From Rhodospirillum centenum SW (lineage in GTDB: Bacteria; Pseudomonadota; Alphaproteobacteria; Azospirillales; Azospirillaceae), in NCBI RefSeq assembly GCF_000016185.1, contig NC_011420.2, positions 2,128,501-2,192,500 on the forward strand: DNA of 64,000 nucleotides. The letters are read 5' to 3'. The notes beneath the pieces are model-generated. The model was not told where the DNA came from. It did no database searches and saw only the letters and a program-made list of their open reading frames with translations. Both the position numbers and the translations under genes were made by a program. Shown in pieces: positions 1 through 64,000 of the stretch. Each line of letters begins with the position of its first letter. The stretch's first letter is position 1.

Positions 1-30
1 TGCCGTTCCCTCTCCCTCGTAGTCTGTGCT

Positions 31-90
31 CGCAGGATGATGGCTCGCAGGCTGGTGGCGCGCAGGCTGGCGGCGCGCAGACTGGCGGCC
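31..90. repeat. Four tandem 15-bp repeats
   Basis: Four consecutive 15-mers beginning CGCAG lie head to tail (starts at 31, 46, 61, 76). The middle two differ by one base and the outer two are more diverged. No gene is supported over them. The rest of the first 259 bases shows nothing I can assign with confidence beyond the rpsU leader. Confidence 0.6.
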
Positions 91-259
91 GCTTTCCGGA
101 GAACCGGCCGCCCGGCGCTTATATCCCGACCGCGCCCCCTTCCCAAGCCCGGCCGACCATGCTATACGAGCGCCACTGGATCGGCGGGCGCCGCGACCTG
201 TGGGGTCGCGTTCGCCCATATTCCTTTGAAAACCCGTAACCTCGGAGCGGTGACCACCC

Positions 260-463
260 GTGCAAGTTCTGGTTCGTGACAACAATGTTGATCAGGCCCT
301 GCGCGCGCTGAAGAAGAAGATGCAGCGCGAGGGAATTTTCCGCGAGATGAAGCTGCGCCGCAATTACGAGAAGCCCTCGGAGAAGCGCGCGCGTGAGAAG
401 GCCGAGGCGATCCGCCGGGCCCGCAAGCTTCTCCGCAAGCGCCTGGAGCGCGAGGGCTACTAA
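260..463 (+). CDS. rpsU: 30S ribosomal protein S21
   Basis: A 67-residue, very basic protein matching bS21 over its whole length. It starts [20 protein letters not shown] and ends in an Arg/Lys-rich helix. S21 sits on the 30S platform near the anti-Shine-Dalgarno region and helps translation initiation. The start is GTG at 260; the conserved N-terminus begins exactly there and no ATG fits. The Shine-Dalgarno match is weak (GAGCGG about ten bases upstream). The gene stands alone and is followed by a convincing hairpin terminator. Confidence 0.95.
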
Positions 464-549
464 GACCGGTCCGGGTCTGAAGCCGGTCGGCGCGCCCGTC
501 CGATTCAGGTGTGACAAACCCGGCCTGACAGTCCCGGCCTGACCGTCGA

Positions 550-577
550 GCCGCCCTGCTTCCGCGGGGCGGCTTTT
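550..577 (+). terminator. Rho-independent terminator of rpsU
   Basis: A perfect 7-bp stem GCCGCCC/GGGCGGC (550-556 with 567-573) with a 10-base loop is followed by TTTT. It lies 87 bases after the rpsU stop. Confidence 0.75.
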
Positions 578-740
578 GGCGTTCCGAATCCGGCACTCTG
601 CCCTGGAGCATGCCGGCGCGGCCATCCGTCCGGTGCCTGCCCTGCCCGCCCCTGCGCTTTCCACCCTGCGCGTCTCATCGGTCCCGCAGCGCCCGCCTCC
701 TGCCCGGCCGCGTCTGGCCGCGCTCTCTTCCCTGCCCTCC

Positions 741-1088
741 CTAGTCGCGGCCCCGGCGCCGGCCCTGGCGCTTGAAAGTGGCCTTGGTGAATTCCGGCGG
801 CCTGCCCGCGACCCAGCGGATGAAGGCCGCGATCGCCGGATGCGCCCGCAGCGACTCGATCGTGCCGTAGCGGTCGCGCAGGTCCCGCTCGCTGAACTCG
901 GCATGGATGCGGCGGTGGCAGACCCGGTGCAGCGTCACCGTCTCCCGCCCGCCCAGGGAGCGCGGCACCAGATGGTGCTCCTCCAGACTCGGCCCTTCCA
1001 GCATCTCCCGACCGCACAGGGGGCACGGACCCAGGCTGCGCCCGGACAGGGCGGGCAGCTCCGGCGGCAGCGGCGGCAGGCGGGGCAT
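741..1088 (-). CDS. Small HNH-domain protein
   Basis: A 115-residue protein with a zinc-type CPLCGR knuckle near residue 22, then HHLVPRSLGG and HRVCHRRIHAEFSE. That is the beta-beta-alpha-metal fold of HNH nucleases with two CxxC-like pairs. The rest is a helical tail ending in Lys/Arg. The ATG at 1088 is chosen because GGAGGTGAC sits just upstream. No neighbour suggests restriction, intron homing or phage origin. Such short stand-alone HNH proteins are common in alphaproteobacteria and their role is mostly unknown, so nuclease activity is inferred from the motif alone. Confidence 0.75.
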   Translation of the reverse strand: MPRLPPLPPELPALSGRSLGPCPLCGREMLEGPSLEEHHLVPRSLGGRETVTLHRVCHRRIHAEFSERDLRDRYGTIESLRAHPAIAAFIRWVAGRPPEFTKATFKRQGRRRGRD

Positions 1089-1150
1089 CGTCACCTCCGG
1101 TCGGGTCGGAGCGGGGCGCCCCGGCATCGCCGGCGCCGCCCGCACAGGCA

Positions 1151-1180
1151 AAGGGCCGCCCGGTTGCCCGGGCGGCCCTT
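1151..1180 (-). terminator. Terminator of the pnt operon
   Basis: A perfect 12-bp inverted repeat, AAGGGCCGCCCG/CGGGCGGCCCTT, with a 6-base loop lies 29 bases after the pntB stop on the minus strand. Confidence 0.7.
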
Positions 1181-1208
1181 GCCGCAGGATATGTGGCCGG
1201 TGCGCCGG

Positions 1209-2633
1209 TCAGTGGCCGCCGGAGAGCGACTTCACGATCTCCTCGGTCATCTTCTTGGCGTCGCCCAGCAGCATCATGGTGTTGGGGCGGAAGAACAGCT
1301 CGTTCTCCACGCCGGCATAGCCGGCACCCATGGAGCGCTTCACGAACAGCACGGTCTTGGCCTTCTCGACGTCCAGGATCGGCATGCCGAAGATCGGGCT
1401 GTTCGGGTCCGTCTTGGCCGCCGGGTTGGTGACGTCGTTGGCGCCGATGACGTAGGCCACGTCCGCCTGACCGAAATCGCGGTTGATCTCGTCCAGTTCG
1501 AACACCTCGTCATAGGGCACGTTGGCCTCGGCCAGCAGCACGTTCATGTGGCCGGGCATGCGGCCCGCCACCGGGTGGATGGCGTACTTGACATCCACCC
1601 CCTCGGCCTTCAGCAGGTCGGCCATCTCGCGCAGGGCGTGCTGCGCCTGCGCCACCGCCATGCCGTAGCCGGGGACGATGATGACCTTGGAGGCGTTCTT
1701 CATGATGAAGGCCGCATCCTCGGCGCTGCCCGCCTTGTAGCTGCGGTCCAGGGCGTCGGCACCGGCCGCGGCCGCCGAAGCGTCGCCACCGAAACCGCCC
1801 AGGATCACGTTGATGATCGAGCGGTTCATCCCCTTGCACATGATGTAGCTGAGGATGGCGCCCGAGGCGCCGACCAGGGCGCCGGTGACGATCAACAGGT
1901 TGTTCTGGAGCGTGAAGCCGATGCCCGCCGCCGCCCAGCCGGAGTAGCTGTTCAGCATGGACACGACCACCGGCATGTCGGCGCCGCCGATCGGCAGGAT
2001 CAGCAGCAGGCCGAGCGCCAGCGCCACGACGATGATCATCCAGAACACGGTCTCGCTCTGCGTGATGCAGAGGACGAGGACCAGGAACACCAGCAGGCCG
2101 CCGAGGCCGGCGTTCAGCTTGTGCTGCCCCTCGAAGATCAGCGGCTTGCCGCTGATGCGGCCGTCCAGCTTGAGGAAGGCCACCACCGAGCCGGTGAAGG
2201 TGACCGCGCCGATGGCCACGCCGAGGCTCATCTCGATCAGGGAGCCGATGTGGATGGCCCCCGGCTCGCCGATGCGGTAGCTCTCCGGCGAGTAGAAGGC
2301 CGCGGCGGCGACGAACACGGCCGCCAGACCGACAAGGCTGTGGAACGCCGCCACGAGCTGCGGCAGATCCGTCATCTTGATGCGCTGGGCGATGAAATAG
2401 CCGATCGACCCGCCGATGCCGATGCCGAGAATGATCAGCAGGCTGCGGCCGGGATTCAGGGAGATCCCGGTCAGGGACTCCTGCGCGATCAGCGTGGTCA
2501 CGATGGCGATGCCCATGCCGATCATGCCGAAGCGGTTGCCGTCCTGCGCCGTTTCCGGGCTGGACAGGCCGCGCAGGGCCATGATGAAGCAGACGGCCGC
2601 CACGAGATAGGCGAAGGAAGCGAATGCGAACAT
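1209..2633 (-). CDS. pntB: NAD(P) transhydrogenase subunit beta
   Basis: A 474-residue PntB. The N-terminal half has about eight to nine hydrophobic helices that form part of the proton channel (domain II). The C-terminal part is the NADP(H)-binding domain III, with the VPGYGMAVAQAQ loop and the GANDVTNPAAKTDP segment typical of the family. With PntA it couples hydride transfer from NADH to NADP+ to proton re-entry, giving NADPH for biosynthesis. It is the last gene of pntAA-pntAB-pntB, 18 bases after pntAB, and is followed by a strong terminator. Confidence 0.95.
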   Translation of the reverse strand: MFAFASFAYLVAAVCFIMALRGLSSPETAQDGNRFGMIGMGIAIVTTLIAQESLTGISLNPGRSLLIILGIGIGGSIGYFIAQRIKMTDLPQLVAAFHSLVGLAAVFVAAAAFYSPESYRIGEPGAIHIGSLIEMSLGVAIGAVTFTGSVVAFLKLDGRISGKPLIFEGQHKLNAGLGGLLVFLVLVLCITQSETVFWMIIVVALALGLLLILPIGGADMPVVVSMLNSYSGWAAAGIGFTLQNNLLIVTGALVGASGAILSYIMCKGMNRSIINVILGGFGGDASAAAAGADALDRSYKAGSAEDAAFIMKNASKVIIVPGYGMAVAQAQHALREMADLLKAEGVDVKYAIHPVAGRMPGHMNVLLAEANVPYDEVFELDEINRDFGQADVAYVIGANDVTNPAAKTDPNSPIFGMPILDVEKAKTVLFVKRSMGAGYAGVENELFFRPNTMMLLGDAKKMTEEIVKSLSGGH

Positions 2634-2651
2634 CGGTGTCGCCCTCCCGGC

Positions 2652-3080
2652 TTACTTGCTGCCGGCGCCGGCGGGCGCCTTCTTCTTGTACATCGCCAGC
2701 ATCCGCTGGGTGACCAGGAAGCCACCGAAGATGTTCACGGAGGCCAGGATGACGGCGGCGAAGCCGAAGCCCGCCGACCAGCCCGACACGCTGGCGCCGG
2801 TGGCGATCAGGGCGCCGACGATGATCACGGAGGAGACGGCGTTCGTCACCGCCATCAGCGGCGAGTGCAGCGCCGGCGTGACGCGCCAGACGACGTAGTA
2901 GCCGACGAAGCAGGCCAGCACGAAGACGGTCAGGCCGACGATGAAGAAGGGCACGCCCTCGACCGGGACGGCGGCGGAGAGCTGGTTCGCCTGATCGGCC
3001 AGCTCGGCCGCCTTGGCCGAAAGCTCGCTGGCCCGGGTAGCCAGTTCGTTCGCGTTTTCCGCAATATCCTTCGGGTCCAT
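2652..3080 (-). CDS. pntAB: NAD(P) transhydrogenase subunit alpha part 2
   Basis: A 142-residue membrane part of split PntA. An Ala/Glu-rich amphipathic helix (residues 1-35) is followed by about three transmembrane helices with [16 protein letters not shown] and [13 protein letters not shown], both diagnostic of the PntA C-terminal membrane domain. The subunit is split into PntAA and PntAB, as is usual in alphaproteobacteria. ATG at 3080 is preferred over an upstream in-frame GTG (3089) because GAGGAG lies at a good distance. The gap to pntAA is five bases. Confidence 0.93.
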
Positions 3081-3085
3081 GGCGG

Positions 3086-4303
<1,218 letters not shown>

Positions 4304-4634
4304 GCGCTCTCTATCCCCTTTCGTCTGCGCCCGGCGGCCCGGTCACCTGACGGGTGCCGGCCGGCCCACACTCTTTTTGCGCCGGCACCATGCCCCATCG
4401 GACCTTCTTTGTGAAGCCGCAGAGCCGGCGCCTCCGGCCTTATGCCGCGCCGCGGCCGGCGGCGGAAGCGCCGTCCGCGCCGGCCCGGGGCCGGAGGGCA
4501 TCCGGGGACTTAATGTCGCGCCTGCTTCCGTATGGGGTACGGGCCGGGCGCACCGGCCGGCGCGGGCCGCCCAGACGGAACGGGCCGTCCCTGCCCGGGA
4601 CGGCCCGTCCGCCGCCATTTCCGCGGGGATCGCG
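4304..4634. other. Intergenic region between pntAA and the Gly-rich protein gene
   Basis: About 330 bases without a supported gene. It should hold the pnt promoter (minus strand) and contains the hairpin listed next. I could not point to a clear -35/-10 pair. Confidence 0.5.
4581..4607 (-). terminator. Hairpin downstream of the secreted Gly-rich protein gene
   Basis: A perfect 11-bp inverted repeat CGGGCCGTCCC/GGGACGGCCCG with a 5-base loop, 28 bases past the stop of the minus-strand gene. Confidence 0.6.
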
Positions 4635-5357
4635 TCAGCCGCCGACGCCGCTGGCCGCCGTGGTCCCGCCGGCGCTGACCCCGCCGGGGCCGGTCGCGCC
4701 GGCTCCCGCACCGCCGGACATGCCGGAAGCGCCGCCCGGCCCGTAGCCGTCGCGCTGGAGGTTCAGCCCGTCCGGGGTGCTCCGGCTGTCCGCCCGCGCA
4801 TCCGTCTGGCCGCCGCCGGCGCCGGTGGACGATCCCGTGCCGGAGGGCGCATCGCCGGTGGCCCCGCCCCGCAGGCCCGACGCCCTGTCGCCGGCCCGGC
4901 CCCCGCCCTGTTCGTCGGAGGATCGGCGGTCGCCGCTGCCGAGGCCGACCTCATCGGAGCCTGCTTCCGTTCCGCTACCGGAACGGTTTGTCGCGCCGCC
5001 GGCTCCGGCCCCACGATCGACGGTGCCCGACCAGTCGGTCGCCGCGCGTCGTCCCGAGGCGTTCGTTCCGTCACCGGATCGGTCTGCGCCGGCGCTGTCC
5101 CGGTCCGCCCCCGGAGCCGCGGCGCCAGCGGCACGCGACGGGGCGGTCTGGCCCGGCATCCCCTCGTCGCTGAGGCCGCCGCGGTCGGCGATGCCCGGCC
5201 GGTCGGTGCCCGACGCCGCGGCGGCGCCGCTCTCCCGGCTCTGCGCCTGGCCCTGGCCGGACCCGCCGTCCTGCGCGGCCGCGGCGCTGGCGAGGGGGGC
5301 GCCGGAGAGGGCGAGACCGGCGGCGGCGGAAAGAAGAAGCATCCTGCTGAAGCTCAT
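4635..5357 (-). CDS. Secreted Gly/Ser/Asp-rich low-complexity protein
   Basis: A 240-residue protein. It starts with a clear Sec signal peptide (MSFSRMLLLSAAAGLALSG, cleavage likely after ASAAA near residue 28). The remainder is almost wholly Gly, Ser, Ala, Asp, Arg and Thr, with recurring DRSG, GTG and SGxG units. No hydrophobic core or catalytic motif is visible, so it looks intrinsically disordered and exported to the periplasm or outside. Start 5357 has GGAGGA upstream. I do not recognise a family. The signal peptide and ribosome site make it more than chance, but low complexity in GC-rich DNA warrants caution. Confidence 0.6.
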   Translation of the reverse strand: MSFSRMLLLSAAAGLALSGAPLASAAAAQDGGSGQGQAQSRESGAAAASGTDRPGIADRGGLSDEGMPGQTAPSRAAGAAAPGADRDSAGADRSGDGTNASGRRAATDWSGTVDRGAGAGGATNRSGSGTEAGSDEVGLGSGDRRSSDEQGGGRAGDRASGLRGGATGDAPSGTGSSTGAGGGQTDARADSRSTPDGLNLQRDGYGPGGASGMSGGAGAGATGPGGVSAGGTTAASGVGG

Positions 5358-5561
5358 GGGATCAGGTCCTCCGGTGGCGGTGGTCGCCCTCCCAACCGCC
5401 CGGACACCGGGGCGTTCCCGGCCATGGCCGGCCGCTGTCCGCGGCCCTTGACCCGGCCCCGGCGGACGCAGACACTCCGCGCCGGCACCGGTCTCACGGC
5501 CGGCAGCATCCCTTTCCGGTCCGGCCTTGTCCGGCCCGAAGTCCTGACCAGAGATCCTGGA

Positions 5562-5771
5562 ATGAGCGAGCCCGTCCCCGAGAAACACCCGCTGGCCGAT
5601 GCCGCCCGCACCCTGTTCAAGGAGCTGACCGAGGCCGGACGGCCGGTAGTCGGCGTCGGCATGGGCGAGGGGCGGATCATCCTGCGCATCAGCGCACCCG
5701 ACCACGGCGCCCCGGAAGAGTACCGCGGCTATCCCGTCATCATCCTGACGGACGAGGGCATCCGCCGCTGA
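5562..5771 (+). CDS. Hypothetical 69-residue protein
   Basis: A small soluble protein, MSEPVPEKHPLADAARTLFK onward. A helix is followed by a beta-rich part (VGVGMGEGRIILRIS, then YPVIILTDEGIRR). The pattern of strand, Gly-rich turn, strand and a closing EYRGYPVIIL segment looks like a compact alpha/beta domain. No family is recognised. The ATG at 5562 is preceded only by a weak purine tract (GAGAT). It stands alone between divergent minus-strand genes. Confidence 0.6.
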   Translation: MSEPVPEKHPLADAARTLFKELTEAGRPVVGVGMGEGRIILRISAPDHGAPEEYRGYPVIILTDEGIRR

Positions 5772-5802
5772 GCGGGGACGCCCCCGTCCCGCCCGGTCCC
5801 GG

Positions 5803-6423
5803 TCAGAGGCCCGCCCGCACGACGGGCAGATGCTCCGTCATGTAGAGGCGGAACCAGTAGGTGTAGGCGTCGGGGTTCGCCTCGATGTCGGCCAGCAGGG
5901 ACGGCTCGTCCGTCCAGGCGATGGCGTCCACCTCGTCCGGGTTGGGCCGCACCGCCCCGGCATGCTCGCCGGCGAACAGGGTCACCATCTCGTTCTCGTG
6001 CAGGCCGTTGCCGAAATCGACGGCATAGTGCAGCCGCCCCAGCGGCCGCAGGGCGCAGGTGAAGCCGAGTTCCTCGAACAGGCGGCGACCGGCGGCTTCG
6101 GCCAGCCCCTCGCCCGGCCGCGGGTGGCCGCAGCAGGTGTTCGACCAGAGGCCGCCGGAATGGTACTTCACCGCAGCCCGGCGCTGCAGGAGCTGACGCC
6201 CCTGCGGATCACGCACGAACACGGAGAAGGCGCGATGGCGCAGGCCCTCCTGGTGGGCGAGAAGCTTCGGCGCGATCCCGGTCTCCCGGTCGTCGGCGTC
6301 CACCAGGATCACCCGCTCCGCCGCATCGCCGACGAGCGCGCCGGCCGACGCCCCGCCGGAGGCGGAGGCGGAGGCAAGGGGTCCGGGGGGGTGCTGGGAG
6401 GTCATTACGGTTGCCATCCTCAT
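5803..6423 (-). CDS. idi: Isopentenyl-diphosphate delta-isomerase, type 1
   Basis: About 206 residues. It interconverts IPP and DMAPP in the cytoplasm, feeding GGPP, carotenoid and phytol synthesis. Visible features are WSNTCCGHPRPGE with the catalytic Cys and metal His, a Nudix-like box GEGLAEAAGRRLFEELGF, and a closing YWFRLYMTEHLP. The N-terminal 20 residues are variable, so ATGs at 6423, 6417 and 6405 are all possible. The gene is divergent from bchG and shares its upstream operator, which suggests light/oxygen co-control with bacteriochlorophyll genes. Confidence 0.92.
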   Translation of the reverse strand: MRMATVMTSQHPPGPLASASASGGASAGALVGDAAERVILVDADDRETGIAPKLLAHQEGLRHRAFSVFVRDPQGRQLLQRRAAVKYHSGGLWSNTCCGHPRPGEGLAEAAGRRLFEELGFTCALRPLGRLHYAVDFGNGLHENEMVTLFAGEHAGAVRPNPDEVDAIAWTDEPSLLADIEANPDAYTYWFRLYMTEHLPVVRAGL

Positions 6424-6670
6424 CCACGGGTGGGTCGGCCGGCGGCGGGCGGGCCCGTCCCTGCCGGTCCGGAAGGGGGCCGGAAAGGGGGTGGCGTCCA
6501 GCGGTCGCACCGCTGCGGGGTTGACGGCGGCCGCCTTCCCAGGCCCTTTGCCGCGGAAGCTAGAGGCGCGGATTTCCCCCGTCAATCGACGGGGGCTCCC
6601 CGCGCCCCGGACGCCCCCTGGAAGGAGTGACGCACCCCTTCAGGGAGGGCTCCCGGCCCCGCGTGACAAC

Positions 6671-6688
6671 TGTAAATTTGAGTTGACA
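6671..6688. promoter_or_regulatory. PpsR/CrtJ operator between idi and bchG
   Basis: TGTAAATTTGAGTTGACA fits TGT-N12-ACA exactly. A further half-site TGTCA follows at 6697-6701, again 8 bases on, so pentamers start at 6671, 6684 and 6697. TTGACACT/AGTGTCAA (6683-6702) is also a perfect palindrome, and another TGACA lies at 6664. A -10-like TATACA overlaps at 6690-6695. The site is 30 bases before the bchG start. Confidence 0.75.
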
Positions 6689-6717
6689 CTATACAGTGTC
6701 AAGCAAAAGATGGCGCC

Positions 6718-7614
6718 ATGCAGTACCCCAAGCCCTCCGCCGTTCTTGAGCTTCTGAAACCCATCACCTGGTTCCCGCCGATGTGGGCCTTCGGGTGCGG
6801 GGTGGTGTCCTCCGGCGTGCCGCTGGAGGGCCACTGGTGGTTGCTGGTCGCCGGCGTCATCCTGGCCGGACCGCTGGTCTGCGCCACCAGCCAGGCCGTC
6901 AACGACTGGTTCGACCGCCATGTGGACGCCATCAACGAGCCGCACCGGCCGATCCCGTCGGGCCGGATGCCGGGCCGCTGGGGCCTCTATGTCGCCATCC
7001 TCTGGACCGCCGTCTCCCTGCTCTGGTCGATGATGCTGGGCCCGTGGGTGGTGTATGCCGCCATCGTCGGGCTGGCGCTGGCCTGGGCCTACAGCGCGCC
7101 GCCGTTCCGGCTGAAGCTGAACGGCTGGTGGGGCAATGCGGCCGTGGGCGCCTGCTACGAGGGCCTGCCCTGGCTGACCGGCGCCGCCGTGATGCTGATG
7201 CAGCAGCCGGACTGGCGCATCTTCGCGCTGGCCGGGCTCTACAGCTTCGGCGCCCACGGCATCATGACGCTGAACGATTTCAAGTCGATCAAGGGCGACA
7301 CGAAGATCGGCATTGCCTCGCTGCCGGTGCAGCTCGGCGCCGACAACGCGGCCCTGATCGCCTGCGTCTTCATGGCGGCACCGCAGGTCATCGTGATCGC
7401 GCTGCTGCTGCAGTGGGGCCAGCCCCTGCACGCCCTGGCCGTCGCCGGGCTGCTGGCGGTGCAGGCCCTGATGATGGTGCGGTTCCTGAAGGACCCGATC
7501 AAGCGGGACGTCTGGTACAGCGGGTTCGGCGTCCCGGTCTATGTCTCCGGCATGATGGTCAGCGCGTTCGCGCTGCGCTACGCCCCCGACCTTGCGGCTG
7601 CGGTGACGCCATGA
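6718..7614 (+). CDS. bchG: Bacteriochlorophyll a synthase (geranylgeranyl transferase)
   Basis: A 298-residue UbiA-family membrane prenyltransferase that esterifies bacteriochlorophyllide a with geranylgeranyl (or phytyl) diphosphate. The first Asp-rich motif NDWFDRHVDAINEPHRPIP and the second, NDFKSIKGDTKIG, are intact. About eight to nine transmembrane helices can be traced. It is the first gene of the plus-strand bchG-pucC-like-bchP-bchI-bchD-bchO run, and its stop overlaps the next start (ATGA). The operator upstream suggests PpsR repression. Confidence 0.96.
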   Translation: MQYPKPSAVLELLKPITWFPPMWAFGCGVVSSGVPLEGHWWLLVAGVILAGPLVCATSQAVNDWFDRHVDAINEPHRPIPSGRMPGRWGLYVAILWTAVSLLWSMMLGPWVVYAAIVGLALAWAYSAPPFRLKLNGWWGNAAVGACYEGLPWLTGAAVMLMQQPDWRIFALAGLYSFGAHGIMTLNDFKSIKGDTKIGIASLPVQLGADNAALIACVFMAAPQVIVIALLLQWGQPLHALAVAGLLAVQALMMVRFLKDPIKRDVWYSGFGVPVYVSGMMVSAFALRYAPDLAAAVTP

Positions 7615-8957
7615 TCCCTGGGACCTCCCTTCGGCCCCTGCCCCCGCTGGGGTGGCTGGGCATCGTGCGTCTGGCCCTGGTGCAGACGGCACTGGGCGCC
7701 ATCGTGGTGCTCACCACCTCGACCATGAACCGGGTGATGGTGGTGGAGCTGGTCCTGCCGGCCATGCTGCCGGGCTTCCTGGTGGCGATGCACCACATCA
7801 TCCAGATTTCGCGGCCGCGCCTGGGCTACGGCTCGGACGTCGGCGGCCGGCGCACGCCCTGGATCATCGGCGGCATGGCGGTGCTGGCCGCCGGCGGCGC
7901 CGGCTCGGCCGTGGCGACGGCGCTGATGGTGACCTCCCCCGTGCTCGGCACGGTGGTCGCCATCGTCGCCTTCCTGGCCATCGGCCTGGGCGTCGGCGCC
8001 TGCGGCACCTCGCTGCTGGTCCTGCTGGCCAAGCGGGTGCCCGCGCAGCGCCGGCCGGCCGCGGCGACGATCTGCTGGGTGATGATGATCATCGGCTTCA
8101 TCGTCACGGCCCAGACCGCCGGCCATTTCCTGGACCCCTTCTCGCTCGGCCGGCTGGTGGCGGTGACCTGCACCGTCTCGGCCATCGCCATGGTCGTCAC
8201 CGTGCTGGCCGTCTGGGGCGTGGAGGGCCGCGCCACAGCGCCGGCCCCGGCCGCGTCCGACGAGCCGGCGGTGCCCTTCGCGGTCGCCTTCCGGCAGGTC
8301 TGGGACGAGCCGGCGGCCCGCGGCTTCGCGGTCTTCGTCTTCGTCTCCATGCTGGCCTACAGCGCCCAGGACCTGATCCTGGAACCGTTCGCCGGCACCG
8401 TGTTCGGCATGACGCCGGGTGAATCCACGAAGATGGCCGGCATCCAGAACGCCGGCGTGCTGCTGGGCATGATCCTGGTCGGCGTGATCGGCACGCTGAC
8501 CGGCGGCCGCTCGCAGAACGCCCTGCGCGCCTGGACGGTGGGCGGCTGCATCGCCTCGGCCGCGGCGCTGACGGCGCTGGCGGTGGGCGGCAGCGTCGGC
8601 CCGGGCTGGCCGCTGCTGCCGACCGTGTTCGCCCTGGGTGTGTCGAACGGCGTCTTCGCCGTGGCCGCCATCGGGTCCATGATGGAGCGCGTGGGGGCGG
8701 GCCGTGAATCCCGCGAGGGCGTGCGCATGGGCCTGTGGGGCGCAGCACAGGCCGTCGCCTTCGGGCTGGGCGGCTTCATCGGCACCGCCGCGGCCGACGC
8801 GGCCCGCGTCTTCTTCGAGACCCCCGCCACGGCCTACGGTGCCGTCTTCGTGGCGGAGGGGCTCCTGTTCCTCGTCTCCGCGCTGATGGCCCTGCGGCTG
8901 GGCGCGGACAGGCTCCAGGGGGCGGGCTCCCGTGCCGTCCCCGCTGGCGCGCGCTGA
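7611..8957 (+). CDS. PucC-like BCD-family major facilitator protein
   Basis: A 448-residue, twelve-helix MFS protein of the bacteriochlorophyll delivery (BCD/PucC) family. Family marks are TTSTMNRVMVVEL near the N-terminus, RPRLGYGSDVGGRRTPWI in loop 2-3, and QDLILEPFAGTVFGMTPGE in helix 7. In other purple bacteria this reading frame (orf428/bch2) sits between bchG and bchP, as here. It is thought to help deliver or handle bacteriochlorophyll for light-harvesting assembly. A 4-base ATGA overlap with bchG implies translational coupling. It is a paralogue of lhaA further along. Confidence 0.92.
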   Translation: MIPGTSLRPLPPLGWLGIVRLALVQTALGAIVVLTTSTMNRVMVVELVLPAMLPGFLVAMHHIIQISRPRLGYGSDVGGRRTPWIIGGMAVLAAGGAGSAVATALMVTSPVLGTVVAIVAFLAIGLGVGACGTSLLVLLAKRVPAQRRPAAATICWVMMIIGFIVTAQTAGHFLDPFSLGRLVAVTCTVSAIAMVVTVLAVWGVEGRATAPAPAASDEPAVPFAVAFRQVWDEPAARGFAVFVFVSMLAYSAQDLILEPFAGTVFGMTPGESTKMAGIQNAGVLLGMILVGVIGTLTGGRSQNALRAWTVGGCIASAAALTALAVGGSVGPGWPLLPTVFALGVSNGVFAVAAIGSMMERVGAGRESREGVRMGLWGAAQAVAFGLGGFIGTAAADAARVFFETPATAYGAVFVAEGLLFLVSALMALRLGADRLQGAGSRAVPAGAR

Positions 8958-8988
8958 ATTCTGTCAGGCTTGAGGGGGTGTGAACGCC

Positions 8989-10188
8989 ATGTCTGACCTG
9001 GAGACCTTCGACGCGGTGGTGGTCGGCGGCGGGCCCGCCGGCGCCACCGCCGCCACCGATCTGGCCCGCGCCGGGCGCAAGGTGCTGCTGCTGGACAAGG
9101 CCGGCCGCATCAAGCCCTGCGGCGGCGCCATCCCGCCGCGGGCGATCCGCGACTTCGACATTCCCGACGCGCTGCTGGTGGCGAAGATCACCTCGGCCCG
9201 CATGATCTCGCCGTCCGGCAAGGCGGTGGACATGCCGATCGACGGCGGCTTCGTCGGCATGGTGGACCGCGACGTGTTCGACGAGTGGCTGCGCAAGCGC
9301 GCCGCCACCTCCGGCGCCGACCGCCGCACCGGCACCTTCGAGGCGCTGGACCGCGACACCGACGGCACCGCCATCGTGCGCTACCAGCCGAAGGGCTCGC
9401 CCGACGGGACGCTGGAGAGCGTGCGCGCCCGCGTCGTGATCGGCGCGGACGGCGCCAATTCCGCCGTGGCGCGGCTGGCCCTGCCGGACGAGCAGGTGCC
9501 GCTGGTCTTCGCCTACCACGAGATCATCGAGACCCCGGCGGACGCCCGGCCCGGCGGCACCGTGGACGGCGCCCGCTGCGACGTCTACTACCAGGGCAAG
9601 TTCTCCCCGGACTTCTATTCCTGGGTCTTCCCGCACGGCCCGGCGACCAGCATCGGCACCGGCAGCATGCACAAGGGCTTCTCCCTGCGCGGCTCCATCG
9701 CCGACCTGCGGGTGGCGCTGAAGCTGGACGGCTGCAGGACCATCCGCAAGGAGGGCGCGCCGATCCCGCTGAAGCCGCGCAAGCGCTGGGACAACGGGCG
9801 CGACGTGCTGCTGGCCGGCGATGCCGCCGGCGTCGTCGCCCCGGCCTCGGGCGAGGGCATCTACTATGCGCTGGCCTGCGGCCGCGTCGCCGCCGAAGCG
9901 GTGGACGGCTTCCTGAAGACCGGCGACGTGCGCGAACTGGCGCAGGCGCGCAAGCGCTTCATGAAGGCGCATGGCCGCGTGTTCTGGATTCTCGGCATCC
10001 TCCAGAAATTCTGGTACAGCAGCGACAAACGGCGGGAACGCTTCGTCAGCATCTGCCAGGACAAGGACGTCCAGAAGCTGACGTGGGAAGCCTACATGAA
10101 CAAGGAACTGGTGCGCGCCCGGCCCGCCGCCCATGTGCGCATCTTCTTCAAGGATCTGGCGCACCTGTTCGGACTGGTGCCGCCCTGA
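8989..10188 (+). CDS. bchP: Geranylgeranyl reductase
   Basis: A 399-residue FAD-dependent reductase that converts the geranylgeranyl tail of bacteriochlorophyll (or GGPP) to phytyl. The Rossmann motif [19 protein letters not shown] is at the N-terminus, followed by the family mark [12 protein letters not shown]. The FAD-binding [20 protein letters not shown] lies in the second half, then the BchP-type tail with [22 protein letters not shown] 8989 is preferred because GAGGGGG lies ten bases upstream; an in-frame GTG at 8980 is too close to it. bchI follows after 52 bases. Confidence 0.95.
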
Positions 10189-10240
10189 GGCCGACGATGA
10201 CCGACGCCACGATGACTGGAACCAAGGGACTGCGGGAGTG

Positions 10241-11398
10241 ATGAAGAAGATGGATGCCGACTCCCCGGGCTCCGTGATGGAGCGCGCCCCCGCCGTCGCC
10301 GCGACGAAGGGGGCCGCCAAGCGCGCTCCCCGCGGCAAGCGGGCCGAGGAGACGCCGGTCGCGGCCCCGGCCGAGGCCCCCAAGCGCCTGCCCTTCCCCT
10401 TCTCAGCCATCGTCGGGCAGGAGGAGATGAAGCTGGCGCTGCTGATCGCCGCCGTGGATCAGAGCGTCGGCGGCGTCATGGTCTTCGGTGACCGCGGCAC
10501 CGGCAAGTCCACGGCCGTCCGCGCCCTGGCCGCCCTGCTGCCGCCCATGCTGGCGATCGACGGCTGCCGCTACAACTGCGACCCGGCCAAGCCCTGCGCC
10601 GAATGCCGCGCCCGGGCGGCGGACGCGCCGCTGCACGCCAAGCGCGTCCCGGTGCCGGTGGTGGACCTGCCGCTGGGCGCCACGGAGGACCGCGTGGTCG
10701 GTGCGCTGGACCTGGAGCGCGCCCTGGCGAAAGGCGAGAAGGCGTTCGAGCCGGGCCTGCTGGCCCGCGCCCACCGCGGCTTCCTCTACATCGACGAGGT
10801 GAACCTGCTGGAGGATCACCTGGTCGATCTGCTGCTGGACGTCGCCGCCTCGGGCGAGAACGTCGTCGAGCGCGAGGGGCTGAGCATCCGCCATCCGGCC
10901 CGCTTCGTCCTGGTCGGCTCCGGCAATCCCGAGGAGGGCGAGCTGCGGCCGCAGCTCCTGGACCGCTTCGGCCTGTCGGTGGAGGTGAAGACCCCGACCG
11001 TGCTGCAGGACCGGATCGAGGTGGTGCGCCGCCGCGACGCGTTCGAGCACGATCCCGCCGCCTTCTGCGAGCGCTGGCACAAGGAAGAAGCGGCGCTGAG
11101 CCGCCGCATCGAATCCGCCCGCGACCATCTTTCCTCGGTCAAGGTGCCGGACACGGTGCTGGAGCATGCCGCCCAGCTCTGCATGACGCTGGGGGCCGAC
11201 GGCCTGCGCGGCGAGCTGACCCTGATGCGGGCTGCGCGGGCGCTGGCCGCGCTGGACGGCGATGCGGAGGTGACGGACGCGCATCTGCGCAAGGTCGCCC
11301 CCGCCGCCCTGCGCCACCGCCTGCGGCGCAACCCGCTGGACGAGGCCGGTTCCTCCGTGCGCATCGAGCGGGCGTTGCAGGAGATGTTCGGCGAATGA
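10241..11398 (+). CDS. bchI: Magnesium chelatase AAA+ subunit I
   Basis: A 385-residue ATPase subunit that, with BchD, drives Mg insertion into protoporphyrin IX on BchH. Walker A is GDRGTGKST (residues 83-91) and Walker B is [25 protein letters not shown] and the sensor motif [21 protein letters not shown] are typical of BchI/ChlI. The first 48 residues are an Ala/Lys/Arg-rich extension without family similarity. GGGAG precedes the ATG. bchD overlaps by 4 bases. Confidence 0.96.
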
Positions 11399-13200
11399 GC
11401 ACGGACGCCGCCCGCGCGACTCCCGGTGCCGATCCGCGCTGGGTGGACGCGGCGACGGCAGCCGCCCTGTTCGCCGTCGATCCCGTGGGCACCCAGGGCG
11501 TGGCCATCCGCGCCCTGGCGGGTCCGGTGCGCGACCGCTGGCTGGACCTGCTGCGCACCCTGATGCCGTCCGGCGCACCGATCCGGCGGATGCCGCTGCA
11601 CGTCACCGACGGCAACCTGCTGGGCGGGCTGGATCTGGCCGCGACCCTCAGGGCCGGCCGCCCCGTCGTCGGCCGCGGCCTGCTGGCCGAGGCGGACGGC
11701 GGCGCCGTCGTCGTCGCCATGGCCGAGCGGCTGCCGCCCGGCACGGCGGCGAAGCTGGCGGCCGTGCTCGATTCGGGCGAGGTGCGGATGGAGCGCGACG
11801 GTATCGCGCTGAGCAGCCGCGCCGCGCTGGGCATCGTCGCCCTGGACGAGGGGATCGAGGAGGACGAGCGTCCGCCCGAAGCCCTGATGGACCGGCTGGC
11901 CTTCCACATCGACCTGGCCGGACTGCCCTACCGCGAGATCGACCTGACCCCTGTCGAGACCGACGAGGTGCTGGAGGCGCGCGCCCTGCTGCCGCAGGTC
12001 GTCCTCGGTCCCGAGACGGTGGAGGCGATGTGCTCCACGGCCATGGCGCTGGGCATCGACAGCGTGCGCGCGCCCCTGCTGGCCCTGCGCGTGGCGCGGG
12101 CCGCGGCCGCCCTGGCCGGCCGTACCGCCGTCGGGCGGGAGGAGGCGTCCATCGCCGCCCGGCTGGTGCTGGCGCCGCGCGCCACCATGCTGCCGCCGTC
12201 CGATGAGCCGCAGGAGGAGGACGAGCCCCCGCCGCCGGAGGAGCCGGACGAGCCCGAGACCCCGCCCGATCCGCCCGAACAGAACGAGGGCGACGAGAAC
12301 AAGCCCCTGGAGGACGTGGTGCTGGAGGCGGCCAAGGCCGCCATCCCCGCCGGGCTGCTGGCGAAGCTGATGGCCGAGGGGCTGTCGCGCTCCCGCTCGC
12401 CCCAGGGCGGCCGGGCCGGCGCCACCCAGACCGGCGGCACCCGCGGCCGCCCGGCCGGCGTGCGCCGGGGCGAGCCCAAGGCCGGCACCCGGCTGAACGT
12501 GATCGAGACCCTGCGCGCCGCCGCCCCCTGGCAGCCGCTGCGCCGCCGCGCCGGCGGCGAGGGCCAGACCCGGGTCGAGGTCCGCAAGGACGACATGCGG
12601 GTCAACCGCATCAAACGGAAGTCGCAGACGGCGACCATCTTCGTCGTCGATGCCTCCGGTTCCGCCGCCTTCCAGCGGCTGGCCGAGGCGAAGGGCGCGG
12701 TCGAGCTGCTGCTGGCGGACTGCTACGTGCGCCGCGACCAGGTGGCGCTGCTGGCCTTCCGTGGCATGGAGGCGGAGCTGCTGCTGCCGCCCACCCGGTC
12801 GCTGGTGCGCGCCAAGCGCAGCCTGGCCGGGCTGCCGGGCGGCGGCGGCACGCCGCTGGCCGCCGGCATTGACGCCGCCGGCGCCCTGGCCGACGCGCTG
12901 CGCCGGCGGGGCGTCACGCCCACCGTGGTGATGCTGACCGACGGTCGCGCCAACGTGGCGCGCGACGGCGGCAAGGGCCGGCAGAAGGGCGAGCAGGATG
13001 CGCTGGCGGCGGCGAAGCAGTTCCGCATCACGGGGCTGACGGCGCTGGTGATCGACACCTCGCAGCGCCCCGACCCGGCGGCGCGGCAGGTGGCGGGGGA
13101 GATGGGGGCGCTCTACGTGCCCCTCCCCTATGCCGACGCGGCGGCCCTGTCGGGCGTCGTGCGGGCGGCGGCTCCCCGCCCGGCCTCGCAGGTCCGGTGA
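11395..13200 (+). CDS. bchD: Magnesium chelatase subunit D
   Basis: A 601-residue protein with three parts. Residues 1-265 are an AAA-like domain without a functional Walker A ([16 protein letters not shown] in its place). About 268-302 is an acidic Pro/Glu linker. From about 400 comes a von Willebrand A domain with the MIDAS motif D419-x-S421-x-S423 followed by LTDGRAN. BchD forms the platform ring with BchI hexamers and couples ATP hydrolysis to the BchH catalytic subunit. Its start overlaps the bchI stop (ATGA). Confidence 0.96.
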
Positions 13201-13228
13201 GGGGACGCATGCTCCGGAGTCGCCCCGC

Positions 13229-14119
13229 ATGATCCCGATGAACGGGCCGGACTGGTCGCAGGAGGGCCGGGACTGGCCGAACCGCGAGTTCAGCAGCTTC
13301 GTCACGGCGGCGGGGCTGCGCTGGCATGTGCAGCGGATGGGCAGCGGCCCGGTGCTGCTGCTGGTCCACGGCACCGGCGCGGCGACGCATTCCTGGCGCG
13401 ACCTCGCCCCGCTTCTCTCCAAGTGGTTCACGGTGGTGGCGCCGGACCTGCCCGGGCACGGCTTCACCGCGGCGCCGTCGGTCAGCCGGCTCTCGCTGCC
13501 GGGCATGGCGCGGGCGCTGGACGGGCTGCTGAAGACGCTGGGCGTCACGCCGTCGCTGGTGGTGGGCCATTCCGCCGGCGCCGCCATCCTGACGCGGATG
13601 GCGCTGGACGGCATGATCGCGCCGCGGGCGATCATCTCCCTGAACGGGGCCTTTCTGCCCTTCCGGGAGGAGCAGGGCCGGTTCTTCTCCACCCTGGCCA
13701 AGCTGCTGGTGCTGAACCCGTTCGTGCCGCGCCTGTTCGCCTGGCGTGCGGCCGACCGGCACTCGGTGGAGCGGCTGATCGCGGGCACCGGCTCCGCCCT
13801 GGGCGGGTCGGGGGTGGACTATTACACGCGGGTGCTGCGCTATCCGCGTCATGTCGCCGCCGCCCTGGGCATGATGGCGAACTGGGATCTGGTGCCGCTG
13901 GTCCGCGACCTGCCCCGGCTGAAGTGCCGGCTGGTGCTGGTGGCCGGCAGCGCCGACCATGCCGTGCCGCCGCATCAGGCCGAGCGGATCGCGGCACGGG
14001 TGCCCGAGTCGGACATCGAGACCCTGCCGAAACTGGGCCATCTGGCGCATGAGGAACGGCCCGACCTGGTGGCCGACATCATCCTGCGCGTGGCGCGGCA
14101 GACCGGCGTCATCCGCTGA
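13229..14119 (+). CDS. bchO: Magnesium-chelatase accessory alpha/beta hydrolase
   Basis: A 296-residue alpha/beta hydrolase. It has the oxyanion region LLVHGTGAATHSWRDL, a nucleophile elbow GHSAG and a final GHLAHEERPDLVADII containing the likely catalytic His. BchO follows bchD in most purple bacteria. It is needed for full chelatase function in some species, but its substrate is not known. ATG at 13229 (MIPMNGPDW) is chosen; 13238 is an in-frame alternative. It is 28 bases after bchD. Confidence 0.9.
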   Translation: MIPMNGPDWSQEGRDWPNREFSSFVTAAGLRWHVQRMGSGPVLLLVHGTGAATHSWRDLAPLLSKWFTVVAPDLPGHGFTAAPSVSRLSLPGMARALDGLLKTLGVTPSLVVGHSAGAAILTRMALDGMIAPRAIISLNGAFLPFREEQGRFFSTLAKLLVLNPFVPRLFAWRAADRHSVERLIAGTGSALGGSGVDYYTRVLRYPRHVAAALGMMANWDLVPLVRDLPRLKCRLVLVAGSADHAVPPHQAERIAARVPESDIETLPKLGHLAHEERPDLVADIILRVARQTGVIR

Positions 14120-14153
14120 TCCGCCCTGCACCGCCCGCGGCGGCGTGCCTCAC

Positions 14154-14170
14154 CCCCGCTGCTTGCGGGG
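14154..14170 (+). terminator. Hairpin after bchO
   Basis: CCCCGC/GCGGGG with a 5-base loop, flanked by GTGCC and GGCAC that can extend the stem. There is no T tract, so it may attenuate rather than end the transcript before the next gene at 14229. Confidence 0.3.
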
Positions 14171-14228
14171 CACCTTCCGCGGTCCAATGTGTTTGCCGAG
14201 GCAGACCGCGGACCGAAGGAGCCCTGCC

Positions 14229-15155
14229 ATGACGCGTGCGTATTCCCCCCTGCCGCCGGCCGTCGCCGGCGATTTCCGCGAAACCGTGGGACGGGCGGGC
14301 CGGCTGGGATTCTATGTCGGCGGACCGATGCCGGGCGACGGCGAGCATCCCCTGCTGCTGATCCACTCCATCAACGCCGCCGGCTCCGCCTACGAGGTGC
14401 GGCCGATCTTCGAGCGCGCCGTGCGGACGCGGCGGGTCTTCGCCGTGGACCTGCCCGGCTTCGGCCGCTCTGACCGCAGCGACCGCCGGTACGACCCGCG
14501 GCTCTACACCGATGCGGTGCACGAGATGCTGGACGTGATCGCGGCGGAGCACGGGATGCGGCCGGTGGACGTGCTGGCCCTGTCGCTCTCTTCCGAATTC
14601 GCGGCCCGCGCCACGGCGGAACGACCCGAGCGGGTCCGCACCCTGACCCTGGTCACGCCGACCGGCTTCAGCCGCCCGGAGTCGCGGGTGATGCGCGTGC
14701 CCGGCGGGACGCGGGAGGTGCCGGGTCTCTATGCCGCCCTGTCCGTGCGGCTGTGGAGCCAGGGGCTCTACGACCTGCTGGTGAAGCCGCGGAGCATCCG
14801 CTACTTCCTGAAGCGCACCTGGGGGGCCGACCACTTCGACGAGGGGCTGGCCGACTACGACGACCTGACGACGCACCAGCCCGGCGCCCGCTTCGCGCCC
14901 TTGGCCTTCCTCTCCGGCCGGCTGTTCAGCGCCGACATCCGGCTGGTCTACGAGAAGCTGGCCCTGCCGGTCTGGGTGCCGCACGCGACCCGCGGCGACT
15001 TCCAGAACTTCAGCGGCGCGGGCTGGGCCCGGAACCTGCCGAACTGGCATTTCCAGCCCTGTCCGACCGGCGCCCTGCCGCATTTCGAGATGCCGGACGT
15101 GTTCATGGCGGATCTCTACCGCTTCCTGGCCCAGACGCGCGCCGAAGCCGCCTGA
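14229..15155 (+). CDS. Alpha/beta hydrolase between bchO and crtI
   Basis: A 308-residue protein of the alpha/beta hydrolase fold, with LLLIHSINAAGSAYEVRPIF as the oxyanion strand-loop, then VFAVDLPGFGRSDRSD and TLVTPTGFSRPE. The nucleophile elbow reads A117-L-S119-L-S121 instead of GxSxG. Ser is kept but both flanking Gly are replaced. The likely late His/Asp segment (LPHFEMPDVFMADLYRF) is less typical. It lies 109 bases after bchO and 180 before crtI. Location suggests a pigment-related job, but the substrate cannot be read from sequence. Confidence 0.85.
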   Translation: MTRAYSPLPPAVAGDFRETVGRAGRLGFYVGGPMPGDGEHPLLLIHSINAAGSAYEVRPIFERAVRTRRVFAVDLPGFGRSDRSDRRYDPRLYTDAVHEMLDVIAAEHGMRPVDVLALSLSSEFAARATAERPERVRTLTLVTPTGFSRPESRVMRVPGGTREVPGLYAALSVRLWSQGLYDLLVKPRSIRYFLKRTWGADHFDEGLADYDDLTTHQPGARFAPLAFLSGRLFSADIRLVYEKLALPVWVPHATRGDFQNFSGAGWARNLPNWHFQPCPTGALPHFEMPDVFMADLYRFLAQTRAEAA

Positions 15156-15307
15156 GCCTCGCCCGGCGACGGTGTCGCGGGGGAGGCGTCGGGGACCCTG
15201 TACCGCCGTGGGGGTAGGCGGATAAGCCTTTGGCCTGCAAAAGATTCCGCGGTTCTTCCGGAGATCGTCCGGGAGACCGCGATGCTATGTCGCCGGGCCT
15301 AGCCAAG

Positions 15308-15325
15308 TGTCCATTTCCTGGTAAA
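15308..15325 (+). promoter_or_regulatory. Degenerate PpsR/CrtJ-like site before crtI
   Basis: TGTCCATTTCCTGGTAAA fits TGT-N12-AAA, one base off the consensus, ten bases before the crtI start. A single imperfect match is weak evidence; it is listed because crt genes are usual PpsR targets. Confidence 0.25.
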
Positions 15326-15335
15326 TACTCATGCC

Positions 15336-16865
15336 ATGAACGGACAGACTTCCCAGGGCACGCGGCACCCGCGCTCAACGCCGCCCCATGCGATCGTCAT
15401 CGGCAGCGGCTTCGGCGGCCTGGCCGCTGCGGTCAGGCTCGGCGCGCGCGGCTACAGGGTCACGGTGCTGGAGCGGCTGGACGCGCCCGGCGGCCGGGCC
15501 TCCGTATTCCGGCAGGACGGGTTCACCTTCGACGCGGGGCCGACCATCGTGACGGCCCCGTTCCTGTTCGAGGATCTGTGGACGCTCTGCGGCAAGCGGA
15601 TGGCGGACGATGTGGAACTGCGGGAGATGAACCCGTACTACCGCATCCGCTTCCACGACGGTGAGGTCTTCACCTACAGCGGCGACCCCGAAGCCATGCG
15701 GGCCGAGGTGGGGCGCATCTCCCCTGAGGACGTCGCCGGGTACGAGGGCTTCCTCAAGGCCAGCGAGGAGCGCTTCCGCATCGGCTTCACCGAGCTGGCG
15801 CACGCCCCCTTCGGCTCCGTCATGGACATGCTGAAGGTGGCGCCGGACCTGCTGCGCCTCTCCGGCTACCGTTCCGTCTACGATCTGGTGGCGAAACACC
15901 TGCGCAACGAACGGCTGCGGACCATCTTCAGCTACCATCCGCTGCTGGTCGGCGGGAACCCGTTCGCCGCCAGCTCCATCTACGCCATGATCGCGTATCT
16001 GGAGCGGCACTGGGGCGTCCACTGGGCCATGGGCGGCACCGGCAGTCTGGTGAAGGGGCTGGTCGGGCTGATCGAGGGCCAGGGCAACACGGTCCGCTGC
16101 AACGCCGACGTCGCCCGCATCCTGGTGAAGGATGGCCGCGCCGTGGGCGTCCGGCTCGCCTCGGGCGAGGAGCTGGCGTCCGACATCGTCGTCTCCAACG
16201 CCGATTCGGCCTGGACCTACCGGCATCTGCTGGCACCGGAGGAGCGCCACCGCTGGACCGACCGCAAGGTGGAGCGGTCGCGCTATTCGATGGGCCTGTT
16301 CGTCTGGTACTTCGGCACGAACCGCCGCTACGACGACGTCACCCACCACACGATCATGATGGGCCCGCGCTACCGCGGCCTGCTGGACGACATCTTCAAC
16401 CGCAAGATCCTGGCGGACGATTTCAGCATCTACCTGCACCGGCCGACGGCGACCGATCCGGCGATGGCGCCGGAGGGCTGCGACACCTTCTATGCCCTGG
16501 TCCCCGTTCCCAACCTGGACGGCGGCCCGGACTGGAGCGGGCCGGCGGCCGAGCAGTTCCGCCAGCGGGTGCAGCGCCACCTGTCGGCGACGCTGCTGCC
16601 CGGGCTGGAGGAGACCGTCGTCACCTCCAAGGTGATGACGCCGCTGGATTTCCGCGACCGCTACCTGTCCCTCAAGGGGGCCGGGTTCGGGCTGGAGCCG
16701 GTGCTGCTGCAGAGCGCCTGGTTCCGCCCGCACAATGCCAGCGAGGAGGTCAAGGGCCTGTACCTCGTGGGCGCCGGCACGCATCCCGGAGCGGGCATGC
16801 CGGGCGTGCTCTCCTCCGCCCGGGTCCTCGATACGGTGGTGCCGGATGCAGCAGCCCTTGCTTGA
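15336..16865 (+). CDS. crtI: Phytoene desaturase
   Basis: A 509-residue FAD-dependent desaturase. The N-terminal dinucleotide-binding fold AIVIGSGFGGLAAAVRL is followed by LERLDAPGGRASVFRQDGF. The C-terminal CrtI signature is GLYLVGAGTHPGAGMPGVLSS. It introduces three or four double bonds into phytoene to make neurosporene or lycopene at the membrane. crtB begins 20 bases before its stop, so the two are translationally coupled. Product extent (three versus four steps) cannot be told from sequence. Confidence 0.96.
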   Translation: MNGQTSQGTRHPRSTPPHAIVIGSGFGGLAAAVRLGARGYRVTVLERLDAPGGRASVFRQDGFTFDAGPTIVTAPFLFEDLWTLCGKRMADDVELREMNPYYRIRFHDGEVFTYSGDPEAMRAEVGRISPEDVAGYEGFLKASEERFRIGFTELAHAPFGSVMDMLKVAPDLLRLSGYRSVYDLVAKHLRNERLRTIFSYHPLLVGGNPFAASSIYAMIAYLERHWGVHWAMGGTGSLVKGLVGLIEGQGNTVRCNADVARILVKDGRAVGVRLASGEELASDIVVSNADSAWTYRHLLAPEERHRWTDRKVERSRYSMGLFVWYFGTNRRYDDVTHHTIMMGPRYRGLLDDIFNRKILADDFSIYLHRPTATDPAMAPEGCDTFYALVPVPNLDGGPDWSGPAAEQFRQRVQRHLSATLLPGLEETVVTSKVMTPLDFRDRYLSLKGAGFGLEPVLLQSAWFRPHNASEEVKGLYLVGAGTHPGAGMPGVLSSARVLDTVVPDAAALA

Positions 16866-17964
16866 GTCGGCCCCCCGGCCCGTCCTCAACCGCTTCGCGC
16901 CGGAGCGGGGCGATCTCGTCGTCTGTCGGGAGATGCTGCGGACGGGATCGCGCAGCTTCCAGGCCGCCTCGCTGCTGCTGCCGACGCAGGTGCGGGAGGC
17001 GGCGACCGGGCTCTACGCCTTCTGCCGCATGGCGGACGATGCCGTGGACCTGGGCGACGGCGGGCAGGACGTGCTGGACCGGCTGAACGAGCGGCTGGAC
17101 CGTGCCTATGCAGGGACTCCCATCGACGATCCGGTCGATCGCGCCTTCGCCCGTGTGGTGGCCCGCTACGGCATCCCGAAGGCCCTGCCGGCGGCGCTGA
17201 TCGAGGGCTTCGCCTGGGACGCTGCCGGCCGGCGTTATGAGGATCTGTCGGGCCTGTTCGACTATTCGGCCCGCGTCGCCGGCACGGTCGGCGCCATGAT
17301 GACCCTGCTGATGGGGGTGCGCGACCCGGGGGCGCTGGCGCGGGCTGCCGACCTGGGCGTGGCGATGCAGCTTTCCAACATCGCCCGCGACGTGGGCGAG
17401 GATGCCCGCAACGGCCGCATCTATCTGCCGCTCTCCTGGCTGCGCGAGGCGGGGATCGACCCCGAGGCGTGGCTGGCCGACCCCGACGGCACCCCCGGCA
17501 TCGACCGGCTGGTGCGCCGCCTGCTGAAGGTGGCGGATGATCTCTATGTCCGGGCCGAGTCCGGCATCGTCCGGCTGCCGGTGGGCTGCCGTCCGGGCAT
17601 CTATGCCGCGCGCTTCCTCTATGCCGAGATCGGCCGCGAGGTGGAGCGGCTGGGACCGCAGGCGGTGTGCCGCCGCGCCGTCGTCTCCGGCCGGCGCAAG
17701 CTGGCGCTGCTGCTGCGGGCACTGGCCGCCAGCCCGCATCCGCGCGGCCCGGCCTCGGCCCCCCCGCTGGCGGAGACCGCCTTCCTGGTGGAGGCCGTGC
17801 GCAACCATCCCGCCCCGGCCCATCGCCACGCCGGTCCCCAGCGCCTGGAAGACCGGCTGATCTGGGTCCTGGATCTGTTCGAACGCCTGGAACGCTCCGA
17901 GCGCGAGTCCAATCCCGACTACCGATACCGTCGGCGGCCCGTGGTGGGCCTGGAAAACACCTGA
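16846..17964 (+). CDS. crtB: Phytoene synthase
   Basis: A 372-residue squalene/phytoene synthase that condenses two GGPP to phytoene. The two Asp-rich motifs are DDAVDLGDGG near residue 65 and NIARDVGEDARNGRIYLP in the middle; YAFCRMADDAVD and EGFAWDA are further family marks. It is somewhat longer than typical (about 340) because of an Arg/Pro-rich tail after residue 330. It overlaps crtI by 20 bases and is followed after 33 bases by a small membrane protein gene. Confidence 0.96.
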   Translation: MQQPLLESAPRPVLNRFAPERGDLVVCREMLRTGSRSFQAASLLLPTQVREAATGLYAFCRMADDAVDLGDGGQDVLDRLNERLDRAYAGTPIDDPVDRAFARVVARYGIPKALPAALIEGFAWDAAGRRYEDLSGLFDYSARVAGTVGAMMTLLMGVRDPGALARAADLGVAMQLSNIARDVGEDARNGRIYLPLSWLREAGIDPEAWLADPDGTPGIDRLVRRLLKVADDLYVRAESGIVRLPVGCRPGIYAARFLYAEIGREVERLGPQAVCRRAVVSGRRKLALLLRALAASPHPRGPASAPPLAETAFLVEAVRNHPAPAHRHAGPQRLEDRLIWVLDLFERLERSERESNPDYRYRRRPVVGLENT

Positions 17965-17997
17965 TCGTCTTCGACCCCAAGAGGGAAAGTCCGCGCC

Positions 17998-18459
17998 ATG
18001 TTCAGCTTCGGCCTCCTCAAGATGACCTTCGCCTTCGGGCTGTTCCTGGCCTTCCTGTTCTACGAACTGTGGTCCATCCGGCGCGAACTCGCCCGCACGC
18101 GGGCACAGGCTGCCGCCGCACCGGTGGAATCCCCGGCCGCCGATTCGCCCCCCCTGGCCGCCGCCCCGGTCGCCCTGGCCGCTGCCGCCGTGGTGGCCGC
18201 GACCGCGGACACTGCCGCCGCCGCTGAAACCGCGGCAGAGCCGGTGGCAACCGACTCCGCTCCTGTCGAGCCGGTTTCTGCCGAAGAGCCGACGGCAGAG
18301 CCGGTGGCTACCGACTCCGCGGAGGAGCCGGCCACGCCCGGGACGGATACCGTGACCGCCGCCGCGGAGACGGACAGCGTCGCCATCGAGACCGCCGCCG
18401 AGACCGCCGCCGAGACCGAGGAGCCCGCGACGGTTCCCGCCGCCGGAATCAGCGCCTGA
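17998..18459 (+). CDS. Membrane-anchored Ala/Glu/Thr-rich protein
   Basis: A 153-residue protein. Residues 4-22 form one hydrophobic helix (FGLLKMTFAFGLFLAFLFY), followed by WSIRRELARTR. The remaining 120 residues are low complexity, rich in Ala, Glu, Pro and Thr, and contain a repeated AEPVATDSA block. By the positive-inside rule the charged RR segment, and so the tail, would be cytoplasmic. GAGGGAAAG precedes the start. It lies 33 bases after crtB and is probably co-transcribed. No family is recognised. Confidence 0.6.
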   Translation: MFSFGLLKMTFAFGLFLAFLFYELWSIRRELARTRAQAAAAPVESPAADSPPLAAAPVALAAAAVVAATADTAAAAETAAEPVATDSAPVEPVSAEEPTAEPVATDSAEEPATPGTDTVTAAAETDSVAIETAAETAAETEEPATVPAAGISA

Positions 18460-18752
18460 AACCCGACGACAGGGGGGCCGGCCACGGTCCGCCCCCCTGC
18501 CCCCTCTTCTGATCTTTTCTCCGGCCCTTGCCCGTTGCCCTGACGGCCCGCGGAACACCGCCCAGGGCTTCCCAGGGCCTCAGCCGGCAGACCCAGCCGT
18601 TGCGGGCCGTTCCGCGCGGCTGTCATCTTCCTCCCTTGGAGATCATCCCATCGGGAACGCCCGTCCGACCCGCCTGTTGAGCGCGGGAACGGGTGGGCGT
18701 GACCGCATGACGGCAGCCCGCCTCCCGAGACACTGACGGAGGACAGGCAGCC

Positions 18753-18986
18753 ATGGGCGATCTCATGACCGGCAATTTCATCTTCATCCTGGCCCTTGGG
18801 ACTCTGGTGATCGTGCTCGCCTACGCGGTCTACCAGTGGGCGCACATCCGGAAGAAGCGGAAGGACGCTGGCGAGACCGAAGGCGTCGGCGCCGGCACGC
18901 GCCAGGTCCTCATGGAGAACGAGGCCATCGCCCGCGAGAAGGGCAGCGCCACCACCCGCCCGGCCGGCGCCGACCGCCGGCCCTGA
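18753..18986 (+). CDS. Small single-span membrane protein
   Basis: A 77-residue protein with one transmembrane helix (about residues 8-29, NFIFILALGTLVIVLAYAVY). A basic stretch HIRKKRKD follows, then a short soluble tail ending TTRPAGADRRP. GGAGGA nine bases upstream supports the ATG. It lies 293 bases after the preceding gene; I saw no clear promoter in that gap. No family is recognised. It could be a cbb3-oxidase-Q-like or assembly microprotein, but nothing in the sequence decides this. Confidence 0.6.
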   Translation: MGDLMTGNFIFILALGTLVIVLAYAVYQWAHIRKKRKDAGETEGVGAGTRQVLMENEAIAREKGSATTRPAGADRRP

Positions 18987-18996
18987 CGGACCAGCT

Positions 18997-19030
18997 CCGG
19001 GGCGGTCGGCGTCAGAGCCGGCCGCCCCGG
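18997..19030. terminator. Bidirectional hairpin between the small membrane protein gene and crtC
   Basis: CCGGGGCGG/CCGCCCCGG (9-bp stem) with an inner partly paired segment lies between convergent genes and could stop transcription from both sides. Confidence 0.5.
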
Positions 19031-19067
19031 GCGTTCCTTTCGCCCTGGCCCGTCCGCGAGCCGCCCT

Positions 19068-20015
19068 TCAGCGGGCGAGGCGCGGCATCCGGAAGGGCAG
19101 CAGCACCTGCACCCAGGTACTGTCGAAGCGGTCCAGCGACAGGCTCTCGTGGATCGCGGTCACGTCCTGTCCCGCCATCCGGGTCGCCACCACCGAGCGC
19201 GCATAGAACGGCGCATCCACCAGGGTTTCCCTGACGGCCGCCGTGCCTCCCGATTCGCAGCGGACGCCGCGGTTGATCCGCCACCAGAAGCTTCCCGGCA
19301 GCGCCACGCGCGGCGGCACCGCGAACGACTCGACCTGGCCCGCCCGGTCGATCCGGATGGCGATGACCTTGCCGCTGCCGTCGCGCCGGCGCACGTCGTA
19401 GACGATGGCCGCTCCGTCTCGGCCCTGCGGTCCGACGGGGGCGCGACACCAGTCCCAGTCCGGGAAGTCCTGCGCCAGCGGCGCATCGCCCCAGTTGCAG
19501 TCGAAGTATCCGGCACCGCTCCAGCGCAGCGACGGGCGATCAAGCTCCACCTCGACGCGCGAGGCCGGAGCGACCGGCCACCAGCGATGGCGCCCCTCCG
19601 CGTCCAGTGTCTCCACATGGGAGGTCACGGCGGACGGGCGGACCCGGACCCGGCCGCGGACCCGGCCGGGCAGCGGCATGGTGGCCTCGTCGATCTCGAA
19701 GACCAGCCCCTCCCCGTCCCAGCGGACGGAGCTGGGGCCGATTCCCAGACCCTGCGACTCGGCGGTCAGGCTGGAGCGCCCGCGCTCGGTCATGCACCAG
19801 CGGTTGGCCCCCGGCCCGGAGAGCACGACGTTCAGGGAGCAGAAATTCTCCGGGTCGCCCTCGCCGCGGCGCCGCGCCCAGGCGTAGTAGGGCGAGAAGA
19901 CGCTGCCGATGAAGGCGATCAGGGTCAGGCCGTAACGGCCGTCGTCGCTGAGCGCATCGACATACCACCAGGCATAGCCGTCGCGCGGGACCTTGCGGTC
20001 GAACCCGAGTCTCAG
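19068..20015 (-). CDS. crtC: Hydroxyneurosporene synthase (carotenoid 1,2-hydratase)
   Basis: About 315 residues. Family marks are DGYAWWYVDALSDDGRYGLT, then FIGSVFSPYYAWAR and GYFDCNWGDAPLAQDFPDWDW. CrtC adds water across the 1,2 double bond of neurosporene/lycopene, the first step toward methoxylated spirilloxanthin-type carotenoids. The start is unusual. Upstream of the conserved region there is no in-frame ATG, GTG or TTG until 20312, deep inside crtD. A CTG at 20015 overlaps the crtD stop (CTGA), and I take that as the most likely start by coupling to crtD. Function is secure; the start is not. Confidence 0.88.
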   Translation of the reverse strand: MRLGFDRKVPRDGYAWWYVDALSDDGRYGLTLIAFIGSVFSPYYAWARRRGEGDPENFCSLNVVLSGPGANRWCMTERGRSSLTAESQGLGIGPSSVRWDGEGLVFEIDEATMPLPGRVRGRVRVRPSAVTSHVETLDAEGRHRWWPVAPASRVEVELDRPSLRWSGAGYFDCNWGDAPLAQDFPDWDWCRAPVGPQGRDGAAIVYDVRRRDGSGKVIAIRIDRAGQVESFAVPPRVALPGSFWWRINRGVRCESGGTAAVRETLVDAPFYARSVVATRMAGQDVTAIHESLSLDRFDSTWVQVLLPFRMPRLAR

Positions 20016-21514
20016 GCCCGCAGATCCCGCAGCAGGCTCTCCACCGCCATCCGGCCGGACAGGGCCGCCATCGGCACCCCCGGTCCCGGATGGGCGCTGC
20101 CCCCCGCCAGGTAGAAGCGTGGAATCCTGGTCCGCCCCGGCGGACGCTGGAACGACGCCTTCCAGCCGTGCGACGCCCGGCCGTACAGGGCTCCCCCCGT
20201 CGCCGGGAACATCCGGCCGAAGTCCGCCGGAGTCGTCACCACCGTGTCCGACCCGGTCCGGGTCACCGTCAGGCCGCAGCGTTCCAGCAGGCCGAAGGTC
20301 CTCTCCGTGCATCGTTCGATCTCCGCGGCATCGAAGGGGTTGGCGTCGCCGTCCGGCGGCGCGTTGACAAGGCAGAGCAGCCGCTCCCGGGTGCCGGGCG
20401 GCGGTGCTGCCGCGTCCAGGCCGGCGCCACGGTCCTGTGCACAGATATAGACAGTGGGCACACGGGGCAGGCGCCGGCGGACGAAGATGTCATCGAACTC
20501 GCCGGCATAGTCGTCGGAGAAGAAGACCGTGTGCCGCAGCAGCGGGAAGCCCGACGTCTCGGCCAGCATGGACCAGGTGACGGCGGAGAGCGACCGCTGC
20601 TCCCGCGCCACCGGCGCGACCGCCGGGGCGACACCGCTGCCCAGCAGCCCGTCCGCCACCGCGCCCACGTCGCCGTTGCAGATGACGGCATCGGCGTCCA
20701 GGCGCTCCCCGTCCGCCAGTTCGACTCCGCAGGCACGCCCGTCGCGCAGGAGCACCTGCCGGACCTCTGTCCCGTAGCGGAACGCCGCCCCGTGCGACCG
20801 GGCCAGCCCCTCCAGCGCCTGGGCGACCTTGTGCATGCCGCCCTGCACCAGCCAGACGCCCTCCTGTTCCACATGCGCGACCAGCATCAGGATCGCCGTC
20901 GCCTGGAACGGGGAGGACCCGCAGTAGGTTGAATAGCGGCCGAACAGCTGGCGCAGGCGGGGATCGCGGAAGTGGTCGCCGAGCGCGTTCCACAGCGTGG
21001 CAAAGGGTCGCGCCCGCAGCAGGTTCAGCATCCCGAACGGCCCGGCGGTGGTCGCCATGGTGCGCATGCCGGGGCTCGGGGCCCGCATGAAGGGGCGGTC
21101 CAGCGTGCGGAAGGTGCGGGCCGCGTCGCGGCAGAACCGGCGGTAGCCGTCGGCTTCCGCCGGGCCGGCGAAGGCGGCGATGGCATCCGCGGAGCGGTCG
21201 ATGTCGGCGAACAGATCCAGCCGCCCGCCCTCGACCCAGGCATGGCGGGCAAGGATTTCCGCGCGTTCCAGGGTGAGATGGTCGCCCAGCGAGGCCCCGG
21301 CCTCGGCGAAGATCTGCTCCAGCACCGGGAGCATGGTGAAGACCGTGGGGCCGGAGTCGATACGGGCATCGCCGATGGCGATCTGGCGCATCTTGCCGCC
21401 AGGGGCCGGCCCCTTCTCCAGTACGGTGACCTGGAGCCCACGGGCGGACAACAGGACCGCGGAAACGAGCCCTGCGACACCGCCGCCGATGACCGCGACA
21501 TGATAACGTGGCAC
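20012..21514 (-). CDS. crtD: Methoxyneurosporene/hydroxyneurosporene dehydrogenase
   Basis: A 500-residue CrtI-family desaturase that forms the 3,4 double bond in 1-hydroxy or 1-methoxy carotenoids. N-terminal AVIGGGVAGLVSAVLLSARG and EKGPAPGGKMRQIAIGDARID are the FAD-binding part; the end has FYLAGGSAHPGPGVPMAALSG. The conserved SSPFQATAILMLVAHVEQEGVW segment separates CrtD from CrtI. It is divergent from crtE across a PpsR-type operator array and overlaps crtC. Confidence 0.93.
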   Translation of the reverse strand: MPRYHVAVIGGGVAGLVSAVLLSARGLQVTVLEKGPAPGGKMRQIAIGDARIDSGPTVFTMLPVLEQIFAEAGASLGDHLTLERAEILARHAWVEGGRLDLFADIDRSADAIAAFAGPAEADGYRRFCRDAARTFRTLDRPFMRAPSPGMRTMATTAGPFGMLNLLRARPFATLWNALGDHFRDPRLRQLFGRYSTYCGSSPFQATAILMLVAHVEQEGVWLVQGGMHKVAQALEGLARSHGAAFRYGTEVRQVLLRDGRACGVELADGERLDADAVICNGDVGAVADGLLGSGVAPAVAPVAREQRSLSAVTWSMLAETSGFPLLRHTVFFSDDYAGEFDDIFVRRRLPRVPTVYICAQDRGAGLDAAAPPPGTRERLLCLVNAPPDGDANPFDAAEIERCTERTFGLLERCGLTVTRTGSDTVVTTPADFGRMFPATGGALYGRASHGWKASFQRPPGRTRIPRFYLAGGSAHPGPGVPMAALSGRMAVESLLRDLRA

Positions 21515-21560
21515 GTCCGGTCCACTCCCGTGGAATGTCGTTGCGTTAACGGCAAGGGAC

Positions 21561-21604
21561 TGTCAATATCACCTGACATACGGGCGTGACAACGCTTGTT
21601 TACA
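21561..21604. promoter_or_regulatory. PpsR/CrtJ operator array between crtD and crtE
   Basis: TGTCAATATCACCTGACA (21561-21578) is a perfect TGT-N12-ACA. It is followed, each after exactly 8 bases, by TGACA (21587) and TTACA (21600). The four pentamers start every 13 bases. This is consistent with one perfect palindrome and a second, degenerate one (TGA-N12-ACA) 8 bases away, the arrangement known for cooperative CrtJ binding. It lies between the divergent starts at 21514 and 21643. Confidence 0.8.
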
Positions 21605-21642
21605 CTAGGCGGTCACTGTCCGATACGGTCTGGAGGATCGGA

Positions 21643-22512
21643 ATGGACGTGATGGCACGCATCGAACTGGCGCTTGAATCGGCAATCAAGGGGACCGAGG
21701 TCTCGGGGACACCCCCGCGACTCGCCGAGGCGATGCGATATTCGGTCTTCCCGGGCGGGCACCGTCTGCGCCCCCGCCTGTGCGTGGCCGTCGCCCGCGC
21801 CTGCGGCGACGACGCCCCGGAACTGACCGACGCCGCCGCCGCCTCCATCGAGCTGCTGCACTGCGCCTCGCTGGTCCATGACGACCTGCCCTGCTTCGAC
21901 GATGCCAGCATCCGACGCTCCAAGCCGTCGGTCCACAAGGCGTTCGGGGAACCGCTCGCCGTTCTGGCGGGCGACGGACTGATCGTGCTCGCCTTCGATC
22001 TCCTGGCCCGCGCGGCCGCACAGCGCCCGGACCGGCTGATCCCCCTGATGGGGGTCGTCAGCCGCTCCGTCGGCGTGCCGTCCGGCATCATCGCCGGGCA
22101 GGCCTGGGAGTGCGAGCCGGAGGCCGACCTGTCCGAATATCACCGCGCCAAGACCGGCGCCCTGTTCGCCGGGGCGACGATGGCCGGCGCCGCCGCAGCG
22201 GGCGCCGATCCGACTCCGTGGCGCTTCCTGGGTGAGCGCCTGGGCGAAGCCTATCAGGTCGCCGACGATCTGCGCGACGTGGCCGCCGACCCGGAGGAGA
22301 TCGGCAAGCCGGTGGGGCGCGATGCCGCGCTGGGCCGCAGCAGCGCGGTGCGCGAGCTGGGCATCGCCGGCAGCCTGAAGCGCCTGGACGAGCTGGCCGA
22401 ATCCGCCATCGACTCCATCCCCGCCTGCCCCGGCCAGGCCGAACTGCAGGCCCTGATCCGGATGGAGTCCCGCCGCTTCCTGCCCAAGGATCTGGCGCGC
22501 GCCGCCGCCTGA
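21643..22512 (+). CDS. crtE: Geranylgeranyl diphosphate synthase
   Basis: A 289-residue trans-prenyltransferase that makes GGPP for phytoene and bacteriochlorophyll tails. The first Asp-rich motif is VHDDLPCFDDASIRR and the second YQVADDLRDV. The conserved FPGGHRLRPRLCVA is near the N-terminus. ATG 21643 is chosen because GGAGGA lies five bases upstream; longer in-frame starts would overlap the operator array. It is the first gene of the crtEF-bchCXYZ-puf superoperon. Confidence 0.95.
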   Translation: MDVMARIELALESAIKGTEVSGTPPRLAEAMRYSVFPGGHRLRPRLCVAVARACGDDAPELTDAAAASIELLHCASLVHDDLPCFDDASIRRSKPSVHKAFGEPLAVLAGDGLIVLAFDLLARAAAQRPDRLIPLMGVVSRSVGVPSGIIAGQAWECEPEADLSEYHRAKTGALFAGATMAGAAAAGADPTPWRFLGERLGEAYQVADDLRDVAADPEEIGKPVGRDAALGRSSAVRELGIAGSLKRLDELAESAIDSIPACPGQAELQALIRMESRRFLPKDLARAAA

Positions 22513-22590
22513 AAGGATGGCGGCTCCCCGCCCGCCGACCGGTAAGGCGCCCACGACGGCGCCCCGGTTCTGCGGGCGGGGTCTTCCCTG

Positions 22591-22618
22591 CCGCCCCCGT
22601 CCCTGGGACCGGGGGCGG
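22591..22618 (+). terminator. GC-rich hairpin between crtE and crtF
   Basis: CCGCCCCC/GGGGGCGG with an inner GTCC/GGAC pair, one bulged base and a CTG loop. There is no clear T tract. It may attenuate or stabilise the crtE end rather than terminate, since crtF follows 62 bases later. Confidence 0.35.
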
Positions 22619-22679
22619 ACTGATTTGCCGCAGACCGGCGCGGCGGCCGGAAGGCCCGCGCCGGCGGACGGAGAGACGA

Positions 22680-23858
22680 ATGGCATCAGCGGATCATCCC
22701 GCGGCGGATCACCCCGCGGACGCTCCCGGCACGGGGGCTGCCCTGCTGGACCGGCTGCTTTCGCTGCGCGACCGGCTGGTCGCCAGCCCGCGCTTCCGCC
22801 ACTGGGCGGCGCGCTTCCCCCTCACCCGCCCGGTCGCGCGGCGCCGTGCCCGGGCGCTGTTCGATCTCTGTGCCGGCTTCGTCTATTCGCAGGTGCTGCT
22901 GGCCTGCGTGCGGCTGAAGCTGTTCGACATCCTGGCCGAGGGGCCGCAGACGCCCGAGGCCCTGGCGCCCCGCCTGGACCTGCCGCTCGACTCGACGACG
23001 ACGCTGCTGCGCGCCGCCGCGGCGCTGCGGCTGGCCGAAGCGCGCAGCGGCGGCCGCTACGGGCTGGGCCCGCTGGGCGCCGCCATGCTGGGCAATGACG
23101 GGCTGGCCGCCATGGTGGAGCATCACGGCCTGCTGTATGCCGATCTGGCCGACCCGGTTGCCCTGCTGCGGGCCGGGCGGACCCGGACGGGACTCGGCGG
23201 TTTCTGGGCCTATGCGGCGGCCGAGCAGCCCGCCGGCCTGGAGCGCGGCACCGTCACCGCCTACACGGCGCTGATGGCCGCCTCGCAGCCGATGGTCGCG
23301 GCGGAGGTGCTGGGCGCCTATCCGGTGCGCCGGCACCGCTGCATCCTGGATATCGGCGGCGGCAACGGCACCTTCCTGATGCAGGTGGCGCAGCGTGCGC
23401 CGAACCTGCGGCTGATGCTGTTCGATCTGCCCGCCGTGGCCGAGCAGGCGCGCGAGCGCTTCGCCGCCGCCGGGCTGTCGGAGCGCGCGACCGCGGTCGG
23501 CGGCAGTTTCCGCAGCGATCCGCTGCCGACGGGCGCCGACCTCATCACCCTGGTCCGCATCGTCCACGACCATGACGATGCGACCGTGCTGGCGCTCTTC
23601 CGGGCCATCGCCGAGGCGCTGGGCCCCGACGGCACGCTGCTGATCGCCGAACCCATGTCCGGCACCGCCGGGGCCGAGCCCGTGGGCGACGCTTACTTCG
23701 GTCTGTACCTGATGGCCATGGGCAGCGGCCGGCCGCGCACGCCGGCCGAACTGGAGGCGCTGCTGCGCCAGGCCGGCTTCGGCCATGTCGAAATGGCTAG
23801 GACGAGCACCCCCTTGGTGGCGAGCGTCCTGGTCGCGCGTCTTGGTCGCACCGGCTGA
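22680..23858 (+). CDS. crtF: Hydroxyneurosporene O-methyltransferase
   Basis: A 392-residue SAM-dependent methyltransferase that methylates the 1-hydroxyl of carotenoids. The N-terminal dimerisation helices (FDLCAGFVYSQVLLACVRLK) are followed by the SAM-binding motif ILDIGGGNGTFLMQVA. VRIVHDHDDATVLALFRAI and GTLLIAEPMSGTAGAEPVGD complete the CrtF/O-methyltransferase pattern. GGAGAGAC precedes the start. It lies 167 bases after crtE, and the bchC promoter begins directly after its stop. Confidence 0.94.
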   Translation: MASADHPAADHPADAPGTGAALLDRLLSLRDRLVASPRFRHWAARFPLTRPVARRRARALFDLCAGFVYSQVLLACVRLKLFDILAEGPQTPEALAPRLDLPLDSTTTLLRAAAALRLAEARSGGRYGLGPLGAAMLGNDGLAAMVEHHGLLYADLADPVALLRAGRTRTGLGGFWAYAAAEQPAGLERGTVTAYTALMAASQPMVAAEVLGAYPVRRHRCILDIGGGNGTFLMQVAQRAPNLRLMLFDLPAVAEQARERFAAAGLSERATAVGGSFRSDPLPTGADLITLVRIVHDHDDATVLALFRAIAEALGPDGTLLIAEPMSGTAGAEPVGDAYFGLYLMAMGSGRPRTPAELEALLRQAGFGHVEMARTSTPLVASVLVARLGRTG

Positions 23859-23860
23859 GT

Positions 23861-23904
23861 AGTAAGCCTGCCTTGACATTGGAACCTGTCAAGCTAGACT
23901 GACA
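23861..23904 (+). promoter_or_regulatory. bchC promoter with two PpsR/CrtJ palindromes
   Basis: A -35 TTGACA (23873-23878) and -10 TAGACT (23895-23900) with 16-base spacing. The perfect operator TGTCAAGCTAGACTGACA (23887-23904) covers the -10. An upstream AGT-N12-ACA (23861-23878) covers the -35 and is 8 bases from it. This mirrors the two-palindrome layout known for bchC in Rhodobacter. The TGTCA/TGACA pentamers start at 23874, 23887 and 23900. Confidence 0.8.
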
Positions 23905-23948
23905 TTCATCAAATCGGACCCACCGTTTCGCGTGGTTGGCGGACCTTC

Positions 23949-24875
23949 ATGAACACCCTTGCGGTAGTGCTGGAAGAGCCTGAGCGCCTGTCGTTGCGCC
24001 AGCTCGAACTCGCACCCCAGACGGATGACGACGTGACTGTCGATATCCTCTGGAGCGGGATCAGCACGGGCACGGAAAGACTGCTCTGGCAAGGCCGGAT
24101 GCCCCCCTTCCCGGGGATGGGCTATCCGCTGGTGCCCGGGTACGAGTCCGTCGGCCGCGTCGTGTCGGCCGGCAGCGCCGCGGGGCGGCAGGTCGGGGAG
24201 ATGGTCTTCGTTCCCGGCGCCCGCTGCTATGGCGAGGTGCGGGGGCTGTTCGGCGGGGCGGCGTCCCGGGTCGTGGTGCCCGGTGCCCGCGTCATCCCGG
24301 TGGACGAGCGGCTGGGCGAACGGGCCGTGCTGCTGGCGCTGGCGGCAACCGCGTACCACGCGGTGGTGGGCGGCGGCCGGCCGGACCTGATCATCGGACA
24401 CGGTGTGCTCGGCCGGCTGCTGGCGCGGCTGGCGGTTGAGGCCGGCGGCGCGCCGGTGGTGTGGGAGACCAATCCCACCCGCCGCGGTGGCGCTGAGGGC
24501 TATGCCGTCGTCGATCCCGCCACGGACGAGCGCCGCGACTATCAGGCGATCTATGATGTCAGCGGGGATTCGAAGCTGCTGGACACCCTGGTCGGGCGCC
24601 TTGCCCGCGGCGGGGAGATCGTTCTCGCCGGGTTCTACAGCGAACCCCTCTCCTTCACCTTTCCCCCGGCCTTCATGCGCGAAGCGCGCTTCAGGGTCGC
24701 GGCGGAATGGCGTGACCCGGACCTGGTGGCGGTCAAAGACCTCATCGACTCCGGGAGGCTGTCTCTCGACGGCCTCATTACCCACAGGCAAGAAGCCAAG
24801 GACGCGGACGCTGCCTATCGGACGGCGTTCGGAGATCCGGCCTGCCTGAAAATGATCCTGGATTGGAGGGGTTAG
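23949..24875 (+). CDS. bchC: 3-hydroxyethyl bacteriochlorophyllide a dehydrogenase
   Basis: A 308-residue medium-chain dehydrogenase-like protein that oxidises the 3-(1-hydroxyethyl) group to the acetyl group of bacteriochlorophyllide a. Visible marks are WSGISTGTERLLWQGRMPPF and PLVPGYESVGRV near the N-terminus, LIIGHGVLGRLLARLAV as the Rossmann motif, and GEIVLAGFYSEPLSFTFP. It starts 44 bases after its operator-covered promoter. bchX begins 3 bases after its stop, and crtF precedes it in the same direction. Confidence 0.95.
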   Translation: MNTLAVVLEEPERLSLRQLELAPQTDDDVTVDILWSGISTGTERLLWQGRMPPFPGMGYPLVPGYESVGRVVSAGSAAGRQVGEMVFVPGARCYGEVRGLFGGAASRVVVPGARVIPVDERLGERAVLLALAATAYHAVVGGGRPDLIIGHGVLGRLLARLAVEAGGAPVVWETNPTRRGGAEGYAVVDPATDERRDYQAIYDVSGDSKLLDTLVGRLARGGEIVLAGFYSEPLSFTFPPAFMREARFRVAAEWRDPDLVAVKDLIDSGRLSLDGLITHRQEAKDADAAYRTAFGDPACLKMILDWRG

Positions 24876-24877
24876 TG

Positions 24878-25909
24878 ATGACTGCTGTGCTGCGCGCGAC
24901 GGAGACCGCGCCTGCCGCCAAGCCGGCGGTAGAGGCGCTGCGCGACCGCCTGCGGGCGGAGGCCGAGGTTGAGCCCGACCCGGTTCACACCGAGCCTGCG
25001 ACCAAGAAGACCCAGATCATCGCCATCTATGGCAAGGGCGGTATCGGCAAGAGCTTCACGCTCGCCAACCTGAGCTACATGATGGCGCAGCAGGGCAAGA
25101 AGGTCCTGCTCATCGGCTGCGACCCGAAGAGCGACACCACGTCGCTTTTGTTCGGGGGCAAGGCCTGTCCTACAATCATCGAAACGTCCACCCGCAAGAA
25201 GCTTGCGGGTGAACAGGTCGAAATCGGTGATGTGTGTTTCAAGCGGGATGGCGTCTTCGCCATGGAGCTGGGCGGGCCGGAAGTCGGCCGCGGCTGCGGC
25301 GGGCGGGGCATCATCCACGGCTTCGAGACGCTGGAGAAGCTGGGGTTCCATGACTGGGGGTTCGACTTCGTCCTTCTGGACTTCCTGGGTGACGTCGTGT
25401 GCGGCGGTTTCGGCCTGCCGATCGCCCGGGACATGTGCCAGAAGGTGATCGTCGTCGGATCGAACGACCTGCAGTCTCTCTACGTCGCCAACAACGTCTG
25501 CTCCGCTGTCGAGTATTTCCGCAAACTGGGTGGCAATGTGGGCGTCGCCGGTATGGTCATCAACAAGGATGACGGCACCGGCGAGGCTGCGGCCTTCGCC
25601 GAGGCGGCGGGCATTCCCGTCCTCGCCTCGATCCCGGCGAACGAGGATATCCGGCGCAAGAGCGCGAACTACGAGATCGTCGCAAGGCCTGGCGCCCAGT
25701 GGGGGCCGATGTTCGAGGAGCTGGCGCGAAACGTCGCGGATGCTCCGCCGCGTCGCCCCTCCCCTCTCTCCCAGGACGGGCTTCTCGGCCTGTTCAAGGG
25801 CGAGAGCGTGGGCCGCAATGTGGTTCTTGAGCCTGCGACGATGGAGGACATGTGCGGAAGCACCGCAGTTTCTAAGCCGTCGCTTGAAGTAATCTACGAC
25901 AACGTCTGA
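24878..25909 (+). CDS. bchX: Chlorophyllide a reductase iron protein
   Basis: A 343-residue NifH-like ATPase that donates electrons to BchYZ for reduction of ring B of chlorophyllide a. The P-loop is YGKGGIGKS (residues 51-59). The two [4Fe-4S] Cys lie in GRGCGGRG and [11 protein letters not shown] 40-residue N-terminal extension precedes the NifH fold, as in other BchX. ATG 24878 is picked because GGAGGG lies upstream; a TTG at 24863 is in frame but lacks a ribosome site. Confidence 0.96.
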   Translation: MTAVLRATETAPAAKPAVEALRDRLRAEAEVEPDPVHTEPATKKTQIIAIYGKGGIGKSFTLANLSYMMAQQGKKVLLIGCDPKSDTTSLLFGGKACPTIIETSTRKKLAGEQVEIGDVCFKRDGVFAMELGGPEVGRGCGGRGIIHGFETLEKLGFHDWGFDFVLLDFLGDVVCGGFGLPIARDMCQKVIVVGSNDLQSLYVANNVCSAVEYFRKLGGNVGVAGMVINKDDGTGEAAAFAEAAGIPVLASIPANEDIRRKSANYEIVARPGAQWGPMFEELARNVADAPPRRPSPLSQDGLLGLFKGESVGRNVVLEPATMEDMCGSTAVSKPSLEVIYDNV

Positions 25910-25939
25910 AGCCGCTGAGCAGAGACCGAGCAAGAGACC

Positions 25940-27568
25940 ATGGACAAGTACGACACGGATACGGCGAAAGCCGCCAGGACGACGACGGAGGTCGTGTACG
26001 ACCCCGTCGGCGCGGCGGCCCTGGCCGACCCTGTGCCGGCAGGGTCCTCGGCCGGCGGCTGCGCTCCCCAGACCGACGCTTCCGGCGACGGGCTCGGGTG
26101 CCACAACAAGATGGGAATGCGCGAGGCCGCTGCCAAGGCCGGCCTCGGCGATGTGATGCAGCGCTATGCGGAAGATTATCCGCAGGGCCCGCATGACCAG
26201 CCGCAGAGCATGTGCCCGGCCTTCGGGTCCCTGCGAGTCGGCCTGCGCATGCGCCGCACGGCGACGGTGCTGTCCGGTTCCGCCTGCTGCGTCTACGGCC
26301 TGACCTTCACGTCGCACTTCTACGGCGCCAAGCGCTCGGTGGGCTATGTGCCCTTCAGCTCCGAGACGCTGGTCACCGGCAAGCTGTTCGAGGACATCCG
26401 CGAGGCTGTCTACAAGCTGGCCGACCCGGAGAAGTATGACGCGGTGGTCATCACCAACCTCTGCGTCCCCACCGCCTCGGGCGTGCCGCTGCGGCTCCTG
26501 CCGAAGGAGATCAACGGCGTCCGCATCATCGGGATCGACGTGCCGGGCTTCGGCGTGCCGACCCATGCGGAGGCGAAGGACGTGCTGGCCGGTGCCATGC
26601 TGAACTATGCCCGGCTTGAGGCCGAGCAGGGTCCGGTGCAGGCGCCGCGCCAGGGCCGCAGCGAGCGGCCGACGGTCACCCTGGTCGGGGAGATGTTCCC
26701 CGCCGATCCGGTCGGCATCGGCATGATGCTGGAGCCGCTGGGTCTGGCCGCCGGTCCGGTCGTCCCGACCCGCGAGTGGCGTGAGCTGTATGCCGCGCTG
26801 GACTGCGCGGCTGTGGCGGCGATCCATCCCTTCTACACGGCCTCCTACCGGGAGTTCGAGGCGGCCGGCCGCGCCATCGTGGGCTCCGCCCCGGTGGGCC
26901 ATGACGGCACCGCCGCCTGGCTGGAGGCCATCGGCAAGGCCTGCAACGTCTCCGACGATCTGGTCGCCGCCGCGAAGAACCGGTTCCTGCCGGCGATCCG
27001 GGGTGCCCTGTCGAAGATGCCGATCAAGGGCCGCATCACGCTGTCGGGCTATGAGGGCTCGGAGCTGCTGGTCGCGCGCCTGCTGATCGAGAGCGGGGCC
27101 GAGGTGCCCTATGTCGGCACCGCCTGCCCGCGCACCCGCTGGTCCGAGGCGGACCGCGAGTGGCTGGCCGAGCGCGGGGTGCATGTGCAGTACCGCGCCT
27201 CGCTGGAGCAGGACATCGCCGCCATGAAGGAGGTCCGGCCGGACCTCGCCATCGGCACCACCCCGGTGGTGCAGAAGGCGAAGGAAATGGCGATCCCGGC
27301 CCTCTACTTCACGAACCTGATCTCCGCCCGCCCGCTGATGGGTCCGGCCGGAGCCGGGTCGCTGGCCCAGGTCATCAACGCAGCACTCGGGAACAAGGCC
27401 CGCTTCGATACGATGCGGGAGTTCTTCGAGGGTGTGGGCACCGGCTTCGCGGCCGGTGTCTGGGAGGACGTGCCGCACGACCGCCCCGAGTTCCGCAAGA
27501 AGAACCTTGCTCAGTTCGCCAAGGCGGCGAAGGAGAAGGCTTCGGTCGCGGAGGACGCGCCATGCTGA
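25940..27568 (+). CDS. bchY: Chlorophyllide a reductase subunit Y
   Basis: A 542-residue NifD-like subunit of the catalytic BchYZ heterotetramer. Cys ligands for the cluster are probably in [21 protein letters not shown] and [10 protein letters not shown]. The segment [22 protein letters not shown] is characteristic. A short Asp/Ala/Thr-rich N-terminus precedes the conserved [12 protein letters not shown]. The last 7 bases overlap the bchZ start. Confidence 0.95.
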
Positions 27569-29019
27569 TCCAGGATCTGGACCGCGCCGGCGGCTACTGG
27601 GGCTCCGTCTACGTCTTCACGGCGATCAAGGGGCTGCAGGTCATCATCGACGGACCCGTGGGTTGCGAAAACCTGCCGGTGACTTCGGTGCTGCACTACA
27701 CCGATGCCCTGCCCCCGCATGAGCTGCCGATCGTGGTGACCGGATTGGCCGAGGAGGAACTCGGCCAGCACGGGACCGAGAAGGCGATGAAGCGGGCGCA
27801 CCGGACCCTGGACCCGGCTCTGCCGAGCGTGGTCGTCACCGGCTCCATCGCCGAGATGATCGGCGGCGGCGTGACCCCGGAAGGCACCGGCATCCAGCGC
27901 TTCCTGCCGCGCACCATCGACGAGGACCAGTGGCAGAGCGCCAACCGCGCGATGTACTGGCTGTGGACGGAGTATGGCGCCAAGCGTGGCGTCATGCCGA
28001 AGCCGCGGCCGCGCAAGGAAGGCGACAAGCCGCGGGTGAACATCATCGGGCCCATCTACGGCTACTTCAACACCTGGTCGGATCTCGCCGAGATCCGCCG
28101 GCTGGTGGAGGGCATCGGGGCCGAGATCAACATGGTGTTCCCGCTGGGCACGCACCTCTCGGACGTGCCGCGGCTGGTCGATGCCGATGTGAACATCTGC
28201 ATGTACCGCGAGTTCGGCCGCCTGCTCTGCGAGGCGCTGGACAAGCCCTACCTGCAGGCCCCCATCGGGCTGCATTCGACGACGAAGTTCCTGCGCACGC
28301 TCGGCGGACTGCTGGGGCTTGACCCCGAGCCGTTCATCGAGAAGGAAAAGCACACGACCATCAAGCCGCTCTGGGATCTCTGGCGGTCGGTGACACAGGA
28401 CTTCTTCGGCACGGCGAGCTTCGGCATCGTCGCCAACGAGACGCATGCCCGCGGCATCCGGCACTTCCTTGAGGAGGAGATGGGGCTTCCCTGCACCTTC
28501 GCCTTCTCGCGGCGGCCGGGGCTGAAGCCCGACAACGACGCGGTCCGGCAGGCGATCCACGAGAAGACCCCGCTTGTGCTGTTCGGCAGCTACAACGAGC
28601 GCATGTACCTGGCGGAGATCGGCTCCCGGGCCATCTTCATCCCCGCCTCGTTCCCTGGCGCTCTGATCCGGCGGCACACCGGCACGCCCTTCATGGGGTA
28701 CGCCGGGGCGACCTTCCTCGTGCAGGAAGTCTGCAACGCGCTGTTCGACGCCCTTTTCCACATCCTCCCGCTGGCGACCGATCTGGACCGGGTAGAGGCG
28801 ACGCCTTCCCGTCTGCACGCGGAACTGCCGTGGGACGATGCGGCCAAGGCGGCCCTGGATGCCGCCGTGGAATCCCAACCCGTGCTCGTCCGCATCTCGG
28901 CCGCCAAGCGGCTGCGCGATGCGGCAGAGCGCGAGGCGCGCAAGGCGGGGGAGGACCGGGTCACCGCGGCCCGCTTCTCGGTCACCCGCACCCTCGTCAC
29001 GGAGGGACGCGCCGCATGA
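27562..29019 (+). CDS. bchZ: Chlorophyllide a reductase subunit Z
   Basis: A 485-residue NifK-like subunit. The N-terminus [20 protein letters not shown] and [20 protein letters not shown], with the cluster Cys, are typical. [20 protein letters not shown] and [20 protein letters not shown] follow. With BchY it reduces the C7=C8 bond to make 3-vinyl bacteriochlorophyllide a. It overlaps bchY by 7 bases, and its own stop overlaps a possible small reading frame (ATGA at 29016). Confidence 0.95.
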
Positions 29020-29213
29020 TTACGATGTCCCCTTCCCTGGATGCCGGCCGCGCGACCGCGGCTGCCCATGGGGCGCATCGCACGAGCTACGCCTGCTGCG
29101 CATCCGCGCCGGGCGTGAAGAGAAGCCGCAGCGCTGTCTGCTGCGGTGAAGGCCACGTGGAAACGCGTGGTAACGGCCTAACGGCCATTTATCAGGAGGT
29201 AACCAATGCCTGA
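29016..29213 (+). CDS. Possible small Cys-rich protein between bchZ and pufB
   Basis: A 65-residue frame. It begins inside the bchZ stop (ATGA) and ends inside the pufB start region. It contains two Cys pairs (YACCAS and AVCCGEGH) separated by a basic stretch. There is no transmembrane helix, so it does not look like PufQ, which occupies this place in Rhodobacter. Codon third positions are GC-rich in the first two thirds, but the end simply runs through the pufB ribosome site. It may be a leader peptide or a chance frame. Confidence 0.35.
29126..29146 (+). other. Hairpin in the pufB leader
   Basis: CCGCAGC/GCTGCGG with a 7-base loop, 60 bases before pufB. Without a T tract it is not a normal terminator. 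It could mark an mRNA end or protect the pufBA message. Confidence 0.35.
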
Positions 29214-29424
29214 AAATACCTCATTGTCGGGCTTGACGGAGACGGAAGCGAAGGAGTTTCACAACCTCTTCGTCACCGGCTTCATCATCTTCACCGTGGT
29301 CGCGATCATCGCGCACTTCCTCGTCTGGTCCTGGCGTCCTTGGATCCCGGGCCCGCAGGGGTACGCTGAGCTCGTCGATGGCGTGAAGCTCGCCCTCGGC
29401 ACCGTCACGAACTTCATCGCCTAA
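29206..29424 (+). CDS. pufB: Light-harvesting LH1 beta polypeptide
   Basis: A 72-residue core antenna beta subunit. The conserved soluble start [17 protein letters not shown] is followed by one transmembrane helix with the bacteriochlorophyll-binding His ([18 protein letters not shown]). It has a longer C-terminal extension than the usual 48-55 residues. CAGGAGGTAA lies just upstream, giving very strong translation. It pairs with PufA in the ring around the reaction centre. Confidence 0.97.
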
Positions 29425-29434
29425 GGAGGATACT

Positions 29435-29611
29435 ATGTGGCGGTTGTGGCTTCTTTTCGATCCGCGCAGGACTCTCGTGGCTCTGGCCACCTTCCTGTTC
29501 GGCCTTGCGGTCCTGATTCACTTCATCCTGCTGAGCACGGACCGCTTCAACTGGCTGGAAGGCGCCAGCGCTACGCGCGCTGCCGTTGCGCAGTACTCGC
29601 CGCTGAACTGA
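29435..29611 (+). CDS. pufA: Light-harvesting LH1 alpha polypeptide
   Basis: A 58-residue core antenna alpha subunit. [20 protein letters not shown] is the classical N-terminus, and the helix carries the bacteriochlorophyll His in [27 protein letters not shown] lies 8 bases upstream. It follows pufB by 10 bases and is followed by an intercistronic hairpin. Confidence 0.97.
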
Positions 29612-29640
29612 CGGCCAGTACGCCGGATATCGCCGGTGGC

Positions 29641-29664
29641 GGGCGGGAGCGGAAGCTCCCGCCC
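29641..29664 (+). other. pufA-pufL intercistronic mRNA hairpin
   Basis: GGGCGGGAGC/GCTCCCGCCC forms a perfect 10-bp stem with a GGAA tetraloop, 30 bases after pufA. In Rhodobacter a hairpin at this point protects the pufBA segment from 3' decay and sets the excess of antenna over reaction-centre protein. The same role is inferred here. Confidence 0.7.
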
Positions 29665-29728
29665 CGTCCGTCGCCGGCGGTACTCTTCAACGCCTTTCCC
29701 TACGGGCCGCCTGACGGGGGATCCGACG

Positions 29729-30559
29729 ATGGCCATGCTCAGCTTCGAAAAGAAATACCGCGTCCGTGGAGGGACGCTTATCGGGGGAGATTTGTTCGAC
29801 TTCTGGGTGGGGCCTTTTTACGTTGGCTTCTTCGGGGTCACGACAATCTTCTTCACCTTCCTGGGGACCGCGCTGATCATTTACGGCGCCGCTCTGGGAC
29901 CGACCTGGAACATCTGGCAAATTAATATCGCGCCGCCGGATATCAAGTACGGCCTGGCGCTTGCGCCGTTGAAGGAGGGTGGGCTCTGGCAGCTCATCTC
30001 CATCTGTGCCTTGGGTGCCTTCGTCTCGTGGGCCCTGCGGCAGGTGGAAATCTCGCGCAAGCTCGGTATGGGGCTGCACGTGCCGGTGGCCTACAGCGTC
30101 GCGGTTTTCGCGTATTTCACGCTGGTCGTCATCCGTCCTGTCCTGATGGGTGCCTGGGGTCATGGTTTCCCCTACGGCATCTTCAGCCACTTGGACTGGG
30201 TGTCGAACGTCGGTTACCAGTACCTGCACTTCCATTACAATCCTGCTCACATGATCGCGGTGTCGTTCTTCTTTGCGACGACATTCGCGCTGTCCCTGCA
30301 CGGGGCGCTGGTCCTCTCCGCCGTGAACGTCGGCCCGGACGAGGATGTGATCAAGACGTCCGAGCACGAGAACACCTTCTACCGAGACACTATCGGCTAT
30401 TCCATCGGTACGCTCGGCATCCACCGCATCGGTCTCTTCCTGGCTCTGTCGGCCGCGTTCTGGAGCGCCGTCTGCATCGTCATCAGCGGACCGTTCTGGA
30501 CCCGCGGGTGGCCGGAATGGTGGAGCTGGTGGCTGAACCTGCCGATCTGGCCGAAGTGA
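29729..30559 (+). CDS. pufL: Reaction centre L subunit
   Basis: A 276-residue subunit with five transmembrane helices that binds the special pair, accessory pigments and QA/QB cofactors with PufM. The N-terminus [20 protein letters not shown] is canonical. [18 protein letters not shown] carries the special-pair and accessory bacteriochlorophyll His, and [23 protein letters not shown] the iron His and the quinone pocket. Start 29729 matches the family; a longer in-frame start has no support. Confidence 0.97.
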
Positions 30560-30569
30560 GGAGGCTGTC

Positions 30570-31547
30570 ATGGCAGAATATCAGAACATCTTCACCCAGG
30601 TTCAGGTCCACGGACCGGCGTATGAAGGGATTCCCCTTACGCGCGGGTCCTGGGTCCGGACGCTGAAGCCGCGGTTCTCCTACCTGATGGGCAAGATCGG
30701 CGACAGCCAGATCGGGCCCGTCTATATCGGTTTCCTGGGGTGGCTCTCGATCATCTTTGGCGTCGTCGCCATCGAGATCATCGGCCTGAACATGTGGGCC
30801 TCGGTCAACTGGGACCCCATCGAGTTCGTCCGCCAGCTCTTCTGGCTGGCGCTTGAGCCGCCTCCGGCCAAGTACGGCCTGACCATCCCGCCGCTCTCCG
30901 AGGGTGGCTGGTGGCTGATGGCCGGGTTCTTCCTGACCCTGTCGATCCTGCTGTGGTGGGTCCGCACCTACCGGCGCGCGCGCATGCTCGGTCTGGGCAC
31001 GCACACCGCCTGGGCCTTCGCGGCGGCGATCTGGCTGTACCTGGTTCTCGGCTTCATCCGGCCGCTCCTCATGGGGAGCTGGAGCGAGGCGGTGCCCTTC
31101 GGCATCTTCCCGCACCTGGACTGGACCGCGGCCTTCTCGATCCGGTACGGCAACCTCTTCTACAACCCGTTCCACGCCCTCTCGATCGCCTTCCTCTACG
31201 GCTCGACCCTGCTGTTCGCGATGCACGGTGCCACCGTTCTCGCCACCAGCCGGTTCGGCGCCGAGCGTGAGGTCGAGCAGATCGTCGACCGCGGCACGGC
31301 CTTTGAACGCGGCGCCCTCTTCTGGCGCTGGTGCATGGGCTTCAATGCCACGGCCGAGTCGATTCACCGCTGGGCCTGGTGGTTCGCCGTCCTCTGCCCG
31401 CTGACGGGTGGTATCGGCATCCTCCTGACCGGCACCGTGGTCGATAACTGGTATCTCTGGGCCGTGAAGCACGGCGTGGCCCCGGCCTACCCGGCCGTGT
31501 ACCCCGCGCTGACTGACCCGGCCTTGCTGCAGGGGGTCCTGCCATGA
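30570..31547 (+). CDS. pufM: Reaction centre M subunit
   Basis: A 325-residue, five-helix subunit, partner of PufL. The start is [42 protein letters not shown] holds pigment His ligands and [23 protein letters not shown] the iron and quinone site. It is longer than Rhodobacter PufM (about 308) through a C-terminal tail, as is usual where a cytochrome subunit is bound. GAGGAG precedes it; pufC overlaps by 4 bases. Confidence 0.97.
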
Positions 31548-32632
31548 GCATGACGTTCCGCATCGCAATCGCCGTCGTAGTCGTCTACTGCATCGGCCTG
31601 CTGTTCACCTTTGAGCGTCCGCCGGTCGATGTCACGCAGACCGGGTATCGGGGCCTTGCCCAGCAACAGGTCAAGAACCCGCGTACCGAGGCCGAGAAGG
31701 TCGCCGCCAACAAGGTTCCGGCGCCGATCGAAGCGGTCGACTCCACGGGTCCGCTGGCCGGCGAGATCTACAAGAACGTCACCGTTCTTGGCGATCTGCC
31801 CGACGCCCAGTTCCTGCGGTTGATGTCCGCCATCACCGAGTGGGTGTCGCCCGAGCAGGGTTGCGCCTACTGCCACGTTGAAGGCGAGGATCTCGCCGCC
31901 GACACCCTCTACACGAAGGTGGTGTCCCGGCGGATGATCGAGATGACCCGCCACATCAACACCAAGTGGGAGAGCCACGTCGCTCAGACCGGCGTGACCT
32001 GCTACACCTGCCACCGTGGCCAGCCGGTTCCCGCCGGGATCTGGTTCACGGACCCCGGCCGGAAGCACACCCCGGGCATGGCTGGCTACACGGCCGGCCA
32101 GAACGAGGCTGCTCCCGCCGTCGGTTACGCCGCGCTGCCGGTCGATCCTTTCACCACCTTCTTCCAGGGTGGCGAGAAGAACTCGATCCGGGTGATCAGC
32201 ACGGCGGCCCTGCCGACGGACAACAAGGCCGACATCAAGCAGACGGAGGCGACTTACGCCCTCATGTTCCATCTCTCGGAATCCATGGGCGTGAACTGCA
32301 CCTTCTGCCACAACAGCCGCTCCTTCGCTCAGTGGGACCAGAGCCCGCCGCAGCGTGCGACGGCTTGGTACGGCATCCGACTGGTCCGCGACCTGAACGA
32401 CGCCTACCTGAATCCGCTGCAGTCGACGTTCCCGAAGAACCGTCTTGGCCCGCTCGGCGATGCGCCGAAGGTCAACTGCACGACCTGCCACCAGGGTGTG
32501 AACAAGCCCCTGTACGGCAACGCCAGCCTGCTGGCTGCCCATCCGGAACTGGATCGGGAAGCTGGTGTGGTCCCGGCGAAGGCTCCGGCTCCGCAGCCGG
32601 CGCCGGCGGAACAGACCCCGCCGCAGCAGTAA
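31544..32632 (+). CDS. pufC: Tetraheme cytochrome c subunit of the reaction centre
   Basis: A 362-residue cytochrome that re-reduces the photo-oxidised special pair at the periplasmic face. Four CxxCH motifs are visible: CAYCH (107-111), CYTCH (153-157), CTFCH (252-256) and CTTCH (312-316). [15 protein letters not shown] and [11 protein letters not shown] are typical. The N-terminal helix (residues 5-23) has no lipobox Cys directly before the [14 protein letters not shown] region, so it is probably held by an uncleaved helix, not a lipid. A Pro/Ala-rich tail ends it. Its start overlaps the pufM stop. Confidence 0.96.
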
Positions 32633-32649
32633 GCTGACCGCTGCTGATG

Positions 32650-32681
32650 AGGGCCGCCCCCGAAAGGAGGCGGCCCTTTTC
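32650..32681 (+). terminator. Terminator of the puf operon
   Basis: AGGGCCGCC/GGCGGCCCT, a 9-bp stem followed by TTTTCTT, 17 bases after the pufC stop. Confidence 0.85.
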
Positions 32682-33193
32682 TTATGTGCGCGCCCAGCTT
32701 CTCACAGGCATCTGACGTCAGCGGCCTTCAGCCGGGCGGCTACGGGCGGCACGTCCGGCCCGGGGAGTGGGCGGGCAGCTCGTCCCCTCCCCCATCCATC
32801 TCCCATCCATTCCCCGGACAGCGGCCCGCGCGAGAGGCGGCGGCGTGTAACGGCGTCTGCCGGGCGTCTGCCCGGCATCCCGGAAAACGTCCCGACCGAT
32901 CCGCTGCGACCAAGGCGAGCTTGACGCAGGCGCGACAATTTGGAACGAGTCCAGGTGCCGCGGCACCGCGGCGTCTTTTCGGCGTTGTCTCCTCGGGATA
33001 CAAAGCCATTCTCCCGGCGTCCGGGGGACATCGGTCCGCCAGATTCCGGGAGCAACCTGACCCTAAGCGGCCAACCCGCCGGCCCCTTGACCATATGGTC
33101 GGACGCCCGACTTCTCTGCCGTCACGACCGGCGTCATGTCCCAAGGCCCCGCCCGGGGCCGCTGAAGGGGCCGCACTGAAGGAGGAACTGATC
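32682..33193 (+). other. Long leader region of the cytochrome c2 gene
   Basis: About 510 bases between the puf terminator and the cytochrome gene. It has a perfect 14-bp palindrome GGTGCCGCGGCACC (32954-32967) and TGT-N11-ACA at 32986-33002, one base short of the PpsR spacing. No convincing -35/-10 pair or gene was seen. AGGAGG just before 33194 is the ribosome site. Confidence 0.35.
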
Positions 33194-33625
33194 ATGAAAG
33201 CTTTCGTCGCCGCCGCGATTCTCGCGGGAACCGTCCTCGGCGCCACCCCGGCGCTGGCTCAGGATGGCGATCCCGCGAAGGGCGAAGCCGTGTTCAAGAA
33301 GTGCATGGCGTGCCACCGCGTCGGCCCCGATGCCAAGAACCTGGTCGGCCCGGCCCTCACGGGTGTCATCGACCGCCAGGCCGGCACGGCCCCCGGCTTC
33401 AACTACTCGGCCATCAACCATGCGGCCGGCGAAGCCGGGCTGCACTGGACGCCCGAGAACATCATCGCCTACCTGCCCGATCCGAACGCCTTCCTGCGCA
33501 AGTTCCTGGCCGATGCCGGCCATGCCGAACAGGCCAAGGGCTCCACGAAGATGGTCTTCAAGCTCCCGGACGAGCAGGAGCGCAAGGACGTGGTCGCCTA
33601 CCTGAAGCAGTTCTCCCCCCAGTAA
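33194..33625 (+). CDS. cycA: Cytochrome c2
   Basis: A 143-residue soluble electron carrier. A Sec signal peptide (MKAFVAAAILAGTVLGATPALA) is cleaved before QDGDPAKGEAVF. The single heme site is CMACH (37-41), and the axial Met is probably in STKMVFKLP near the end. GPALTGVIDRQAGTAPGFNYS is typical of class I c2. It shuttles electrons from the bc1 complex to the PufC heme chain or directly to the reaction centre. AGGAGG upstream is strong. It is convergent with hemA. Confidence 0.93.
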   Translation: MKAFVAAAILAGTVLGATPALAQDGDPAKGEAVFKKCMACHRVGPDAKNLVGPALTGVIDRQAGTAPGFNYSAINHAAGEAGLHWTPENIIAYLPDPNAFLRKFLADAGHAEQAKGSTKMVFKLPDEQERKDVVAYLKQFSPQ

Positions 33626-33873
33626 GGCGGCCTCAGGACGCGGCGGGGCGCCTGCTCCGCCGCCCGGGCCGGCTCAGCCTGCCCGGGAGATCAGACGCAG
33701 GGGCACCCGCCCCCGTCGCAATCCCCCGCCCTCTCTCTCTCCGCTGCCCCCGCCGGGGGGCAGAGTCTCCCCGCCGGGGGGTGCCTTCAGCCCCGCCCGG
33801 CGGGCTTCCGGATGCCCTCCGGAGGCTGTCCCCAGGGGGAGCAGGGGAGCAGGGGAGCAGGGGAGCAGACAGA
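33626..33873. other. Intergenic region between convergent cytochrome c2 gene and hemA
   Basis: It holds GCGGCGG/CCGCCGC (33640-33663), a possible end of the cytochrome message without T tract, two near-identical CCCGCCGGGGGG blocks near 33750-33782, and the AGCAGGGG repeats listed next. No gene is supported. Confidence 0.4.
33833..33870. repeat. Tandem octamer repeat (AGCAGGGG)n
   Basis: About four direct copies of an 8-bp unit lie just outside the hemA terminator. Such short tandem units are prone to copy-number change. Confidence 0.6.
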
Positions 33874-33907
33874 AAAAGGGCCCGCCGGCGATGCCGCGGG
33901 CCCTTTT
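33874..33907 (-). terminator. Terminator of the bchF-hemA superoperon
   Basis: AAAAGGGCCCGC/GCGGGCCCTTTT, a 12-bp stem with A/T tracts at both ends, lies about 50 bases after the hemA stop and may act in both directions. Confidence 0.8.
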
Positions 33908-33955
33908 CGCTGCCCGGCGCCACAAGGGCGCCGGGTATCGTCCTTCGCGTGGCGG

Positions 33956-35179
33956 TCAGGCCACCGCCGCCTGCGTGCGCAGCAGGCCGACCTCGCCCCA
34001 GATGTCGGACAGCGCACCGACCAGCGCGTCGATGTCCGCATCGGTGTGCATCGGGGACGGCGTGATGCGCAGGCGCTCGGTCTTGCGCGGCACGGTCGGG
34101 TAATTGATCGGCTGCACATAGATCCCGTACTGGTCCATCAGACGGTCGGAGATCAGCTTGCAGCAGACGGCGTTGCCCACCATCACCGGCACGATGTGGC
34201 TGGGGTTCTGCATGTGCGGGATGCCGGCGATATCCAGGCGGCGGCGGAACGTCGCCACGCGCTCCTGGTGGCGCTCCCGCTCGATCGTGCTGGTCTTCAG
34301 GTGCCGGATGCTGGCCACGGCACCGGCGGCGACCGACGGCGGCAGCGCCGTCGTGAAGATGAAGCCCGAGGCGAAGCTGCGGACGAAGTCGCACAGGGCG
34401 TTGGAGCCGGTGATGTAGCCACCGACGACACCGAAGGCCTTGCCCAGCGTGCCCTCGATCACGGTCAGCCGGTGCGCCACCCCGTCACGCTCGGCGATAC
34501 CGCCGCCGCGGGCGCCGTACATGCCCACCGCATGGACTTCGTCCAGGTAGGTCATGGCGCCGTGCTTGTCGGCCACGTCGCAGATCTCGGCGATCGGGGC
34601 GATGTCGCCATCCATGGAGTAGACCGACTCGAAAGCAACCAGCTTCGGCACGTCCGCCGGCAGCATGGACAGCTTGCGGTCCAGGTCCTCGACATCGTTG
34701 TGCTTGAAGATATGGCGCTGGGCGCGGCTGTGCCGGATGCCCTCGATCATCGAGGCGTGGTTGCCCTCGTCCGACAGCACCACGCAGCCCGGGATCTGCG
34801 ACGCCAGCGTGCCCAGCGCCGCCCAGTTGGAGACGTAGCCGGAGGTGAAGAGCAGCGCCCCTTCCTTGCCGTGCAGGTCGGCCAGCTCTTCTTCCAGCAG
34901 CACATGGTAGTGGTTGGTACCGGAGATGTTGCGGGTGCCGCCGGCCCCGGCCCCGCACTCGTCCAGCGCCGCGTGCATCGCGGCCAGCACCTTGGGATGC
35001 TGTCCCATGCCCAGATAGTCGTTGGAGCACCAGACCGTGACTTCGCGGCAGTCACCATCCTTGTAGAACTTGGCCCTCGGGAAGCGGCCCGCCTGCCGTT
35101 CGAGATCGGCGAAGACGCGGTACCGGCCTTCCTGGCGCAGTCCGTCGAGCTGCTGGCGGAAGAAGGCCTCGTAATTCAT
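33956..35179 (-). CDS. hemA: 5-aminolevulinate synthase
   Basis: A 407-residue PLP enzyme that condenses glycine and succinyl-CoA to 5-aminolevulinate, the committed step of tetrapyrrole synthesis by the Shemin route. [21 protein letters not shown] is typical, with [27 protein letters not shown] and the PLP Lys in [15 protein letters not shown] 35179 has a GGAGGC ribosome site; a TTG 12 bases upstream is less likely. It is the last gene of the long minus-strand superoperon, 121 bases after puhE. Confidence 0.96.
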
Positions 35180-35300
35180 GGTTGCCTCCAAAGGGTCTTG
35201 TGTTCCTGTACCGGACGGGAACCGCAGGGATTGTGCTGCTGGCCATTTCTGTCCCCGGCCAGCGTGGAAGGGAGGGTAGACGGTAGACGGCAGAAGCAGG

Positions 35301-36161
35301 TCATGGGCCGGCGCACCCTTCGACCGGCTTGGCCCGCGTGTCGAAACCGGGGTCGCGGGACGTCCGTTCGGCAGTGTTGTGCACCGCCGGAGGGGGCTCC
35401 GTGGCCCGGGGCCCGAGATACCAGCCCCACAGCGCCAGGGCGGAAATCGGCAGGACCATCAGCCAGTGTTCCAGCAGCGCCAACGCCGTCAGCGCCGCCA
35501 GCAGCGAGAAGCCGACCAGCTCCGCATCGGTGGCGAAGGGGTCGATGGCCGCCCGGCAGAGCAGCAGCGTTCCCACGGTGATGATCGTCACCGACACCGG
35601 GAACAGCATGTTCATCGGACGTTGACGGAAATAGCTGCTGAGATAGGTCAGATGGGACGGCAGGAATTCCTCGGAGAGGTTCGGCACGCCCAGGAAGACG
35701 TTCAGCTTTGCGCTGACCCGCAGACCCCAGAGCAGGAAGAAGGTCCAGGTTCCGATCTGGTTCTCGCCGCCCCAGGTCAGCAGCACCACCAGAACCGCCG
35801 ACGCGGCGATGCCCAGTTCGTGCCAGGCGATGGCCGCCAGCGCATAGCCGAGACGCTTCAGTCCCCGGGACCCGACCGGCAGTGCGATGCGTCGCGGGCC
35901 GGTGACGATCCCCAGAAGGAAGCTCATCTCGTGCCAGCCCCAGAGCATCAGGGCAGCGGTGAAGCCGACATAGGCGCCGGTGATGCTGTCATCCGTGCTG
36001 ACCTCGGCCAGCATGTACAGCGATCCGACGGCCAGGATCGTCGAACCCAGCATGCTCCAGCGGAACGTATGACGCGGAAGCCCGTCCAGGTAAGCGATCA
36101 GCCCGGTGCTGAACCACCAGACCAACAGTGCATAGAGCACCGGGAGACCGAATTCGATCAC
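35301..36161 (-). CDS. puhE: Photosynthetic complex assembly membrane protein PuhE
   Basis: A 286-residue membrane protein with about seven to eight helices (DUF3623 type). Conserved segments are [35 protein letters not shown] and [21 protein letters not shown]. In Rhodobacter PuhE influences photosystem and bacteriochlorophyll levels; the mechanism is not established. The start is GTG at 36161, with GGGAGGGG upstream. The last 35 residues are a soluble, variable tail. It lies 19 bases after acsF. Confidence 0.9.
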
Positions 36162-36180
36162 GACTACGCCCCTCCCTTCA

Positions 36181-37245
36181 TCACCAGGCCGGAGCCAGCC
36201 TGATCTGGCGGGGGAGCGTGTTCGACTTGGTCGGCAGCAGATAGAGCCGCAGGAACGTCCAGGCCCCCTGGAGCCCCAGACCGGCCTGCTTCACAGCGCC
36301 CACGACACCGCCCTTGGCCTTGGCGTCAGCCGTCGCCTCGGCGATCCGGCAGAGCTTCTCCATGCCGGCGGCGAACTGCGGATTGTCGATGTCCAGCGTC
36401 ACCGGGAAGACCTGCTTGCAGATCTCCGTCGTGATGCGGAACACCGTGAAGTCGTATTCGGTGGGGTCCACGCCCAGTGCATCATGGAAGGCCGGCCGCA
36501 TGTGGTCGCGGACATACATCGTGGCGAACACGGCCAGCAGGAAGAAACGGATCCAGAGCCGGTTGACGCCCGTCAGCAGGTGCGGATTCGCACGCATCAG
36601 CAGCGCGAAGGCCTCGCCATGGCGGAACTCGTCGTTGCACCACTGCTCGAACCACTTGAAGATCGGGTGGAACCGCCTGTCCGGGTTCCGCTCCAGGTGG
36701 CGGAAGATGGTGATGTAGCGCGCATAGCCGATCTTCTCGGACAGATACGTCGCGTAGAAGATGAACTTCGGCTGGAAGTAGGTGTACTTCTTCGCCTTGG
36801 TCAGGAAGCTCATGTCGACGCCGATGCCGACATCCTTAAGCGACTCGTTGATGAATCCGGCATGGCGGGATTCATCACGGGCCATGAAGGTGAACAGCTT
36901 CTTCATGTCCGGATTGCTGACGCGCTTCTTCGCCTCGGCATAGAGCACGCAGCCGGAGAACTCGGCCGTCAGCGAGCTGACCAGAAAATCGGTGAATTCC
37001 TTACGGAGGTCGGCCGGCATGTCCTGCCAGGCGTCCTTGAACTCCTCGTCCCTGGTGAAGTGGCGGCGGTTCTCGTCCCGCGCCAGCTCATCCAGCAGGG
37101 CATCCCACTCGGCGCGGACCGGACTGACATCGACCTTGTCCAGCGCTCTGTAATCGGTGGTGTAGAACCGGGGGCTCAGCAACGTATCCGTCTGAGCCTT
37201 CCGGGTCGTCATGTTCGGGGCGCTTCCGCCCTCCGTTGTGATCAT
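36181..37245 (-). CDS. acsF: Aerobic Mg-protoporphyrin IX monomethyl ester cyclase
   Basis: A 354-residue diiron oxygenase that forms the isocyclic ring using O2. The two ExxH motifs sit in [10 protein letters not shown] and [11 protein letters not shown], with the other carboxylates in [35 protein letters not shown] at the N-terminus is typical. GGGAGGG lies 8 bases upstream of the ATG. It sits inside the puh block. An oxygen-dependent cyclase in the cluster fits an organism that can make its photosystem in air. Confidence 0.95.
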
Positions 37246-37248
37246 GTC

Positions 37249-37566
37249 TCATACCCTCCCGGGGGAAAAGCTGACTTCGTACAGTTCAGTAAGCCCGAGA
37301 TATGCCGCGACGCGGATCAGGGTGCGCTCGAACAGGCTCGCACGGATCAGCGTGGCACGGCATTGATGCAGCCCCTTGTGCCCGAATTCGATGTCGGTCG
37401 GGGCCCCGTGCACCAGCAGGGTGTCGCCGGGGCCGACCTCCACTCCCTCGAGTTCTACATGGGCGTGCAGGCTGTCAGCGGTGTTCTCGATATCCACCGT
37501 GCAGGGGATGTCAGCGATCACGGAGCCCTGCGGCAGCCAGCGGGGGCCGATGGGGGCTTCGATCAT
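37249..37566 (-). CDS. Conserved small protein between puhC and acsF
   Basis: A 105-residue soluble protein, MIEAPIGPRWLPQGSVIADI onward. The middle is a hydrophobic beta-rich domain (HAHVELEGVEVGPGDTLLVHG) and the C-terminal part is helical (RASLFERTLIRVAAYLGLTELYEV). A small reading frame often occupies this slot between puhC and acsF in aerobic anoxygenic and purple bacteria, but its role is unknown to me. It overlaps puhC by 4 bases and lies 3 bases before acsF. Tight packing suggests a role in cyclase function or complex assembly (inference). Confidence 0.8.
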   Translation of the reverse strand: MIEAPIGPRWLPQGSVIADIPCTVDIENTADSLHAHVELEGVEVGPGDTLLVHGAPTDIEFGHKGLHQCRATLIRASLFERTLIRVAAYLGLTELYEVSFSPGRV

Positions 37567-38030
37567 GATTGACCTTCCTTGCCTTCCTTGGCGGTGAGAA
37601 GCCGCACGAACGTCTCTGTCTGGGTCCGCCCGAAGGCGCCCAGGTCGATGCTGCGGTTGGTCGTCGGATCGATCAGCAGCAGCCGACCGTCCTCGAACAG
37701 GGTAAGGTTGAAGGCGGGCCGGGCACCGATGTCGCGCCGCAGGCGCTCGCGGTTGAGACCGCGCAGCGCCCCGCGGATGAAACCGTTGGTGCCGGGGGCG
37801 ACGATCTCGACGACCTCGTCGGTCGCCGCATCATAGATCGCCACACCCCCGTCGGCGCGATCCTCGAACCGGAGAGCCCGGGACTCGGTCACGGCTCCGG
37901 TCGGGAGGGCGACCACCCCGTCATCGGTGAGCCGGGAGGCCCCGGCCACCATCAACGAGACGAGAACAAGGCCCGCAGCCCCGTACAGGGCGACCTTCGG
38001 AAAGACCTGGCGGGCGTGGGTGCTGTTCAT
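37563..38030 (-). CDS. puhC: Photosynthetic complex assembly protein PuhC
   Basis: A 155-residue protein with one N-terminal transmembrane helix (VALYGAAGLVLVSLMVAGAS) and a periplasmic domain with LRFEDRADGGVAIYDAATDE and APGTNGFIRGALRGLNRERL, the PuhC hallmark. PuhC is needed for normal assembly of the reaction centre-LH1 core. The start overlaps puhB by 4 bases and the stop overlaps the next gene by 4. Confidence 0.9.
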   Translation of the reverse strand: MNSTHARQVFPKVALYGAAGLVLVSLMVAGASRLTDDGVVALPTGAVTESRALRFEDRADGGVAIYDAATDEVVEIVAPGTNGFIRGALRGLNRERLRRDIGARPAFNLTLFEDGRLLLIDPTTNRSIDLGAFGRTQTETFVRLLTAKEGKEGQS

Positions 38031-38830
38031 GCCCGGGCACTCCCCACGGCAGCGGCAATGGCCGGCTGCTCGTCGGTATCGGTGGACGTGGTGTCGGTGG
38101 ACATGGCGCCGGCGGACGCGACTGCGCCCGCAGCCCCGGTTTCGGAGGCAGCGGCGGTCGTGCCGCCCTGCCCCGCCCCGGCCGGAACGGAAGCCGGGGC
38201 GGCCGAAACCGCCTCCGGCTGCTCGTTCGCCGGCTGCTGCGCCGCGGATTCAGCCGCGGCGGCCGCCAGGGCATCGGCCAGGATTCTGCCGACAGCGGCG
38301 GCGTCGGGAATGGCCCGGAGCATCGGCTCCGGATTCCCGATCCGCCACGGCCGGACATAGGGCCAGGTCACCATGTAGGAAACGCGGTTCTTGCCCGTAA
38401 TCGACAGCGGAATGTCACCCGTGCCGTCGGCATGGACCTTGAGGCCGGCCGAACCCACCACCTTGTAGGGCAGGTTCAGCACGACCGGGAGGGCCACGCC
38501 GGTCCGGATGATGATCCGGCGGCTGGTGACGGTGAACAGCGTCGAGCGGGCAGAAAGCCAGGCAAGAAGAATGAGGATGGCGATAGCCGCCACGCCAAGC
38601 GGCAGCAACCAGAGGGCACCCCTGGCCGCCGCACCAACCGTACCCCCGTCCATCAACGTGCTGGTGACGCTCCAAGCCATCAGCAGCACGAAGTAGAGGG
38701 AGACGGCCTGGACATGGTAGGCCCGGCGGGCAAGAGCCCGCCAGTCCGGCCCACCCTGCCAGAGCTGGCTTTCGCCCGACGGAAGCGGTGCGGGGAGACC
38801 CCGCACCGGTTCGTCCTCATGCTCCATCAT
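38027..38830 (-). CDS. puhB: Photosynthetic complex assembly protein PuhB
   Basis: A 267-residue membrane protein. After LPSGESQLWQGGPDWRALARRA come two or more membrane helices and a PH-like domain (LFTVTSRRIIIRTGVALPVVLNLPYKVVGSA, split here only by reading). PuhB helps reaction-centre assembly. The last 65 residues are an Ala/Thr/Ser-rich low-complexity tail, longer than in most PuhB. The start ATG ATG at 38830 overlaps the puhA stop. Confidence 0.92.
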   Translation of the reverse strand: MMEHEDEPVRGLPAPLPSGESQLWQGGPDWRALARRAYHVQAVSLYFVLLMAWSVTSTLMDGGTVGAAARGALWLLPLGVAAIAILILLAWLSARSTLFTVTSRRIIIRTGVALPVVLNLPYKVVGSAGLKVHADGTGDIPLSITGKNRVSYMVTWPYVRPWRIGNPEPMLRAIPDAAAVGRILADALAAAAAESAAQQPANEQPEAVSAAPASVPAGAGQGGTTAAASETGAAGAVASAGAMSTDTTSTDTDEQPAIAAAVGSARA

Positions 38831-39609
38831 ATCAGCGGCTCCTGCCGGGCCGGCGTCGCATAGAGATAGCCGCCGGCGAAGTAGCCGGTGATCATGTCCT
38901 CTTCCAGCTTGGTCACCTGATTCGGGTTCTTCAGGCCCGGAATGTCGGCGAACTGGCTGGCCAGGATCGCACCCGTGCGGACTTCGCGGCGGGCGCCGTT
39001 GATCTTCAGCATGGTCATCGGCATCAGCACGGTGCGGGTGCCTTCGGCCACCGGAACCTCGACCTCGAGGTAGCGGACGCCCGGCTCGGTGCGGTCGATC
39101 CACAGCTCGCGGACGACGCCGGCGACCTGGTTGTCAGCACCCAGGACGCGCATGCCGACCGGGTTCGGATCGCGCGGATCGACATGATGATCCGGGGCGA
39201 CGCGGATCGGAACGATACGCGGCTTGTCCAGGACCGTCAGGTCGGGCGCGTCCTCGCGCATGGCATAGGCGGCCGGACCGACGCCATCCACCAGCGGGTT
39301 GCCGGTCGGCGCCAGCGGCGCACCGGGCCAGGGCGCGGTCGGCTTAGCGGCAATCGGCCGCTCGTCCACGTTGCCCGGAGGAGCCTGGTAGGTGGTCATG
39401 TTCCGCAGGGTGAAGGTCTTCGGGGGCGGCACGGCCGGGAAGCCCTGCACGACCACGCGGCCGTTCGTCCGGTCTTCAGCGACCAGAGGATAGCCTTCAC
39501 GCTTGTTCTCCCGGTGCAGGTAATAGACCAGGCCCGCGAAGAAGATCCAGAAAGCGTAAAGGGCGACTTGAGCAACGTCCATATATTCAGTAAGGGCGCC
39601 GGTAGGCAT
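38827..39609 (-). CDS. puhA: Reaction centre H subunit
   Basis: A 260-residue H subunit. It has one N-terminal transmembrane helix (VAQVALYAFWIFFAGLVYYL) followed by RENKREGYPLV. The cytoplasmic domain has YAMREDAPDLTVLDKPRIVP and KNPNQVTKLEEDMITGYFAGGYLYA. It caps PufLM on the cytoplasmic side and helps proton transfer to QB. It lies 25 bases after lhaA. Confidence 0.97.
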   Translation of the reverse strand: MPTGALTEYMDVAQVALYAFWIFFAGLVYYLHRENKREGYPLVAEDRTNGRVVVQGFPAVPPPKTFTLRNMTTYQAPPGNVDERPIAAKPTAPWPGAPLAPTGNPLVDGVGPAAYAMREDAPDLTVLDKPRIVPIRVAPDHHVDPRDPNPVGMRVLGADNQVAGVVRELWIDRTEPGVRYLEVEVPVAEGTRTVLMPMTMLKINGARREVRTGAILASQFADIPGLKNPNQVTKLEEDMITGYFAGGYLYATPARQEPLI

Positions 39610-39634
39610 GATGACCTCCGCAGGATGGTTCCGA

Positions 39635-41068
39635 TCAGCCGGGGAATTCCGCCAGACCGAACCGAGAGGAAGACCGCTTCAGGGTTTCGTCCGGATACCG
39701 GACAAGGGGACCCATGGCGATCAGGGTTGCGACCAAAAGAGCGAGTTCGATGTGGTAGACGACACCGTAGCCGACGGCGGGACCCGTCAGCGCCGGCCCT
39801 AACAGGCCTTGCGAAGCAAAGCCCGTGACCAGATCCCGGAGCGCACCGCCCAGGGCGATTGCAACGCCCGAAGCAGTGGCCTGAACCGCCCCCCACGCCC
39901 CCAGCGCAAGACCGCTGTGGCCGTCGCGGGCCAGGGCCATGGCCGCCGTCAGTGTACCAACGGAAAACAGCCCGCCACCGAGACCGATCAACGCAGTCCC
40001 CAGACGGAAGAGGTTCACCGACCCGAACGGGTCGGAGAAGATCACCGCCGAGAAGGCGGGCAGACCGATGACCACGCCCAGCGCGGCCAACCGGAAGGGC
40101 TCGATGCCGCGGGCCAGCAGGTTGGCCGCCAGCGCGAAACCGCCCAGCGTGCCGCCCGCCATCAGCGCCGTCAGCGCCGTGGTCTGGCCAACGGACAGTT
40201 TCAGCACCTGCCCGCCATAGGGTTCGAGAAGAATGTCCTGCATGCTGAAGGCGGTCGTCCCCAGGGCGACCGTGATCAGGATGCGCAGGATGCGGCCCTG
40301 GCCGCGGAACGCGCGCCAGCTTTCGCGGAAGGAGGGACGCGGCCGATCCGGCCGCGTGCGCGACGGATCGCGCGGCTCCTGCTTCCACAGGGCCACAAGA
40401 TTCAGAATCATCGTCAGGGCGCCGGCGCCCTGGATCACCTGGATCAGCCGGACCTGCCGGAAATCTTCCAGCAGATCTCCGAAGATCAGGGCGCTGCCGA
40501 CCATGCCCAGCAGCAGCATGACGTAGAGCAGCGCCACCACCCGCGGCCGGACATGCTCCGGCGCAAGGTCGGTGGCGAGCGCCAGACCGGCGGTCTGGGT
40601 CGTGTGCAGGCCGGCGCCGACCAGCAGGAAGGCCAGGGCCGCGCTGATATGCCCCACGATCAGCGGCCCCGTCGTGTCGCCCGACAGGATCAGCAGCGCG
40701 AACGGCATGATGGCGAAGCCGCTGAACTGCAGCAGCGTGCCGAACCAGATGAACGGCACGCGGCGCCAGCCCAGGGCGGAGCGGTAGTTGTCCGAGCGGT
40801 GCCCGATCAGGGCGCGCAGCGGCGCGAAGATCAGCGGCAGCGACACCATGAGCGCGACCAGCCAGGTGGGCACGCCCAGCTCGACCACCATGACGCGGTT
40901 CAGGGTGCCGTTCAGCAGCACCACCGCCATGCCGACGGACACCTGGAACAGGGCCAGTCGCAGCAGACGGCCGAGCGGCAGCTCCGGCGTCGCCGCGTCG
41001 GCGAACGGCAGAAACTGCGGACCGACCTTCGTCCAGTTCCGGGCGATCCTGTCGGACAACCGGCTCAT
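39635..41068 (-). CDS. lhaA: LH1 assembly protein LhaA (PucC family)
   Basis: A 477-residue, twelve-helix MFS protein of the bacteriochlorophyll delivery family. Marks are LLNGTLNRVMVVELGVPTWL, RALIGHRSDNYRSALGWRRVP and MQDILLEPYGGQVLKLSVGQ. LhaA is needed for LH1 assembly in Rhodobacter. It is the usual neighbour of puhA and overlaps bchM by 4 bases. It is distinct from the bchG-linked paralogue at 7611-8957. Confidence 0.94.
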   Translation of the reverse strand: MSRLSDRIARNWTKVGPQFLPFADAATPELPLGRLLRLALFQVSVGMAVVLLNGTLNRVMVVELGVPTWLVALMVSLPLIFAPLRALIGHRSDNYRSALGWRRVPFIWFGTLLQFSGFAIMPFALLILSGDTTGPLIVGHISAALAFLLVGAGLHTTQTAGLALATDLAPEHVRPRVVALLYVMLLLGMVGSALIFGDLLEDFRQVRLIQVIQGAGALTMILNLVALWKQEPRDPSRTRPDRPRPSFRESWRAFRGQGRILRILITVALGTTAFSMQDILLEPYGGQVLKLSVGQTTALTALMAGGTLGGFALAANLLARGIEPFRLAALGVVIGLPAFSAVIFSDPFGSVNLFRLGTALIGLGGGLFSVGTLTAAMALARDGHSGLALGAWGAVQATASGVAIALGGALRDLVTGFASQGLLGPALTGPAVGYGVVYHIELALLVATLIAMGPLVRYPDETLKRSSSRFGLAEFPG

Positions 41069-41765
41069 GCGGGGACGAGCTCCATGGCCTGCGAGGTGTA
41101 GAAGCCGCTGACGATCCGTTCCGTCCGCCCGCAGCGCCAGCCCTTCAGCCCCGGCTCGGCCGCGATCAGGCGTCGCAGGGTCTGCTCACCGACCGGCACG
41201 ATGGCCGGCGCCCGGTCGCCGCGGGGGAACAGCTTGCCCACCGCATGCATCACCGTGAGCGCCGCCGTGCGCGGGGCGAAGGTGAAGACGATCGAGCCGG
41301 AGGTGCGGGCCGCCAGCTTCGCCAGGGCCGCCGTGATGTCGGCGGCCTCGTAGTGGATCAGGCTGTCCATGGAGACGACATGGTCGAACCGGCCCAGCGC
41401 CGGGTCCAGCATGTCCCCGACGCGGAAGTCGATGTGGCCGACGCCCAGATCGTGCGGCAGCCGCTCGCCGGCCAGCCCGACCAGGGTGGGCGAGATGTCG
41501 ATGGCCGTGACATGCGCGCCGCGCTTCGCCGCCTCCACCGACAGCATGCCGGTGCCGCAGCCCGCGTCCAGCAGGCGCCGGCCGGCCAGATCCTGGGGCA
41601 GCCAGGACAGCAGCGTCGCCCGCATCCGGTCGCGCCCGGCGCGCACGGTCGCGCGCACGCGACTGACCGGCGCATCGGAGGTCAGCCGCGACCAGGCATC
41701 GGCCGCCGTGCGGTCGAAATAGGTCTCGATGGCCTCGCGCCGCTCCAGATAGGTCGCGTTCTCCA

Positions 41766-41766
<1 letters not shown>
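41065..41766 (-). CDS. bchM: Mg-protoporphyrin IX O-methyltransferase
   Basis: A 233-residue SAM methyltransferase that makes Mg-protoporphyrin IX monomethyl ester. Motif I is LLDAGCGTGMLSVEAAKRGA, followed by VTAIDISPTLVGLAGERL. FDHVVSMDSLIHYEAADI and FTFAPRTAALTVMHAVGKLFPR are typical of BchM. Its ATG shares one base with the bchL stop (TGATG). The substrate comes directly from the BchHID chelatase. Confidence 0.95.
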
Positions 41767-46403
<4,637 letters not shown>

Positions 46404-46429
<26 letters not shown>

Positions 46430-48032
46430 CGTAAAGGGTCTCGACGGTGATGAGCGCGATGCCATGGTCCTTGGCATAGCGCTCGGTGTTGCGGCGGGCC
46501 TTGCCGCGGACGAAGAACGGGATCTTACCGAGTTCCTTTTCCGCCTCCGGCGTCCAGCGCGTCTCCAGCTCGCCGGCCGGAGCCGCGGGTGCAGCAGCGG
46601 CAGGCGCCGCGGCAACCGGGGTCGGCGGGACGGCGGCCGGATCGGCGGCCGGGGGGACGGCAGCGGCCGGACGGGCCGGCGCGATACCGCCCAGGTGCGA
46701 CGGGCCGGCCTCGTCCTGGAACTCGAAGTCCTCCCGGAACATGGCCAGCAGGTGCTCCTCCAGTCCCATGACCAGGGGATGCACCCAGGTGTCGAAGATC
46801 ACGTTGGCGCCCTCGAACCCCATCTGGGGCGAGTAGCGGGCCGGAAAGTCCTGCACATGGATCGGCGCCGAGATGACGGCGCAGGCGATGCCCAGGCGCT
46901 TGGCGATGTGCCGCTCCATCTGCGTGCCCAGCACCAGCTCGGGCTGCAGTTCGGCGACCTTCGCCTCGACCTCCAGATAATCGTCGGTGATCAGCGCCTC
47001 GACGCCGTAACGCTGCGCGGCCTCGCGCACGTCGCGGGCGAACTCGCGGCTGTAGGTGCCCAGGCCGGCGATGGCGAAGCCCATCTCCTCCGTGGCGATG
47101 CGGGCCGCGGCCAGGGCATGGGTGCCGTCGCCGAAGATGAAGACCCGCTTGCCGGTCAGGTAGGTCGAATCGACCGAGCGGGAGTACCAGGGCAGGCGCG
47201 ACCCGCCGGCCGACTCCAGCGCCGCCACCGGGTCCAGCCCGGCCAGACCGGCAACCTCGGCCACGAAGTCCTTCGTGGCGCCGAAGCCGATCGGCACGAC
47301 CTTGGTCGCCGGCTGGCCGAAGGTGCGCTGGAGCCAGGAGGCGGCGGTGCCCGCCACCTCCGGATAGAGCACGACATTGAAGTCCGCCTCGCCCAGCCGG
47401 GCGATGTCGGCGGGACTGGCGCCCATCGGCGCCACGACATGCACGTCCACCCCGATGCGGCCCAGCAGCCGGGTGATCTCCGTCACGTCGTCGCGGTGGC
47501 GGAAGCCCAGCGCCGTCGGGCCCAGCAGATTACAGCGCGGCCGCACGCCGGGCGCCCGGGCCGGGCGCGGCGTGCCGGGCGGCGGCGCATGGGGGCCGGC
47601 CAGGGCGCGGACAAGCTGGTAGAACGTCTCCGCCGCGCCCCAGTTCTCCTTCTTCTGGTAGGCGGGCAGCTCCAGCGGAATGACGGGAACCGGCAGGGCG
47701 AGCGCCCGGGCGAGACCGCCCGGATCGTCCTGGATCAGCTCCGCCGTGCAGGAGGCGCCGACGATCATCGCCTGCGGCCTGAACCGCTCATAGGCCTCGC
47801 GAACCGAGGTCTTGAACAGTTCCGCCGTGTCGCCGCCGAGGTCGCGCGCCTGGAACGTGCTGTAGGTGACCGGCGGGCGCTTGGCGCGCCGCTCGATCAT
47901 CGTGAACAGCAGGTCCGCATAGGTGTCGCCCTGCGGCGCGTGCAGGACATAGTGCAAGCCCTCCATGCCCGTCGCGATGCGCATCGCGCCGACATGGGGA
48001 GGGGCTTCATAGGTCCAGACGGTGAGCTGCAT
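46404..48032 (-). CDS. bchB: Light-independent protochlorophyllide reductase subunit B
   Basis: A 542-residue NifK-like subunit. [20 protein letters not shown] and [21 protein letters not shown] (cluster Cys) are diagnostic; [21 protein letters not shown] and a C-terminal [20 protein letters not shown] domain follow. An unusually Ala/Pro-rich linker of about 40 residues (near 435-475) and a Pro-rich insert near residue 150 lie between conserved blocks. With BchN it reduces ring D of protochlorophyllide. It starts 4 bases after bchN. Confidence 0.96.
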
Positions 48033-48036
48033 CGGG

Positions 48037-49865
<1,829 letters not shown>

Positions 49866-49952
49866 CGCTTTCTCCTGCCCCCGCCGGGGGTTTCTGCCGG
49901 CCGGGAAGGTCCGCGACGAACGCAACGGACCCGCTTCTGCCGTCTTCCGGGA

Positions 49953-50023
49953 AGGCTAGACGTGAACGGTCAGGGTGTCAACAGGACGGAACGTAAATTA
50001 GAGTTGACAGTGGATTGCTGTCA
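49953..50023. promoter_or_regulatory. bchF promoter region with PpsR/CrtJ-like sites
   Basis: On the minus strand TTGACA (49981-49976) and TAGCCT (49958-49953) are 17 bases apart, a plausible bchF promoter. CGTAAATTAGAGTTGACA (49992-50009) is one base off TGT-N12-ACA and nearly copies the bchG/idi site. A further TGTCA lies at 50019, here after 9 rather than 8 bases. The site is shared by divergent bchF and aerR. Confidence 0.6.
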
Positions 50024-50182
50024 GGATGGCGTATGGTCGCGGCCCTCTTCCCTACGCTTTCGGTTTCGCATAACTCAGGCGCGCCCGCCCCGGGGTGCTC
50101 CAGGGGTGACGCGAGGTGAATCGTCTTGCCCCCGCCGTGGTCGCGGGTGTACTTTCAATCATCCCCAGCCAGGGGGCGGAAA

Positions 50183-51079
50183 ATGAACGACTCCGTCGAA
50201 TGGGTCGCCGCAGGGAGTGCTTGGCCGGACGCCGGAAGTGACGCGGATGACAGAAATCTGGCATCCAAGTCTGCTGACGCCCGCTACGGCGACTGCGACG
50301 GAAACCCCGTTTCATTGTGCGGTAATGCCGGAAGTGAATCGTTCACCCGGTTAATATTGTCGCAATCCTCGCTGACTGCCTGTTGCTGCCAACAGGCCTG
50401 TCAGCGTTCCACACCCGGCGATGTCGATGTCGCCCGGTTCGCGTCCCTGATTCTTGAGAACGATATCGCGGCGGCCACGGCCTTCATTGAGGACTGGCTG
50501 GCGCGGGGCGTCTCCCTGGACACGATCTACCTGGATCTCCTCGCCCCCACGGCCCGCCATCTCGGGTCCCTGTGGGACGATGACATGTGCGACTTCGCCG
50601 ACGTGACGGTGGGGCTGTGCCGGCTTCAGCAGGTGCTGCGGGGCCTGAGCACCACCTTCGTGGGGGAGGCTGACCGGCCCGACCCGCGGCGGCGCATCCT
50701 GCTGGTGACGGTGCCGGGGGAACAGCACTCCTTCGGCCTGCTGATGGTGGCGGAGTTCTTCCGTCGCGCCGGCTGGGACGTGACCACGGCCATGCCCACC
50801 TCGCGGGATGATCTCTCCACCCTGGTCCGCAGCGAGTGGTTCGCCCTGGTCGGCCTGTCGGCAAGCTGCGACAGCCGCCTGGACACCATGGCCGCGGCCA
50901 TCCGGTCGGTCCGGCGCGCCTCGCGCAACCGCCTGGTCGGCATCCTGGTCGGCGGCCCCGTGTTCGACGGTCACCCCGAGTACGTGACCGCCGTGGGCGC
51001 CGACATCATGGGGAGAAACGGCCAGGAGGCAACCGTTCAGGCACAGAACCTTCTTGCCCTGATGCCTGCGGGCTGCTGA
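50183..51079 (+). CDS. aerR: AerR/PpaA family B12-binding antirepressor
   Basis: A 298-residue regulator. Residues 1-80 are a variable region with a Cys cluster (C67-C69 and C73). Residues 81-160 are the helical SCHIC-type lead (WDDDMCDFADVTVGLCRLQQ), and 170-295 a cobalamin-binding fold with RILLVTVPGEQHSFGLLMVA (His182) and GILVGGPVFDGHPEYV. AerR/PpaA proteins bind cobalamin and modulate PpsR/CrtJ in response to light. GGGGGCGGA precedes the ATG. It is upstream of ppsR, in the same direction, with a terminator between. Confidence 0.9.
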   Translation: MNDSVEWVAAGSAWPDAGSDADDRNLASKSADARYGDCDGNPVSLCGNAGSESFTRLILSQSSLTACCCQQACQRSTPGDVDVARFASLILENDIAAATAFIEDWLARGVSLDTIYLDLLAPTARHLGSLWDDDMCDFADVTVGLCRLQQVLRGLSTTFVGEADRPDPRRRILLVTVPGEQHSFGLLMVAEFFRRAGWDVTTAMPTSRDDLSTLVRSEWFALVGLSASCDSRLDTMAAAIRSVRRASRNRLVGILVGGPVFDGHPEYVTAVGADIMGRNGQEATVQAQNLLALMPAGC

Positions 51080-51105
51080 AACCCGACATTGCCGGTGTGT
51101 GTTGG

Positions 51106-51130
51106 AACGGGCGGGAGACCGCCCGTTTTT
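51106..51130 (+). terminator. Terminator of aerR
   Basis: ACGGGCGG/CCGCCCGT with a GAGA tetraloop followed by five Ts, 28 bases after the aerR stop. ppsR therefore probably has its own promoter. Confidence 0.88.
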
Positions 51131-51167
51131 GTCGTGCGCGCGCCGTCCTTCGCTCCCGGAGGGCGAA

Positions 51168-51201
51168 TGTCAATTTTTGTGTACGTAAGGCTGGCTTGAC
51201 A
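51168..51201 (+). promoter_or_regulatory. Candidate ppsR promoter and weak PpsR-like site
   Basis: TGTCAATTTTTGTGTACG (51168-51185) is one base off TGT-N12-ACA. A TTGACA (51196-51201) could be a -35, though no good -10 is seen 17 bases on. The AT-rich patch stands out against the surrounding GC. Autoregulation is possible but not shown. Confidence 0.35.
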
Positions 51202-51328
51202 AACCGGGTCCGCGATGCCCCAATGAGCATGCGCCAGCCTTAACGCATCGGACCGGGGGGGGTCCCGAGGAACCCGAGAACCTTGGCAGGCGTACGTCAA
51301 GGTATCGAGCTAGGAAGGCGCGCCGCCC

Positions 51329-52735
51329 GTGAGGCATTTCCAGGCGCCGAGTCAATCGCTGGGGAACCTGAACGCCGAGGCGGTCGCCGCCTTGATCGCG
51401 TCGGCCGGTGACATCGCCCTCGTCGTGGACCACCGTGGGCTGATCCTGGACATGGCGTTCGGGAACGACGCCCTGGCCCGCGAATGGGATGACGGCTGGC
51501 TGGGCCGCCAGTGGCAGGACACCGTCACCTCCGACAGCCGGGCCAAGGTCGATGCGCTGCTGCGCGAGGCCGAATCGGGCGCTCCCTCCCGCTGGCGCCA
51601 TGTCAACCACGCCTCCGCCCGCGGGTTGGACGTTCCCATCCAGTACACCGCCGTCAAGGTGATGGACGACGGCAAGGTCGTCGCCATCGGCCGCGACCTG
51701 CGTGCCACCGCGGCACTGCAACAGCGGCTGGTGGAAGCGCAGCAGTCGATGGAGCGGGACTATTCCCGCCTGCGCCAGATGGAGATGCGCTACCGGCTGC
51801 TGTTCCAGACGACGCCGGAGGCGATTCTCATCGTCGATGCCACCAGCTTCAAGGTGACGGAGGCCAATCCCGCGGCCGCCACCCTGCTGGGACACGAGCT
51901 GAACCGCATCGTCGGCCGCCCCCTGCCGGAAGCGTTCCCGGCCGCGGCCGAGCAGTCGATCCAGTCCTTCCTGGCCGGGGTCCGTGCCACCGGGCGCACG
52001 GAATCGACCCAGGTCGCAGCCCCGGCCGGGATGGCCGGCTTCTCCGTCACCGCCTCGCTGTTCCGGCAGGAGGGGGTGTCGCTGTTCCTGGTGCGGATCG
52101 GTGCGGCCGCGACGGAGACTCCGGCCGCGCCGGTCGTGCGACCCCGCTTCGTGCAGGTGGTGGAGAGCCTGCCCGACGGGGTCGTCATCACCGATCCGGA
52201 AGGCCGCATCCTGGAGACGAACGCCGCGTTCCTGGACCTCGCCCAGCTCGTCACCGAGGAGCAGGCGCGGGGCGAATCGCTGGAACGCTGGCTGGGCCGG
52301 CCGGGCGTCGATCTCAGCGTGCTGATCGCCAACCTGCGCCAGCACGGGGCCGTCCGGCTCTATGCCACCACCCTGCGCGGCGAGTACGGCGACACCGCCG
52401 AGATCGAGGTCTCCGCCGTCTCCATCGGCAACGGCGACCGGCCCTGCTTCGGCTTCGCCATCCGCAATGTCGGCCGGCGCCTTGCCGCCGATTCCCGCAA
52501 GCGGGAACTGCCCCGCTCCGTCGAGCAGCTTACCGAACTGGTCGGCCGCGTCCCCCTGAAGGATCTGGTGAGGGAGACGACCGACGTGGTCGAGCGCCTG
52601 TGCATCGAGGCGGCGCTGGAGCTGACCGGCGACAACCGCGCCTCGGCCGCGGAGATCCTGGGGCTCAGCCGGCAGAGCCTGTACGTCAAGCTGCGCCGTT
52701 ACGGCCTGGGCGACATCGAGCCCGAATCGACCTGA
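51329..52735 (+). CDS. ppsR: Photosynthesis gene repressor PpsR/CrtJ
   Basis: A 468-residue repressor. An N-terminal PAS-like domain (about 20-125), a Gln-rich coiled linker (126-155), two further PAS domains (about 155-260 and 275-385), and a Fis-type helix-turn-helix at the end (DNRASAAEILGLSRQSLYVK) are visible. C425 lies just before the helix-turn-helix, matching the redox Cys of Rhodobacter PpsR/CrtJ. The only other Cys is C373; the Cys near 250 of Rhodobacter proteins is absent. It should bind TGT-N12-ACA operators found across this cluster. Start is GTG at 51329. Confidence 0.95.
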   Translation: MRHFQAPSQSLGNLNAEAVAALIASAGDIALVVDHRGLILDMAFGNDALAREWDDGWLGRQWQDTVTSDSRAKVDALLREAESGAPSRWRHVNHASARGLDVPIQYTAVKVMDDGKVVAIGRDLRATAALQQRLVEAQQSMERDYSRLRQMEMRYRLLFQTTPEAILIVDATSFKVTEANPAAATLLGHELNRIVGRPLPEAFPAAAEQSIQSFLAGVRATGRTESTQVAAPAGMAGFSVTASLFRQEGVSLFLVRIGAAATETPAAPVVRPRFVQVVESLPDGVVITDPEGRILETNAAFLDLAQLVTEEQARGESLERWLGRPGVDLSVLIANLRQHGAVRLYATTLRGEYGDTAEIEVSAVSIGNGDRPCFGFAIRNVGRRLAADSRKRELPRSVEQLTELVGRVPLKDLVRETTDVVERLCIEAALELTGDNRASAAEILGLSRQSLYVKLRRYGLGDIEPEST

Positions 52736-52746
52736 GCCGCTTACCC

Positions 52747-52761
52747 CTCCCGTTCCGGGAG
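52747..52761 (+). terminator. Hairpin after ppsR
   Basis: CTCCCG/CGGGAG with a TTC loop, 11 bases after the ppsR stop; only scattered Ts follow. Confidence 0.4.
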
Positions 52762-52859
52762 CGTTCGTTCCTGCCGTCTGTTGACCGGGCCCGACCCGCA
52801 CGTCCGATCCGCATGCCCGCTCCGGGCGTCCGGGCGGGCGTCAAGCCAGCAGGTGAGCG

Positions 52860-55800
52860 ATGCCCGCCCGGACCGCGCCGGAGTCCCCCGATGCCGCCCG
52901 CCCGACCGGCGGCCCCCCCTTCCCCACCGAGGATCCGTCGCTGCTGCAGTTGGCCGAGGCCATGCTGCCCGACTTCCTGCTGCGGCAGCGCTGGTATCCG
53001 GCGAAGGACGCCGGCCAGCCGCGGGTGTCGCTGCTGGCCCAGGTGCCGCTCCCCGGCCTGGAGCATCCGGCCGCCCTGGCCGTCTGGTCCGTCGAGCCGC
53101 CGGAGCGCCGGCCGCTGCGCTGTCTGGTGCCGCTGACCATCCTGCCCGCGGACGGCGTGCCCGACGCAGCGGTGATCGCGCCGCTGCACCCGGCCGGCGG
53201 CGGTCAGGTGCTGGCGGACGCGCTGCTGGCCGACGACACCGTGATCGCCTTTCTGGCGCACCTGCTGCTGGCCCCCGACGCCGAAACCCCGCCCGGCCTG
53301 ACCGCGGGCCGGACGGGGGCGTCGGCCGGCGGACCCACGGCACGACCGGCGATCCGGCGCGGCTCCGTGGAGCAGTCCAACAGTTCCTTCCGGGTCGGTG
53401 ACCAGGGCATCCTGAAACTGTTCCGGACCCTGGAACCCGGCATCCATCCCGAGCTGGAGATCGGCCGTTTCCTGACCGACCGGGCGCGCTTTCCCGCCGT
53501 CCCGGCGCTGGCAGGGTGGCTGAACCTGGCCACCGGCGCCGGCGGGGCGGAAGCCACCCTCGGCGTGCTCCAGGCCTTCGTTCCCAACGCGGGCGACGGC
53601 TGGGGCTGGGTGCTGGACCGATTGGCCGAGGGACGGGAGCAGGAGACGCTGCCCTGGATCGCCGCCCTGGGCCGGCGGGTCGCCGGGCTGCACCGCGCCC
53701 TGGCCCTGGATACGGACCCGGGCACGGACGACGAGGCCTTCCGTCCCGCGCCCGTGGACGGCGAGGACCTGGACGGCTGGGTCGAATCGGCCAAGGCGAT
53801 GGCGCGGCGCGCCCTGGACTCGCTGGACGGGGCGGTCGCCGTCCTGCCCGCCGCCGCCCGGCCGATGGCGGAGGCGCTGCTGGCCCGCCGTTCCGAGCTG
53901 CCGGGGCTGTTGCAGGCGCTGCTGCCCGTCACCGCCGTCGCCCGGACGCGCCACCATGGCGACCTGCATCTGGGGCAGGTGCTGGTGACACCGGACGCGG
54001 CGGACGCCGTGATCGTGGATTTCGAGGGCGAGCCGCTGCGCCCGTTGGCGGAGCGGCGGGCCCGGCACAGCCCGCTGCGCGACGTGGCGGGAATGCTGCG
54101 CTCCTTCTCCTATGCGGCGGCCTCCGCCGGACGGCAGGCCGACCGGGCACGGCAGGACGCCCTGGCGCGCTGGGCCGGAGAGGCGGCCGGAACCTTCCTG
54201 GAAACCTATCTGACGGCGGCCGAGGGCAGCCCCGGCTGCGCCGCCACGCCGGGGGAGACGGTGCGGCTGGTCCGCTTCTTCATGCTGGAGAAGGCGCTGT
54301 ACGAGGTCGCCTACGAGCTGGCGAACCGGCCCGACTGGGTGGAGATCCCGCTGGCCGGTGTGCTCGCCATCCTGGACGACGGGGAGGCCGGCGTGCCCTC
54401 CCCCCGGACCGGGGCCGTCCGGCGGCACCGGATGCCGTTCGGGGCGGAGCTGCGCGAGGGCGGCGGCGTGCGCTTCCGCCTCTGGGCGCCGGCGCAGACG
54501 GCGCTGCGCCTGGAACTGGACGGCGGGATCCTGGACATGGCCCCGGTGGAGGGGGGCTGGCACGAGCTGGTGAGCGAGCGCGCCGGCCCCGGCAGCCGTT
54601 ACCGCTTCCTCCTGCCCGACGGTACGGCCGTGCCCGATCCGGCCTCCCGCCACCAGCCCGAGGACGTCCACGGCCCCAGCGAGGTGATCGATCCGGCCGC
54701 CTACCGCTGGCAGGCCGCGGACTGGCGCGGCCGCCCGTGGGAGGAGGCGGTGCTCTACGAGCTGCACATCGGCGCCTTCACGCCGGAGGGGACCTTCCGC
54801 GCCGCCATCGGAAAGCTGGACCATCTGGCCGCGCTGGGCGTGACGGCGGTGCAGATCATGCCGGTGGCCGACTTCCCCGGCACCCGCAACTGGGGCTACG
54901 ACGGCGTGCTGCCCTACGCCCCGGACGGCAGCTACGGCCGCCCGGAGGATCTGAAGGCCCTGGTGGACGCGGCCCATGCCCGCGGCCTGATGGTCATGCT
55001 GGACGTCGTCTACAACCATTTCGGGCCGGAGGGGAACTATCTGTCCCTCTACGCCCCCGCCTTCTTCACGGAGAAGCACCATACCCCCTGGGGGGCGGCC
55101 GTGAACTACGACGACACGGGCAGCCGCACCGTGCGCGACTTCGTCATTCACAACGCCCTCTACTGGATCGAGGAGTTCGACCTGGACGGGCTGCGGCTGG
55201 ACGCGGTCCACGCCATCATCGACGAGACCGAGCCCCACCTGCTGACGGAGCTGGCGCGGGAGGTGCGCCACCGCTTCCCCGGCCGGCACGTCCACCTGGT
55301 CCTGGAGAACGAGGAGAACGAGGCCGCCCGGCTGGACCGCGCCCGCGACGGGGCCACGGCCCTGTTCACCGCGCAGTGGAACGACGACGTCCACCACGGG
55401 CTGCACGTCGCCGCCACGGGGGAAAGCGCCGGCTACTACGCGGAGTATGCCGGCGATCTGGACAAGCTGGGCCGCGCGCTGGCCGAGGGCTTCGCCTTCC
55501 AGGGCGAGATGATGGCCTACCGCGGCGCCCCCCGCGGCGAGCCGAGCGCCCACCTGCCGCCCACCGCCTTCGTCGCCTTCCTCCAGAACCACGACCAGAT
55601 CGGCAACCGCGCCTTCGGAGACCGCATCACCGCGACCGCCCCGGCGAAGGCGGTGAGGGCCGTCGCCGGGCTCTACCTGCTGGCGCCGCAGATCCCCATG
55701 CTGTTCATGGGGGAGGAATGGGCGACCGGGCGCCCCTTCCCCTTCTTCTGCGATTTCGGCCCCGAGCTGGCGACCGCCGTGCGCGAGGGCCGGCGCAAGG

Positions 55801-58457
55801 AGTTCGCCCGCTTTCCCGAGTTCCGCGACGAGGCCGCCCGCGCCCGCATCCCCGATCCCACGGCGGAGGCGACGTTCCTGTCCGCGAAGCTGGACTGGGA
55901 GGCCCTGGAGCGGGAACCGCACGCCCGCCGGCTGGACTGGTACAGGCGGATGCTGGCCCTGCGCCGGGCGGAGATCGTGCCCCGTCTGACCGGCGTCGGC
56001 GCCGGGGCCGGCCGCTACGAGCGGATCGGGGAGAGCGGGCTGGTGGTGCGCTGGCGCCTGGGCGGGGGGGAGACCCTGGCCGTCGCCGCCAACCTGTCCG
56101 CCGGGCCGGAGGACGGCTTCCCCGCCGCCGCGGGCCGGACCCTGCACCGCGAGGGCGAGGCCGGGGATGCGACCGGCGGCGGCCGCTACGGTCCCTGGGC
56201 CGTGCGCTGGTGGATCGAGGGGGAGCCGGACAGCGGCAGCAGGGAACGGGCGGAGACCGGAGCAGAGACCGGGGCAGAGGCCGGACCGGAGACCCGGACG
56301 GAAGCCGGTGAGCCGGGGGACACGGCGCTGACGCGGCTGGCCGGGCGCTGCGGCATCGAGCCCGGCTTCGACAACGCCCATGGCGAGCGGGTGGAGACAT
56401 CGCCCGCGACCCGCCGCCGCCTGCTGGCCGCCATGGGCATCGACGCCGCGGACGAGGCGGCGGCGGAACGGGCGCTGGACGCCCTGGACCGGGAGGACTG
56501 GCAGGGGCCGCTGCCCCCCGTCGCCGTCTGCCGGCGCGATGCCGGGCCGCCGTCGGTGGCGCTGACCCTGCCGGCCGGAACGGGCACCGTCGCCTGGCGG
56601 GTGGCGCTGGAGGAGGGCGGCGAGCGGGGCGGCAACGCGGACATCGCCGCCCTGGACCTGGAGGCGGTGCGGGAACTGGACGGCCGGCGGCTGGAACGGC
56701 GCCGGCTGCCCCTGCCCGCCGACCTGCCGGACGGCTACCACCGGCTGCAGGTGGCCGGGGCGGAAACGTCCCTGGTGCTGAGCCCCGGCCGCTGCTGGCT
56801 GCCGCCGGAGGTGGCGGCGGGCCGGCGGCTCTGGGGACTGGCGGCGCAGCTCTACACCCTGCGCTCCGATACCGACTGGGGCATCGGCGACTTCGGCGAC
56901 CTGCGCACCCTGGTGGACCTGGCCGCGGCCCGTGGTGCCGCCGCGGTCGGGCTGAACCCGCTGCACGTCGCCTTTCCCGACGATCCCGAACAGGCCAGCC
57001 CCTATTCCCCGGCCAGCCGGCTGCTGCTGAACGTGCTGAACATCGACGTCACGGCCGTGCCGGAATTCGCCGCCTGCCCCGACGCCGTAGCTCTGGTCGC
57101 GTCGGCGGAGATGGCCCGGCGGCTGGCGGACTGCCGGCGGTCGCCGCTGGTGGACTACACGGCCGTGGCGGACCTGAAGATGCAGGTGCTGGCCCTGCTG
57201 TTCGAGACCTGCCGCGACGCCGTGGACCGCACCCGGGCGGACGCCTTCGCCGCCTTCCGGCGGGAGGCCGGGCCGGCACTGGAGACGGCCTGCCTGTTCC
57301 TGGTCCTGCGCCGGCATTTCGCCGGGCGCGGCACGCCCGACTGGCACGGCTGGCCGGACGAATACCGCAGCCCGGCCTCCCCGGCCGTGCTCCGCTTCGC
57401 GGCGGAGCACCGGCACGAACTCGACTTCATGGCTTGGCTGCAATGGGTGGCGGACGGGCAGCTTGCCGCCGCGGCGACGCGGGCGCGGGAGGCCGGCATG
57501 GCGATCGGGCTCTACCGCGATCTGGCGGTGGGGGCGGACCGCTCCGGGGCCGAGACCTGGATCAACCCGCAGGCCGTCGTCTCCGCCGCCCATGTCGGCG
57601 CCCCGCCGGACATCTTCAACCCGGCCGGACAGGACTGGGGCCTGCCGCCCCTGAACCCGCGCGCCCTGCGGCAGGAGGGCTACCGCAGCTTCATCGACCT
57701 GCTGCGGGCGAACATGCGCCATGCCGGCGGGCTGCGCATCGACCATGCCATGGCCTTGCAGCATCTCTACTGGATTCCGGAGGGCGGGTCCCCCGCCGAC
57801 GGCGCCTATGTCGCCTACCCGCTGGAGGACATGCTGGGCATCCTGGCGCTGGAGAGCACCCGCCACCGCTGCCTGGTGGTGGGGGAGGATCTGGGCACGG
57901 TGCCGGAAGGCTTCCGCGAGCGGATGGCGGCGGCGGCCGTGCTGTCCTACCGGGTGCTGTATTTCGAGCAGGAGTCCGGGACCGGCGCCTATGCCGCGCC
58001 GGAGGACTATCCCCCGCTGGCGCTGGCGGTGATCGGCAGCCACGACCTGCCGACCCTGCGTGGCTGGTGGGAGGGCAGCGACATCGCCCTGAAGGAGCGG
58101 CTGGGCCTCTATCCCGGCGCGGGCGAGGCGGAGCGTCAGCGGAGCCGCCGCGAGCGCGACCGGGACTGCCTGCTGGAGGCGCTGAAGCGGGAGGGGCTGG
58201 TGCCGGCGGCGGCCACGGTCGGGCCCCTGCCGATGGAGACCCTGCACGCCGCCGCGCATGCCTTCCTGGCCCGCAGCCACAGCGCCCTGGCCATGGTGCA
58301 GCTCGACGACCTGACGGACGAGGCGGAGCCGGTGAACGTGCCGGGTACGGCGGCGGAGCATCCGAACTGGCGGCGCAAGCTGTCCCTGAGCCTGGAGGCG
58401 CTGTCGCAGAGCCCCCGCTTCCAGACGGTGGCGGAGATCATGGCGGCCGGGCGCTGA
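52860..58457 (+). CDS. Maltokinase-TreZ-MalQ trifunctional fusion protein
   Basis: An 1865-residue protein in one uninterrupted frame. Residues 1-511 are a maltokinase (Mak/Pep2) domain with LPDFLLRQRWYPAKD, VEQSNSSFRV, catalytic H366-G-D368-L-H370 and D387 in VDFEGEP. Residues 525 to about 1120 are malto-oligosyltrehalose trehalohydrolase (GH13): D781 in LRLDAVHAI, E816 in LVLENEENE, D912 in NHDQIGNR. An acidic Gly/Thr/Glu-rich linker (about 1121-1150) leads to 4-alpha-glucanotransferase (GH77, to the end) with D1628 in LRIDHAM, E1676 in VVGEDLGT and D1729 in GSHDLPT. All catalytic residues look intact. AGGTGA precedes ATG 52860. Expected roles are maltose 1-phosphate formation, release of trehalose from maltooligosyl-trehalose, and glucan transfer. 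Confidence 0.93.
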   Translation: MPARTAPESPDAARPTGGPPFPTEDPSLLQLAEAMLPDFLLRQRWYPAKDAGQPRVSLLAQVPLPGLEHPAALAVWSVEPPERRPLRCLVPLTILPADGVPDAAVIAPLHPAGGGQVLADALLADDTVIAFLAHLLLAPDAETPPGLTAGRTGASAGGPTARPAIRRGSVEQSNSSFRVGDQGILKLFRTLEPGIHPELEIGRFLTDRARFPAVPALAGWLNLATGAGGAEATLGVLQAFVPNAGDGWGWVLDRLAEGREQETLPWIAALGRRVAGLHRALALDTDPGTDDEAFRPAPVDGEDLDGWVESAKAMARRALDSLDGAVAVLPAAARPMAEALLARRSELPGLLQALLPVTAVARTRHHGDLHLGQVLVTPDAADAVIVDFEGEPLRPLAERRARHSPLRDVAGMLRSFSYAAASAGRQADRARQDALARWAGEAAGTFLETYLTAAEGSPGCAATPGETVRLVRFFMLEKALYEVAYELANRPDWVEIPLAGVLAILDDGEAGVPSPRTGAVRRHRMPFGAELREGGGVRFRLWAPAQTALRLELDGGILDMAPVEGGWHELVSERAGPGSRYRFLLPDGTAVPDPASRHQPEDVHGPSEVIDPAAYRWQAADWRGRPWEEAVLYELHIGAFTPEGTFRAAIGKLDHLAALGVTAVQIMPVADFPGTRNWGYDGVLPYAPDGSYGRPEDLKALVDAAHARGLMVMLDVVYNHFGPEGNYLSLYAPAFFTEKHHTPWGAAVNYDDTGSRTVRDFVIHNALYWIEEFDLDGLRLDAVHAIIDETEPHLLTELAREVRHRFPGRHVHLVLENEENEAARLDRARDGATALFTAQWNDDVHHGLHVAATGESAGYYAEYAGDLDKLGRALAEGFAFQGEMMAYRGAPRGEPSAHLPPTAFVAFLQNHDQIGNRAFGDRITATAPAKAVRAVAGLYLLAPQIPMLFMGEEWATGRPFPFFCDFGPELATAVREGRRKEFARFPEFRDEAARARIPDPTAEATFLSAKLDWEALEREPHARRLDWYRRMLALRRAEIVPRLTGVGAGAGRYERIGESGLVVRWRLGGGETLAVAANLSAGPEDGFPAAAGRTLHREGEAGDATGGGRYGPWAVRWWIEGEPDSGSRERAETGAETGAEAGPETRTEAGEPGDTALTRLAGRCGIEPGFDNAHGERVETSPATRRRLLAAMGIDAADEAAAERALDALDREDWQGPLPPVAVCRRDAGPPSVALTLPAGTGTVAWRVALEEGGERGGNADIAALDLEAVRELDGRRLERRRLPLPADLPDGYHRLQVAGAETSLVLSPGRCWLPPEVAAGRRLWGLAAQLYTLRSDTDWGIGDFGDLRTLVDLAAARGAAAVGLNPLHVAFPDDPEQASPYSPASRLLLNVLNIDVTAVPEFAACPDAVALVASAEMARRLADCRRSPLVDYTAVADLKMQVLALLFETCRDAVDRTRADAFAAFRREAGPALETACLFLVLRRHFAGRGTPDWHGWPDEYRSPASPAVLRFAAEHRHELDFMAWLQWVADGQLAAAATRAREAGMAIGLYRDLAVGADRSGAETWINPQAVVSAAHVGAPPDIFNPAGQDWGLPPLNPRALRQEGYRSFIDLLRANMRHAGGLRIDHAMALQHLYWIPEGGSPADGAYVAYPLEDMLGILALESTRHRCLVVGEDLGTVPEGFRERMAAAAVLSYRVLYFEQESGTGAYAAPEDYPPLALAVIGSHDLPTLRGWWEGSDIALKERLGLYPGAGEAERQRSRRERDRDCLLEALKREGLVPAAATVGPLPMETLHAAAHAFLARSHSALAMVQLDDLTDEAEPVNVPGTAAEHPNWRRKLSLSLEALSQSPRFQTVAEIMAAGR

Positions 58458-58469
58458 ACGGCCGGTCCT

Positions 58470-58508
58470 GCCGGTGCCCCCGGGGCTTCCGCCCCCGGGG
58501 ACACCGGC
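58470..58508. terminator. Bidirectional hairpin between the fusion gene and the DUF1428-type gene
   Basis: A long GC-rich inverted repeat (CCGGTG with CACCGG and CCCCGGGG with CCCCGGGG) between convergent genes, without T tracts. Confidence 0.5.
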
Positions 58509-58525
58509 TCCGGACCCGGCAGCCC

Positions 58526-58936
58526 TCAGACCTGGATGAACGTCCGGAAGCCGCCATGGATCATGCGTCTGCCGTCGAACGGCATGTCGTCCACGCTGCC
58601 CTTCAGGCGCGGGTCCTGCATCACCTTGGCATTGATGGCGTCCCGCTCTTCCCGGGAGGCATAGACGATCCAGGAGAAGACGACGACCTCGTCATCCGTC
58701 GCCTGCACGGCGCGGGGGAAGGAGGTCAGGGTGCCATAGGGCACGTCGTCGCCGATGCACTCGGCATAGGCGAGGGCACCATGCTCCTTCCAGACCTCCG
58801 CCGCGGTGCGGGCCAACGCCGTGTAGGCGTCCAGCTTCGCCCTGGGCACCGCCAGCACGAAACCGTCCACGTAGGTGCCCCCCGGCGACGTTCCGCCGGC
58901 GGGTGTGTCTCCGGACCCGTCGTCCATCCCAGCCAT
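58526..58936 (-). CDS. DUF1428 (YbaA-like) family protein
   Basis: A 136-residue protein. After a 22-residue Gly/Ser start comes the DUF1428 pattern: YVDGFVLAVPRAKLDAYTAL, WKEHGALAYAECIGDD, VVVFSWIVYASREERDAINA and MPFDGRRMIHGGFRTFIQV. The fold is a dimeric alpha/beta barrel of unknown function. GGGAGGA five bases before ATG 58936 supports the start. It stands alone, convergent with the glucan fusion gene. No catalytic role can be claimed. Confidence 0.88.
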   Translation of the reverse strand: MAGMDDGSGDTPAGGTSPGGTYVDGFVLAVPRAKLDAYTALARTAAEVWKEHGALAYAECIGDDVPYGTLTSFPRAVQATDDEVVVFSWIVYASREERDAINAKVMQDPRLKGSVDDMPFDGRRMIHGGFRTFIQV

Positions 58937-59165
58937 CTGCGTCCTCCCTGTCTGCGTAAGCGCCAGCGACCCGGCCGGCGCCTTGTGAAACGGCGGGACC
59001 TCCCGCCGGCGTTCCACCCTCCCCCTATTCCCCCCGGGGTTCCCGGCGGCCCCGCGGCGGGCGCAAGGCCGGAACGCTGTCCTGCGTTGACAAAACGCAA
59101 CGTGCTCCGGGCGGCGATCGGTTAGGGTGTGCGCGCCCCTGAGAGGGCAAGCGGAGAAACCACCG

Positions 59166-59666
59166 ATGACCTGCCGCCGCGACATGGAGCCCTGTGGCTG
59201 CTCCACACCGGAAGGGCACGGGCGCTGCCTGACCGACGCCGCCCGGGCGGCGCTGCTGGCGGCGCTGGACATGGAGTACCGGGCCGCCGCCGTCTACGAG
59301 GCCGTGCTGCGCCGCTTCGGGCCGATGCCGCCCTTCACCCATGTGCTGCGCTCCGAACAGCGCCACGCCGCCGTCCTCGGCGCCCTGCTGGAAGGGCACG
59401 GGGTGGCCGCCCCGCCCTCGTCCTACGACCCGGCCCAGGTGTCGCTGCCGGCCAGCCTGTGGGAGGCCTGCGAGGCCGCCGCCGCCGGCAAGGAGGCCAG
59501 CGCCGAGCGCTACGACCGCGACCTGCTGCCCGCCGCCGAGGGGCACGAGGAGGTGCGGACCGTGTTCCTGCGCCTGCGCGATGCCGCCCTGCACTGCCAG
59601 CTTCCGGCCTTCCGCCACTGGATCGAACTGCACCGGCGCGAGGAACCCACCGGCGACGCCGCCTGA
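59166..59666 (+). CDS. Ferritin-like domain protein
   Basis: A 166-residue helical protein. LDMEYRAAAVYEAVLRRFG and VLRSEQRHAAVLGALLEGHG resemble the E...ExxH pattern of ferritin-like DUF2202 proteins, with further helices containing ERYDRDLLPAAEGHEEVR. A Cys-rich N-terminus (C3, C9, C11, C19) precedes the domain. GGAGA lies upstream of ATG 59166. Diiron binding is likely from the motif pattern but only one clear ExxH is present. It stands alone before the helicase gene. Confidence 0.7.
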   Translation: MTCRRDMEPCGCSTPEGHGRCLTDAARAALLAALDMEYRAAAVYEAVLRRFGPMPPFTHVLRSEQRHAAVLGALLEGHGVAAPPSSYDPAQVSLPASLWEACEAAAAGKEASAERYDRDLLPAAEGHEEVRTVFLRLRDAALHCQLPAFRHWIELHRREEPTGDAA

Positions 59667-59760
59667 GCGCAACGCAGTCTCCCGCCGCGCCCCATTGATT
59701 TCCCGCCTCGGCCGCCGCAGATAGCGGCCGACCGCATCGTGGCGGCAGGGAGGACACGAC

Positions 59761-61983
59761 ATGGCCGACGGGGAAACACCGCAGACGGCACCCGCCGGCG
59801 ACGATCCGGACCTGGTCTACGCCATCGCCCGCATCCATCCCGAGGTCGTGCCCCTGCACCGGCTGGGGCTGGACCGGATGGAGCAGGCGGGCATGCTGGG
59901 CATGGTGCCGCTGGGGCTGCCGCTGCCCAAGGGCCGCCGCGATCTGGTGGTGGCGGAGGAGCGGCGCGAGGCCGTGCTGCTGGAGATCGCCGGCAAGATC
60001 GCCCGCGCGCAGCGCCGGGCCGAGGTGCTGGAGCGCGGCCGCCGCGCGCTGGAAGGCACCGATGCCGCCCTGGCCGTGGCCGAGGCGCGCGACCGCATCC
60101 GGATCCGCCTTGCCGACGCCGTCCACTGGACCGGCATGCCCGGCCCGATCCAGCTGGAGGTGTCCCGCGCCGTGGACGTGGACGAGCTGTCCGGGCTGGA
60201 CGAGGCGGAGCTGCGCAGCCGCCTGCCGGCCGATCCCGAGCTGCGCCAGCGCCTGGACCGGGCCATGGCCGACGTGGCCCAGCGCCTCTGGGCCCTGCAG
60301 GAACTGGCGGGGGAGCCGGAGGACAGCTGGACCTTCGAGCATCTGGCGCAGCGCCTCTACAGGGTCTGCCGCACCAACCACCAGCCCAACGACATCCTGC
60401 GCCGCTGGACCGAGATCGAGGAGACCTGGCGGCACGAGCGCGCCGTGGCCCGCGGCCGCGACTACGTCAACACCGAGTTCGACTTCGCCCGCTTCGAGCG
60501 GCTGTTCCCCCTGGCCCGTGCCCTGGGACGCAGGCTGGTGCTGGTGATCGGCCCGACCAACTCGGGCAAGACCCACCGCGCCATGCAGGCGCTGCGGCAG
60601 GCACCGACGGGGGTCTATCTGGCGCCGCTGCGCCTGCTGGCGCTGGAGGTGATGGACCGGCTGAACCGCGAGGGCACGCCCACCACGCTGCTGACCGGGG
60701 AGGAGGAGATCCGCGTGCCGGACGCACGCCACCTCTCCTCCACCATCGAGATGCTGGACCCGGAGGCGACGGTGGACGTCGCCGTGATCGACGAGGTCCA
60801 GATGCTGGCCGATCGCGACCGCGGCTGGGCCTGGACGGCGGCGCTGATGGGGGTGCCGGCGAAGACCGTCTACCTGCTGGGTGCGCCGGAGGTGCGGCCC
60901 CTGGTCGAGCGGGCCGCGGCCCATCTGGGCGAGCCGCTGGAGGTGGTCGAGCTGGAGCGCAAGCAGCCGCTGCACATGATCGAGGAGCGGCTGGAATGGT
61001 CCGACGTGGGCCGCGGCGACGCCCTGATCGCCTTCTCCCGCCGCGAAGTGCATGCGGTGCGTGACACGGTGCAGGCGCGCGGGCTGACGGCGGCGGTGAT
61101 CTACGGGGCACTGGCCCCGGACGTGCGCCGGCGCGAGGCGGAGCGGTTCAACACGGGCGAGGCCGACGTGGTGATCGCCACCGATGCCATCGGCATGGGC
61201 CTGAACCTGCCGGTGCGGCGGGTCCTGTTCACCACGCTGGAGAAGTTCGACGGGGTGGAGATGCGGTCGCTGCACCCGGCGGAGGTGAAGCAGATCGCCG
61301 GCCGTGCCGGCCGCTTCGGGCATTTCGAGGCGGGCGAGTTCGGCGTCGTCGGGCGCGGCACGCCGCAGGCCCTGCGCATGATCGTCACCCGTCCGGACAC
61401 CAGCTTCGGGCCGAAGACGGCGCTGACCGTGCGGCCCACCCGCGCCATGGTGGCCCGGCTGGCCGGCCGCGTCGGCAGCCACAGCCTGTCGCTGCTGATC
61501 GACTGCTTCGCCGCGGCGCGCACGGCGGGCTCCCCCTTCCGGGTCGCCGACCTGGAGCCGCTGCGCAAGCTGGCCGCCGTGCTGGACGAGAAGGAGATCG
61601 GCTTCGAGGACAAGCTGAGCCTGCTGTTCGTTCCGGCCGACCTGGACAAGGACGTGGACGCCCGCTTCTTCCACCGCATCTGCCGGGCGGTGGAGACGGG
61701 CGAGGCGGTGCCCGTCGGGCTGGTCGTGCCGGCCCGCGTCGGCATGCTGGACGACATGTCGCTGGAGGAGCTGTCGCGCACCTGCGACCTCTACTACTGG
61801 GCTTCGCGCAAGTTCCCCAGGCAGTTCCCCGACCGCACCGTGGTGCAGGAGCGCCGGGCCGAGGTCAGCCGGCGGCTGTCGGAGATCCTGGCCGCCGCGG
61901 CGCGCACCCGCGGCCGGACGCCGAAACCGAAGCAGGGCTTCCGCGGCGCCCCGCGCAAGCGCTACGGGCCGCGGCGGGGATAG
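59761..61983 (+). CDS. Suv3-type ATP-dependent RNA helicase
   Basis: A 740-residue superfamily 2 helicase. Walker A reads GPTNSGKT (264-271), the signature of mitochondrial Suv3. The DExH-type box is DEVQ (D344), and motif VI is QIAGRAGRFG from residue 511. The C-terminal part has LLIDCFAAARTAGSPFRVADLEPL and the Suv3 C-terminal helices, ending in a basic Arg/Lys/Gly tail. Residues 1-250 are a helical N-terminal domain. Suv3 unwinds RNA for degradation in mitochondria; in bacteria a role in RNA turnover is inferred. ATG has GGGAGGACACGAC upstream. Confidence 0.88.
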   Translation: MADGETPQTAPAGDDPDLVYAIARIHPEVVPLHRLGLDRMEQAGMLGMVPLGLPLPKGRRDLVVAEERREAVLLEIAGKIARAQRRAEVLERGRRALEGTDAALAVAEARDRIRIRLADAVHWTGMPGPIQLEVSRAVDVDELSGLDEAELRSRLPADPELRQRLDRAMADVAQRLWALQELAGEPEDSWTFEHLAQRLYRVCRTNHQPNDILRRWTEIEETWRHERAVARGRDYVNTEFDFARFERLFPLARALGRRLVLVIGPTNSGKTHRAMQALRQAPTGVYLAPLRLLALEVMDRLNREGTPTTLLTGEEEIRVPDARHLSSTIEMLDPEATVDVAVIDEVQMLADRDRGWAWTAALMGVPAKTVYLLGAPEVRPLVERAAAHLGEPLEVVELERKQPLHMIEERLEWSDVGRGDALIAFSRREVHAVRDTVQARGLTAAVIYGALAPDVRRREAERFNTGEADVVIATDAIGMGLNLPVRRVLFTTLEKFDGVEMRSLHPAEVKQIAGRAGRFGHFEAGEFGVVGRGTPQALRMIVTRPDTSFGPKTALTVRPTRAMVARLAGRVGSHSLSLLIDCFAAARTAGSPFRVADLEPLRKLAAVLDEKEIGFEDKLSLLFVPADLDKDVDARFFHRICRAVETGEAVPVGLVVPARVGMLDDMSLEELSRTCDLYYWASRKFPRQFPDRTVVQERRAEVSRRLSEILAAAARTRGRTPKPKQGFRGAPRKRYGPRRG

Positions 61984-61999
61984 CGTCTCCCGTGTCCCG

Positions 62000-63967
62000 T
62001 CAGGCCGTAGAGGCCGGGGCGGCCGGCAGCGTCTCCGCCGGCGCCGGCTGGATCTCCTCCGACAGCGGCAGCTCCAGCCGGCAGAGCAGGCCGTCGGCCT
62101 GGAAGTCCAGCATGGCGCGGCCGCCCAGTTCGTAGGCCACGCTCTGCCGGATCAGGACGGAGCCGAAGCCGTTCTGCGGCGGCGCCTGGATGGGCGGGCC
62201 GCCATGCTCCTTCCAGGTGATGTGCAGCCGGTCCCCGCCCTCGCCGCGGCGCAGGCCCCAGCCGATCTCGACATAGCCGCCGCGCAGGAAGGCGCCGTAC
62301 TTGGCGGCGTTCGTCGCCAGTTCGTGGAACACCAGCGCCAGCGCCAGCGCCGCCTTGGGCCGCAGGGCGACGGCCGGGCCGGACAGGCGGACATCGGTCC
62401 CGCCCGGCCCGGCATAGGGCCGTACCTCGTGCGACACCACCTCGGACAGCCGGACCCATTCCCAGTGATGGTCGGCCAGCAGGTTGTGCGTGGCCGACAG
62501 CGCCCGCAGCCGGCCCTCGAAGGTCGGCCAGAAGCTGGTCAGCTCGGCATGGCGCCGGCGCGTCTGGGCGCCGATGGAGATGACCGTCGCCAGCGTGTTC
62601 TTCACCCGATGGCTCAGTTCCGCCATCAGCAGCGCCTGACGCTCCTCCGCCTGCCGGCGTTCGGTGACGTCCACGATCTCCAGCACCATGCCGGACGGGC
62701 CGGACTCGCCGGTCAGCAGCGCCACCGAATAGACGACGGGGACGCAGCCCCCCTCCGGCCGCTCCAGCATGGCCGCGGCCTCGCGGACGGGCTTCGGCAG
62801 GGTCCGGCCGGGCGGGAGCGGAATGCCCAGGCGCCGGACCAGGGCACCGTCGCGCAGGTCTGCCTCCGACATCCCCAGCAGCGCCCGGGCCGGCGGGTTG
62901 AGGAAGGTCACGCTGCCCGCGGCATCCGTCATGAGCAGGGCGGAGGTGACGTTGTCCGTGATGGTGCGGGTGACCAGCGCCTGTTCCGCCAGCCGCCGGT
63001 TGGCGTCCGCAAGCCGGGTGTTGGCCCGCTGAAGCTGGTCGGCCAGCGCCGCCCGCGCCTCGGCCGCGTTGCGCTCGGCCTCCAGCCGCAGGGTCAGGCT
63101 CTCCCGCCGGCGGAAATCCTCCAGCAGACGCCGGTTCTGCTCCTGGAGGAAGCGGCGGCGCAGGATCGCCCGCAGCCGCGCGCGCAAGGGGGCCAGGGGC
63201 CGGTCCAGGAAGAAGACGTCGTCCACGCCCGCCTCCAGCAGGCCCTGCACGGCGTCCAGCGGGTCGGGATCGTCCAGCCCGCCGGGTCCGCCGGGCCGCA
63301 GCAGGATCAGGGCGGGCGCGTCATCCGCTCCCGGCGGCGGACTCTGCTGCACCGCCCGGCAGAGGTCGATCCCCGCCATGTCCGGCAGCGTCTCGGCCAC
63401 GAAGGCACAGTCGTAGGCGCGGTGCCGCAGCGTCTCCAGCGCGTCGGCCGCGGTGGCGCGATGATCGACGATGCAGCCCTCTTCCCGCAGATGGGCGTCG
63501 AGCAGGCGGAAGCGCTCGTCCGGCGTGCCCACGACCAGCGCCACGGGACGCCGGAACTGCGGATGCGGCAGCACGTCGGGCTCGCCGTCCCGGCTGGCAT
63601 GGCGCAGCAGGTTGCGCACGCGCAGCAGCAGCACGCCGCTGTCGGCCGATTTCGGCAGGAAGTCGTCGGCACCGCTGTCCAGCCCCTCGCGCTGGCGCCC
63701 CGGCGTCTCGTCCGCCGTCAGGATCAGGATCGGCATGGAGAAGGTGGCGACGTGCAGGCGGAGCTGCCGGCACAGGTCAGCCCCCTGCAATCCCGGCAGG
63801 TGGTGGTCCACGATCAGCAGGTGCGGCAGGCGCCGGTTCAGCACCTCCAGCGCCTCCTCGGCGCTGGCGACATGGTCCACCTCGTAGCCCTGGCGCTGCA
63901 AGGTGTCCTGCAGGCGCAGGGCCTGGGTGGGCGAATCCTCGACCAGCAGGATGCGCAGCGCCGTCAT
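62000..63967 (-). CDS. HWE-family hybrid histidine kinase with two N-terminal receivers
   Basis: A 655-residue cytoplasmic signalling protein. REC1 (5-122) has the phospho-acceptor D54 and K106. REC2 (about 140-270) has Ala (A191) where the Asp should be, so it cannot be phosphorylated in the usual way. A coiled coil (about 272-335), a PAS domain (335-440) and an HWE/HisKA_2 kinase follow, with H454 in ELSHRVKNTLA, the N-box HELATNAAKYGAF and the WxE motif in ITWKEHGGPPI. There is no membrane helix. REC1 probably gates kinase output. The start is 33 bases from the window end, so its operon partners are unseen. Confidence 0.9.
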   Translation of the reverse strand: MTALRILLVEDSPTQALRLQDTLQRQGYEVDHVASAEEALEVLNRRLPHLLIVDHHLPGLQGADLCRQLRLHVATFSMPILILTADETPGRQREGLDSGADDFLPKSADSGVLLLRVRNLLRHASRDGEPDVLPHPQFRRPVALVVGTPDERFRLLDAHLREEGCIVDHRATAADALETLRHRAYDCAFVAETLPDMAGIDLCRAVQQSPPPGADDAPALILLRPGGPGGLDDPDPLDAVQGLLEAGVDDVFFLDRPLAPLRARLRAILRRRFLQEQNRRLLEDFRRRESLTLRLEAERNAAEARAALADQLQRANTRLADANRRLAEQALVTRTITDNVTSALLMTDAAGSVTFLNPPARALLGMSEADLRDGALVRRLGIPLPPGRTLPKPVREAAAMLERPEGGCVPVVYSVALLTGESGPSGMVLEIVDVTERRQAEERQALLMAELSHRVKNTLATVISIGAQTRRRHAELTSFWPTFEGRLRALSATHNLLADHHWEWVRLSEVVSHEVRPYAGPGGTDVRLSGPAVALRPKAALALALVFHELATNAAKYGAFLRGGYVEIGWGLRRGEGGDRLHITWKEHGGPPIQAPPQNGFGSVLIRQSVAYELGGRAMLDFQADGLLCRLELPLSEEIQPAPAETLPAAPASTA

Positions 63968-64000
63968 GCTCCGGTCCTCCCCGTCCGCGCCAGCAGGGTC

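Follow-up and report, generated by a model that had tools for sequence, protein, structure and literature searches.

A system close to the one considered here has been described in P. aeruginosa, where MalQ and the TreS/Pep2 kinase together convert maltohexaose and ATP into maltose 1-phosphate (M1P), bypassing TreY, TreZ and TreS, as given in excerpts of the original study (PMC8084333) and of a review (PMC11046441). According to the same excerpts, deletion of treS/pep2 abolished M1P, and deletion of malQ lowered it slightly, to 0.22% against 0.30%, a drop that carries no significance mark (PMC8084333), so the MalQ bypass is not necessarily the principal one. For the TreS:Pep2 complex, the excerpted text on its structure describes channelling as apparently ruled out (PMC6509496). 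The bypass through MalQ and a maltokinase (Mak) has already been published with separate enzymes; for a fusion of Mak, TreZ and MalQ we found no description in the literature searched, part of which consisted of excerpts, and an earlier survey (Chandra and others, 2011), to which PMC9041414 refers, may mention one.

What is encoded at the present locus? The window, the whole stretch of 64,000 nucleotides of Rhodospirillum centenum SW that was analysed, contains a single open reading frame (52860..58457, +) that begins with ATG, has zero in-frame stops over 1865 codons and, by its domain profiles, encodes a Mak-TreZ-MalQ protein of 1865 aa. Its codon-position GC of 0.78/0.53/0.94 passes the coding filter, which a 1891-aa open reading frame opposite it on the other strand fails. 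A likely ribosome-binding site, AGGTGAG, lies ahead of the ATG (52851..52857, +), and a scan of 52600-59800 for promoter and terminator signals found zero, with 0.2 and 1.3 expected. A sequencing error or frameshift as the source of the fusion was rejected, the same frame being present in 40 of 82 genomes of the family; such an error is unlikely because 39 other family genomes share the domain order in one frame, and because a public record annotates one such gene, that of A. ramasamyi, as a single CDS, named treZ and followed by treY. The fusion is confirmed as real, and the first-pass annotation's claim of one frame carrying three complete-looking enzymes with their catalytic residues is borne out by the open reading frame, by profiles over their cut-offs and by the conserved residues described below.

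The N-terminal domain (aa 26-508; 52935..54383, +) was delimited by profile, alignment, model and structure match. The putative maltokinase profile TIGR02457 covers aa 26-505 with 381 bits against a cut-off of 375.05, a narrow pass, and Mak_N_cap matches the N-terminal cap with 22.6 bits (cut-off 22), none of its stretches passing E 0.001 individually. The maltokinase of M. vanbaalenii has P-loop, HGD, DFE and DVA motifs and maltose-site residues Lys413, Tyr416 and Tyr420, as given in an excerpt of its description (PMC4306142). All of these are matched in the fused Mak, which possesses the P-loop EQSN (171-174), Lys186, HGD (366-368), Gln373, DFE (387-389) and DVA (408-410), together with putative maltose-site residues Lys478, Tyr481 and Tyr485 that correspond to the mycobacterial Lys/Tyr/Tyr when counted on the alignment. 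Both the maltose-site residues and the HGD, DFE and DVA letters are found in 31/31 triple-fusion rows and in 6/6 rows of proteins that join Mak to MalQ directly; an aligned glucosamine kinase has, as read from the alignment, Gln and Arg at the positions of the Lys and the first Tyr. A dead kinase domain is ruled out by the conserved residues. The model of aa 1-517, made with 25 aligned sequences (pLDDT 88.3, pTM 0.89), has the maltokinase fold with its N-terminal cap when compared with the mycobacterial maltokinase 4u94, which is the top solved match by E-value (3.7e-27, TM 0.81 by target); a glucosamine kinase gives E 1.5e-20, with TM-scores that overlap those of 4u94. Mycobacterial maltokinases are also the solved structures closest in sequence to the N-terminal part, and the NCBIfam GlcN kinase profile reaches 111.7 bits, its cut-off being 550. 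Sequence and alignment support the view that the residues required of a maltokinase are present in this domain, and ATP-dependent phosphorylation of maltose at C1 is predicted.

A linker placed by the domain limits (aa 509-526; 54384..54437, +), of which aa 511-517 are of low confidence in the Mak model, leads to the TreZ domain (aa 527-1118, including a C-terminal DUF3459; 54438..56213, +), assigned by profiles and alignment. TIGR02402 matches aa 537-1082 with 724 bits (cut-off 538.8), the solved structures closest in sequence are the putative alpha amylase 3m07 and the TreZ proteins 2bhu and 1eha, and the TreS profile TIGR02456 reaches 45.1 bits on the fused protein, within the TreZ part, against a cut-off of 678.35. 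Arg779/Asp781, Glu816 and His911/Asp912, whose catalytic roles we take from TreZ structures, are present, and the GH13 catalytic residues are found in 31/31 aligned triple-fusion rows. A second, low-complexity linker (aa 1119-1155; 56214..56324, +), recognized from the sequence and the domain queries, precedes MalQ; the gap between the domain queries is 34 residues here, 2-6 in Azospirillum and Belnapia, and 14-23 in genomes G054, G066 and G067. The MalQ domain (aa 1156-1863; 56325..58448, +), again placed by profiles and alignment, consists of a MalQ_N beta sandwich, matched by the Pfam profile, and a GH77 catalytic part (403.8 bits, cut-off 25) with RIDH, GEDLG and SHD motifs, presumably catalytic. 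TIGR00217 matches aa 1285-1851 with 475.5 bits (cut-off 205.65), 4-alpha-glucanotransferase 4s3p is the solved structure closest in sequence, and the catalytic residues are retained in 11/11 triple rows and 6/6 Mak-MalQ rows. Among triple fusions Mak is the least conserved domain (43-59% identity) and TreZ the best conserved (63-75%). Channelling between the domains, which the first-pass annotation had offered as its own surmise, is not supported: it is apparently ruled out in the TreS:Pep2 precedent, as far as the excerpt of that paper goes (PMC6509496), and a two-domain AlphaFold model of aa 1-1125 (7 sequences) has pLDDT 46.8 and pTM 0.34, too low for interdomain contacts to be read from it.

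In the 40 family genomes that carry the triple fusion, this one included, its frame is 1783-2048 aa long; they belong to four genera, or five for fused-type Mak when Mak-MalQ proteins are counted. Two more genomes, which stand outside these 40, have the frame broken inside TreZ (G045) or Mak and TreZ-MalQ on separate contigs, with both frames reaching a contig end (G020). In one of the 40, at G032:C2:1157034-1162301, the MalQ match of the fusion ends early, at residue 1776, and the search for TreY gave no match in G032; this is possibly a decaying copy. In a named genome collection holding at least 591 relatives, the full fusion is present in 6 of the 80 loci kept, those of Belnapia moabensis and five Azospirillum; each of these six genomes also encodes another Mak, whose frame of 1082-1190 aa is the size of TreS-Mak. 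A class sample of 385 genomes gave 35 matches to a Mak-TreZ query at E 1e-150, and Mak was covered only by the match of this genome, the other 34 lying without this fusion in frames of at most 1328 aa. Among 398 sampled genomes of the phylum, 51 have Mak at E 1e-50; 32 of the 50 others were inspected and contained no Mak-TreZ or Mak-MalQ, their Mak matches being 28 TreS-Mak and 4 stand-alone Mak. Of 464 matching plasmid records, 12 match 80% or more of the query at a single place. The triple fusion is common in one family and, among the matches inspected outside it, is seen in Belnapia only. The order was first flagged as unusual, which is correct outside the family and incorrect within it. 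Many database proteins with the same order and a known function had been named as grounds for refutation; the order does occur in many proteins, and to our knowledge none of that order has a known function.

Other arrangements of these genes are found in relatives. Separate TreZ-MalQ or TreZ-MalQ-TreY gene runs occur in many of them, and among the matches listed L016, L017 and L022 have close relatives of the fused TreZ and MalQ as separate genes with no Mak joined. GlgX and TreZ are fused, in a frame some 1300 aa long, in L154, L156, L157 and L164 (three class genomes of one family), and MalQ and TreY share one in L165 and L039. In 6 of the 82 family genomes (G041 and G077-G081) Mak is joined to MalQ without TreZ, and TreY adjoins; in G041, G077, G079 and G081 the TreZ encoded elsewhere in the genome belongs to another lineage in the TreZ tree.

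Phylogenetic trees were built after domain rows shorter than 85% of the reference had been excluded. In the Mak tree, made by a quick method with long branches flagged and holding 75 of 106 rows (31 of 62 TreS-Mak rows, every second one having been dropped), the fused Mak domains form one clade apart from TreS-Mak (SH-aLRT 99); the fused clade also includes one divergent stand-alone Mak, that of G001 (L249). This G001 protein is without two of the three maltose-site residues, and the same genome has a TreS-Mak. In the tree of all 42 MalQ rows, fused MalQ falls in a clade of 22 that includes three free-standing MalQ (100/100), and in a TreZ tree of 45 of 142 rows, hand-chosen, Azospirillum TreZ and window-type TreZ make up two adjacent groups, the second of which also contains free-standing TreZ. 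The six Mak-MalQ proteins lie at two places inside the fused clade in both the Mak and the MalQ tree. The simplest reading of these trees is that TreZ was lost twice to give Mak-MalQ; insertion of TreZ into a Mak-MalQ protein would be the alternative order. The free-standing TreZ and MalQ nested among fused ones point to fission or gene exchange.

Are the partners that such a protein would need encoded in the same organism? The genome, a single contig of 4,355,543 bases with the window inside, encodes TreY at G000:C1:2339752-2342592 (967 bits, cut-off 498.65), about 153 kb from the fused gene, and a GlgE, also over its cut-off, outside the window. The search for treY and glgE that the first-pass annotation had recommended was thereby successful for both, and its statement that treY, treS, glgE and glgB are missing from the window agrees with a Pfam search of 42674-63967 and with the copies found in the genome, all of which lie outside; here treY and glgE were sought by genome-wide profiles, and the treS and glgB copies came from matches to the TreZ part. 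Elsewhere in the genome there are TreS-Mak, which is a second maltokinase, two GlgB, two GlgX, GlgA and GlgP. The MalQ part has no other genome match at E 0.001, and there is no other full TreZ in the genome, the TreZ part having partial matches in six proteins (two GlgB, two GlgX, TreS-Mak and one other GH13-type protein). Because no other MalQ was matched and the TreZ-part matches elsewhere are partial, the fusion is apparently this genome's sole source of MalQ and TreZ.

The fused gene adjoins neither treY nor glgE in this genome. Upstream are a bacteriochlorophyll cluster and, 124 bp away, a PAS-PAS-Fis-type HTH regulator (51329..52735, +), a neighbour and not part of the enzyme, which we take to be PpsR-like. 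B12-binding and PAS-PAS-HTH regulators together occupy 50126-52735 directly upstream, presumably an AerR/PpsR-like pair. The motif TGTN12ACA, which we assume to be the PpsR-type box, has no copy within the 124 bp preceding the fused gene and 9 copies in the whole window against 3.2 expected. Shared light or oxygen control of the fused gene and the upstream regulators is possible. Downstream are a small open reading frame (DUF1428 or no assignment) and a SUV3-like helicase.

Within the family, every one of the 48 genomes that have a Mak of the fused type (40 with the triple protein, 6 with Mak-MalQ, plus G045 and G020) encodes GlgE, as do 9/34 others; Fisher's test gives 7e-14, which is not a true probability since the genomes are related. 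By genus, GlgE is present in 2/2 genomes with the fusion vs 0/9 with none in g12, and in 39/39 vs 3/6 in g3; 39 of the 48 genomes belong to one genus, so the link with GlgE is confounded by descent. TreY is found in 47/48 fusion genomes and 9/34 others, and lies less than 6 kb from Mak in 41/48. In G069 and G076 a stand-alone TreZ, 69-70% identical to the window TreZ, adjoins TreY, and neither Mak at E 1e-50 nor GlgE at E 1e-20 was found there. The GlgE frame at L098:10644-15326 (-; about 550.6-555.3 kb of its own genome) has an extra N-terminal part that by eye looks amylase-like; same-family GlgE frames, too, are mostly longer than 1100 aa. In two class genomes (L247, L248) a stand-alone Mak adjoins GlgE and GlgX, and a second Mak has the frame size of TreS-Mak.

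We infer that the fused protein is a trifunctional alpha-glucan/trehalose enzyme, in which MalQ would supply maltose that Mak converts to M1P for GlgE, and TreZ would work with TreY; we give this reading a probability of roughly 0.6. The C-terminal MalQ would disproportionate short linear maltodextrins into maltose, glucose and longer chains, and the N-terminal kinase would use ATP to trap the maltose as M1P, pulling the reversible MalQ reaction. GlgE, encoded elsewhere, would take M1P as donor and extend a glucan, with trehalose bypassed. The middle TreZ would hydrolyse TreY-made maltooligosyltrehalose to release trehalose, and the shortened chains could be rebuilt by MalQ. The step from MalQ through maltose and Mak to M1P, as first proposed for this protein, is published for the separate P. 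aeruginosa enzymes, in the excerpted text at least (PMC8084333). The proposed link between the TreYZ and GlgE routes is possible, since treY and glgE are present elsewhere in the genome, but it would not be the sole link to GlgE, TreS-Mak being a second maltokinase. TreS-Mak would be tied to trehalose as its maltose source and Mak-TreZ-MalQ to maltodextrin. A tentative extension is that each of the two maltokinases is joined to its own maltose maker, TreS working from trehalose and MalQ from maltodextrin, so that one protein might decide whether glycogen-derived chains go to trehalose, or to GlgE-made glucan without trehalose. Fixed stoichiometry and pull are the more likely benefit of the join, rather than tunnelling.

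Several points argue against a coupled enzyme: nine genomes have GlgE without the fusion, the gene adjoins neither treY nor glgE here, close TreZ and MalQ relatives stand apart from any Mak, the Mak domain is the least conserved and passes its profile narrowly, the fused Mak clade of the quick tree takes in a Mak lacking maltose-site residues, malQ deletion in P. aeruginosa had only a slight effect, and the texts read report no activity for a fused copy. Could the three genes simply have been operon neighbours that lost their stops, so that the enzymes act independently and the join only fixes equal amounts? The separate TreZ-MalQ(-TreY) gene runs of many relatives, the other joins of the same genes (GlgX-TreZ, and MalQ-TreY in L039 and L165) and the TreS:Pep2 structure, which by the excerpted text shows no tunnel (PMC6509496), are consistent with this; we consider it unlikely all the same, as the triple protein has been kept in four genera and Mak and MalQ are still joined where TreZ is gone. 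That same disappearance bears on the idea that TreZ is the centre of the protein, MalQ rebuilding the stubs left by TreY and TreZ and Mak only clearing maltose that slows the process, with trehalose rather than M1P as the main output. TreZ is the best conserved domain, TreY is close to Mak in most fusion genomes (<6 kb in 41/48), and G069 and G076, two genomes in which neither Mak nor GlgE was found, keep a stand-alone TreZ beside TreY, yet TreZ is the part absent from the six Mak-MalQ proteins and the kinase is what they keep, which makes this idea improbable. That the kinase domain might use another sugar, for example glucose freed by MalQ, comes to mind through the glucosamine kinase of the same fold family; with the GlcN kinase profile far under its cut-off, the maltokinase profile passed and the maltose-site Lys/Tyr/Tyr all retained, we regard it as very improbable indeed.

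If the coupled enzyme is the correct reading, a MalQ bypass to M1P would be built into the metabolism of many family members, including Azospirillum, known from studies of crop roots, and GlgE-glucan would be predicted to form without TreS. The label treZ can hide two further enzymes, and pathway surveys by single gene names would miss the fused maltokinase and MalQ. Among known arrangements, TreS-Mak (TreS/Pep2) resembles the window protein in joining a maltokinase of the same family to a maltose-yielding enzyme, with M1P passing to GlgE. However, its Mak is C-terminal, behind TreS, whereas in the window protein Mak is N-terminal, ahead of TreZ and MalQ, and the cap subdomain forms the free terminus, no TreS domain precedes it, the kinase is in a separate clade, and the genome has both proteins. 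The MalQ-TreY type (NF011077, PRK14507) is alike in that MalQ is fused to a TreY/TreZ-route enzyme; in its layout TreY stands behind MalQ and there is no kinase, and the best stretch of NF011077 on the window protein is the first 719 of 1693 positions, far under the cut-off. The first part of the Mak-GlgB type (NF011293, PRK14705) matches the window Mak region at aa 33-511, but the whole model scores 247.8 of 2376 bits, far under its cut-off, and its GH13 part is GlgB rather than TreZ, with no MalQ. The P. aeruginosa bypass, as known from the excerpts, has the same pair of MalQ and maltokinase, in two proteins there and in one polypeptide here.
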